DNA from: Lysobacterales bacterium
GTDB taxonomy: Bacteria; Pseudomonadota; Gammaproteobacteria; Xanthomonadales; Marinicellaceae
Length of the DNA: 39,212 bases
Reading direction: 5' to 3'
Assembly (NCBI GenBank): GCA_026988115.1
Contig: JALSLV010000100.1
Span: 1-39,212 of the forward strand
Below the pieces are notes generated by a model that saw only the letters and a list, made by a program, of their open reading frames with translations, was not told where the DNA came from and searched no databases. Of the stretch, positions 1 through 39,212 are shown piece by piece. Each line of letters opens with the position of its first letter. Positions within the stretch are counted from its first letter, which is position 1. A program made the position numbers and the translations under genes.

Positions 1-25
1 TCTAATAGTTTGGTAATATGGTTCA

Positions 26-109
26 TGACCTGTCCCCTAAATTATGGTATGCAAAGACAATATATTATACTGCCTTTCATAATCCACGTAGATTAGGATG
101 GACAGGTCA
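26..109. repeat. Imperfect inverted repeat with long loop
   Basis: The left arm (26-40, beginning TGACCTGTCC) is matched on the opposite strand by the right arm (93-109, ending GGACAGGTCA), with a two-base bulge at 98-99. The arms enclose about 52 AT-rich bases. The outer ten bases pair perfectly. The motif resembles palindromes found around REP-type or IS200-like elements, but no second copy occurs in this window, so a mobile origin is a guess. It lies just upstream of the M2 peptidase gene and could also be a regulatory structure. Confidence 0.4.
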
Positions 110-138
110 AAACATCATATCTAATAAAAAGGTGTGTA

Positions 139-170
139 ACCATTCTGGCTTTGGTAGAATGGTGGTTTTT
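139..170 (+). terminator. Hairpin followed by T-run, possible terminator
   Basis: ACCATTCT (139-146) pairs perfectly with AGAATGGT (156-163) around a nine-base loop and is followed by GGTTTTT. This shape fits a weak intrinsic terminator for something upstream of the window. Alternatively it is a leader hairpin for the peptidase gene, whose start codon lies 25 bases after the stem. Confidence 0.3.
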
Positions 171-187
171 AGGTATACGGGACATTC

Positions 188-1990
188 ATGAAAATTAAAA
201 CACTCCTATCACTGGCTTTTTGTGGAAGCTTGCTTTTTACTGCGCAACTTTATGCTAAAAAACCTTCAATAAAAGAGGCTAAAAAATTCTTAAACGAAGT
301 GGAAAGAACCTACCTTGAAGAAGGTGAATATTCAGCAAAAATCGCTTGGGTACAAAGCAACTTCATTACCGAAGACACCGTATGGTTGGGTGCCAAGAGC
401 AATGAGAAAATGACTGCTATTGGTGTTAATTACGCCATCCAAGCAGCCAAATACGACAACACAAAACTGCCAGCAGACATGCGTCGCAAGATGAACATGC
501 TTAAAAATGGGCTAACCATTGCGGCACCAATTGATGAGAAAAAGAACAAAGAATTAGCGCAAATTTCATCCGAGTTAGAGGCCATGTACGGCACAGGAAA
601 ATACTGCCAAGAAGGCGAATGCAAAACACTCAATGATTTGGAAGAAATCATGACACACTCGCGGGATAAAGACGAACTGCTTGAAGCCTGGAAAGGGTGG
701 CGCACCATTGCTCCTGCCATGAAGCCTAAGTATGCAAAAATGGTTAAACTTGCCAACGAAGGCGCGAAAAACCTTGGGTTTAAAGACACTGGCGCCATGT
801 GGCGTTCGCAATACGATATGCCTGCGGATGACTTTTCCAAAGAACTTGACAAACAATTCCAACAAGTCAAACCTTTATACGAAGCCTTGCAATGCCATGT
901 CCGTGCTAAATTGACCGAATATTATGGCAAAGAAGCGATGGGAAATGACGGCATGATTCCTGCCCATTTGCTTGGTAATATGTGGGCGCAATCTTGGGGC
1001 AATGTTTACGATATCGTTAAACCACCAGCTGATGTTGAAGGCTCGCCCATTGATGTGACAAAGCTATTAAAAAAAGCCAAATACGACCCAATTAAAATGG
1101 TTAAAACAGGCGAAGGATTTTTTACCTCGCTTGGTTTACCGCCCTTACCTGAAACATTTTGGACGCGTTCACTTTTCACAAAACCACAGGACCGCGAAGT
1201 GGTGTGTCATGCCAGTGCCTGGGATTTAGACAATGCCGATGATTTACGCATTAAAATGTGTATTAAAATTGATGAAGAGGATTTTGTGACCATTCACCAC
1301 GAACTGGGGCATAATTTTTATCAGCGTGCTTACAAAGACCAAAGCATCATTTACCGCAATGGTGCCAATGATGGTTTTCATGAAGCGATTGGGGATACTA
1401 TCGCCTTATCAATTACGCCTGAATATTTAACCAAAATAGGCTTACTCGATAAAGCGCCAAAAAGCGAAAGTGATTTGGGAATGCTGATGAAAATGGCATT
1501 GGATAGAGTTGCGTTTTTACCCTTTGGCTTAATGATTGATCAATGGCGTTGGAAAGTATTTAACGGTGAAATTTCAGAAGATGAATACAACAAAGGGTGG
1601 TGGCAACTTCGCAATTATTACCAAGGCGTGAAATCTCCCGTGGCTATTTCTGAGGACAATTTTGATCCGGGAGCCAAGTATCATATACCTGCAGGAGTTC
1701 CCTATACCCGTTATTTCTTAGCGCATATACTTGAATTTCAATTTCACCGTGAATTGTGTAAAACGGCAGGAAATACCGAACCTCTTCACCGTTGTTCGAT
1801 TTATGGTAATAAGCAAGCAGGGGCAAAGTTAATCAAAATGCTTGAAATGGGCGCATCCGCTCCTTGGCAAGAGGCATTACAAGTGGTCGCCAATTCTCGC
1901 GACATGGACGCAACTGCGGTAATTGATTATTTTGCTCCATTAAAAACATGGTTAGATGAGCAAAACAAAGAACGCGATTGTGGTTGGTAG
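188..1990 (+). CDS. Secreted M2 family metallopeptidase (ACE-like peptidyl-dipeptidase)
   Basis: A 600-residue zinc carboxydipeptidase of the angiotensin-converting-enzyme family, expected to remove C-terminal dipeptides from peptides in the periplasm or outside the cell. Residues 1-23 form a signal peptide (basic start, hydrophobic core, AxA-like end at LYA). The zinc site is visible: HELGH at 371-375 supplies two His ligands and the catalytic Glu372, and Glu399 in the HEAIGD segment is the third ligand, 24 residues after His375, the spacing seen in ACE. The length matches a single-domain bacterial M2 enzyme. The gene stands alone; the next gene starts about 200 bases downstream. The start is placed at 188 because the signal peptide begins there; only a weak GGGA motif precedes it. 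The family call is firm and the natural substrate is unknown. Confidence 0.93.
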   Translation: MKIKTLLSLAFCGSLLFTAQLYAKKPSIKEAKKFLNEVERTYLEEGEYSAKIAWVQSNFITEDTVWLGAKSNEKMTAIGVNYAIQAAKYDNTKLPADMRRKMNMLKNGLTIAAPIDEKKNKELAQISSELEAMYGTGKYCQEGECKTLNDLEEIMTHSRDKDELLEAWKGWRTIAPAMKPKYAKMVKLANEGAKNLGFKDTGAMWRSQYDMPADDFSKELDKQFQQVKPLYEALQCHVRAKLTEYYGKEAMGNDGMIPAHLLGNMWAQSWGNVYDIVKPPADVEGSPIDVTKLLKKAKYDPIKMVKTGEGFFTSLGLPPLPETFWTRSLFTKPQDREVVCHASAWDLDNADDLRIKMCIKIDEEDFVTIHHELGHNFYQRAYKDQSIIYRNGANDGFHEAIGDTIALSITPEYLTKIGLLDKAPKSESDLGMLMKMALDRVAFLPFGLMIDQWRWKVFNGEISEDEYNKGWWQLRNYYQGVKSPVAISEDNFDPGAKYHIPAGVPYTRYFLAHILEFQFHRELCKTAGNTEPLHRCSIYGNKQAGAKLIKMLEMGASAPWQEALQVVANSRDMDATAVIDYFAPLKTWLDEQNKERDCGW

Positions 1991-2126
1991 GCACAACTAA
2001 AACCGCGTGCATCGATTGCGATAAGTGCGAGCCGAAACACAGGGCTTTTTGTTCATTTTATACAAGGGGTGCAAAATTCGTGTGCAACTTTTATTTATTT
2101 GTTGTAATATCAATCTGTTAGTGTGA

Positions 2127-2161
2127 CAATGTTAAAAATTGTAAGGAACAAAGTAACATTG
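2127..2161. promoter_or_regulatory. Operator-like inverted repeat before the GTPase operon
   Basis: CAATGTTA (2127-2134) is repeated in inverted orientation as TAACATTG (2154-2161), 19 bases apart, 35 bases before the response-regulator start codon. A shorter competing stem (ACAAT 2126-2130 with ATTGT 2138-2142) overlaps the left arm. This could be an operator, possibly for the OmpR-type regulator encoded next, or a leader RNA structure. The idea rests on symmetry and position only. Confidence 0.3.
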
Positions 2162-2195
2162 CTGTTCAATATATAAATAATATTATGAGAGAAAT

Positions 2196-2876
2196 ATGAA
2201 GATATATATTTTAGAAGACGACACGGATCAATCAGAATTATACACATTGTGGTTGGATAACTATGACTGTAAGGTTTTTGATAAAGCTAGAGATTTAATC
2301 AAAGAAATCCCGTTTAATGTACCCGATGTCTTATTAATAGATTGGAACCTTCCCAAAGTGGGAGGCTTGGATGTATTGCACTGGTTAAAAGGAAGCCGAT
2401 ACGACAACATTCCTGTTATCTTTTTAACCTCTCGAAATACAGAAGATGACATTGTAACGGCACTAACAGATGGAGCCGATGATTATATGGTTAAGCCAGT
2501 TAGTGAAGGCATTTTAAAAGCCAGAATAAGTGCGGTCACAAGAAGGCTTGTGGACAACGAAAATAAAGACTTACAGTCTGATCCTTACACCTTTAACAAA
2601 AAAGCCAATGTTGTCTCTTATGAGGGTGTGAATGTTTCCCTGACAAACAAAGAGTTTGAATTAGCTCTGTATTTTTTTTACAATGAAGGCGCTTTGATAT
2701 CCAGAGACCAACTACTGGAATCAATTTGGGTAAAAAGTTCAGACATTAATACCAGAACGGTTGATACCCACATCAGTCGATTGCGCAAAAAACTCCTGTT
2801 AAATGGCACCTATGGATGGAAATTAGTATCAATTTATCACCAAGGATATAAACTAATCAATCAAAATCAAACATAA
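2196..2876 (+). CDS. OmpR/PhoB-family response regulator
   Basis: A 226-residue two-component response regulator and the first gene of the six-gene operon. Receiver domain at 1-118: acidic pocket Glu7-Asp8-Asp9, phosphoacceptor Asp49 (IDWNLP), switch Thr78 and invariant Lys100 followed by Pro. A C-terminal winged-helix DNA-binding domain follows at about 128-222, with the recognition-helix pattern TRTVDTHISRLRKKL. All catalytic residues are present, so phosphorylation and DNA binding are expected. The probable kinase is the hybrid histidine kinase four genes downstream; that pairing is inferred from linkage. A GAGAGAAAT ribosome-binding region precedes the start. The next gene begins four bases after the stop. 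Its target genes are unknown; its own promoter, with the inverted repeat at 2127-2161, is a natural candidate. Confidence 0.92.
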   Translation: MKIYILEDDTDQSELYTLWLDNYDCKVFDKARDLIKEIPFNVPDVLLIDWNLPKVGGLDVLHWLKGSRYDNIPVIFLTSRNTEDDIVTALTDGADDYMVKPVSEGILKARISAVTRRLVDNENKDLQSDPYTFNKKANVVSYEGVNVSLTNKEFELALYFFYNEGALISRDQLLESIWVKSSDINTRTVDTHISRLRKKLLLNGTYGWKLVSIYHQGYKLINQNQT

Positions 2877-2880
2877 ACAC

Positions 2881-3291
2881 ATGAGTACAAAAAAGACAGA
2901 AACAACTCCTCCTAATTCAGTTGATCAAATCCGAGACATTCTATTTGGTGAGCAAATTAACCTCATTGAAAAAAGGTTTGCGGCACTCGAAAAAAATCTG
3001 ATGGATTCAATTGAAAAATTAGCACAGAGAGTTGACAAAACTAACAAAGAAATAAAAGAACAAATAAGTCAATCCAATAAAGAACTTAGTGCCGACAATT
3101 CACAATTAGAGCAACAACAAACCCAAGCGCTCAATAAACTGGAGTCGACACTGAGTGCTAAAATTATTGAAACCGAATCTGATTTAGTCAATCAACTGCA
3201 AATGGAAATTCAAAAACTGGATAATAAAGCCAGCCACAGAAAAGACTTGGCTCAACTCCTAACGGATATGGCAACAAAGTTGGCAGACTAA
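2881..3291 (+). CDS. Small coiled-coil protein of the GTPase operon
   Basis: A 136-residue protein with no signal peptide or membrane segment. From about residue 15 to 125 it is rich in Glu, Lys, Gln and Leu with heptad-like spacing, so a long helical coiled coil is likely. The segment near 15-30 (VDQIRDILFGEQ) followed by an IEKRFAALEKNL helix is, as I remember it, typical of uncharacterised proteins found beside OmpA-like and small-GTPase genes in other bacteria; I could not confirm this by search. No Shine-Dalgarno sequence is visible before the ATG, and the gene starts four bases after the regulator's stop, so translation is probably coupled. A role as scaffold or adaptor for the GTPase or membrane protein is plausible but unproven. 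Confidence 0.8.
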   Translation: MSTKKTETTPPNSVDQIRDILFGEQINLIEKRFAALEKNLMDSIEKLAQRVDKTNKEIKEQISQSNKELSADNSQLEQQQTQALNKLESTLSAKIIETESDLVNQLQMEIQKLDNKASHRKDLAQLLTDMATKLAD

Positions 3292-3301
3292 GTCCTTTCA
3301 C

Positions 3302-4942
3302 ATGAGCAAAGAACGCGACATATTAAAGTCTCTTTTGCTAAAAGAAGAGCTTGAGGTTCTTAATCAACTTAAAAGCAAACTGTTATCAGAAGAGCAATTT
3401 ACCGATGAGGTGGCAAAGGTGCTCTCGAGTGCCATCAAGCGCTCGCAAAAAACAGACCCTCAGCTAGAACATGCATTAGAAAAACCCATAAAAAAAGGCG
3501 TATTGCGCGCTTTTTCAGAAAGCAAACAATCCATTATCGATGCTTTGTTGCCCATTATGGGTCAACTTATACGTAAAACGGTTACCAATAGCATAAAACA
3601 GTTTGTATCTGATATTAATCGAGCCATAGAACAAGATTTTTCGATTAAATCCTTAAAATGGCGATGGCAAGCTAAAAAAGCAGGCATCACCTACCCAGAA
3701 ATGCTATTCCAAAAAACCATCCGCTACCAAGTAACGGATATATTTTTGATTAACAAAGACAATGGTTTATTGATCGAACACGCTGGGTCAGATGATTTGT
3801 TAAAAGACAACAATGCCATCTCGGCAATGTTAACTGCCATCCAGTCTTTTATAGAAGATTCTTTCGACTCTGAGGATGCCCACCTGCAAAGTGTTGAAAT
3901 AAAAAACCAAAACTTTATTATTGCCACAGGTCCCAAAGTATATCTTGCAGCGGTTGTTAAAGGAAATCCAACAGAGCGTTTAAAACAAAGATTTCAAGAA
4001 ATAATAGAAAATATTCATGCAGAATATTCAGAAATGTTGCTGCAAGAAGACACTTACCAAAACAACTTGGAACTCAATGATTTCCTTCGCAGAAATTTGG
4101 TCACAAAAAGCCTTTCTGATAAACAAAAGGAGGTCAACACCTTGCCTTGGATTTTAATGCTAATTGCATTGGTCACTGGTATTGCTTATTGGTCCTATAC
4201 TCGCAATCAGAGCCTAAAAAATATTTGGCAAAAAAGCTCAACGATTGATGGGCTTTACGTGCAAAAAATTGAACGAAAGGATGGCGGTTTTATGCTTTAT
4301 GGTTTGCTTGACCCGCTTGCAGACACCTCTAAATTATCAGATGATGCCGTGACTTTTGTAACCAAGCCTTATGCTTCTTTAGATGAAGCGATTGTTCAAA
4401 AAAGAATTAATCAAGCTCTTTCTCATTACCAAATGGTTCAATCGCGTTTTAACAATGGACTCCTTACGCTAACAGGAGAAATTAACCACGAAGACAGTCA
4501 ACTATTATTAACTCGGCTTTATTCAATCAATGGCGTTAATCACATTGATGACGGAGCATTAGTCAAAACCAATCCACCAACAGACCAACCAGAAGAAGAT
4601 TTATCGCCTTTTTTCGACCAAATTAATAATGCCTTTATTCGCATTCCCGATATAAAAAACCTAGCCCTGATTGAGGCGCAACTGGGCTTTATTATTAAAA
4701 ATTTACAATTGTTAGAGGAAAAAGGCATTAAAATGCAGTTAACACTGATTGGAACCAGTGATTGCGCAGGCCTATTAAGTGATGACTATTCTTTAAAAAG
4801 GGCAAATACAGTCAAAGAGCTTATCGGCGCTTCATTAAAGGAAAATGGTTTCATAAACACAAAGGTTAAGAAGTGTACAGTCACTAATCAAACGAACAAC
4901 AAATCATTGTTGGGCGTCAAATTTAATTTAAAAGGTCTTTGA
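3302..4942 (+). CDS. Single-pass OmpA-like protein with cytosolic longin/roadblock-like domain
   Basis: A 546-residue protein without a signal peptide. Residues 1-125 are charged and helical. Residues 138-242 read as alternating strands and helices (TDIFLINKDNGLLIEHAG, then AMLTAIQSFIEDSF, then YLAAVVKGNP), a pattern that reminds me of longin/roadblock-type domains in OmpA-like proteins linked to small GTPases. One transmembrane helix spans about 281-300. A periplasmic BON-like region (about 350-420) and a C-terminal OmpA-like domain (about 435-546) follow. The OmpA-like part keeps an Asp in TSDCAG and an Arg in LKRANTV, the positions that bind the diaminopimelate group of peptidoglycan in OmpA/Pal proteins. 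The predicted topology links the cytosol to the cell wall, and the GTPase gene follows nine bases later. The OmpA domain and membrane helix are well supported; the longin assignment is tentative. Confidence 0.8.
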   Translation: MSKERDILKSLLLKEELEVLNQLKSKLLSEEQFTDEVAKVLSSAIKRSQKTDPQLEHALEKPIKKGVLRAFSESKQSIIDALLPIMGQLIRKTVTNSIKQFVSDINRAIEQDFSIKSLKWRWQAKKAGITYPEMLFQKTIRYQVTDIFLINKDNGLLIEHAGSDDLLKDNNAISAMLTAIQSFIEDSFDSEDAHLQSVEIKNQNFIIATGPKVYLAAVVKGNPTERLKQRFQEIIENIHAEYSEMLLQEDTYQNNLELNDFLRRNLVTKSLSDKQKEVNTLPWILMLIALVTGIAYWSYTRNQSLKNIWQKSSTIDGLYVQKIERKDGGFMLYGLLDPLADTSKLSDDAVTFVTKPYASLDEAIVQKRINQALSHYQMVQSRFNNGLLTLTGEINHEDSQLLLTRLYSINGVNHIDDGALVKTNPPTDQPEEDLSPFFDQINNAFIRIPDIKNLALIEAQLGFIIKNLQLLEEKGIKMQLTLIGTSDCAGLLSDDYSLKRANTVKELIGASLKENGFINTKVKKCTVTNQTNNKSLLGVKFNLKGL

Positions 4943-4951
4943 AGAGAAAAA

Positions 4952-5449
4952 ATGTCAGTAGCAAAAAAAATATGTTTAATAGGACGCTTTGCTGTTGGCA
5001 AAACCAGCCTTGTTAAACAATTTATAGAAAAGCAGTTTGGCGAAAAATACAAAACAACCGTAGGTGTGAGTATTTCAACAAAAAATTTAACCGTGGAAAA
5101 CAAAGATATTTCTCTGGTAATTTGGGACATTGCAGGCTTTGAACAAGATGGGCATTATGCTCACTACATGAGAGGCGTTCACGGGCTTATTTGGGTATTA
5201 GATGGAACTGAGCCAGAGTCATTTAAAATTCTTGAAACGATAAATAACTCTTTGCCTGAAATAAAACAAGTTCCTTCGGTTTGTTTTATTAACAAATGTG
5301 ACTTAGTTGATGAGTGGGTAATCAAAGAATCTGAAATCAACTCTTTAAAAGAGTTTAATTATGCGGTTTACAAAACTAGCGCCAAAACAGGTGAAAATGT
5401 TGAAGCAGGCTTTACCAAACTGGCATCTTTATTGTTGAGTTCATTATGA
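4952..5449 (+). CDS. Small Ras-like GTPase (Rup/Rab-like)
   Basis: A 165-residue Ras-superfamily GTPase, close to the minimal G-domain length. All five G motifs are visible: P-loop GRFAVGKT (11-18), switch I threonines 35-36 in KTTVGV, WDIAG (58-62), NKCD (114-117) and TSAKTG (142-147). The residue at the Ras Gln61 position, right after the DxxG glycine, is Phe63, so intrinsic hydrolysis is probably slow and may need a partner. There is no C-terminal Cys for lipidation. Prokaryotic members of this superfamily have been divided into MglA and Rup groups; this one has Rab-like motifs and no MglB gene beside it, so Rup is the better fit. A GAAGAGAAA ribosome-binding region precedes the start. Its last four bases overlap the kinase start (ATGA), implying coupled translation with the kinase. 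Confidence 0.9.
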   Translation: MSVAKKICLIGRFAVGKTSLVKQFIEKQFGEKYKTTVGVSISTKNLTVENKDISLVIWDIAGFEQDGHYAHYMRGVHGLIWVLDGTEPESFKILETINNSLPEIKQVPSVCFINKCDLVDEWVIKESEINSLKEFNYAVYKTSAKTGENVEAGFTKLASLLLSSL

Positions 5450-6924
5450 TACCAGAGGTCGTTAAAAATTTTCTTCTGCAAAACAAGGAAAAGCAAGGTT
5501 TTTTCTGTTTGCAATTAACCAATGACTTATTAATCGAACACGTGTATGGAAAACCCCAGCAACTTGGGTTAAGCCCTCCTAAAAAAGGGTTAAAAGTTCT
5601 TGAAGTTTTGCCTGTTTTTTTGCCTGAGATGTACAATGAAGAATTTGAAATTCCTTTTTATAACTTGAGTGAACACAGTGTTTGCAATATCTATTTCATA
5701 AAAAAACACAAAGAAAACTACCTAATATTTGTTGATAAGTCTGAAATTTTCCAAGTCACGCAAAAATACCAGCAATTTGCTCACGAAGACAATATTTCTA
5801 AAAATAAATTCAAACGAATAGCTCAAGAACTGGAACGAGCAAAACAAAAATTAAACAAATCAAACCAAGAAAAAGCCACTTTGATTGCTATGCTGTCTCA
5901 TGAGCTAGGAACACCTTTGACCTCTATTCTTGGTTATTGTGAACTGTTATTAGAAGAGGATGAAAACAACCATAATTTACAAGTGATACACAGAAACTCC
6001 ATCTATTTGCAACACTTGATTGAAAACACCTTATTGTTTGGAAAAACTGAAGTGGATAGCATGTCAACTCATATTGAGACCATTAATGTCGAGGATTTTC
6101 TCGGGTCTTTGGTGGACACCATTTTACCTGCAGCGCTAGAAAAAGACATATTTATAAGTGCTCAGAGTAGCGAACAAGGCACCATTAACATTGATGTCAC
6201 TCGAACCAAGCAAATATTAATCAACTTACTCAATAATGCGGTTAAGTACTCCAATCATGGCTCAGTAAAAATATGTTGTCACGTCTCTAAAGAGCAGTAT
6301 GAGTTTTTAATTTCTGATACTGGAATAGGAATTGATGTGGCACAACAAAACAATATTTTCAACCCTTGGGAGAGGGTTAATAAAAACGATGGAAAGGGTT
6401 CAGGAATAGGGCTATTTATCAGTCAGAAGCTCGCCAAAGCCATTGGTGGCCAGTTGCAGCTTAAAGAGTCGACTAAAAACGTGGGTTCTGTCTTTCAATT
6501 ATTACTTCCGGTAAAAGAGCCTTCTGTAAACCATGAAAATAAAACTCCATCGCAAACCATTTGCTTGCAAGCAAAGACATTATTAGTTATCGATGACGAT
6601 CAAGATGTTCTTGATTTGATTGAAGCCTTCTTAGAAAAAACAGAGTTAAAAGTCATCACCGCTTTAAGTTTTCTTGATGCGGAGTCGATTCTAATAAAAA
6701 CCAATGTTGATTTAATTTTAACCGATTTAAATGTAGGAGCGGCAAAAGCCCCAACCTTCTTAAAAGAATTGAGGAATGACAAATGCGATGTGCCTGTTGT
6801 TTTAATGTCGGCAATGCCATCAAATAAGGCAAAACAACAATTCATAGAAAATGGCTTTAATAATGTTATGCTAAAACCATTTAATCATAATCAGCTACTA
6901 AAAACGATAACCACAAACATATAA
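5446..6924 (+). CDS. Hybrid sensor histidine kinase with C-terminal receiver domain
   Basis: A 492-residue soluble hybrid kinase. Residues 1-110 form a probable PAS-like sensory domain and about 115-150 a helical linker. The HisKA domain carries the H-box with phosphoacceptor His152 (MLSHELGTPL). The ATP-binding domain shows the N-box (LLNNAVKYSN, 271-280), DTGIGID (301-307) and the glycine-rich G2 box (326-333). A C-terminal receiver spans about 377-492 with IDDD, phosphoacceptor Asp437 and Lys477. No transmembrane segment is seen, so the signal is probably intracellular, perhaps delivered by the GTPase or the OmpA-like protein. Its start overlaps the GTPase stop. There is no HPt domain in the window; transfer to Asp49 of the OmpR-type regulator would be direct from His152 or through an HPt protein elsewhere. 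The kinase assignment is firm. Confidence 0.92.
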   Translation: MIPEVVKNFLLQNKEKQGFFCLQLTNDLLIEHVYGKPQQLGLSPPKKGLKVLEVLPVFLPEMYNEEFEIPFYNLSEHSVCNIYFIKKHKENYLIFVDKSEIFQVTQKYQQFAHEDNISKNKFKRIAQELERAKQKLNKSNQEKATLIAMLSHELGTPLTSILGYCELLLEEDENNHNLQVIHRNSIYLQHLIENTLLFGKTEVDSMSTHIETINVEDFLGSLVDTILPAALEKDIFISAQSSEQGTINIDVTRTKQILINLLNNAVKYSNHGSVKICCHVSKEQYEFLISDTGIGIDVAQQNNIFNPWERVNKNDGKGSGIGLFISQKLAKAIGGQLQLKESTKNVGSVFQLLLPVKEPSVNHENKTPSQTICLQAKTLLVIDDDQDVLDLIEAFLEKTELKVITALSFLDAESILIKTNVDLILTDLNVGAAKAPTFLKELRNDKCDVPVVLMSAMPSNKAKQQFIENGFNNVMLKPFNHNQLLKTITTNI

Positions 6925-6931
6925 AATCCAG

Positions 6932-8890
6932 ATGAATAATAAAACCACTCTTTACAGCCTCTCTTCAGATATTACTGCTCTGAATTCAAACTTATCTGAG
7001 CACATTAAAACCATGTCGGATTTGGGTTTGTATGAATTATTGCTTAACTCTGAAAACAGCATCGTGCTTTTTGAGAAAAGCCAAACAAACAAAGTGTTGC
7101 CAATAATAGATTCCATTAAAAACGATAAAAGTCGGTTTATTTGCATAGGAGATAATTTAGGCTCAGAAGAAAGGCTTACGTTACTTAATCGCAACATTGA
7201 GTTTATAACACCTGAGAAATTTTCAGAATTAAGCCATTACTTCTTTGAAGTGAGTTCTGGTTCATCATCTCAAAAAGTCTTGTTTGTTGAAGACGATAAA
7301 GCTCAAATACTCTTAATTGAACACATCTTAACCGAAGCAGACATAAACGTAAAATCCATTACCAAAGCCGAAGAAGTCCTGGATGTGCTAGAGTCTTTTC
7401 AGCCAGATTTGATATTAATGGATTTAAATCTTGAGGGTATAACAGGAGATAAACTTGTTAGAATCATTCGTAAAAAGCCAAGTTTTGCTAATTTGCCTAT
7501 TGTTTTTTTGACTGCAGATACAAGTTTAGAGTCACGAATGAAGGTTTTAAATTCTGGAGCCGATGATCTTTTAACCAAGCCAATTAATCCAAAGTTATTG
7601 GTGGCAGCACTAAAAAACAGGATGCAACGAAGTTCAATAAGGCAAGTTGCCACACAACCAAAAGACACAATTATTCACAACCTAGAAGAAGATTCTATTG
7701 ACAAGTTACAGGTATTTTTTAATGACAACAAAAGCAACCCAAAGGCTTCGATAATTTGGCTAAAGGTTAAAAACAAACATGAAATAAGAAAAAAACTCGG
7801 TTTTCAAGGGTTTAAAAAAATAGGACGGAAAATGTTTGAAACCATACCTACAGGTAAGGTCGAAATTGATTTTAAATACGAAATAACCGATGGATTGTTT
7901 GTTTTTTGCTCTGCTTCAATGGGCAGAAAAGAGGCATATGATTGGGTTGAGAATATACAAAAGTGGTTATCAAAAAACTATTTCTCAGTAAATGGAAAAG
8001 ATTATTTTGTTGATGTTTCTGCCATTATATTAACGGATATCCCAAGCAAAACCGAAAAAGAGGACTTAATACGTAAAGCGGAAAATATTCTCATTGATGG
8101 AATATCAGATCAAAACATTGCTTTTTTGGAAGAAGGGATAGAAGAAAAGAGGTTCTATTTATTAAAAACCCAAATTGAAAATTCAATTAAAACACGAAAT
8201 TTTAAATGGCACTACCAAGGCATCGTTTCAACAGCAGATGAATCTCAAGAAATTCACCAAATTATGTTGAGAATTTTAACAGACTCAGGAAAAGAACTAG
8301 GAACAGAAGAGTATTTAGAAGCGGCGCAAAAATCTGGATTATTGAGGTTGCTTGATCGCTTTACCTTAGAACATGCCGTGCGCAAAATCCGCAGTGGAGA
8401 ACAGCAAAATTCTGCTATTAAAATTTTATTGAACCAGGTTATGTCTGGTTTTGACTCCAAAGAAATGCGAAACAGAAAGCTCGAAACAATAAACTCATTA
8501 AACTTACCAGAACAATCCCTTATTTTTCAATTTAATAAACAAGACGCGCAAGAATACATGAGCATATTGGGCGAAGTCGGAAGAGAATTAAACCACGCTA
8601 AGATTAAAGTGTGTTTATCTAATTTTGACTGTTCAAACTTATCCTGGAAGATTGCTCGAAAACTCAATGTCAGTTGGATACGACTTAGACCATTTAAAAA
8701 AGGCGATGCCTTACTAGATACAGACAACCCAGACAACTTATCCAAAACAATAAACAAAGCACATGTTTTAGGTTATAAGGTCGTTGTTTCACGTGTCGAC
8801 AATGCAGGCTTAGCTGCCAATTTATGGAAACTAAACATAGATTATTTACAAGGCAATTTTATCCAACCTCCTGTTGAAGATTTGGGTTAA
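6932..8890 (+). CDS. Receiver protein with degenerate GGDEF and EAL domains
   Basis: A 652-residue protein, last in the operon. Residues 1-110 may be a degenerate receiver. A full receiver follows at 115-230 with EDD at 120-122, phosphoacceptor Asp164 and Lys216. Residues 271-400 look like a GGDEF fold without the GGDEF motif. Residues 408-645 are EAL-like: DRFTLEHAV and DYLQGNF are recognisable, but the EAL triplet is Gln-Ile-Met at 443-445, the DDFG segment reads SNFD, and the late catalytic Lys and Glu positions are replaced. It is therefore very unlikely to make or cleave cyclic di-GMP. Like FimX it may bind the nucleotide or a partner, under control of phosphorylation at Asp164. No Shine-Dalgarno sequence precedes the ATG, which lies seven bases after the kinase gene. 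Confidence 0.87.
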   Translation: MNNKTTLYSLSSDITALNSNLSEHIKTMSDLGLYELLLNSENSIVLFEKSQTNKVLPIIDSIKNDKSRFICIGDNLGSEERLTLLNRNIEFITPEKFSELSHYFFEVSSGSSSQKVLFVEDDKAQILLIEHILTEADINVKSITKAEEVLDVLESFQPDLILMDLNLEGITGDKLVRIIRKKPSFANLPIVFLTADTSLESRMKVLNSGADDLLTKPINPKLLVAALKNRMQRSSIRQVATQPKDTIIHNLEEDSIDKLQVFFNDNKSNPKASIIWLKVKNKHEIRKKLGFQGFKKIGRKMFETIPTGKVEIDFKYEITDGLFVFCSASMGRKEAYDWVENIQKWLSKNYFSVNGKDYFVDVSAIILTDIPSKTEKEDLIRKAENILIDGISDQNIAFLEEGIEEKRFYLLKTQIENSIKTRNFKWHYQGIVSTADESQEIHQIMLRILTDSGKELGTEEYLEAAQKSGLLRLLDRFTLEHAVRKIRSGEQQNSAIKILLNQVMSGFDSKEMRNRKLETINSLNLPEQSLIFQFNKQDAQEYMSILGEVGRELNHAKIKVCLSNFDCSNLSWKIARKLNVSWIRLRPFKKGDALLDTDNPDNLSKTINKAHVLGYKVVVSRVDNAGLAANLWKLNIDYLQGNFIQPPVEDLG

Positions 8891-8926
8891 TAAAACTGTT
8901 AACAGGAATCTACTTAAGTATCTTTT

Positions 8927-9466
8927 TCAAGTGATTTTTGGTAATAAGAAATAGTACTTTTTAGCTTTCGCTATAACTTGTTTTTGAACGGTTTTATTTG
9001 TATCAACATGTTTTGCAAAATTTAGGATTCCACTACCTAATTCTCGAAATAAAAGGTTTATATTTATAATAACAAACCTATCAAAATCTATTTTTTTATT
9101 CTCTAAATGTTTTTTATTTGAGTAATCAGTTGTGTAAATAGCTCTTTTTGCATATCCGTTCTCACTTAAATTGGAATCAGAGGTTAAAGTATGAATTATC
9201 GCACATCTTGCTGCGTATAAATCTAAAGCACTACACTCTAGATTTCCGCCTTTTAATAAGTATTTGTCTACCCATAGCGTGAACCTATCGCGAATCTTCG
9301 TATTATTTGAAGTTGAACTAAGCTATGATAAGGCATCAATTAATGAATACATCAATGTTAAAGCTGGCAATTCATGTTTTAACTTTAAATTGTTTTCAAT
9401 AGCATCTTGGTATTGCTGAACAACAGCAATTACAGGTAGCATGGATTCAAAGTTTTCTTTTTTCAT
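8927..9466 (-). pseudogene. HEPN-like gene interrupted by an in-frame amber codon
   Basis: Read on the minus strand from the ATG at 9466, 180 codons run in one frame to a TGA at 8927-8929, interrupted once by TAG at 9325-9323 (codon 48). The amino-acid character is continuous across the stop (LTLMYSLIDALS before, then a soluble helical protein), so a single substitution, perhaps from a Trp or Gln codon, is the simplest explanation. The segment ALDLYAARCAIIHTL contains Arg87-x4-His92, the motif of HEPN-domain nucleases, and the all-helical look agrees. No ATG, GTG or TTG restart follows the stop closely, so the second part is probably untranslated. It lies between two operons and converges on the GTPase operon. 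The reading frame is certain; the HEPN call is tentative. Confidence 0.7.
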
Positions 9467-9516
9467 GTAAATAGTGAATATAAATAAAATTATTTATAAC
9501 ACATTACTCTTAGTAT

Positions 9517-10107
9517 TTATAGGTTTGTTTCAAATAACCCCTTATAACAAAACACTTCACCCAATAAAAAATGAATAATACGAAAGTCCATAACAAAAGT
9601 TTGTTCATCGCCTTGTTGGTATTCGGATTCAATGATGCTGGCATGACCCAAGGCTAGCCATTCAGGAATAGGGATTTTAAATTTACCCAGTTTTAGCACG
9701 TAGCCACGGCTCTCGTAGTGCAGCTTGTTGTCCTCAACAAAAGCCGTCATTTTTAACCCTAAAAATGAATTGATGTATTCGATAAAACCATCACCATCAG
9801 CCACAAAAACACTGTCAAATACAATTTGTTTTCCATCAGGATAGGTAATCACCCGATGCCAGTATTGTTTATCGTCTTTCATGGTTTTTGACACGGTTGT
9901 CTTTAAGCCTTTACCACGTCGATTCACTAGGGCACCGATTAATCGCATAAGTGTATAGGGAAGTTGCATAAACCAAGGATAGTCAATATCCAATTCTCCC
10001 TCGGCATAGTTTTCGCCTTGTTTATTACTGCCATAATGGTTTTTTAACGCTGGTGGTAAATCGTTCCATTGATCGCCCAAGGCTTTTTGCATGATTGATT
10101 TTTTCAT
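9517..10107 (-). CDS. DUF4166 domain protein
   Basis: A soluble 196-residue protein of the DUF4166 family, function unknown. The start is placed at 10107 (MKKSIMQKAL) because a GAGAAACA ribosome-binding region precedes it; the frame stays open another 46 codons upstream, but that part is a translated intergenic repeat with no protein character. It reads as a beta-rich domain (about 75-190) after a short N-terminal helix. It is the last gene of a minus-strand operon; DUF4166 proteins are often encoded beside SDR epimerases and small membrane proteins, as here. It starts 53 bases after the DUF2269 gene, the largest gap in the operon, and that gap holds the REP-like hairpin. Confidence 0.78.
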   Translation of the reverse strand: MKKSIMQKALGDQWNDLPPALKNHYGSNKQGENYAEGELDIDYPWFMQLPYTLMRLIGALVNRRGKGLKTTVSKTMKDDKQYWHRVITYPDGKQIVFDSVFVADGDGFIEYINSFLGLKMTAFVEDNKLHYESRGYVLKLGKFKIPIPEWLALGHASIIESEYQQGDEQTFVMDFRIIHFLLGEVFCYKGLFETNL

Positions 10108-10144
10108 TTGTTTCTCTCTAATGTGATTTTGAGTTTTAATCTTT

Positions 10145-10164
10145 ATGGGCATAGCCCATCCTAC
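10145..10164 (-). repeat. REP-like palindrome containing a gene's stop codon
   Basis: On the minus strand the sequence reads GTAGGATGGGCTATGCCCAT, with a perfect six-base stem (ATGGGC / GCCCAT) and three-base loop at 10145-10159. GTAGG(A/G)TGGGC...GCCCA motifs are widespread dispersed palindromes in proteobacterial genomes. The TAG stop codon of the DUF2269 gene (10163-10161) lies inside the motif. It sits between two genes of one operon, so it may affect mRNA stability or downstream translation. Confidence 0.5.
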
Positions 10165-10634
10165 CCAAATAATGTTGGTTTTAAGGTCATTAACAACACG
10201 ACTAACACCATGGCAATAAAAGCAGGCATACCTAAAAAAAACCATAATTTAGCATACTTCCAATACTGTTTCGGTAACTCTTTATTGTTTTCTAATGCGT
10301 GATTAGCCATTTTTTGCATCTTAATCTGTAAATAAACCACCGGCAACCAACACGCACCTGCAATCACATAAAGAATTAATGAAAACAATATCCAAGGCGT
10401 AGTTAATGGCAAACCAACAAGAGATGCCATCCAAATGCCGGATAATGGTTGAAAAATAACCGTCGGCGTAGTGAATAACCAATCTGCCAACACGACGTTT
10501 TTATTGGTCATTGCGATGTGGTTAATATTGCCACTGCGATCGGACATCCATTTGTAAAAAGCAGAACCAAGACCTGTACCAAAGAGTAAAATAGCACTGA
10601 TGATGTGAAAGTATTTTAAGATAAGATAAGTCAT
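10161..10634 (-). CDS. DUF2269 family integral membrane protein
   Basis: A 157-residue inner-membrane protein with four hydrophobic helices (about 3-25, 48-70, 78-102 and 130-152), matching the DUF2269 family of predicted membrane proteins. A His in the first helix (KYFHIISAILLFGTGLGSAF) recalls small haem- or quinone-associated membrane proteins, but no function is established. The start at 10634 is chosen because GGGAGAA lies correctly upstream and the protein then begins directly with its first membrane helix; the frame extends 11 codons further up. It begins one base after the stop of the SDR gene, so the two are co-translated. Its stop codon lies in a REP-like palindrome. Confidence 0.83.
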   Translation of the reverse strand: MTYLILKYFHIISAILLFGTGLGSAFYKWMSDRSGNINHIAMTNKNVVLADWLFTTPTVIFQPLSGIWMASLVGLPLTTPWILFSLILYVIAGACWLPVVYLQIKMQKMANHALENNKELPKQYWKYAKLWFFLGMPAFIAMVLVVLLMTLKPTLFG

Positions 10635-10635
10635 A

Positions 10636-11475
10636 TTATTCTCCCTTATTAATTTCCAAAAACACATTTAATGGCACAACATTTGCCACATTATTTTGTT
10701 CTAACATGGTTAAATTAGCTCTTGAAAGCAAGGGTAATTGCAACGGACTAAGCAGCCCAGCAAAAAACCTCATTAATTTCATCGGAACTTTAAAAAATCG
10801 CGGCGAAGATTTCTTACTGCGTAATTGTTGCATCCACTGTTTATAACTGATGGCTTTATTGCCCACCACATCAAGGATTAGGTTGGTTTGTTTTGCTTCA
10901 ATGCATTTTTCAATGACGGCAACCATGCGTTTAATAGAAACGGGTTGAATCAATTGTTGCCCATCACCAACCAGAGGAATAAATGGCAAATTACTTAAGC
11001 GTTTAAACAGTTTAAAACTTTTACCCCCTTTTCCATAAAGCAAGGAAGGTCGCAAAATAAACCATTCAAGCGAGGTGTTGCTCAAATAATCATCCGCTAA
11101 CTTTTTACTTTTATGAAAAGCCACTAAAGCGGACTTATCCGCGCCCAAGGCTGAAACTTGAATAACACGTTTGACGCGAGTTTTTTCACACGCCTTAAAC
11201 AAAGCAACAGGCACTAAATGGTGCATCACATTAAAGGGGTGTTTTCTGTTTTCTGAAATAATTCCCACACAATTAATCACCACATCAATACCGATTAACA
11301 ACGGTAACCAATCGGTAATTTTTAACATCTGCGTAAAATCTAATTTAAATATTTTAATATTAAAAGGTAGTTCAGATTTGTGAATGCAACCAGTAATACT
11401 GTGGTTTGACTTAAGCAAAGACTCAATTAAATTTCGTCCAACAAAGCCGCTTGCACCAGTGATGAGGATGTTCAT
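10636..11475 (-). CDS. Atypical SDR / NAD(P)-dependent epimerase-like protein
   Basis: A 279-residue Rossmann-fold protein of the extended/atypical short-chain dehydrogenase group (NDUFA9-like). The nucleotide-binding motif GASGFVG is at 7-13. The usual catalytic YxxxK reads FHKSK, so the tyrosine is replaced by Phe and a classical dehydrogenase reaction is doubtful; binding NAD(P) as a structural or regulatory cofactor is an alternative. The start at 11475 is supported by AAGGAGCAAGAAC just upstream and by the canonical MNILITGASG opening. It overlaps the preceding membrane-protein gene by ATGA and is followed after one base by DUF2269. In similar clusters these proteins are linked to membrane-lipid or redox functions, without proof. 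Confidence 0.85.
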   Translation of the reverse strand: MNILITGASGFVGRNLIESLLKSNHSITGCIHKSELPFNIKIFKLDFTQMLKITDWLPLLIGIDVVINCVGIISENRKHPFNVMHHLVPVALFKACEKTRVKRVIQVSALGADKSALVAFHKSKKLADDYLSNTSLEWFILRPSLLYGKGGKSFKLFKRLSNLPFIPLVGDGQQLIQPVSIKRMVAVIEKCIEAKQTNLILDVVGNKAISYKQWMQQLRSKKSSPRFFKVPMKLMRFFAGLLSPLQLPLLSRANLTMLEQNNVANVVPLNVFLEINKGE

Positions 11476-11912
11476 GTTCTTGCTCCTTTGGAATACCCTT
11501 TCAAAAAAGCATAAGCACATGCCATGCCCCAAAAAATAATAATATAAAATAAAGATACAAACCTTCCAGATGGGTATAACATTAAAAGAACAAAGAGGAT
11601 AAAACCGCCTGTTAGCGACAAACTTATTTCACTCAAAAGACTAAAGTAACGCAAAATATAAATCATGGGGTAAATCAGTATTGTTGTGTAAACTAATGTG
11701 AAAAAGTTCATGATAAGAGTTATACCAAAAAAAACACCTACAAAATAAGTCACAGAATTGAAGAAATTGGTATTATCATCGAAAAGTACAATAAAAGTTG
11801 AAAGCCAAAAAGTTAGAGTTGTTGTCACTTTAATGCTATTCCAAACACCATCACCAAAAGAAGTATCATAATCTCTGTTATCATAGCGTTGTGGGGAGGT
11901 GTTGTTGTTCAT
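11472..11912 (-). CDS. Small multi-pass membrane protein
   Basis: A 146-residue protein of unknown function. After a polar N-terminus of about 28 residues there are four likely transmembrane helices (about 29-45, 53-88 as a pair, and 95-140), rich in Phe, Leu and Ile. I do not recognise a family. AAGGAGAATAATC gives a strong ribosome-binding site at the right distance from the ATG at 11912. The gene starts two bases after the preceding membrane-protein gene and overlaps the SDR start by ATGA, so it is clearly in the same operon. Confidence 0.72.
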   Translation of the reverse strand: MNNNTSPQRYDNRDYDTSFGDGVWNSIKVTTTLTFWLSTFIVLFDDNTNFFNSVTYFVGVFFGITLIMNFFTLVYTTILIYPMIYILRYFSLLSEISLSLTGGFILFVLLMLYPSGRFVSLFYIIIFWGMACAYAFLKGYSKGART

Positions 11913-11914
11913 GA

Positions 11915-12271
11915 TTATTCTCCTTTGGCAGCCATTTCAGTAAATTCGCACGTTTTACTGGCAGGTTCAAATATCTTTTTACCAACAATCAACATACCCA
12001 ATAATAAACCCGCCAAAGCTGAAACTAAAGAAAATTTAATGCTGTTTATATCAGAGCTGTGGCGGCTGTTTAAACTGACCATCAAAACCAACAACAACGG
12101 CGAAATTAACAACATAATGCGCGTATAAGCCAACCAAAAATCCGCTTGGGTTTTTGTTGGGCATAAATCTTGAAGGACATTGACCAATGGTTTGGACAAA
12201 ATCCAAAGGGTGATAAAACTCATGGAAAGACTGATAAAAATTTCTAAACTAAATAAGGTAAATGTGTTCAT
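11915..12271 (-). CDS. Small membrane protein, first gene of the SDR/DUF2269 operon
   Basis: A 118-residue protein with three predicted membrane helices (about 5-25, 46-65 and 78-97) and a polar C-terminal tail. No family was recognised. GAGAACAATT precedes the ATG. It heads a minus-strand operon of five closely spaced genes, all membrane or membrane-associated in character apart from the SDR and DUF4166 proteins. Two tandem palindromes lie 59-111 bases upstream of its start codon and may control the operon. Confidence 0.7.
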   Translation of the reverse strand: MNTFTLFSLEIFISLSMSFITLWILSKPLVNVLQDLCPTKTQADFWLAYTRIMLLISPLLLVLMVSLNSRHSSDINSIKFSLVSALAGLLLGMLIVGKKIFEPASKTCEFTEMAAKGE

Positions 12272-12329
12272 AATTGTTCTCGTGTATTAATTAAGTGAGC
12301 CCAGTTTATGAATTTGAATGGATAGAAAC

Positions 12330-12382
12330 CTCCGAAATGAGCATTTTGGAGTGTTTTGTTATTCCACAATGAGCATTGTGGA
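12330..12382. promoter_or_regulatory. Two tandem palindromes sharing an AATGAGCATT core
   Basis: Palindrome 1 (12330-12351) is CTCCGAAATG-AG-CATTTTGGAG with one G-T wobble; palindrome 2 (12363-12382) is TCCACAATG-AG-CATTGTGGA and is perfect. Their centres are 32 bases apart, close to three helical turns. On the plus strand each is followed by T-rich DNA, so tandem terminators are possible, but no plus-strand gene ends here. The position upstream of the minus-strand operon starting at 12271 fits paired operator sites. Confidence 0.45.
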
Positions 12383-12420
12383 GTTTTTGTTTGAAATATT
12401 CACTAATTTAGTGTCATCAC

Positions 12421-12738
12421 GGTAAGTGGAATTTATCCCACTCAACTCAACAAAACCAAGAAAGCGTCGGCTAAAGAGACTGTGAAAGTATTATGTGGCG
12501 AAAAAAAAATGAGGATAAAATTTGCTAATTGAGGCGGAAAACGCCGTGACTAGCTGGCTAATTCCAAGTTTTTCAACGAAAAGTAGCGAAATTTAGACCA
12601 TTTTTACTCGTCATCAGAATACTTTCACAGTCTCTAAAGCCAACGATCCAACAACGCCAACTGGTAAGTGGGATTTATCCCACTCAAAACTCAGTTTAAA
12701 ACAAAAAACGTCGGTTAAGACCGTCAATCCAACACAAT
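12421..12738. repeat. Tandem ~80-bp repeat, first copy split by an insertion
   Basis: Copy A is 12421-12475 plus 12639-12662 and copy B is 12663-12738. Both begin GGTAAGTGG(A/G)ATTTATCCCAC and share CGTCGG(C/T)TAA and AATCCAACA/GATCCAACA segments further along. The opening forms a hairpin, AGTGGGA-TTTA-TCCCACT in copy B. With the 159-bp insertion removed, copy A aligns with copy B over almost its full length. There is no open reading frame of note in 12272-12741; this repeat, the palindromes and the insertion account for most of it. Confidence 0.6.
12476..12634. mobile_element. 159-bp MITE-like element with 17-bp terminal inverted repeats
   Basis: GAGACTGTGAAAGTATT (12476-12492) is repeated exactly in inverted orientation at 12618-12634. 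The repeats remain partly similar further inward. Flanking TAAA at 12472-12475 and 12635-12638 is a probable four-base target duplication. The element carries no reading frame, so it would be a non-autonomous element moved by a transposase encoded elsewhere. Its insertion into one of two neighbouring repeats gives an empty-site comparison that fixes the boundaries. I cannot assign the parental IS family from the ends. Confidence 0.7.
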
Positions 12739-12741
12739 CAT

Positions 12742-14046
12742 TTAGCCTTTTGGGTTTTGTGTGGTATTTTCATGAAAAACAATGCCTTCGATTTTTAAGG
12801 CTGCAAGAATAGGTTGGTATATGTCTTTTGTTACGGGCAGTATCAACCCTTTATTTTTGATTTTATTATCTGCAATCAGCTGGGCCGCCATTGCTGCTGG
12901 ATACCCCACTGTTTTTGCCATGGCGCTGTAACCACCAACCTCTCCGATTTGTTTTAAAACAGAAGTCAGGTTATAGCGACTGCCATCGGATTTTTTGATG
13001 ACAAATTCGTGTTGTAAAATCACCATGTCTTTTTCGTCTTCTTTATAGCTTAATTTTTGCAACAGTAAAGCACAAAAAGCATCCAGTACTGAAGGCTTGA
13101 CTGTAACCTTTTCATCGGAAAAATAGCCTAGCCATTGCAAGGCGTTCAATGACTTTTTATCAAGATTGGACTGAATATTTTTCAAGTCATTTTCACCATT
13201 TAGTGCCACCATAAAATCACGCCACGAGATGTCTTTGGGGATTGCAATGGTTTTGGGGTTTAAGAGGCCCAGTAATTTTGCGGATTGAATAATTTGACTA
13301 AATCCTTGGTAACGCAACGTTCCTCGCAGGATTGTTTTAGCGGATTCTATGGCATAGATTTTTTTATAACTAATGGATTCACGATTGGGATAACCCTCTA
13401 AATCCAAATTTGCTATTTTCATGGGTTTACTCCACAACAACAAATCCTTACCTTTAACCTTTATCACTTCATCCTTGTCTAAATAAACGGCATCATTTAA
13501 CAGCGCCATTAAAGCACCGCGTGGTTCCCATGAAAACTTATAACCCAAAGGATTATTGTTGTTATCAGGAGCAGGAATGCCACCACACCAGGAGGTAAAA
13601 GACTCAATTTCTTCACCATTTTTATGTGCCGTATCTATAATTTCCATGGCACTTAAGTGATCAATGCCAGGGTCGAGTCCTATTTCATTGAGAATAATAA
13701 TGCCAGCAGCTTTTGCTTTCTGGGCTAACTCACGCATGGCATCAGTCTCGTAGCTAGCGGTCACTAAATGTGATTTTTGTTCAATACAAACCTGTGCAAC
13801 AAGGGCGTGAAATGGCGCCGGAACGAGACTAAGCACCACGTGTTTATCTTTAATAAGTTTGGTTAAATCGGCTTTATTGCTGACATCAATTTGTAAATTT
13901 GAAATGTGTGGGTATTTATTAGCGACCTTTTGGGTATTTGCATAATCATAATCGGCTAATGTTATGCGGTTGCTTTTGTTTCTGCTTAAATATTCAACCA
14001 CTGGTTCGGCAACAAAGCCTGCGCCCAAAACTAAAAATCTAGTCAT
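12742..14046 (-). CDS. Saccharopine dehydrogenase-like protein (LYS9 type)
   Basis: A 434-residue NAD(P)-dependent enzyme of the saccharopine dehydrogenase/reductase family. The Rossmann motif GAGFVAEP is at 8-15; the NEIGLDPGIDH segment and the GYPNRES/RGTLRYQGF pattern are typical of LYS9-type saccharopine reductases, which interconvert saccharopine with glutamate and aminoadipate semialdehyde. In bacteria this enzyme usually takes part in lysine breakdown or related amino-acid metabolism. AAAAAGAGAATAAACA precedes the start. It is divergent from the NhaC-like antiporter with a 62-base shared upstream region. No partner aminoadipate-semialdehyde gene is adjacent. The family is firm; the exact direction and substrate are inferred. 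Confidence 0.85.
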   Translation of the reverse strand: MTRFLVLGAGFVAEPVVEYLSRNKSNRITLADYDYANTQKVANKYPHISNLQIDVSNKADLTKLIKDKHVVLSLVPAPFHALVAQVCIEQKSHLVTASYETDAMRELAQKAKAAGIIILNEIGLDPGIDHLSAMEIIDTAHKNGEEIESFTSWCGGIPAPDNNNNPLGYKFSWEPRGALMALLNDAVYLDKDEVIKVKGKDLLLWSKPMKIANLDLEGYPNRESISYKKIYAIESAKTILRGTLRYQGFSQIIQSAKLLGLLNPKTIAIPKDISWRDFMVALNGENDLKNIQSNLDKKSLNALQWLGYFSDEKVTVKPSVLDAFCALLLQKLSYKEDEKDMVILQHEFVIKKSDGSRYNLTSVLKQIGEVGGYSAMAKTVGYPAAMAAQLIADNKIKNKGLILPVTKDIYQPILAALKIEGIVFHENTTQNPKG

Positions 14047-14108
14047 TGTTTATTCTCTTTTTATTTGTTACCATCTTATGTCAATATTAATGGTGAGTAA
14101 AAAGCTTA

Positions 14109-15596
14109 ATGGAAAACTACGGTTTTATTTCAATTGTGCCTGTGTTGGTCACTTTATCGGTTGCCCTTTGGTCAAAAAATGTTATTTTGGGGCTTTTTAT
14201 TGGCGTTTTGCTTGGTGTATTAATTTTACATGGCTTAAATCCTTTTACAGGTGTTGGCATTGTGGTTGAAAAATACATTGTCGCTCAAGTGACAAAAAGC
14301 TCTAATGCGGGCATTTTGGTGTTAATGGCATTTATCGGTGGGCTGGTTGGTTTAATGGAGAAATCAGGAGGCGCTGCTGCTTTTGCTGGCATGGTGGTTA
14401 AATACATTACCAACAAGACCAAAGCTAAATTGTCCGCTTGGGCTAGTGGTTCTTTATTGTTTTTCACTGACTCTGGAACCCCGCTGATTGTTGGCCCTTT
14501 ATTTCGTCCAATTATGGATGGTTTAAAAATCTCGCGGGTTAAACTGGCATGGATAATTGATTCCACCGCTTCTCCTGTGGCTGTATTGATTCCTTTTATT
14601 GGTTGGGGTTTATATTCTCAAGGATTAATAGCTCAAGAATATTCAGATTTAGGCATTACCGAAAGCGCTTTTACGGCTTATGTCAAAGCGGTACCTTTCC
14701 AATTCTATTCCATTCTTGCCGTGGTTATGGTGCCCTTAGTTATTACCATGAATGCTGACTTTGGTCCGATGAAAACAGCCGAAGAAAATAGAGCCAAAGG
14801 AATTGCGCTACCAGGTGATATGGTTGAAAAGGTTGAAATCTTTGAGCAGTCAAAAGCTAAGCCCATTATGGTTTGGTTACCCTTATCTATTATGATGGTT
14901 GTTTTATTTTCTTTGCTTATACCCAATGGTTTTCCTTTTGATATGACGCATATTCCATCCAATGCCTTTCGATCAGCCTTGTCTACAGGCTATATATTTG
15001 CTTCATTTTCACTTATTATTTTGATGGCAAAATATGGCATTAAAAATCTAATTGAGGGATTTAATTTATATTTAAAAAGCATGGGCAATATGTTTAGCAT
15101 TTTAATTATCTTAATTCTTGCCTGGTCACTTGGAGCCATTGGTAAAGATTTGGGTACTGCTAATTATATTGTTTCTTTAGCTGACGGTTCTTTTCCTGCC
15201 TATCTCATTCCTTTGATTGCATTTATCGTTGGTGCAATTATTTCGTTCTCTACTGGTTCATCATGGGGAACCTATGCCATTTTGATTCCTTTGATTGTAC
15301 CTATGGCTTATCAATTTGGTGCACCTATGCATGTTTGTATTGGTGCAGTTCTATCTGGCGGGCTTTTTGGCGATCATTGCTCGCCGATTTCTGATACCAC
15401 TATTCTTTCTGCCACGGGTGCGGGTTGTTCACAAATAGATCATGTTAAGACTCAATTACCTTATTCATTATTTAATGGTGCGTGCTGTATTGTTGCTTAT
15501 TTGTTTGCTGGACTTACTGGTAGCGTTTGGGGGTTGGCGGTAGGTGCTGTCTTGTTAGTGCTTGGTTTATTAATCATTAAAAAACGGTCGAACTAA
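14109..15596 (+). CDS. NhaC-family Na+/H+ antiporter-like transporter
   Basis: A 495-residue inner-membrane protein with about eleven to twelve hydrophobic helices. Family signatures include TDSGTPLIVGPLFRPIMD near 120-140, GSSWGTYAILIPLIVP near 380 and GDHCSPISDTTILSATGAGC near 420, matching NhaC-type antiporters, a family that also includes amino-acid or organic-acid exchangers. Sodium/proton exchange is the default assignment and would fit a marine host. A GGTGAG motif lies upstream of the ATG. It is divergent from the saccharopine dehydrogenase-like gene and four bases before the DUF4442 gene, with which it likely forms an operon. Confidence 0.87.
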   Translation: MENYGFISIVPVLVTLSVALWSKNVILGLFIGVLLGVLILHGLNPFTGVGIVVEKYIVAQVTKSSNAGILVLMAFIGGLVGLMEKSGGAAAFAGMVVKYITNKTKAKLSAWASGSLLFFTDSGTPLIVGPLFRPIMDGLKISRVKLAWIIDSTASPVAVLIPFIGWGLYSQGLIAQEYSDLGITESAFTAYVKAVPFQFYSILAVVMVPLVITMNADFGPMKTAEENRAKGIALPGDMVEKVEIFEQSKAKPIMVWLPLSIMMVVLFSLLIPNGFPFDMTHIPSNAFRSALSTGYIFASFSLIILMAKYGIKNLIEGFNLYLKSMGNMFSILIILILAWSLGAIGKDLGTANYIVSLADGSFPAYLIPLIAFIVGAIISFSTGSSWGTYAILIPLIVPMAYQFGAPMHVCIGAVLSGGLFGDHCSPISDTTILSATGAGCSQIDHVKTQLPYSLFNGACCIVAYLFAGLTGSVWGLAVGAVLLVLGLLIIKKRSN

Positions 15597-15600
15597 AGTC

Positions 15601-16065
15601 ATGAAAATAACTGCCAATCGAATGAAATGGCTTTTACGGTTTTATCCACCCTACCTTGGAGCAGGAATTAAAGTGGACTACATCAGCGATGATTGGATGG
15701 ATGCTCAAGCCTCAATGAAACTCAAGTGGTATAACCGCAATTACGTTAAAACCCATTTTGGAGGCAGTTTAATATCCATGACTGACCCATTTTATATGCT
15801 CATGTTAAGCAATATTTTAGGGAGCAACTACGTGGTTTGGGATAAAGTAGCCAGTATAGATTTTATCAAGCCAGGCGTAAGTAAAGTTTCTGCACAGTTT
15901 AAGTTGACCGATAAAATTATTGATGAAATATTTGAGCAAACAAAAAGTGGTGAAAAATACTTGCCAACTTTCAACGTCAATATATTTGATGAAAAAGGAA
16001 TAGTTATTGCAAAAGTGCATAAGAGGCTTTATATCAGAAAAAGACGGCTCAGGAAGGCTGTTTAG
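15601..16065 (+). CDS. DUF4442 hotdog-fold protein
   Basis: A 154-residue protein of the DUF4442 family, related to hotdog-fold acyl-CoA thioesterases. The segment HFGGSLISMTDPFYMLML corresponds to the central helix wrapped by the beta sheet in hotdog enzymes, and a strand-rich half follows with a basic C-terminus. Activity on acyl-thioesters is possible but not shown for this family. The gene begins four bases after the antiporter stop with no clear Shine-Dalgarno sequence, implying coupled translation. Its last 17 bases overlap the end of the convergent GhrA-like gene. Confidence 0.8.
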   Translation: MKITANRMKWLLRFYPPYLGAGIKVDYISDDWMDAQASMKLKWYNRNYVKTHFGGSLISMTDPFYMLMLSNILGSNYVVWDKVASIDFIKPGVSKVSAQFKLTDKIIDEIFEQTKSGEKYLPTFNVNIFDEKGIVIAKVHKRLYIRKRRLRKAV

Positions 16066-16933
16066 ATTGAGTTAAAAGCCATTTATGTATTTCTTGTGCT
16101 GTTTGTTTATCATCAGATCGAGCAGAGTTGTGAGGTGTTATGGAAATATCTTTTCTGTTCCAAAAAAGATGATTTTCTGGCAATGGCTCAATAGCAAAAA
16201 CATCGATAACGGCGTTTTTAATTAAACCTTTATCCAGTGCATCAATTAAATCACTTTCTATCAGTTGTTCCCCTCGACCAACGTGAATGAGCAGTGGGCG
16301 TTTTTTGCAGTACGCCAAATGTTTTTTATTCAGTATGCCTTCGGTTTTTGCAGTTAACGGCAATAAACACACAATATAATCACTGGTTTGCATAACATGC
16401 TTCAAACCTATTTCGCCATGAAAGCACTCAATGTTTTCAACTTCTGAGTGGTGTGTATAAGCAATGGTATCGAACCCTAAGTCTAAAAATTTATCAGCAA
16501 CGAATTTACCAATGCTCCCTAACCCTAAAAAACCAACAGTTTTCTGCGGCAATTCATTAACACACCACACGTTGTTTTGTTGTTGGGTTTTATAAGCTTT
16601 TAGTTCCCTGTAATCACTTAGAACATAAGCCAGAATATACTGCGCCATTTGCTGTTTTAAAAATGGTGTTACAATACGGTGTACGGGAATATTTGAGGGC
16701 AAACCTGCATCATTTGTAATAAAGTCAGTTCCTGCTCCAAGAGAAGTCACCGCCTTTAAGTTTTTGAACTCTGCCAATATTCCTTTAGGTTGTTTCCACA
16801 AAACAGCATACTCTACTTCATCAGGGTTATAAATTTCAGGCCAAATTTGAATAGCTAAATCAGGTTGCAACAACTGCAAGCATTGTTTTAAATTCTTTGT
16901 GCAACGATCGGTAACAACAATGGCAAGGCTCAT
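16049..16933 (-). CDS. ghrA: GhrA-like glyoxylate/hydroxypyruvate reductase
   Basis: A 294-residue D-2-hydroxyacid dehydrogenase resembling GhrA, which reduces glyoxylate to glycolate and hydroxypyruvate to glycerate using NADPH. The nucleotide-binding GLGSIG motif follows KTVGF near 136-141. The catalytic Arg in VGRG, Glu in IEPLP and His in TPHNSA are all present. The length is slightly under the usual 312 residues. Its ATG overlaps the stop of rppH by four bases, so the two genes are translated together. The family is firm; substrate preference could differ from the E. coli enzyme. Confidence 0.85.
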
Positions 16934-17409
16934 CTTTGTGCTTTTGCCAATTCTTCGAGGTGTTTGAGTGCTTTGATGTAAACTCCTTTCTTGAATTTCA
17001 CCACTTTTTTAACGGGATACCAAAAATGCACCCATTTATAATCATCAAACTCTGGTGAGCCTGTGTGATTAAAGCTTAAGTGAGAGTCTTTACCAAGAAA
17101 TTTTAACAAGTACCACACTTGTTTTTGCCCAACGCACAATGGTTTGGAGTTTTTCCTTTGAAATTTTTTAGGTAACTTATAACGTAACCAACCAGGGGTA
17201 GAACCTAATAATTCGACATGTTTTGGTTTTAAACCGATTTCTTCATAGAGTTCTCGGTACATTGCCTCTTCACTGGTTTCGCTGGAATCTATCCCTCCTT
17301 GAGGAAATTGCCAGCCGCTATCTTGGTACCTTTTTGCAAAAAAAACTTTACCATTATCATCAAGCAAGATGATGCCCACATTTGGGCGATATCCATCTAT
17401 ATCAATCAT
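16930..17409 (-). CDS. rppH: RNA pyrophosphohydrolase RppH
   Basis: A 159-residue Nudix hydrolase that removes pyrophosphate from the 5' end of RNAs and so triggers RNase E decay. The full Nudix box lies at 38-60: Gly38, Glu44, Arg52-Glu53 and Glu56-Glu57 fit the GX5EX7REUXEEXGU pattern. The opening [15 protein letters not shown] and [11 protein letters not shown] are diagnostic of RppH rather than other Nudix enzymes. The length matches E. coli RppH closely. It is first of a two-gene operon with the GhrA-like reductase. A small hairpin (CTATTG / CAATAG, 17422-17441) lies in its upstream region. Confidence 0.93.
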
Positions 17410-17543
17410 AATTAATGTATGCTATTGAGTTAAAACAATAGTCTTAAATAGTTAAACTGCCTTTATTCTTTCAAAATTGAAGGATAAATACAACATTTTC
17501 TCTGTTTACACTAAGTTAAATACGACTTTAAATTAAATTATTG

Positions 17544-17572
17544 TTGATAATACACCTCGCATGTCTTAGTAT
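17544..17572 (+). promoter_or_regulatory. Sigma-70-like promoter for the small lipoprotein gene
   Basis: TTGATA (17544-17549) is separated by 17 bases from TAGTAT (17567-17572); the boxes match the consensus at five and four of six positions. The lipoprotein ATG lies 35 bases further on, giving a short leader. The spacing is ideal, but the region is AT-rich and chance matches are common. Confidence 0.4.
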
Positions 17573-17607
17573 AAAACGTACTAATTAAATCGTATACTAG
17601 GAAAAAC

Positions 17608-17853
17608 ATGAAGAATATAATACTAATTATTGCAATTTCAGCACTTGTTGCAAGTTGCGCCTCAAACTCACATTCAAATAATAGAATGCGGAATGTACAA
17701 GTTTCAAAGAATGCTAAACAAACACTGGCAAATAAGGACAGTGATGAAAAAGTAATTTGTAGGAAACAAAGAAGAATTGGGTCAAATAGGATAACAACTG
17801 TTTGTGGCTCAAGTTCAGAAATAGCGGCAGATAGAAAGGCGACTCAAGATTAA
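17608..17853 (+). CDS. Small lipoprotein with CR-x-GS-x-C motif
   Basis: An 81-residue protein with a type II signal peptide: a short basic start, hydrophobic residues 5-15 and the lipobox LVASC with Cys17 as lipidation site. The mature part is polar and basic. Its C-terminal half carries ICRKQRRIGSNRITTVC, in which two Cys are separated by a Gly-Ser turn. I remember similar Cys-Arg ... Gly-Ser ... Cys tails in short uncharacterised gammaproteobacterial and xanthomonad proteins. AGGAAAAAC precedes the ATG. It stands alone between rppH and the convergent PfkB kinase. Function unknown. Confidence 0.75.
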   Translation: MKNIILIIAISALVASCASNSHSNNRMRNVQVSKNAKQTLANKDSDEKVICRKQRRIGSNRITTVCGSSSEIAADRKATQD

Positions 17854-17923
17854 CTTGAACTTCGACACCAAACTGGAGCCAAAGGTGGAGAAGGAGGTCA
17901 GCGTTAAATTATAACTCAACAAT

Positions 17924-17964
17924 TTAAACGTTTAAGATGTGTTTTAAATACTCTTAAACGTTTA
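17924..17964. terminator. Double TTAAACGTTTAA palindrome, possible bidirectional terminator
   Basis: AAACGTTTAAG (17926-17936) and its exact inverse CTTAAACGTTT (17953-17963) flank a 16-base loop. Each arm is itself nearly palindromic (TTAAACGTTTAA at 17924-17935, TAAACGTTTA at 17955-17964). The pair lies between two convergent genes, which suits a bidirectional terminator, but the stem is AT-rich and the T-run to its right is interrupted. A second hairpin (CAAAGC-TCTCT-GCTTTG, 18011-18027) sits closer to the kinase stop. Confidence 0.35.
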
Positions 17965-18034
17965 TTCTCTTTGAGACCTTCGCAACCTTTCACACATTCC
18001 ACGAATTATGCAAAGCTCTCTGCTTTGTAGGTTT

Positions 18035-18970
18035 CTAAAAACTGTATCCAAACTCTTCAACAAACCTTTTCTTAAATTCATCTAAAGTAAAACTGTGATT
18101 TTGTGTGCCACTGCTGGCAATCTTTATGCTGCCAAGCAATGAAGCAATGCGTCCAGTTGTTTGCATATCTAAATCGTTGGTTAAACCATACAGCAAACCC
18201 GCTCGATAAGCGTCCCCACAACCTGTTGGATCAACAAGTTTTTCGGCTTGAACCACGGGAATATGATAAACAGTGCCGTCTGTATAAATTTCCGAACCCT
18301 TTTCACCGCGCGTGACAATTAATGCCTCTAAATGAGAGGCTATTTCTTTGGCATCCCAGCGGGTTCTCTCACAAACCAGTTCGTATTCGTAATCATTAAC
18401 AGCCATCCAAGTGGCTTGAGCAATAAATTTCTTTAAGTCTTCACCATCAAATAAGGGCATCGCCTGACCGGGATCAAATATAAAAGGAATGCCCGCATCA
18501 ACAAAACCTTGCGCATGAGAAATCATGCCTTCTCGCCCATCTGGCCCAACGATTCCTATACTAATGTCTTTATGGTCTGAAACTTTACATTCGTGCGATA
18601 AACTCATCGCACCTGGGTGAAAAGCTGTTATTTGATTATTGTCTTGATCAGTTGTGATAAAGGCTTGGGGTGTAAACAAGTCATCTTTAATGATAATGCC
18701 ATCAAGTGGAATTCCTAATTTGGTGAGGTGTTGACGATAAGGCTCAAAATCTTGCCCAACAGCGCCCATTGGCACAGGGTTGCCACCAAGTAATTTTAAA
18801 TTATAGGCAATATTTCCTGCTACGCCCCCGACAACTCGAGTCATATTAGGAACAAAAAATGACACGTTTAATTTATGAATTTGGTTAGGTAAAATATGGT
18901 TTGAAAAAGTATCTTCAAAAACCATGATAGTGTCGTAGGCTAACGAGCCACAGATTAATGCTTTAGACAT
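18035..18970 (-). CDS. PfkB-family carbohydrate/adenosine-type kinase
   Basis: A 311-residue ribokinase-fold kinase. The N-terminal sugar-binding GGVAGNIAYNLKLLG motif is at about 47-62, and the C-terminal PfkB signature DPTGCGDAYRAGLL near 250-263 includes the catalytic Asp of GCGDA and the anion hole. VTRGEKGS provides the nucleotide-binding stretch. Such enzymes phosphorylate sugars or nucleosides; this type is often labelled carbohydrate or adenosine kinase, and the substrate cannot be read from sequence alone. AGAGGAA, inside the end of gatB, is its ribosome-binding site; the gene follows gatB after one base, so it is cotranscribed with gatCAB. Confidence 0.85.
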   Translation of the reverse strand: MSKALICGSLAYDTIMVFEDTFSNHILPNQIHKLNVSFFVPNMTRVVGGVAGNIAYNLKLLGGNPVPMGAVGQDFEPYRQHLTKLGIPLDGIIIKDDLFTPQAFITTDQDNNQITAFHPGAMSLSHECKVSDHKDISIGIVGPDGREGMISHAQGFVDAGIPFIFDPGQAMPLFDGEDLKKFIAQATWMAVNDYEYELVCERTRWDAKEIASHLEALIVTRGEKGSEIYTDGTVYHIPVVQAEKLVDPTGCGDAYRAGLLYGLTNDLDMQTTGRIASLLGSIKIASSGTQNHSFTLDEFKKRFVEEFGYSF

Positions 18971-18971
18971 T

Positions 18972-20423
18972 TTATAATTCCTCTAATAATGTTTTGACTT
19001 GAGCTGGATTGGCTCTGCCTTTTGTTTGTTTCATCACTTGCCCGACAAAATAGTTGAACATTTTCATGTCACCATTCTTGTAAGCTTCAAATTGTGATGG
19101 GTTGTTTTTTATAATTTCTTTGACAATAGCCTCTAATTCGCCCGTATCGGATACCTGCGCCAAACCCTCTTTGTCAATAATTTGTGCTGCTGTGTTATCT
19201 GTTGCCCACATCTTTTCCATCACGACTTTGGCTATTTTGTGAGAAATAGTCCCTGCAGCCAACGCCTCTAATAATTGCGCAAACTGTGTAGCAGTAATAT
19301 TATCATCTTCAACTTTGGCATCATTTGCGTTCAAAAGAGCCGAAAATTCGCCTAAAATCAAATTGGCTGCTATTTTGGCTTTTGCTTTTTTTAATTTTTG
19401 AACGATGGCATCAAAATATTCTGATAACTCTTTATCATTGGCAATGATTTTGGCATCATCACTTTTGAGTGCCAAACCCATAATATAGCGTTTGATTTTT
19501 TGTGCAGGAAATTCAGGAATGAACTGTTTTTCGTTATCAATATAGGCTTGGTCAATAACCACTGGCAATAAATCAGGATCAGAGAAATAACGGTAGTCAT
19601 TGGCTTCTTCTTTGCTGCGCATTGGGCGCGTTTGGTTTTTATCAGCATCGTATAAACGCGTTTCTTGTGTAACTGTTCCACCTGATTCTATGAGCTTTAT
19701 TTGGCGTTTAATTTCAATGTTTATGGCCTTTTCAACAAAGCGAAAGGAATTAATGTTTTTAAGTTCGGTGCGTGTACCTAACTCTTTTTGTCCAACAGGG
19801 CGAACCGAAACATTGGCATCGCAGCGAAACGAACCTTCTTGTAAGTTGCCATCACAAATCCCCAAATGAGTGACAATTGTATGAATACTTCGCATGTACC
19901 TGACGGCTTCTTTTGCTGATGATAAATCAGGTTCGGAAACAATTTCGATTAAGGGCGTGCCACATCGGTTTAAGTCGATGGCAGAATATTGTGCGTATTT
20001 ATCGTGAATGGATTTACCCGCATCCTCTTCAATGTGCGCACGATTAATGCGAATGACTTTTTCTTTGCCTTTATCGTCTTCAATAATTAATTGTCCGTGT
20101 TCTACAATCGGGTGATTTAATTGGGTAATTTGATAGGCTTTTGGTGAATCTGGATAAAAATAATTTTTTCTATCAAAGGTTGATTCTTTGGCAATAAGCT
20201 TTGCACCAACAGCCAAACCAAAACGGATAGCATAACGCAGAACTTTTTCGTTAAACACGGGTAAAGTCCCTGGTATGGCGGCCTCTAAAAAGCTAACTTG
20301 TGTGTTGGGTTCGGCTCCATAAGCTGTATTGGTTCCTGCAAAGAGCTTGCTTTTTGTTTTTAATTGGGTGTGGATTTCGAGTCCAATAACCGTTTCCCAT
20401 TGTGTTTTGTTTTGATTACTCAT
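18972..20423 (-). CDS. gatB: Asp-tRNA(Asn)/Glu-tRNA(Gln) amidotransferase subunit B
   Basis: A 483-residue GatB. Together with GatA and GatC it converts misacylated Glu-tRNA(Gln) and/or Asp-tRNA(Asn) to the correct amide form. GatB binds the tRNA and activates the acid with ATP. The opening WETVIGLEIHTQL, YFYPDSPKAYQITQ and NRCGTPLIEIVSEPD are highly diagnostic. The C-terminal helical YqeY-like tail (about 330-483) is complete. The start is set at 20423 because GGAGG lies upstream and the family begins there; the open frame extends 21 more codons into gatA. It overlaps the end of gatA by eight bases. Confidence 0.96.
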   Translation of the reverse strand: MSNQNKTQWETVIGLEIHTQLKTKSKLFAGTNTAYGAEPNTQVSFLEAAIPGTLPVFNEKVLRYAIRFGLAVGAKLIAKESTFDRKNYFYPDSPKAYQITQLNHPIVEHGQLIIEDDKGKEKVIRINRAHIEEDAGKSIHDKYAQYSAIDLNRCGTPLIEIVSEPDLSSAKEAVRYMRSIHTIVTHLGICDGNLQEGSFRCDANVSVRPVGQKELGTRTELKNINSFRFVEKAINIEIKRQIKLIESGGTVTQETRLYDADKNQTRPMRSKEEANDYRYFSDPDLLPVVIDQAYIDNEKQFIPEFPAQKIKRYIMGLALKSDDAKIIANDKELSEYFDAIVQKLKKAKAKIAANLILGEFSALLNANDAKVEDDNITATQFAQLLEALAAGTISHKIAKVVMEKMWATDNTAAQIIDKEGLAQVSDTGELEAIVKEIIKNNPSQFEAYKNGDMKMFNYFVGQVMKQTKGRANPAQVKTLLEEL

Positions 20424-21870
20424 GAGCAAAACCCTCCGCAACCAAGTGGTGGAAGTCTGTTTCTTGTTGAAATTGGTGCGCCACATTCAGTATTTTACTT
20501 TCTTGTAAATTGTTACCTATTAATTGTAGTCCCACCGGCAGTTTATCAACCAAACCAATGGGGATAGACATGCAAGGCAAGCCAGCTAATGAGGATGGAA
20601 TGGTATAAATATCTGCTTGGTACATGCTTACAGGGTCTTTTTTGGCATTAAACTCAAAGGCAACTTCGGGTGAAACAGGAGCAGCAATCACATCAACTTG
20701 AGCAAAAGCACGGGCAAAATCTTCTGAAATTAAGCGCCTAATTTTTTGTGCTTTGCGATAATAAGCATCATAGAATCCTGCTGACAGCGCCCATGTTCCC
20801 ACCATTATACGACGTTTGACTTCTTCGCCAAAGCCTTCGGTACGTGAACGAACATACAAGTCGTTTAAGTCTTTGGGGTTATCACATTGACGACCATAAC
20901 GTATCCCATCAAATCGTGATAAGTTGGACGAACATTCGGCTGGAGCAATGACATAATAGGCTGATACGGCTAAATGCGCAGTTGGCAGTTTAATTTCAAC
21001 AAGCTGCGCACCCATGTTTTTTAGAGTATCAATTGATTGTTGTGTTTGTATGCGGATATCATCTGGCAATGTTTCCATCCATTCAGGAATAACCCCTATT
21101 TTCATTCCGTTTATTGGTTGAGTTAAGTTTTGGCTGAAATCTTCTTTATCCACTTGCGCAGAAGTGGAATCCTTGGCATCAAAACCACACATTTGCGACA
21201 AAACTAAGGCACAATCTTCAGCTGTTTTGGCAAAAACGCCTGCTTGGTCTAAGCTGGAAGCAAAAGCCACCATGCCATAGCGTGAATTGCGTCCGTAAGT
21301 TGGTTTAATTCCTGTAATTCCACACAATGCTGCGGGTTGTCGGATTGAACCTCCTGTGTCAGAACCCGTAGCAACAGGCACGAGTCCAGCGGCAACACAG
21401 GCTGCAGACCCTCCTGAAGAACCCCCGGGCACTCGGTTTAAATCCCATGGATTTTTAACCGCTCCAAAATAAGAGTTTTCATTGGATGAGCCCATGGCAA
21501 ATTCATCCATATTTGCTTTGGCAACAGTGACCATACCAGCTTGGTTAAGATTATCAACCACGGTTGCATCATAGGGCGCAACAAAGTTTTCCAACATGCG
21601 TGAGCCACAAGTTGTTTTGATTCCTTTGGTGCAAAATAAATCTTTATGCACTAAAGGAATGCCTGTTAGTAAATTGCCAGAACCACTGTTAATTAAGCTT
21701 TGTGCTTGTTTTATTTGTTGTTGGGCTAATTGCGGTGTTTTATTTATCAAGCAATTGAGGTTTTGTGCATGTTTTTCCACTTTTGCCTGATAAAAATCAT
21801 GCAGTTCTTGAACTGAAATTGCCTTGCTTTTTAAGGCTTCTGAAATTTGTTTTATTCCATTAAATTGCAT
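20416..21870 (-). CDS. gatA: Asp-tRNA(Asn)/Glu-tRNA(Gln) amidotransferase subunit A
   Basis: A 484-residue amidase-signature enzyme that releases ammonia from glutamine for the GatCAB complex. The Ser-cisSer-Lys catalytic set is visible: Lys in [10 protein letters not shown], Ser in DTGGSIRQP and Ser in [10 protein letters not shown]. The length is normal. The start at 21870 ([13 protein letters not shown]) is chosen over the longer frame from 21915 because it begins just after the gatC stop, is preceded by GGTGG and matches the family start. It is the middle gene of gatC-gatA-gatB. Confidence 0.96.
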
Positions 21871-21871
21871 G

Positions 21872-22159
21872 TTATTCCACCACCGTTGGCACGAGAAAGT
21901 AATCCTCATCGGCATTTGTAGCCATGGAAAGTAAGACCTCTTTATTGGAAGTTTCGGTCACTTCGTCTGCCCGCAGTCTTTGAACGGCATCCATTGGATT
22001 TGCCATTGGTTTTACCTCATTGGTATCGACTTCATTAATGTGGTTTATCATCTCAACAACAGAATCCAATGAAGTGACAATGGTATCAATTTCATCTTCG
22101 CTAACATTTAATTTTGCCAGAACTGCAATTTGTTGAACTTCTTTACGATTTATTAACAT
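21872..22159 (-). CDS. gatC: Asp-tRNA(Asn)/Glu-tRNA(Gln) amidotransferase subunit C
   Basis: A 95-residue GatC, the small subunit that stabilises the GatA-GatB interface. The N-terminal VQQIAVLAKLNVSEDEI helix and the later VKPMANPMDAVQRLRADEV stretch are family hallmarks, and the length is standard. AGAGAG precedes the ATG. It is the first gene of the minus-strand gat operon and is divergent from mreB across 113 bases, an arrangement also seen in Pseudomonas. That gap holds a short hairpin (CCGTT-ACA-AACGG) and probably both promoters. Confidence 0.95.
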   Translation of the reverse strand: MLINRKEVQQIAVLAKLNVSEDEIDTIVTSLDSVVEMINHINEVDTNEVKPMANPMDAVQRLRADEVTETSNKEVLLSMATNADEDYFLVPTVVE

Positions 22160-22266
22160 GTGAACTCTCTAAATAATATATAATTCACCGTTACAAACGG
22201 CTTGCTGCTATTTTAGCTTTAAAGTAGCGCATTATGCCATTTTTCCAACACAAACCATACATTTAA

Positions 22267-23325
<1,059 letters not shown>

Positions 23326-23358
23326 GTTAATTACGATTAATTGGAGAGAGGTTAGTTC

Positions 23359-24234
23359 ATGTGGACACCAAAGAACACAAACACCCTATCTCAAAATAAT
23401 ATTTTAACGTTTTTATTGCTCGAAATCATCTGTGTCGTGCTTATGATTGCCGATCATTCTGCTCAAATCACCGCACCTGTCCGTGCCAGTATCTCAGCTC
23501 TTACCTATCCATTGGTTAAAATTGTGGAATTACCACAACAAGTATACCAATTCATTAACACAACCGTGTCTGATCAAGCGGACTTATTAACCGAAAATAT
23601 TGAACTCAAGCAAAAACTTTCGCAAGCACAAATTGACTTGTTGCAAATGGAAGTGGTTTCTCAACAAAATAGCGAACTCAGAAAGCTGTTACACACTAAA
23701 CAATTGTTGCCATTAAAAACAACAGCTGCTTTTATTGTGAATATCAATACGGGTAAAAATAACCAGTATATTATTATAAACCAAGGGTTTAATCAGGGTG
23801 TTACAGTGGGTCAGAGTGTGCTGGACTTAAATGGAGTGGTGGGGCAAGTGGATAAGGTTGCCCTTGAAAACGCTCACGTCATTCTAATTACCAATAAAAA
23901 TCATGCTGTGCCAGTTGAATTTTTAAGAACAGGTGTGCGCACGTTTATCTACGGCACAGGTGAATTAGATAATTTAAGCCTACCAGAAATACCTCAAAGT
24001 GCAGAGATAAAAGTAGGTGATGTTTTGATTACTTCAGGCTATGGGGGAGCATTTCCTGCAGGATTAAAAGTAGCAACCATTAATAAAATACTGGACTCTT
24101 CTGATAAATCGTTTCAGCGTGCAACCGCTAAACCCAGTGCCAACCTGAAACTAATGAAACAAGTGTTATTGGTCTGGTCTTTAGAAAATCAAAATCACGA
24201 GAAAAAACAGCCAGAGGAGCACGCTATTCCATGA
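23359..24234 (+). CDS. mreC: Rod shape-determining protein MreC
   Basis: A 291-residue bitopic membrane protein of the elongasome. One N-terminal transmembrane helix (about 13-33) is followed by a coiled coil (about 68-110) rich in Gln, Leu and Glu, then two periplasmic beta domains that bind PBP2. The stretch NQGFNQGVTVGQSVLDLNGVVGQV is characteristic. GGAGAGAGG lies well placed before the ATG. It begins 33 bases after mreB and overlaps mreD by ATGA. Confidence 0.94.
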   Translation: MWTPKNTNTLSQNNILTFLLLEIICVVLMIADHSAQITAPVRASISALTYPLVKIVELPQQVYQFINTTVSDQADLLTENIELKQKLSQAQIDLLQMEVVSQQNSELRKLLHTKQLLPLKTTAAFIVNINTGKNNQYIIINQGFNQGVTVGQSVLDLNGVVGQVDKVALENAHVILITNKNHAVPVEFLRTGVRTFIYGTGELDNLSLPEIPQSAEIKVGDVLITSGYGGAFPAGLKVATINKILDSSDKSFQRATAKPSANLKLMKQVLLVWSLENQNHEKKQPEEHAIP

Positions 24235-24701
24235 AGCTTCGTTCATTAAAACTCATTCATGGCAGCATTATTTTCAGCTTGATTTTAATGCTTATACCTT
24301 GGTCGGGTTGGTTTAAAATTGCCCAACCCTACTGGCTCGCTTTAGTCGTAATTTATTGGAGCATTGAGGCACCTAGACAGATGGGGATGCTCACGGCTTT
24401 TTTCTACAGCATATTATTGGATGTGCTTTATGGTAGCCTTTTTGGCAAACATGGTTTTTCTATGGTTGCCATGGTGTTTTTAATTAGCAAAATTCATAAA
24501 CGCTTAAAAATGACCTCCTTTTGGCAGTTGACCTTAATGGTTGGTGCATTGTTATTAAATGACCTTGTTATTCGCACTTTTATTGACTGGGTTTCAATGA
24601 ACAAAGAAGATTTCTCTATTAATTTATGGCCAATTTTGACTTCAATCCTTATTTGGCCTTGGTTTAAATACGTACTTGATAGACTTAATCACAGGTTTTA
24701 A
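24231..24701 (+). CDS. mreD: Rod shape-determining protein MreD
   Basis: A 156-residue integral membrane protein with about five helices that completes the MreBCD complex. Sequence conservation is low in this family, but position, length and the DVLYGSLFGKHGFSM segment (matching the MreD pattern D-x-L-x-G-x-x-G-x-x-G/H) support the call. Its start overlaps mreC by four bases, and the PBP2 gene follows two bases after the stop. Confidence 0.92.
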   Translation: MKLRSLKLIHGSIIFSLILMLIPWSGWFKIAQPYWLALVVIYWSIEAPRQMGMLTAFFYSILLDVLYGSLFGKHGFSMVAMVFLISKIHKRLKMTSFWQLTLMVGALLLNDLVIRTFIDWVSMNKEDFSINLWPILTSILIWPWFKYVLDRLNHRF

Positions 24702-24703
24702 AG

Positions 24704-26521
24704 ATGTCTGGCAAGCAAATTAAAAACGCACAACAGGAAACCCGAGTTTTTCAATCTCGCATAGTGGCATCAATTCTTATAATATTTTTATTAATCGGAA
24801 TTATTTTTGTTCGCTATTTTTATTTACAAGTTATCCAACACCAGTCATTACTTGCCAACTCAGAGCACAACCGCATTAAAACAACGGCAATTCCGCCAGC
24901 ACGCGGTTTTATTTATGATAGAAATGGTCGACTTTTAGTGGAAAATATTCCAACTTATCGATTACAAATGATTCCTGAAAAAGTGGATGACATAAAACAA
25001 AGCCTCAATGAATTAAAGCAACTGGTGCACTTAACCGATGACGACATTAAAGAGTTAATCAAAAAACAAAGCTTAAACAGGCCCTTTAAACCGTTCATTG
25101 TAAAAAACAAATTAAATGAGAAAGAACTGTCGTCCTTTATGGTTAGAAAACATAAATACCCTGGTTTTAAAGCGGTACCGTATTTAATAAGACATTATAA
25201 ATACACCGATATATTAGCTCATGTAGTGGGTTATGTCGGTCGAATAAATGACAAAGATTTGAAACGACTGGACAAAAAAAGATACAAAGGATCTGAATAC
25301 ACAGGAAAGCTCGGTTTGGAACGTTTTCATGAAAATCAATTGCATGGTTTTCCAGGTTCCTTAACCGTTGAAACCAATGCTCAAGGAAGAGTGCTCAAAA
25401 CCATTGAAAAAATACCGCCCGTTAGTGGTCAAGACCTCACCTTAACTATTGATATTGACTTGCAAAAAACTGCCTATGATGCCTTAGGCGAATTAACGGG
25501 TTCTGCCATTGCCATCAACCCAAAAAATGGTGAAGTATTAGCCATGGTATCAAAACCGGGTTTTGATCCAAATGATTTTGTTAATGGTATTTCACACAAA
25601 AAGTACAACCAGTTAATTAACTCTAACCAAAAACCACTGTTCAACCGCTCATTACGTGGTGGCTATGAACCTGGCTCGACTATTAAGCCTTATATGGCTT
25701 TGGCAGGACTCTATTATAGGGTCATTAATTTAAACTACAGCATGTTCTCTAAAGGTTATTTTCAACTTGATAACCAAGCACGAAAATACCACGATTGGAA
25801 ACGCGGAGGTCATGGATTAATCGACATTAAACAATCACTGGTTCAATCCGTTAATACTTTTTATTATCAGTTAGCTGTTTTATTAGGCATTGATCGCATT
25901 CACGAGTTTCTCAAGCCGTTTAAATTTGGAGAATTATCACAGATTGATCTGCTTGCTGAAAAAAGGGGTTTACTGCCATCGAGGCAATGGAAAAGAGCCG
26001 CCAAGGGGAAAATGTGGTTTCCTGGCGAAACAGTAATTACTGGAATTGGTCAAGGTTTTTTGGTTACCACCCCTATTCAATTAGCCACCTCATTGACAAT
26101 TTTAGCCAATAAAGGCATTTATATTAAGCCGCATTTAATCAAAACTGAGAATCCTGAGTTAACAAAGCTTCCTTTCGATATTCCAGAGAGCTATTGGGAT
26201 GTTGTTCATCAAGGCATGATAGGGGTAATTCACGACAAAAAAGGCACGGCTCGGTCAATCAAGAACAACAATTACTTAACGGCAGGAAAAAGTGGCACCT
26301 CGCAAGTTTATGGAAAAAAAGAGGAAGACGTCTACAACAAAAACCTAGAAACACCTTTGCGCTTACGCAACCATGCCTTATTTATTGCTTTTGCCCCTGC
26401 TGACGATCCAAAAATTGCGGTAGTTGTGGTGGCTGAGCATGGTGCCAGTGGATCTAAAACAGCCGCACCAATTGCAGGGAAGATAATTGACAAATACTTA
26501 AATGAGATTTTAATCCAATGA
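24704..26521 (+). CDS. mrdA: Penicillin-binding protein 2 (elongation transpeptidase)
   Basis: A 605-residue class B penicillin-binding protein that cross-links peptidoglycan during elongation with RodA. Residues 20-42 form the membrane anchor, about 60-235 the pedestal (including PPARGFIYDRNG) and about 250-600 the transpeptidase. The active site shows SxxK with Ser325-Lys328 (PGSTIKP) and SxN at Ser382-Asn384. The third box is KSGT (Lys529-Ser530-Gly531) where most PBP2 proteins have KTGT; Ser is a conservative change known in other penicillin-binding proteins. It overlaps rodA by ATGA. Confidence 0.95.
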   Translation: MSGKQIKNAQQETRVFQSRIVASILIIFLLIGIIFVRYFYLQVIQHQSLLANSEHNRIKTTAIPPARGFIYDRNGRLLVENIPTYRLQMIPEKVDDIKQSLNELKQLVHLTDDDIKELIKKQSLNRPFKPFIVKNKLNEKELSSFMVRKHKYPGFKAVPYLIRHYKYTDILAHVVGYVGRINDKDLKRLDKKRYKGSEYTGKLGLERFHENQLHGFPGSLTVETNAQGRVLKTIEKIPPVSGQDLTLTIDIDLQKTAYDALGELTGSAIAINPKNGEVLAMVSKPGFDPNDFVNGISHKKYNQLINSNQKPLFNRSLRGGYEPGSTIKPYMALAGLYYRVINLNYSMFSKGYFQLDNQARKYHDWKRGGHGLIDIKQSLVQSVNTFYYQLAVLLGIDRIHEFLKPFKFGELSQIDLLAEKRGLLPSRQWKRAAKGKMWFPGETVITGIGQGFLVTTPIQLATSLTILANKGIYIKPHLIKTENPELTKLPFDIPESYWDVVHQGMIGVIHDKKGTARSIKNNNYLTAGKSGTSQVYGKKEEDVYNKNLETPLRLRNHALFIAFAPADDPKIAVVVVAEHGASGSKTAAPIAGKIIDKYLNEILIQ

Positions 26522-27612
26522 TTTATGCTGGCAGGATTCATCACAATAAACGCCATTATATTGATTGGTGGTTAATGGCTTTTATTTTATTGTTGATGTC
26601 TTTTGGCTTGGTCGTTCTTTTTTCAGCAGGGGGTTGGGTTTTGGTAAAAAAACAAATCATTCGCCTTGCTCTAGGTTTGGTGGTTATGTTATTACTGGCA
26701 CAAGTAAAACCTGAAAAGTTGGCAGGTCTTACACCTTGGCTCTATGTGTTAACTATTTTGTTATTGTTGGCTGTTTTTTTCTTTGGCTACGAATCCAAAG
26801 GAGCCACTCGATGGATAAAAATCGGTATCCGATTTCAACCCTCAGAGTTAGCAAAGTTGGTTATTCCACTTATGATTGCTTGGTTTTATCGTTACCGAAT
26901 TTTGCCTCCTGATCTTAAATCAATAGGCATCAGTTTGTTGATATTGCTTATTCCAGTTTTTTTGATATTTAAACAACCTGATTTAGGCACCTCTATCTTA
27001 GTAGCCGTTAGTGGATTGTTTGTCCTTTTCCTTGCAGGGCTGTCATGGAAATACATTCTTGGAGGTTTGGTAACTCTTGTTTCAGCTGCGCCAATTATGT
27101 GGCTATTTTTTATGAAAGAATACCAAAAACAACGGGTCTTGACTTTTCTTAATCCGACTCAGGATTCTCTTGGTTCAGGGTGGAATATTATTCAATCAGA
27201 AATTGCCATTGGTTCTGGAGGGCTTTTAGGCAAAGGTTGGCAAAATGGCAGCCAGACACAACTGGATTTTTTACCTGAGCACTCTACCGACTTTATTTTA
27301 TCTGTTTTATCTGAGGAATTTGGCTTATTGGGTGTAACAATTCTTTTGCTCTTATACATCGCTATTATCCTAAGAGGGCTTTATATTGCCTCCCAAGCCA
27401 AAGACACCTTTAATCGATTAATTGCTGGGGCACTAACCTTGACTTTTTTTGTCTATCTCTTTATAAATGCCGGAATGATTAGTGGTTTGCTGCCTGTAGT
27501 TGGTGTACCATTACCATTAGTAAGCTATGGAGGGACTTCGATTATCACCCTCATGGCAGGATTTGGCATGATTATGTCTGTATACAACCATAGGAAATTA
27601 TTGAAATCATGA
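26518..27612 (+). CDS. rodA: Peptidoglycan glycosyltransferase RodA
   Basis: A 364-residue SEDS polymerase with about ten membrane helices that polymerises lipid II with PBP2. The extracellular catalytic-loop Asp lies in FLPEHSTDFILSVLSEEFG, and the family end motif VPLPLVSYGGTSIITLMAGFG is intact. Its start and stop both overlap the neighbouring genes by ATGA (pbp2 before, mltB after), so production of RodA and PBP2 is tightly coupled. Length and motifs are normal. Confidence 0.95.
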   Translation: MIYAGRIHHNKRHYIDWWLMAFILLLMSFGLVVLFSAGGWVLVKKQIIRLALGLVVMLLLAQVKPEKLAGLTPWLYVLTILLLLAVFFFGYESKGATRWIKIGIRFQPSELAKLVIPLMIAWFYRYRILPPDLKSIGISLLILLIPVFLIFKQPDLGTSILVAVSGLFVLFLAGLSWKYILGGLVTLVSAAPIMWLFFMKEYQKQRVLTFLNPTQDSLGSGWNIIQSEIAIGSGGLLGKGWQNGSQTQLDFLPEHSTDFILSVLSEEFGLLGVTILLLLYIAIILRGLYIASQAKDTFNRLIAGALTLTFFVYLFINAGMISGLLPVVGVPLPLVSYGGTSIITLMAGFGMIMSVYNHRKLLKS

Positions 27613-28568
27613 AGAAAATATTACTGTTGCTTATTATTGCGATGAGCGCACAAGCAAAAAACACCACGCCAAACTTAGATAACTTTATAACTCAGGTTGC
27701 CAAAAATAACAATTTAGATGAGAAATCTATTCGCCTCATATTAAAGCAAGCACAAAAGAAACAAAGCATTATCGATGCCATGAATCGCCCTGCTGAAAAA
27801 AAGAAACAATGGCACGAATACCGAAATATTTTTCTTAAACAAAAACGCATAACGCAAGGGGCAAAGTTTTGGGAAAAACACGCAAAAACACTCACAGCTG
27901 TTAGCCAAAAAACAGGTGTACCTACTGAGATTATTGTTGCCATTATAGGTGTAGAGACAAATTACGGTGGTAACAAAGGTTCGTATCGAGTTATTGATGC
28001 CCTCTATACTCTTGCTTTTCATTACCCCAAACGCTCTAAATTTTTTATGGCTGAACTAGAGAAATTTTTAGTGTTAACAACCAAGGAAAAAATCTCAGCT
28101 TTAGAAACAAAAGGTTCCTACGCAGGAGCGATGGGCTTCGGGCAATTTATGCCCAGTTCTTATCTGATGTATGCAGTGGATTATGACAAAGATGGTCAAC
28201 GTGACTTATTAAATAATGTTGATGATGCGATTGCCAGCGTGGCAAATTATTTTAAAGCCCATGGATGGAAAAAAGGGCAAAGCATAGCCCACAAAGCTTA
28301 CACCGATAAAAAATTTACTGCACTGAAAAAACAAGAACTAAAACCCTCTTTAACCGTTAAAGAGTTGGCAAAACTTGGTTACCATACAAAAATAAAACTT
28401 GATGAAAACACCACAGTTAGTTTGACTCAACTGCAACAAAAAGACCACAAAGACTATTGGTTTGCATTGCATAACTTTTATGTCATTACTCGATACAACC
28501 ACAGTGAAATGTATGCCATGGCAGTATATCAATTGGCTCAAGAAATAAAACAGTTAAAGAATAAGTAA
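27609..28568 (+). CDS. mltB: Lytic murein transglycosylase B
   Basis: A 319-residue lytic transglycosylase of the MltB family (GH103), which cleaves glycan strands to leave 1,6-anhydro ends. Residues 1-16 are a Sec signal peptide (ends AQA) with no lipobox Cys, so this is a soluble periplasmic, SltB-like form rather than a lipoprotein. The catalytic Glu116 sits in IIGVETNYGG, and the YAGAMGFGQFMPSSY motif follows near 170-185. It overlaps rodA by ATGA and shares one base with rlpA (TAATG). The position in a pbp2-rodA-mltB-rlpA row matches Pseudomonas. Confidence 0.94.
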   Translation: MKKILLLLIIAMSAQAKNTTPNLDNFITQVAKNNNLDEKSIRLILKQAQKKQSIIDAMNRPAEKKKQWHEYRNIFLKQKRITQGAKFWEKHAKTLTAVSQKTGVPTEIIVAIIGVETNYGGNKGSYRVIDALYTLAFHYPKRSKFFMAELEKFLVLTTKEKISALETKGSYAGAMGFGQFMPSSYLMYAVDYDKDGQRDLLNNVDDAIASVANYFKAHGWKKGQSIAHKAYTDKKFTALKKQELKPSLTVKELAKLGYHTKIKLDENTTVSLTQLQQKDHKDYWFALHNFYVITRYNHSEMYAMAVYQLAQEIKQLKNK

Positions 28569-29410
28569 TGAAGGCGTTGAAAATACAATTAATTGTTTTG
28601 GCATTATTTGTTGGCGGTTGTTCTAAAAAAGAACAAAGAAGAACCCATATTACCAATGAAGGTCGTTATTCAATTGCACAAGACAGAGCCCCAGATTTTG
28701 AAAACTATAACCCCAGCTCAATATCGCAAACCGATATTTTACCCGAACCTAAAAGTCGCTATGGCAATCATTCACCGTATATTGTATTCGGCAAAACTTA
28801 TTATTTAGCCAATAGCAAGGATGATTTTGAACAAACGGGCACGGCTTCGTGGTACGGTAAAAAATTTCATGGGCACACCACTTCAAATATGGAAATATTT
28901 GATATGTATAAAATGACTGCAGCACACCGAACCTTGCCATTGCCCAGTTATGTTGAAGTTACCAATTTAGACAATAACAAAAAAGTCATTGTTCGTGTTA
29001 ATGATAGAGGACCATTTAAGAGTAAACGCATAATAGATTTATCTTGGGCAGCAGCACGGGCCTTGGGGTATGACAAAAAGGGCCTTGCCAATGTTCACAT
29101 AAGACTCATTCAGGCTCCTGGTAAAAAACAAGCACAAAAACAGCCGCAATTAGTTGAGTACACATCACCAGAAACAAACAGCCTTAAATACTTACAAATA
29201 GGGGCTTTTTCTGAAAAAAGTAAAGCACTTGAAATTGCAAAAAGCATTAGCACTAAAGTTTTTCTGCCCGTGCATGTGACCAATACAGTTGCAGCCAATC
29301 CCTTGTTTCGGGTTCGCATAGGACCGCTTTCGGAAGATGAAAATATCATTGATATTATTCAAAAAGTACACAAACAAGGTTTTCAGAACACAAAAATGGT
29401 TATCGAATAA
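28568..29410 (+). CDS. rlpA: RlpA-like septal ring lytic transglycosylase with SPOR domain
   Basis: A 280-residue lipoprotein. The lipobox FVGGC places the lipidated Cys at 18. A double-psi beta-barrel domain (about 90-180) carries TASWYGKKFHG, TAAHRTLPLPSYVEVTN and VRVNDRGPF, the RlpA catalytic core, which in Pseudomonas cleaves glycan strands stripped of peptides. A SPOR domain (about 200-280, beginning LKYLQIGAFSEKSKA) binds such denuded glycan at the septum. The first base overlaps the mltB stop, so the two wall-cleaving enzymes are made together. Confidence 0.94.
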   Translation: MKALKIQLIVLALFVGGCSKKEQRRTHITNEGRYSIAQDRAPDFENYNPSSISQTDILPEPKSRYGNHSPYIVFGKTYYLANSKDDFEQTGTASWYGKKFHGHTTSNMEIFDMYKMTAAHRTLPLPSYVEVTNLDNNKKVIVRVNDRGPFKSKRIIDLSWAAARALGYDKKGLANVHIRLIQAPGKKQAQKQPQLVEYTSPETNSLKYLQIGAFSEKSKALEIAKSISTKVFLPVHVTNTVAANPLFRVRIGPLSEDENIIDIIQKVHKQGFQNTKMVIE

Positions 29411-31090
29411 TTGATTGTTTTAAAAAACCAAAATAAAGCAAAAATTAAACAATGGCACGACCCCAATTGCCCTTACCAAATAGATTTTATTATTCACAAG
29501 CCTTCACTTTTTTCAGTGCATGAAAATCAAGATTCGTTAACTTTGGCTTATGGCTATATCGATCAAGAAACTAACGGACTAACCCCTGCTCATTTTATTT
29601 GCAAAAAAATCGTGAAATACGGTGTGTATAAAGGTTTGAATGCCTGTTATGGTTCATTTATCCTTATTCATAGCAATAAAAAAACACATGAAGTTATTCT
29701 TGCTAACGATGCGCTGGGTGACTTTGCTCTTCATTATACCAGGAACAAAACTTATTTTTGTGTCTCAGATTTGCCCAGTGCATTATTAACCCAACACAAC
29801 AATCAAATAAATCGTGCTAGAGTCGTGGATTTTTTTGCTTTAACGCAACCTGCTAATAATGGCAGTTTTTTTAAAAACATAACCCAATTAAACCCGGGTC
29901 ATTATGTTCGTTATAAAAACGATGAATTGATTCACAAGCGCTATTATCAGCCACCCTCACGAGTTGACTTTAAACAGTTATCCTTGCCAGAGCTCGCCCT
30001 AAAATACCAAAACTTACTCAAACAAGCCATCAATTGGCAAACCCGTAATCAAGACAAAGTGTCCATTATGATGAGTGGTGGTATGGATTCAACATTTGTG
30101 GCGGCAAACTGTTTAAGCCTAAATAAACAAGTTAATGCCTTTTCCTATGTTTTTCCAGAGTTTAAAGAAGCGGATGAAAGCACATGGATTGCATCAATGA
30201 GTGAACTTGGCATTGTTGGACATAGCTTTACTGGAGAAAATTTTTGGCCACTTAAAGGACGGTGGCAAACCAGCCTAAATGCTCCTGTGAGCAACCCTTA
30301 TAGGTTATTAAAAAATGAGATTTATCACCAAGTTGCAGAAAGTAATATTCAGACCCTACTCACGGGCGTTTACGCAGACCATTTATACATAGCTCATCTC
30401 TATTGGTTGGTTGATTTAATAAAACAACACCCCTTAACAGGGTTAAAATCATTGGCTTTACTCCTTAAATCAAAAGGTGTGTATGCTGCATTAAGGCATG
30501 TTTCTCCCTCAAAATGGTCAAGAAAAGTTAAATCTAATCCTTTTTGGTTATCCAAACAAGCGCATAAAACATTCAATCAAAGAAAGTTAAAAGTCTTTTC
30601 TCACCCTCACCCGCAACAGGTCAACCTGGTATACGGTATTGATACGGCACAAAGTGTTTGGTTAGATAACGAATACACAAACAAATATGGAATCACAATT
30701 CGACACCCGTATCGAGACAGACGTGTTGTGGAATTTATCACCTCCATTCCTGCATGGTTAATCGGTAACTCTCAAGATTCTAAACAACTCGTTCACAAAA
30801 GTGCTCAAAACCTTTTACCCAGTCAAATTATTAAAAGAAAAAAAGTGACTTCATTAAAACCTTTGTTTATTAAAGGGGTGCTACAAAAAGAGTTATCAAC
30901 TGTTAGGTTTTTATTGCTTCATAAAGAAAGTTGCTGGCATGAATTTATCGATAAAAACATAATTTTATCCCTGCTCGACAATCCCAGCCATCAATTTCCT
31001 GAGTTGCATTATGTATTACTTTGGAAGTGTATTAGCTTTGAAATGTGGTTAAAAAAGATAAAAAATCAGACTAATTTCACAAACTCATAA
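29411..31090 (+). CDS. Asparagine-synthase-like protein lacking the glutaminase Cys
   Basis: A 559-residue protein related to class B asparagine synthetases. The C-terminal ATP-pyrophosphatase domain shows SGGMDS at 222-227 and LLTGVYADHLY, corresponding to the GxGADE region but with His in place of Glu. The N-terminal domain keeps the AsnB-like fold pattern (NDALGDFALHY) but lacks the essential N-terminal Cys nucleophile, so glutamine cannot be the amide donor in the usual way; free ammonia or another amine is more likely. The only usable start is TTG at 29411, directly after the rlpA stop with no Shine-Dalgarno sequence, so translation must depend on rlpA. Relatives act in amide, lactam or surface-polymer synthesis. 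The substrate is unknown. Confidence 0.8.
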   Translation: MIVLKNQNKAKIKQWHDPNCPYQIDFIIHKPSLFSVHENQDSLTLAYGYIDQETNGLTPAHFICKKIVKYGVYKGLNACYGSFILIHSNKKTHEVILANDALGDFALHYTRNKTYFCVSDLPSALLTQHNNQINRARVVDFFALTQPANNGSFFKNITQLNPGHYVRYKNDELIHKRYYQPPSRVDFKQLSLPELALKYQNLLKQAINWQTRNQDKVSIMMSGGMDSTFVAANCLSLNKQVNAFSYVFPEFKEADESTWIASMSELGIVGHSFTGENFWPLKGRWQTSLNAPVSNPYRLLKNEIYHQVAESNIQTLLTGVYADHLYIAHLYWLVDLIKQHPLTGLKSLALLLKSKGVYAALRHVSPSKWSRKVKSNPFWLSKQAHKTFNQRKLKVFSHPHPQQVNLVYGIDTAQSVWLDNEYTNKYGITIRHPYRDRRVVEFITSIPAWLIGNSQDSKQLVHKSAQNLLPSQIIKRKKVTSLKPLFIKGVLQKELSTVRFLLLHKESCWHEFIDKNIILSLLDNPSHQFPELHYVLLWKCISFEMWLKKIKNQTNFTNS

Positions 31091-31167
31091 AAAAATCATA
31101 ATTTCATCAGGATTTAACTTTAATTTAATGCTTAAATAGTCCTTATTATTAAATTTGGGGGAAACCA

Positions 31168-32919
31168 ATGAAGTTTAAACTTTTTATACAAATTACACTA
31201 ATTTTACTTTCATTTAATTTATTAGCGGCAAAGCCTACTGATGAAGAGGTCATTAATCAAATTAAACGACCCAATATGCAAGACATTGAATTGAGCAAAA
31301 GTGGAGGAACTTTTTCGACCTATGGGCTGCAACACTGGTGGACTCGTGGTGTGACTTATCGAATCAATGCAGGCATCAAAGAGTTCCCAAATGCCACCAT
31401 AAAAGTCGGTGCTGAGGCCCGTTATCGAATTGTTGGTGAAAATTATGATTTTGATAAATTAAAAACTGCATGGAATGAATACGAAGGTATTCCATTGCCA
31501 TCGGATGATGAAATTCTTGGTATCATAAACAAAGACATTCCTTCTTTGGTTCGACCATATTGGAATCAAATGGTTAGTGAACTAAAAGGGCCCTACTTGT
31601 CCAAAGACCCAGCGATTCGAAAAGTCCAATGGCATACGGCAAATTCATTTACCATTCATGTCCAAACACAATTTTCTGTTATAGTAAGCTATACAGAGGT
31701 GCAAGATAAAAAGGTCGAGTTTTCAGTGCGTTTTTACCGCGATGGAGTAAAACAGCCTTGGAAACCAAACTTTATGGCGAGTAAAGAGAAAGAAGAAATT
31801 ATTGCCACCCACAAATACACCAGCGATGAAATAAACGCCATGCCAACCCAAGCAAGCATGCAAGCAGAAAAACAAGCACAAGTGGCGACATCAGGACTGC
31901 CAAAACTTAATATTCCACAATTTAAATCGGATAAAGAAGCCTTTGCCTACATTTATAATATTTTAAGAACAGGGGATAAAAAACAAGTTGAAGCCATGTT
32001 TAGAGGCATGGCAACCCCTTTCTTTTTTGTCCAAGGCTCAAGTATTCAATTGAACCAAAATGGTAAAGATGCCTTGGCAAAAATTCTGAAACAAACATTC
32101 GATAATAAAGTTTCTTTTGCTCAAAGCTACTGCCCGCAAATTTTTGTACAATCTTATCAAACAAACATGATTAATATTGTGGATGCTTTGAGAAAAAATA
32201 AAACGCGTATTGCTTTGCAAATGGGTGGAGGGCACTATGAACGAGGCAAAAAAGTAGGGCAAACGTATAAAATCTCGGCACTTGAAGTGTGGACTCTTCG
32301 CAATAATGATGATGTGGCACAACTTAAATCATGGCCTTTTGATGAATTGTGTGCCGAAACAGCAAAAACCTTCCAACAGTTAACAGTAGGCAGCAGTTCT
32401 GCTTCATCTAGCACAAGCGGCGCATCGGTCGCTGTTGGAAAGCCTAAGGCTCAAATCAAGAACCCTGCTAAATCCTGGAAATGGTCAACCTTCAAATCGA
32501 AATATTTACCCATTTCAATGAAAATCATTGGCACACCAACAGAAAAACAAAAAACGGCAAATGGCAGACTAAGCACCGCTATGGTTGCCAAAAGCAATGA
32601 AGGAACTTTTCGGTTTATCGCAACCGATTACAAGCAGCAAATTACTGAAGATATTGCCAACCCAACCCATATTCAGTTTGCAAAAAATTTAGTTAAGAGC
32701 AATAACGGACTTATTCATAAGAAAAAAGCCATTGATTTTGGTACAGGTCAAGCACAAGAATATTTAATGGAACGTGGCAGCGGCGATCAAAAAGTGATGG
32801 TAAATTTTAGAATTTTCAGTCATGGAACGGTTGTTTATCAAGTGATGTATTCGCAACTAAAAAGTGTATTTGATAAAAAAAGAAGCCAAGAGTTTTTAAA
32901 CTCGATTAAATTAAATTAA
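31168..32919 (+). CDS. Secreted protein of unknown function
   Basis: A 583-residue protein with a clear Sec signal peptide (1-21, ending LLAA). I do not recognise a family. Three parts can be seen: a beta-rich N-terminal region (about 25-215) with a TYGLQHWWTRGVTYRINAG stretch, a helical middle (about 245-400) containing ATPFFFVQG, and a C-terminal region (about 430-583) of mixed strand and helix. A low-complexity Ser/Ala/Thr linker at about 405-420 joins the last two. A strong GGGGGAAACC ribosome-binding site precedes the ATG. It has a 77-base upstream gap, so it is probably transcribed separately from the rod operon, and its end overlaps the convergent protease gene by four bases. Confidence 0.75.
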   Translation: MKFKLFIQITLILLSFNLLAAKPTDEEVINQIKRPNMQDIELSKSGGTFSTYGLQHWWTRGVTYRINAGIKEFPNATIKVGAEARYRIVGENYDFDKLKTAWNEYEGIPLPSDDEILGIINKDIPSLVRPYWNQMVSELKGPYLSKDPAIRKVQWHTANSFTIHVQTQFSVIVSYTEVQDKKVEFSVRFYRDGVKQPWKPNFMASKEKEEIIATHKYTSDEINAMPTQASMQAEKQAQVATSGLPKLNIPQFKSDKEAFAYIYNILRTGDKKQVEAMFRGMATPFFFVQGSSIQLNQNGKDALAKILKQTFDNKVSFAQSYCPQIFVQSYQTNMINIVDALRKNKTRIALQMGGGHYERGKKVGQTYKISALEVWTLRNNDDVAQLKSWPFDELCAETAKTFQQLTVGSSSASSSTSGASVAVGKPKAQIKNPAKSWKWSTFKSKYLPISMKIIGTPTEKQKTANGRLSTAMVAKSNEGTFRFIATDYKQQITEDIANPTHIQFAKNLVKSNNGLIHKKKAIDFGTGQAQEYLMERGSGDQKVMVNFRIFSHGTVVYQVMYSQLKSVFDKKRSQEFLNSIKLN

Positions 32920-35900
32920 TCCAGTGCAGGTGTAATGAGTTGCATAGGTAAGTTGGTTCTTTGCCACTGACTTGTTTGTTTATCATTGGTAAAATCAACA
33001 TCAAATTGGTTGATTTTACCAGTGACATTGGATGAATCGAATTCTAATTTAATCGCACCAACAGCCTCTAGTGTCACTGATGTTCTCGGACAATCAGGAC
33101 AAAATGTTGTGTAGTACGACATGTCGATAAATTCAGAGGTGCCATTTTCACCAGAACCAAGCAGCCAATAAGGTTGCCCAGAATTATCATAAAGATAACT
33201 TAAAACAACTTCACTATTGCCTTTGGTGCCGATTGACAGACCCCAACCTGTTTGTTGAGGGTTGTACCAAAGCCCTGTTCTTTGCTCCAATGGTTGCCCA
33301 CCAAAATTCAGCGGTTCAAGCAATTCAGCACTGAATATTTTATTGATTTGGCGAGTTTGTATGGCATGGATTTCATCAATTAAGGTTAAAGTAGAATGAC
33401 CAACCACTGTATCGGAACGAGCAGAGCCTAAAAACTCTCCATTATAACTAATGTGCAATAATTCATTGGAAAATTGATTGTTTTGCGCGCGTTGATTTTC
33501 ACCTGTAATATACCAAACAGGAGTGTGGTCTTTTTTGGCTGTGTATTGTATATAAACCAACCCATCAGGTTCTTCATTAATGGGTAAAAAATACATATCT
33601 AAGCCATTTCCTGAGCGTTTTGAATTGTCCCAAAGACCATTGATTGGAACAATGGTGTTTTGGTCTGAGACTTGGCAGCTCGTTGAGACATTACAGACGC
33701 CATTATTGCCAAGAATTGTTGAAACAATGGTGCTGTTTTCTTGGTTAAAACCTGACTCATAAACGGCTGCTTCCATCTGAATATTAATAGGGTCTCCACA
33801 AGATGCTTGTGTACTAATGCTGTAATCCAAAAAACTTGATTTTTGCTGTGATGCTTGCATGGTTCCTAATGAAAGTGCGGGTGTTTCCAAATAGACATAT
33901 TCAGAAACAGCATTAATTTGTGCTTGGTTGTCTTTGTGAATAACACAAACAGCACGGTGAGTGTTTATCTTTGATTCGTTATTGCATGAAAACCCAACAC
34001 CATCTGTTGCGTTGTTATTTTGAATGCCGACACTTGCCGAAATGGCATTGATGTCACTGCCACTGTATTGGAAAACCCATTGGCTAATTTGTGGGTACAA
34101 AATGGCTTCGAAATCAAAATGCTCTACAGTTGAATTGTTTTGATTGTATAAATCAACATCTTTATACATAAACACATAACAAGATAAATCGCTGTTAAAT
34201 TCTGCTTGGCGAGGGCACGATTCAAAATACTGATAATAAATATGTTGTGTAATTAAATCATCGTGAAAAGGTAAGATTCTGGCTTGAGTCGAGGAACCGT
34301 TTGCCGTTTGATTTGGGCGACTTGGAAGTGGGCAATCGTTGTCGAAATCAGCACCACTGTCATTAGAGTCAATTGATACATAACCATTAGTACTAAAACT
34401 AAGCTGGCTGATATCTTCACCATAAAAATCAAATGAATGAGTCAGAGTAATTTTGGCTGAACCCTCATCTTGCGCACTAAACGCATCATTTTCGTTTGCG
34501 TCTTCAATCACCAGTTCTGTACCAGTGCTTGAAATATCCATGAATTGACGATTGCATAAGCCAATACTGTTACCAAAATTATCTTGACTCACCAATTGGA
34601 AAGCGGAAGCACTGGATTTATTTAATACTGCGTAGCTATTTCGTGCTATAACTGACCCTTGGTTTTGAATATTAACAGGGACTCTCCAACGCTCACCTGG
34701 GTCAATGTATTCATCATTATTTCCACACAGTTGTTGTGCTGTTCCAACCGATGAAACAGCAATCTTAGGTGCTTCAATAATAACTGCTTTGGTGGATTCG
34801 ACGACACAGCCATTGCTATCAGTAACTCTGAGATAGGCATTATCGATGTATTTGCTTGCATATTGCACGGTGACTTCATCTTCATTGCTATCAATAACAC
34901 CATCTCCATCTATATCCCATTCATAGGTATAGGGAGCTAGTCCTCCACTAACCGATGCCGAAAAATTTTGATTTTCACCAATAATTTCTTGATTGGCTTG
35001 GTGGTTGATTGAAACAGAAAATGACTGGCATTGATTGTTATTGAATCCTTGCAGTGTGATGGCATTGGTTTGATTTGGATCAAGCCAATCTTTAAGTCGT
35101 GTATTGGCTGTTCCGCCTCCATTCCATGAAGTGTAAAGGCGACCAAACCAATCAGGATCATTGTTTCCACAAGCAGCATAGCCGCCGTGTAATTGACCAA
35201 TTAATAGTTTTTCTTCATTCCATAATCCCGCCCCTGAAGAACCGCCTTCGGTTGTGCCTTTATCCCAATCGTTTACCCGTAAATGCGTTTGATCTCCTGA
35301 AGAACTGCTTGCATAACTGGTTAAGGAAAGTGGGTCGTTTTCAAAACTTATTCGTTTTGCATTAAAGTTGGGGTGGTGAATAGTAACAGCGGAATTACTG
35401 GCTTTATTTGATCTGTCCCATCCAGTATAAAAAACGCCATAAGAATTATCTGGAGATTGATTCAACTCTAAAAGAACCATGTCCGAGGGTTGATACATCG
35501 CCAACACACGGGCTCCAGATTGAGTGTCATTAAAATTAGCGATGGGAATGGGCGTGGAACTACTGGGTGAATCTGGAGTTCTGCATTGGTTTGATTGGTA
35601 ATTCCACCAAATATTAATCGTTGGGGCTATACTTTGCCAGTAATTAGTTGATAAATCTTCACTAAGCCCGCAATGGTACGCGCTTAAAAACAAAGCTTTT
35701 CCATCATTTTTGGTGTTATTTATTAATTGCCCTGTGCAGGTAAAAAGTGAACCTTCCTTTTGATAGGTGTAGCGGGCAACAGAATTAACTTGATCTTGCC
35801 AATCTTCGGCATCTTCGCATGCCACATCAACATTACAAGCACCGCTGTTATTTAACACCGGGTTATCAATACCCAAAAAAGGCAGTTGCCCTCTTTTTGA

Positions 35901-36440
35901 GATAACATCAACCTCTTGCCAAATAGGTCTAAATCCTCTAAAAACCTTATTGAGTTCAAAGGCTACGTACTTTTTATAACGATCAGAGACCGTAAGTTCG
36001 ATGGTAACCTCGTGTCCTATAACTGGCCCTGGCCACAATTGCCTATAACGGTTGTTACTTTTATCGGTATAGGGACCCTTTGCTAAGTTTTCTGTCCAAT
36101 CATAAATCCGCAATTCTGCTGTTGGTGGAAGAAAGAAATTATCTAAGCTAATATCCAAGGATAAAGCCTCTTTGGTTGTCACCTTAAGTCGCCATAACCA
36201 CGAGCCATCACTCAGTTTATTCCATTGCCCCCCTTGCGTTTGATTGTTTTTTATAAAGACGTTTTCAACAGGAGCTGCTACGGCATACCTTAGTGGGCGA
36301 GATTTATCAGCATTGGCAAAGTCTTTATCAATTTCTTTTTGAATATCGAGGTGCGGTAATTTCACAAAAGCGCTAAGCACAGGTAATTTTGCGGAAGCGT
36401 GATAACCGCAAATTAGTAATAAAAACAATATTTTCTTCAT
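32916..36440 (-). CDS. Large secreted lysyl-endopeptidase-like serine protease
   Basis: An 1174-residue secreted protease. The signal peptide is 1-17 (ends ASA). After a propeptide-like region a trypsin-fold domain (about 200-455) carries His256 (SAYHC), Asp320 (SDMVLLEL) and Ser402 (EGGSSGAG), with the IGQLHGGYAACG segment typical of Lysobacter/Achromobacter lysyl endopeptidases. A PKD-like domain (about 475-560, YEWDIDGDG) follows, then a beta-rich region including a nidogen-like segment (about 680-860). Two C-terminal repeats start at 935 and 1056 with GLW(D/Y)N and contain PVWYI / PYWLLGSG. Cleavage after Lys is inferred from family. AAGAGGAA precedes the ATG; the gene lies 25 bases after the SPOR gene. 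Confidence 0.88.
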   Translation of the reverse strand: MKKILFLLLICGYHASAKLPVLSAFVKLPHLDIQKEIDKDFANADKSRPLRYAVAAPVENVFIKNNQTQGGQWNKLSDGSWLWRLKVTTKEALSLDISLDNFFLPPTAELRIYDWTENLAKGPYTDKSNNRYRQLWPGPVIGHEVTIELTVSDRYKKYVAFELNKVFRGFRPIWQEVDVISKRGQLPFLGIDNPVLNNSGACNVDVACEDAEDWQDQVNSVARYTYQKEGSLFTCTGQLINNTKNDGKALFLSAYHCGLSEDLSTNYWQSIAPTINIWWNYQSNQCRTPDSPSSSTPIPIANFNDTQSGARVLAMYQPSDMVLLELNQSPDNSYGVFYTGWDRSNKASNSAVTIHHPNFNAKRISFENDPLSLTSYASSSSGDQTHLRVNDWDKGTTEGGSSGAGLWNEEKLLIGQLHGGYAACGNNDPDWFGRLYTSWNGGGTANTRLKDWLDPNQTNAITLQGFNNNQCQSFSVSINHQANQEIIGENQNFSASVSGGLAPYTYEWDIDGDGVIDSNEDEVTVQYASKYIDNAYLRVTDSNGCVVESTKAVIIEAPKIAVSSVGTAQQLCGNNDEYIDPGERWRVPVNIQNQGSVIARNSYAVLNKSSASAFQLVSQDNFGNSIGLCNRQFMDISSTGTELVIEDANENDAFSAQDEGSAKITLTHSFDFYGEDISQLSFSTNGYVSIDSNDSGADFDNDCPLPSRPNQTANGSSTQARILPFHDDLITQHIYYQYFESCPRQAEFNSDLSCYVFMYKDVDLYNQNNSTVEHFDFEAILYPQISQWVFQYSGSDINAISASVGIQNNNATDGVGFSCNNESKINTHRAVCVIHKDNQAQINAVSEYVYLETPALSLGTMQASQQKSSFLDYSISTQASCGDPINIQMEAAVYESGFNQENSTIVSTILGNNGVCNVSTSCQVSDQNTIVPINGLWDNSKRSGNGLDMYFLPINEEPDGLVYIQYTAKKDHTPVWYITGENQRAQNNQFSNELLHISYNGEFLGSARSDTVVGHSTLTLIDEIHAIQTRQINKIFSAELLEPLNFGGQPLEQRTGLWYNPQQTGWGLSIGTKGNSEVVLSYLYDNSGQPYWLLGSGENGTSEFIDMSYYTTFCPDCPRTSVTLEAVGAIKLEFDSSNVTGKINQFDVDFTNDKQTSQWQRTNLPMQLITPALD

Positions 36441-36465
36441 TTTTATTCCTCTTATTATTTCTGAT

Positions 36466-37047
36466 TTACTGCTTTTGTTTGATAATCATAGCATTAAAAC
36501 CACTTTTTTGTAAATTTCTTTTGGTCACATCTACCTTTCTGCTGCTATTAAATGGGCCAACTCGCACTCTATGCCAAAGCGTTTGTTTAATTTCATTGCT
36601 TTCAATAAATGCAGAGACGCCACTAAATGCAATTTTTGCTTTTAATGTTTCGGCGTCTTCTAACCTTTTAAAAGCACCTAATTGTATATAATAAGTGCTT
36701 GGTTTTCTCGAATCTGTTTGCGCTAAGTCGTCTTCATCAATCTCAACTTCCATGTTTTGCAACGTGGTATAAAAGTTAAAATTATCCTTTGGCTCAATGG
36801 CCAAATCTGCACTGTTATCCTCAATGGTGTTTTCTTTTTTGGTTTCTCTTTCTTGTGCGATTGGCTTATTATTGGGGTTTTCTGGTTTTGGCACCCAACC
36901 ATTAACATAGCCAATTACAGCAACAACCAAGCCAAACAACATGCCAAGCAATAATAAAATCCAACCCGGCAACCTTTTTTTAGGTGCTGCTCGACCAGCC
37001 ACTTTGCGTCTGGTTTTTTTCTTACTCGTTTTCTTTTTAGTTACCAT
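36466..37047 (-). CDS. FtsN-like SPOR domain membrane protein
   Basis: A 193-residue bitopic protein. The N-terminus is strongly basic (KKKTSKKKTRRK), followed by a transmembrane helix at about 28-48, a Pro/Glu/Asn-rich periplasmic linker, and a SPOR domain (about 115-193, STYYIQLGAFKRLEDAETLK ending FNAMIIKQ) that binds denuded septal glycan. The place right after argS is that of ftsN-type genes in many gammaproteobacteria, so a division role is likely. The start at 37047 is taken because the frame upstream overlaps argS and lacks protein character; the Shine-Dalgarno sequence is weak. It starts four bases after the argS stop. Confidence 0.86.
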   Translation of the reverse strand: MVTKKKTSKKKTRRKVAGRAAPKKRLPGWILLLLGMLFGLVVAVIGYVNGWVPKPENPNNKPIAQERETKKENTIEDNSADLAIEPKDNFNFYTTLQNMEVEIDEDDLAQTDSRKPSTYYIQLGAFKRLEDAETLKAKIAFSGVSAFIESNEIKQTLWHRVRVGPFNSSRKVDVTKRNLQKSGFNAMIIKQKQ

Positions 37048-37051
37048 GTAT

Positions 37052-38839
37052 TTATTTAGTATCCCTGTCTTCGGCAAACATAGACTCAGGAGCTGATGCA
37101 CCCAACAAACTTAAACCATCAGCGATAATAGACTTGGTTGCTAAGGATAAGTTCATTCGTGCATTGCGCAAATTTTCATCTGTAATGTTTACGATGTGAC
37201 ATTGATCATAAAAACTGTGGTAGTTTTGAGCAACTTCCCTTAAATAATTTGCCAAGGTGTGCGGTGAACGAGTGCGTGCTGCCGTTATTAGTATTTCAGG
37301 ATAAGACGAAATTGAACGCATCAAGTCTTCTTCCTTTTCATGGGTGAGCAAATTTAAACTGGCATTGCCAATTTCTTGATTGTGTTGCAAAGCCTGTTCT
37401 TCGAGTTTTTTATACACACTGCAAATTCGTGCATGGGCGTATTGAATATAAAAAACGGGGTTTTCATTTGTTTGTGATTTTGCTAAATCCAAATCAAAAT
37501 CCATGTGTTGGTCGTGGGATCGCATGACATAAAAGAAACGAGCTGCATCAACACCGACATCATCAATGAGTTCCTTTAGCGTAACAAACTTTCCTGAACG
37601 TGAGCTCATCTGCACTTTCTTTCCACCTTTAACTAGGTTGGCGAACTGAGTTAATACAATTTCTATGTCTTCTGGATTAATATCCATGCCTTTAGCTGCC
37701 GCTTTAAGGCGAGCAATATAGCCATGATGATCGGCACCAAATACGTATAAAGCCCCTTCGAAACCACGTTCAAATTTATTTAACAAATAAGCAATATCTG
37801 AAGCAAAATAAGTCTTTTGCCCATTTTCACGAACAACAACCCGATCTAAATCATCACCAAAATGGGTGGACATAAACCAAATTGCTCCGTCTTTTTCATA
37901 CAAATAATTTTTCTCTTTTAACTTAGCAATAGCACGATCAATGGTGTCACTCTCATGCAGTTGTTTTTCAGAAAACCACGAATCATAATTAACATTAAAA
38001 CTTTCTAAATCGGCTTTGATGCCAGAGAGAATAGTGTTTAATGCAATTTTAAAAACTTTTTGGTAGTTGTCTTTGCCCAACAAATGCTTGGCATTATGAA
38101 CTAAACCATCAATGTGCTTTTCCTTATCGCCTCCGTGCTTTTCATCCTCAGGAACGTTTTCATAAACCTCGCTTTGAGTAAATAAAAACTTATCGCCGTA
38201 TTTTTTACGCACAAATCGGGCAATTTCGACAATGTAATTGCCTTGATAACCGTTGTCAGGAAATGCCACCGGCACTCCGCATAGTTCGATATAGCGCAAC
38301 CAAACAGAAGTTGCCAAGATGTCCATTTGGCGTCCATTATCATTGACGTAGTACTCGCGTTGAACTTCGTAACCACTTTTTTCTAAAATATTAGACAAGG
38401 ACGCTCCGTAAGCTGCTCCCCGCCCATGCCCAACATGCAACGGCCCTGTCGGATTAGCTGACACAAATTCAACAGTAATTTTTTTGTGACTACCAAAATC
38501 ATTATTTCCGTACTTATTGCCGAGCTTTAGCACTTGTTTAACCACTTGACGACGACAATTGTTGGTTAAAAAGAAGTTTAAAAAACCAGGCCCTGCAATT
38601 TCAACTTTCTCAACATGCATCGATTCAATTAACTTGTCTGCGATTAATTGTGCAATTTCTCGTGGGTTTTTGCCAATAGGTTTGGCCAAAGTCAAAGCAA
38701 GGTTGGTGGCAAAATCCCCGTGTTCTTTGCTGCGTGTACGCTCAAAGTTAATCACTGGGTTAATGTCTTTCGGGAAAACGCCATCGCGCTGCAAGCAGCT
38801 TACTGCTTTTTCTAGTAGTTCTTGTAAATGCTTAATCAT
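37052..38839 (-). CDS. argS: Arginyl-tRNA synthetase
   Basis: A 595-residue class I aminoacyl-tRNA synthetase that charges tRNA(Arg). The N-terminal tRNA D-loop binding domain (about 1-110, with RSKEHGDFATN) precedes the HIGH motif HVGH at 135-138 in SANPTGPLHVGHGRGAAYG. A KMSKS-like loop is seen as QMSSRSGKFVTL, and the C-terminal anticodon-binding DALR domain ends the protein. Length is normal for the long form. It is the first gene of a minus-strand unit with the SPOR gene and perhaps the protease. AAGGC precedes the ATG. Confidence 0.96.
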   Translation of the reverse strand: MIKHLQELLEKAVSCLQRDGVFPKDINPVINFERTRSKEHGDFATNLALTLAKPIGKNPREIAQLIADKLIESMHVEKVEIAGPGFLNFFLTNNCRRQVVKQVLKLGNKYGNNDFGSHKKITVEFVSANPTGPLHVGHGRGAAYGASLSNILEKSGYEVQREYYVNDNGRQMDILATSVWLRYIELCGVPVAFPDNGYQGNYIVEIARFVRKKYGDKFLFTQSEVYENVPEDEKHGGDKEKHIDGLVHNAKHLLGKDNYQKVFKIALNTILSGIKADLESFNVNYDSWFSEKQLHESDTIDRAIAKLKEKNYLYEKDGAIWFMSTHFGDDLDRVVVRENGQKTYFASDIAYLLNKFERGFEGALYVFGADHHGYIARLKAAAKGMDINPEDIEIVLTQFANLVKGGKKVQMSSRSGKFVTLKELIDDVGVDAARFFYVMRSHDQHMDFDLDLAKSQTNENPVFYIQYAHARICSVYKKLEEQALQHNQEIGNASLNLLTHEKEEDLMRSISSYPEILITAARTRSPHTLANYLREVAQNYHSFYDQCHIVNITDENLRNARMNLSLATKSIIADGLSLLGASAPESMFAEDRDTK

Positions 38840-39137
38840 GCCTTGATTTATCTAAATTCAATGTAAGACATGAATTTTACCAAACATAACATTAATAAAT
38901 CATAAAAACCAAGCCATTAATCACCAATAAATCAAAAATTTAGCTGAAAATGTTAATTTCTAACCTCATCCTATTTTCAAAAGAACTATTCACCCAAGAA
39001 ATGGAGCCTCTCGCAGACTAATTTTGCAACTAAATCACCTCAATAATCAAGGCATGGCACGCCATTAGTTATTAAATTTTACTTGTGATATATTAACCTA
39101 GCTAGATAATATCGCTCTATTATGTTATAATAGTAGC
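38840..39137. other. Intergenic region between argS and the transposase
   Basis: About 300 AT-rich bases without a credible reading frame on either strand. It must hold the argS promoter near its left end and the left end of the insertion sequence near its right. The terminal inverted repeat of that element cannot be located because the right end is outside the window. A short GGCATGG-CACGCC near-palindrome near 39050-39065 is the only other visible structure. Confidence 0.5.
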
Positions 39138-39212
39138 ATGAAAAATATAGACTTAAGAACACTAACACCAGAGGCTAGAAAAGAATTAAAGCGAGTCACT
39201 ATTAGACTATTT
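39138..39212 (+). CDS. IS630-type transposase, N-terminal fragment cut by window edge
   Basis: Only 25 codons are inside the window. The peptide begins MKNIDLRTLTPEARKELKR, a pattern I associate with the N-terminal helix-turn-helix of IS630-family transposases (DLRxLxPEAxxELxR). A TATAAT-like box (39126-39131) lies six bases before the ATG, so the message could be almost leaderless. Whether the gene is intact cannot be judged here. Confidence 0.55.
   Translation, partial: MKNIDLRTLTPEARKELKRVTIRLF

Follow-up and report, generated by a model that had tools for sequence, protein, structure and literature searches.

A Rup GTPase gene cluster whose OmpA-like membrane protein carries a predicted longin domain

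RESULTS

A cluster of six co-directional genes with a core of four

The window, the whole stretch of DNA analysed here, comprises 39,212 nucleotides and contains six consecutive plus-strand open reading frames, separated in order by 4, 10, 9, −4 (an overlap) and 7 bases (Table 1). A first reading of the sequence alone had described six co-directional genes with gaps of at most ten bases, and the ORF coordinates confirm this layout. The genes encode an OmpR-type response regulator, a coiled-coil protein (CC), an OmpA-like protein (OMP), a Rup-type GTPase (GTP), a hybrid histidine kinase (HK) and a REC-EAL protein.

Table 1. Features of the GTPase cluster (positions in the window)
Feature	Position	Strand	Basis
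OmpR/PhoB-type response regulator (REC + winged helix)	2196..2876	+	Pfam Response_reg 1.1e-20, Trans_reg_C 1.5e-18
Cytoplasmic coiled-coil protein (CC)	2881..3291	+	75-sequence alignment
Longin-TM-OmpA-like protein (OMP; longin domain predicted)	3302..4942	+	profile, predicted structure, hydropathy
Predicted longin domain of OMP, residues about 140-270	3719..4111	+	AF2, Foldseek, VIA
Membrane span of OMP, residues 278-296	4133..4189	+	hydropathy peak
BON-like region of OMP, about residues 352-422	4355..4567	+	profile matches: Rv0899, OsmY, two BON-type chains
OmpA-like C-terminal domain of OMP, D487 and R500 kept	4607..4939	+	profile matches
Rup-type Ras/Rab-like small GTPase	4952..5449	+	Pfam Ras 1.7e-30
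Soluble hybrid histidine kinase: PAS-like, HisKA, HATPase_c, REC	5446..6924	+	Pfam; AF2 and fold search, residues 1-156
Q109-Q110, start of helix behind PAS-like domain of kinase	5770..5775	+	alignment
REC and degenerate GGDEF-EAL protein, FimX-like	6932..8890	+	Pfam REC, EAL

The order CC-OMP-GTP-HK on one strand was found in all 20 relatives examined, and these four genes form the steady core of the cluster. Across 80 named loci the GTPase gene lies directly 3′ of the OMP gene in 69 of 76 testable cases, and the CC gene adjoins the OMP gene in 73 of 76; the loci with OMP followed by GTPase include two Acidobacteria-labelled records and one labelled Planctomycetota. The OmpR-type regulator is a usual, not an obligatory, neighbour (adjacent in 17/20 relatives and 36/73 testable named loci), and the REC-EAL gene, adjacent in 5 of the 20 relatives, is a lineage-specific addition. 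A conserved six-gene unit was rejected on these counts. A wider conserved neighbourhood was rejected as well, with no family of flanking ORFs occurring in more than 11/80 loci among the best 25 clusters listed, whose functions were judged by eye and whose widely shared families sat in related loci. Since a scan for promoters and terminators at the ends of the unit gave no signal above chance (18 promoter-like sites, 25.4 expected), we infer co-transcription from spacing and conserved order. An anti-phage system was considered and rejected: PADLOC returned weak partial matches, the best of them (1.9e-6) to a receiver-like stretch, together with coil matches to ZorA, and the PHROGs search yielded none for the GTPase.

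The coiled-coil protein is conserved at both ends, with I-R-D-I-L-F-G at the N-terminus and R-x-D-L-A at the C-terminus; R18 and G23 are identical in 73 of the 75 aligned sequences. Rows that were near-duplicate, cut or poorly fitting were left out of alignment A3 (10/80 loci: L058, L062, L090, L099, L104, L105, L123, L125, L128, L132) and alignment A4 (6/67: L058, L062, L084, L097, L099, L101), and the motif alignment of the GTPase lacks a row for 11/80 loci.

The GTPase belongs to the Rup type

The initial assignment to Rup/Rab-like GTPases is supported: it agrees with the Pfam Ras match, with the best solved-structure matches of the family (Rab23 and Rab7a) and with the gene neighbourhood. 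The motifs G1 (GxxxxGK[ST]) and NKxD are present in 70/70 sequences and SA in 69-70/70; the G1 count is met by selection, as the presence of a P-loop was used to pick the rows. At position 63, the site of the catalytic glutamine, the window has phenylalanine and none of the 70 sequences has glutamine. In the MglA family a threonine replaces a conserved switch residue, an aspartate. This threonine was not found here, D59 being present in 70/70 sequences. The switch-I tyrosine Y33 is likewise invariant (70/70), and a lysine or arginine follows it at position 34 in 6/70 sequences, all from the genus of the window, which is included. With the lysine used by tri-longin GEFs (guanine nucleotide exchange factors) limited to these six sequences, the exact tri-longin mechanism is not general, and we rejected it as such.

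The OmpA-like protein has one membrane span and a predicted longin domain

OMP is reported by no Pfam or NCBIfam model. A family profile built from 16 sequences matched Rv0899 (E 3.6e-9) and, at the C-terminus, Pal/OmpA chains. Hydropathy rises to a single peak of 1.76, from residue 278; the earlier label 'OmpA-like single-pass' is thereby justified. A peak of at least 1.6 recurs in 64 of 74 OMP homologues. D487 and R500 are invariant (16/16 sequences) and the strict D..G..R pattern is found in 53/76 homologues; the C-terminal domain probably binds peptidoglycan, as judged from these sequence features.

The sequence-only reading overlooked one part, which follows the N-terminal helices and precedes the membrane span. 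Within the 285 residues of OMP predicted to be cytoplasmic, AF2 models one domain with the elements E140-151, E157-161, H170-187, E196-200, E203-209, E213-221, H225-247 and H256-264. This b-b-a-b-b-b-a-a arrangement corresponds to the topology of the longin/roadblock superfamily, and the extra helix at its C-terminal end marks the longin type; pLDDT in the block is 69-95 and overall pTM 0.51. We predict on the basis of this model that the 'domain of unknown function' of OMP is a longin domain. This assignment is new here, and we regard the predicted domain as the most informative part of the cluster.

Foldseek placed roadblock, Mon1-Ccz1, TRAPP and MglB structures in its best rows with modest E-values (1/1181 rows at or below 0.001). 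In the VIA comparison, which covers Foldseek's best 1000 chains so that families outside that listing remain possible matches, the best 50 structural matches had Z values of 10.2-12.6 and were all longin or roadblock as judged by entry title: the Vamp7 longin domain came first (Z 12.6, rmsd 2.9, 115 aligned residues), and TRAPPIII (11.7), Fuzzy-Inturned (11.5-11.7) and MON1A/CCZ1 (10.9) were also among the matches. Sequence searches alone stayed short of significance. Among 71 OMP members the profiles Robl_LC7 and Fuz_longin_1 matched 4 (best E 0.015) and 3 (best 0.009), all below cut-offs and standing among other families that score similarly; hhalign of OMP against a roadblock profile gave a probability of 6% (P 0.006), a PDB sequence search with OMP found no longin chain, and the genome scan reported no Robl_LC7 match at the cluster locus. 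Within the cytoplasmic part, conservation is strongest in the central helix of the predicted fold (residues 169-187), where 9/19 positions reach 90% identity or above; conserved positions also occur outside the longin core (9/60 in residues 80-139). Likeness of fold alone proves no function for this domain.

The output protein is interchangeable and carries a common glutamine

The kinase is soluble, as had been read from the sequence: its highest hydropathy is 1.17, and Pfam finds HisKA, HATPase_c and REC. Its N-terminus is predicted to adopt a PAS fold. Just behind this fold lies Q110, which is the published invariant glutamine of Group 1 Rup outputs. Q109 and Q110 are each glutamine in 67/68 aligned kinases, and the Q110 column is kept in 10/10 aligned outputs, including three GGDEF-EAL proteins and three cyclases; these counts cover the aligned proteins, with the divergent outputs of L224 and L229-L231 outside the alignment. 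In the unaligned sequences of the divergent L229-L231 kinases the QQ pair was not seen at the right place.

In other lineages GGDEF-EAL proteins or class III cyclases replace the kinase while CC, OMP and GTPase stay. That the kinase is replaceable while the N-terminal domain containing Q110 is common to the outputs links them to the GTPase core, and because other enzymes stand in the same position, the output need not be transcription. The wall-to-transcription pathway suggested earlier thus keeps its parts and its operon logic and loses transcription as a general output; its joint function is inferred.

OMP and GTPase genes co-occur

Among 321 genomes of Gammaproteobacteria (class set) 27 contain OMP, 30 the GTPase and 26 both; among 398 Pseudomonadota (phylum set), which share some genomes with the class set, the numbers are 50, 49 and 47. 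The P values of co-occurrence, 5.6e-33 and 6.3e-55 respectively, assume independent genomes, and this assumption does not hold. One family (f212) contributes 29 of the 50 longin-bearing genomes of the phylum set; the 27 of the class set fall into 16 families. In both sets the GTPase thus occurs with its neighbours, the opposite of what would have spoken against the proposed operon. For six of the seven loci with a non-adjacent GTPase, the genome holds a strong one (at least 180 bits) elsewhere, and in the three genomes of family f62 both OMP and GTPase are divergent yet still adjacent. The GTPase was not detected in three longin-bearing genomes of the phylum set (G515, G488, whose contig ends there, and G723) and one of the class set (G333). 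Four class-set genomes with GTPase only (G162, G222, G271, G338) score 68-91 bits, a range into which the weakest operon members also fall (G450, 90.6).

DISCUSSION

Clusters of this kind are already known: Wuichet and Sogaard-Andersen described the Group 1 Rup neighbourhood computationally in 2014, together with a hypothesis of membrane signalling (PMC4316618). According to that paper no Rup protein had been experimentally characterized by 2014. The window shares with the published neighbourhood a GTPase without the G3 glutamine, a cytoplasmic coiled-coil protein, a protein joining an unknown domain, a membrane span and OmpA, and an output protein whose N-terminal region contains an invariant glutamine (PMC4316618). 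It differs in the OmpR-type regulator that precedes these genes and the FimX-like REC-EAL protein that follows them. We now predict a longin fold for the unknown domain and a PAS fold for the N-terminal region of the output, and class III cyclases extend the list of output types.

Three known systems invite comparison. In the actinobacterial conservon (CvnA-D), too, one operon combines a Ras-like GTPase and a histidine kinase with a protein of the roadblock/longin superfamily; the GTPase there is of the MglA family, the roadblock protein CvnB free-standing and the kinase membrane-bound (PMC4316618), whereas in the window the GTPase is of the Rup family, the kinase is soluble and the predicted longin domain is part of a wall-anchored protein. 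MglA-MglB likewise would share the pairing of a bacterial small GTPase with a partner of this superfamily, but the GTPase family is another and MglB is a soluble roadblock protein. The tri-longin RabGEFs Mon1-Ccz1 and Fuzzy-Inturned act on Rab7a and Rab23 (PMC12383261), the nearest solved relatives of the window GTPase; they have the longin fold, and their substrates have the switch-I tyrosine of all 70 Rup sequences. These GEFs are heterodimers with three longin domains per subunit, whereas OMP has one predicted domain, and the adjacent lysine of their substrates is found in few Rup proteins.

Domains of the longin/roadblock superfamily elsewhere bind Rab GTPases and MglA. In our preferred reading, to which we assign a probability of about 0.45, the wall-anchored longin domain of OMP controls Rup, and Rup-GTP engages the PAS-glutamine output. 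OMP would sit in the inner membrane, its outer BON-like and OmpA-like part holding peptidoglycan and its inner part bearing the longin domain. This domain, probably dimeric and aided by the coiled-coil protein, would be where the GTPase docks and is regulated, most likely by making its nucleotide state depend on the condition of the envelope. Once loaded with GTP, Rup would engage the N-terminal PAS domain and glutamine of the output protein, where Q110 may supply the catalytic glutamine missing from the GTPase. In the window the hybrid kinase would phosphorylate the neighbouring OmpR-type regulator, and the FimX-like degenerate EAL protein would be a local extra. Directly observed are the genes of the module, the conservation of their order, their co-occurrence, the domains they encode and the conserved residues; which proteins interact, whether regulation works through GEF or GAP activity, what the stimulus is and what outcome follows are inferred.

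The direction of regulation is where the closest rival departs. A longin domain working like MglB would act on Rup as a GAP, alone or combined with GEF activity, with OMP mainly an inhibitor or spatial confiner and Q110 a non-catalytic effector contact. The bacterial roadblock protein MglB has both activities towards MglA (PMC11016934), its structures are among the Foldseek matches, and the scarcity of the tri-longin GEF lysine suits this view; the best VIA matches are nevertheless longin rather than roadblock chains, and MglA is a family separate from Rup (PMC4316618). We regard this alternative as unlikely. It is less likely again that the longin domain is a passive module for dimerization or coil binding, the GTPase having the coiled-coil protein and the kinase as its only partners and OMP merely positioning the complex at the wall: the co-occurrence of OMP and GTPase genes even when unlinked and the strong conservation of the longin central helix speak against this, despite the conserved surface outside the longin core and the longin domains of SNAREs and adaptors that regulate no GTPases (PMC10933270). 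That an ordinary two-component system senses via PAS, with GTPase, coiled-coil protein and OMP as a separate envelope function in a shared operon, fits the complete Pfam domains of kinase and regulator and the adjacency of the regulator in about half of the testable named loci, but is very improbable in view of the exchangeable output and the Q110 domain common to kinase, GGDEF-EAL and cyclase proteins.

More tentative by a shade than the module itself is a broader reading of control by the wall-tethered longin domain: a bacterial counterpart of Rab and longin GEF, in which the state of the envelope would set the nucleotide state of the Rab-like switch, and the switch in turn would drive interchangeable outputs (kinase, c-di-GMP enzymes, cyclase) by way of a docking domain of PAS and glutamine that they have in common. 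The Rab-longin partnership is regarded as eukaryotic and Asgard. If the reading is true, that partnership has an operon-encoded bacterial form, and the module would offer a natural example in which a GTPase switch connects peptidoglycan with exchangeable signalling outputs. For the little-studied bacterial Rab-like switches, the predicted longin domain suggests a testable route of control. Its presence in OMP would reopen the 2014 statement that no MglB-like partner is predicted for Rup (PMC4316618).

The last protein of the window bears the lost active sites first ascribed to it: Pfam finds REC and EAL and no GGDEF, and the EAL motif is lost in all five aligned homologues (Q-I-M, Q-V-M, Q-L-I, Q-L-M and Q-L-M at its position). 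Its best solved match is FimX (4j40, E 4.1e-21), which likewise combines a REC domain with GGDEF and EAL domains that are degenerate; the window protein differs in lying beside a Rup operon and in its 110-residue N-terminus.

Gene order and co-occurrence of the operon

Contig C100, which is the entire window, belongs to a genome (G000) of 3.5 Mb, and its closest named relatives are Lysobacterales MAGs, with Marinicella species more distant. The six genes of the operon encode an OmpR-type response regulator, a coiled-coil protein, an OmpA-like single-pass protein, a Ras-family GTPase, a soluble hybrid kinase and a REC-EAL protein. Order and strand from the coiled-coil gene to the kinase gene are kept in all 20 relatives whose loci were read; the response regulator adjoins in 17 of these and the EAL protein in 5. 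We took the best 80 of 99 loci confirmed by one scan of genome contigs, counting adjacency only where the contig leaves room for a neighbour: the coiled-coil gene lies upstream of the OmpA-like gene in 73/76 testable loci, the GTPase follows in 69/76, the kinase comes next in 67/74 and the regulator lies upstream in 36/73. Fifteen further loci were picked so as to include divergent ones; the GTPase follows in 13 (L221 stops at the contig end, L226 has none) and the coiled-coil gene is upstream in 12. The trio of OmpA-like protein, GTPase and kinase also occurs in records titled Acidobacteria, Holophagae and Planctomycetota.

Seven of the 80 loci have no adjacent GTPase (L073, L082, L090, L110, L115, L125, L128), most of them titled Beggiatoa, Thiomargarita or Thiotrichales types; six of the seven genomes carry a strong Rup elsewhere (180–203 bits), the exception being that of L125. 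The OmpA-like gene is enlarged in 11 loci, namely these seven and L104, L105, L123 and L132, mostly from large sulfur bacteria: the N-terminal helical part and the predicted longin part match separately, with an insertion between them that is present in most of the seven.

Genomes were surveyed with profiles of the OmpA-like protein's cytoplasmic part (E 1e-8) and of the GTPase (E 1e-15). Among 321 Gammaproteobacteria the former was found in 27, the latter in 30 and both in 26 (only the OmpA-like part in G333; only the GTPase in G162, G222, G271 and G338); among 398 Pseudomonadota the numbers were 50, 49 and 47 (only the OmpA-like part in G488, G515 and G723; only the GTPase in G643 and G735). 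Relatedness among genomes inflates both sets of counts. Genome G624 carries an intact pair on contig C4 and an apparently decaying copy on C20, where a GTPase match with four in-frame stops lies beside a longin-OmpA match.

Features of the operon, its surroundings and related loci
Feature	Location	Strand	Remark
Six-gene operon	2196-8890	+	gaps 4, 10, 9, -4, 7 bases
Coiled-coil protein	2881-3291	+	second gene
Peptidase M2	188-1990	+	angiotensin-converting-enzyme family; Pfam 3.6e-229; immediately upstream of operon
Presumed rod-shape run	22273-27612		MreB-like actin, MreC-/MreD-like proteins, PBP2-like transpeptidase, RodA-like protein; same contig
Class III adenylate/guanylate cyclase	L220:6092-7162		output position
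Class III adenylate/guanylate cyclase	L225:5282-6484		output position
Class III adenylate/guanylate cyclase	L228:5746-6762		output position
Rup-like GTPase match	G624:C20:15698-16114		four in-frame stops
Robl_LC7 match	G000, C108:29574-29816		
Robl_LC7 match	G000, C102:80538-80780		
Robl_LC7 match	G000, C26:50077-50322		
Ras-family match	G000, C108:26448		

A predicted longin domain in the OmpA-like protein

No Pfam model reaches its cut-off in the 285 cytoplasmic residues of this protein. AlphaFold2, given 71 sequences (window and named loci), produced a model with a mean pLDDT of 77.1 and a pTM of 0.51, with residues 141–270 in blocks of 69–95; residues 140–264 run strand-strand-helix-strand-strand-strand-helix-helix. 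Among the 50 Foldseek matches listed, roadblock, Mon1-Ccz1, Ego3, TRAPP-type, MglB and AP sigma structures lead at modest E-values (6.4e-4 to 5.1e-3). In VIA-align the Vamp7 longin domain scored highest (Z 12.6), and other values were 11.9 (Sec22b), 11.7 and 11.5 (Fuzzy-Inturned), 11.7 (TRAPPIII) and 10.9 (MON1A/CCZ1), where the best Z without a clear match is typically 7–8; all 50 matches listed are longin or roadblock types, judged by entry title. We put the probability of a longin/roadblock-type fold at about 0.9. Longin domains differ from roadblock domains in having lost the first helix and gained a C-terminal one (PMC10933270, available part). The longin type is favoured but not certain, because the model holds a C-terminal helix (256–264) but also another helix (131–139).

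At the sequence level, longin identity is suggestive only. Robl_LC7 is the top recognisable family of the window protein after one DUF (E 0.15, residues 143–216), and across the 71 members it appears in 4 and Fuz_longin_1 in 3, other families scoring alike. Alignment to a roadblock profile with hhalign gave P 0.006 (N-terminal helices as control: 0.25), and a PDB sequence search with the longin region found nothing. The fold's central helix is the most conserved cytoplasmic block, with 9/19 positions at 90% or more, compared with 9/60 in residues 80–139 and 2/80 in residues 1–80.

The GTPase and its putative partners

The best solved-structure matches of the GTPase family profile are Rab23 (2.1e-35) and Rab7a (2.2e-34). 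Fuzzy-Inturned and Mon1-Ccz1, tri-longin GEFs that act on Rab23 and Rab7, require a switch I Y-K/R pair (PMC12383261, available part). Switch I Y33 is present in 70/70 Rup sequences and the window reads Y-K, but K/R follows Y33 in only 6/70, all from the window's own group (43 have L). The tyrosine thus agrees with this requirement whereas the lysine does not, and the exact GEF chemistry cannot be general for Rup. The G3 glutamine is found in none of the 70 aligned GTPases.

In the coiled-coil protein, an N-terminal stretch, I-R-D-I-L-F-G, is almost invariant (R18 and G23 in 73/75); this is unusual for such a protein and is likely a docking peptide. Kinase residues 1–98 form a predicted PAS fold (mean pLDDT 70.4; VIA-align Z 9.2 to photoactive yellow protein), behind which a helix is modelled poorly (pLDDT 46–58). 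Q109 and Q110, on the helix after the PAS fold, are each present in 67/68 kinases. In other lineages, a GGDEF-EAL gene comes last at L217 and L219 and a class III cyclase at L220, L225 and L228; among further divergent loci, the last gene is a kinase at L229, and at L222, L223 and L227 no such output was seen downstream on the same strand. The Q110 column is kept in 10/10 aligned outputs (four kinases, L218, L217, L219, L220, L225, L228), and the Q109 column is L or I in those of GGDEF-EAL type. The unit of coiled-coil protein, OmpA-like protein and GTPase stays constant while the outputs are exchangeable and have an N-terminal domain in common, which suggests that this domain is what the GTPase contacts. 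In the FimX-like REC-EAL protein (best solved match E 4.1e-21), Pfam detects no GGDEF domain, and the EAL motif is lost in 5/5 aligned homologues.

Proposed mechanism and relation to earlier work

As the most likely scheme, we propose that a wall-anchored longin platform and the coiled-coil protein would control Rup, which would in turn engage the output protein at its PAS-glutamine end; in the window, the signal would pass from kinase to OmpR-type regulator. Small GTPases are often bound by roadblock/longin dimers (PMC10933270). Direct Rup-longin contact is reasonably probable. The whole mechanism, including nucleotide control by the longin domain, is tentative, with odds slightly below even. 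We observe the genes, how they are ordered, that they co-occur and which residues are conserved, and the folds are predicted; all contacts, the direction, the stimulus and the outcome are what we infer.

The available part of PMC4316618, from 2014, defines the Rup family, describes Group 1 Rup as lacking the G3 glutamine, and gives its neighbourhood as a coiled-coil protein, a protein with an unknown domain, an inner-membrane helix and an OmpA domain, and a GGDEF/EAL or kinase output with an invariant glutamine near the N-terminus, exactly the arrangement found here. The class III cyclase output is a type unnamed in that part. The predicted PAS fold, the glutamine position and this third output type extend the 2014 proposal; the predicted longin domain is the new part. 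In openly licensed PMC literature, a scope outside which most subscription papers lie, Rup wording occurs, among the matches listed, in PMC4316618 and PMC4915359 and otherwise in plant or unrelated uses; a search there for longin together with OmpA, GTPase and peptidoglycan found no paper, and none of those found for longin together with MglB and bacterial GTPases is titled on Rup.

Elsewhere in G000 there are three separate Robl_LC7 matches. The one on C108 lies 3 kb from a Ras-family match, so this genome may have an MglA/MglB-type system in addition to its Rup operon.
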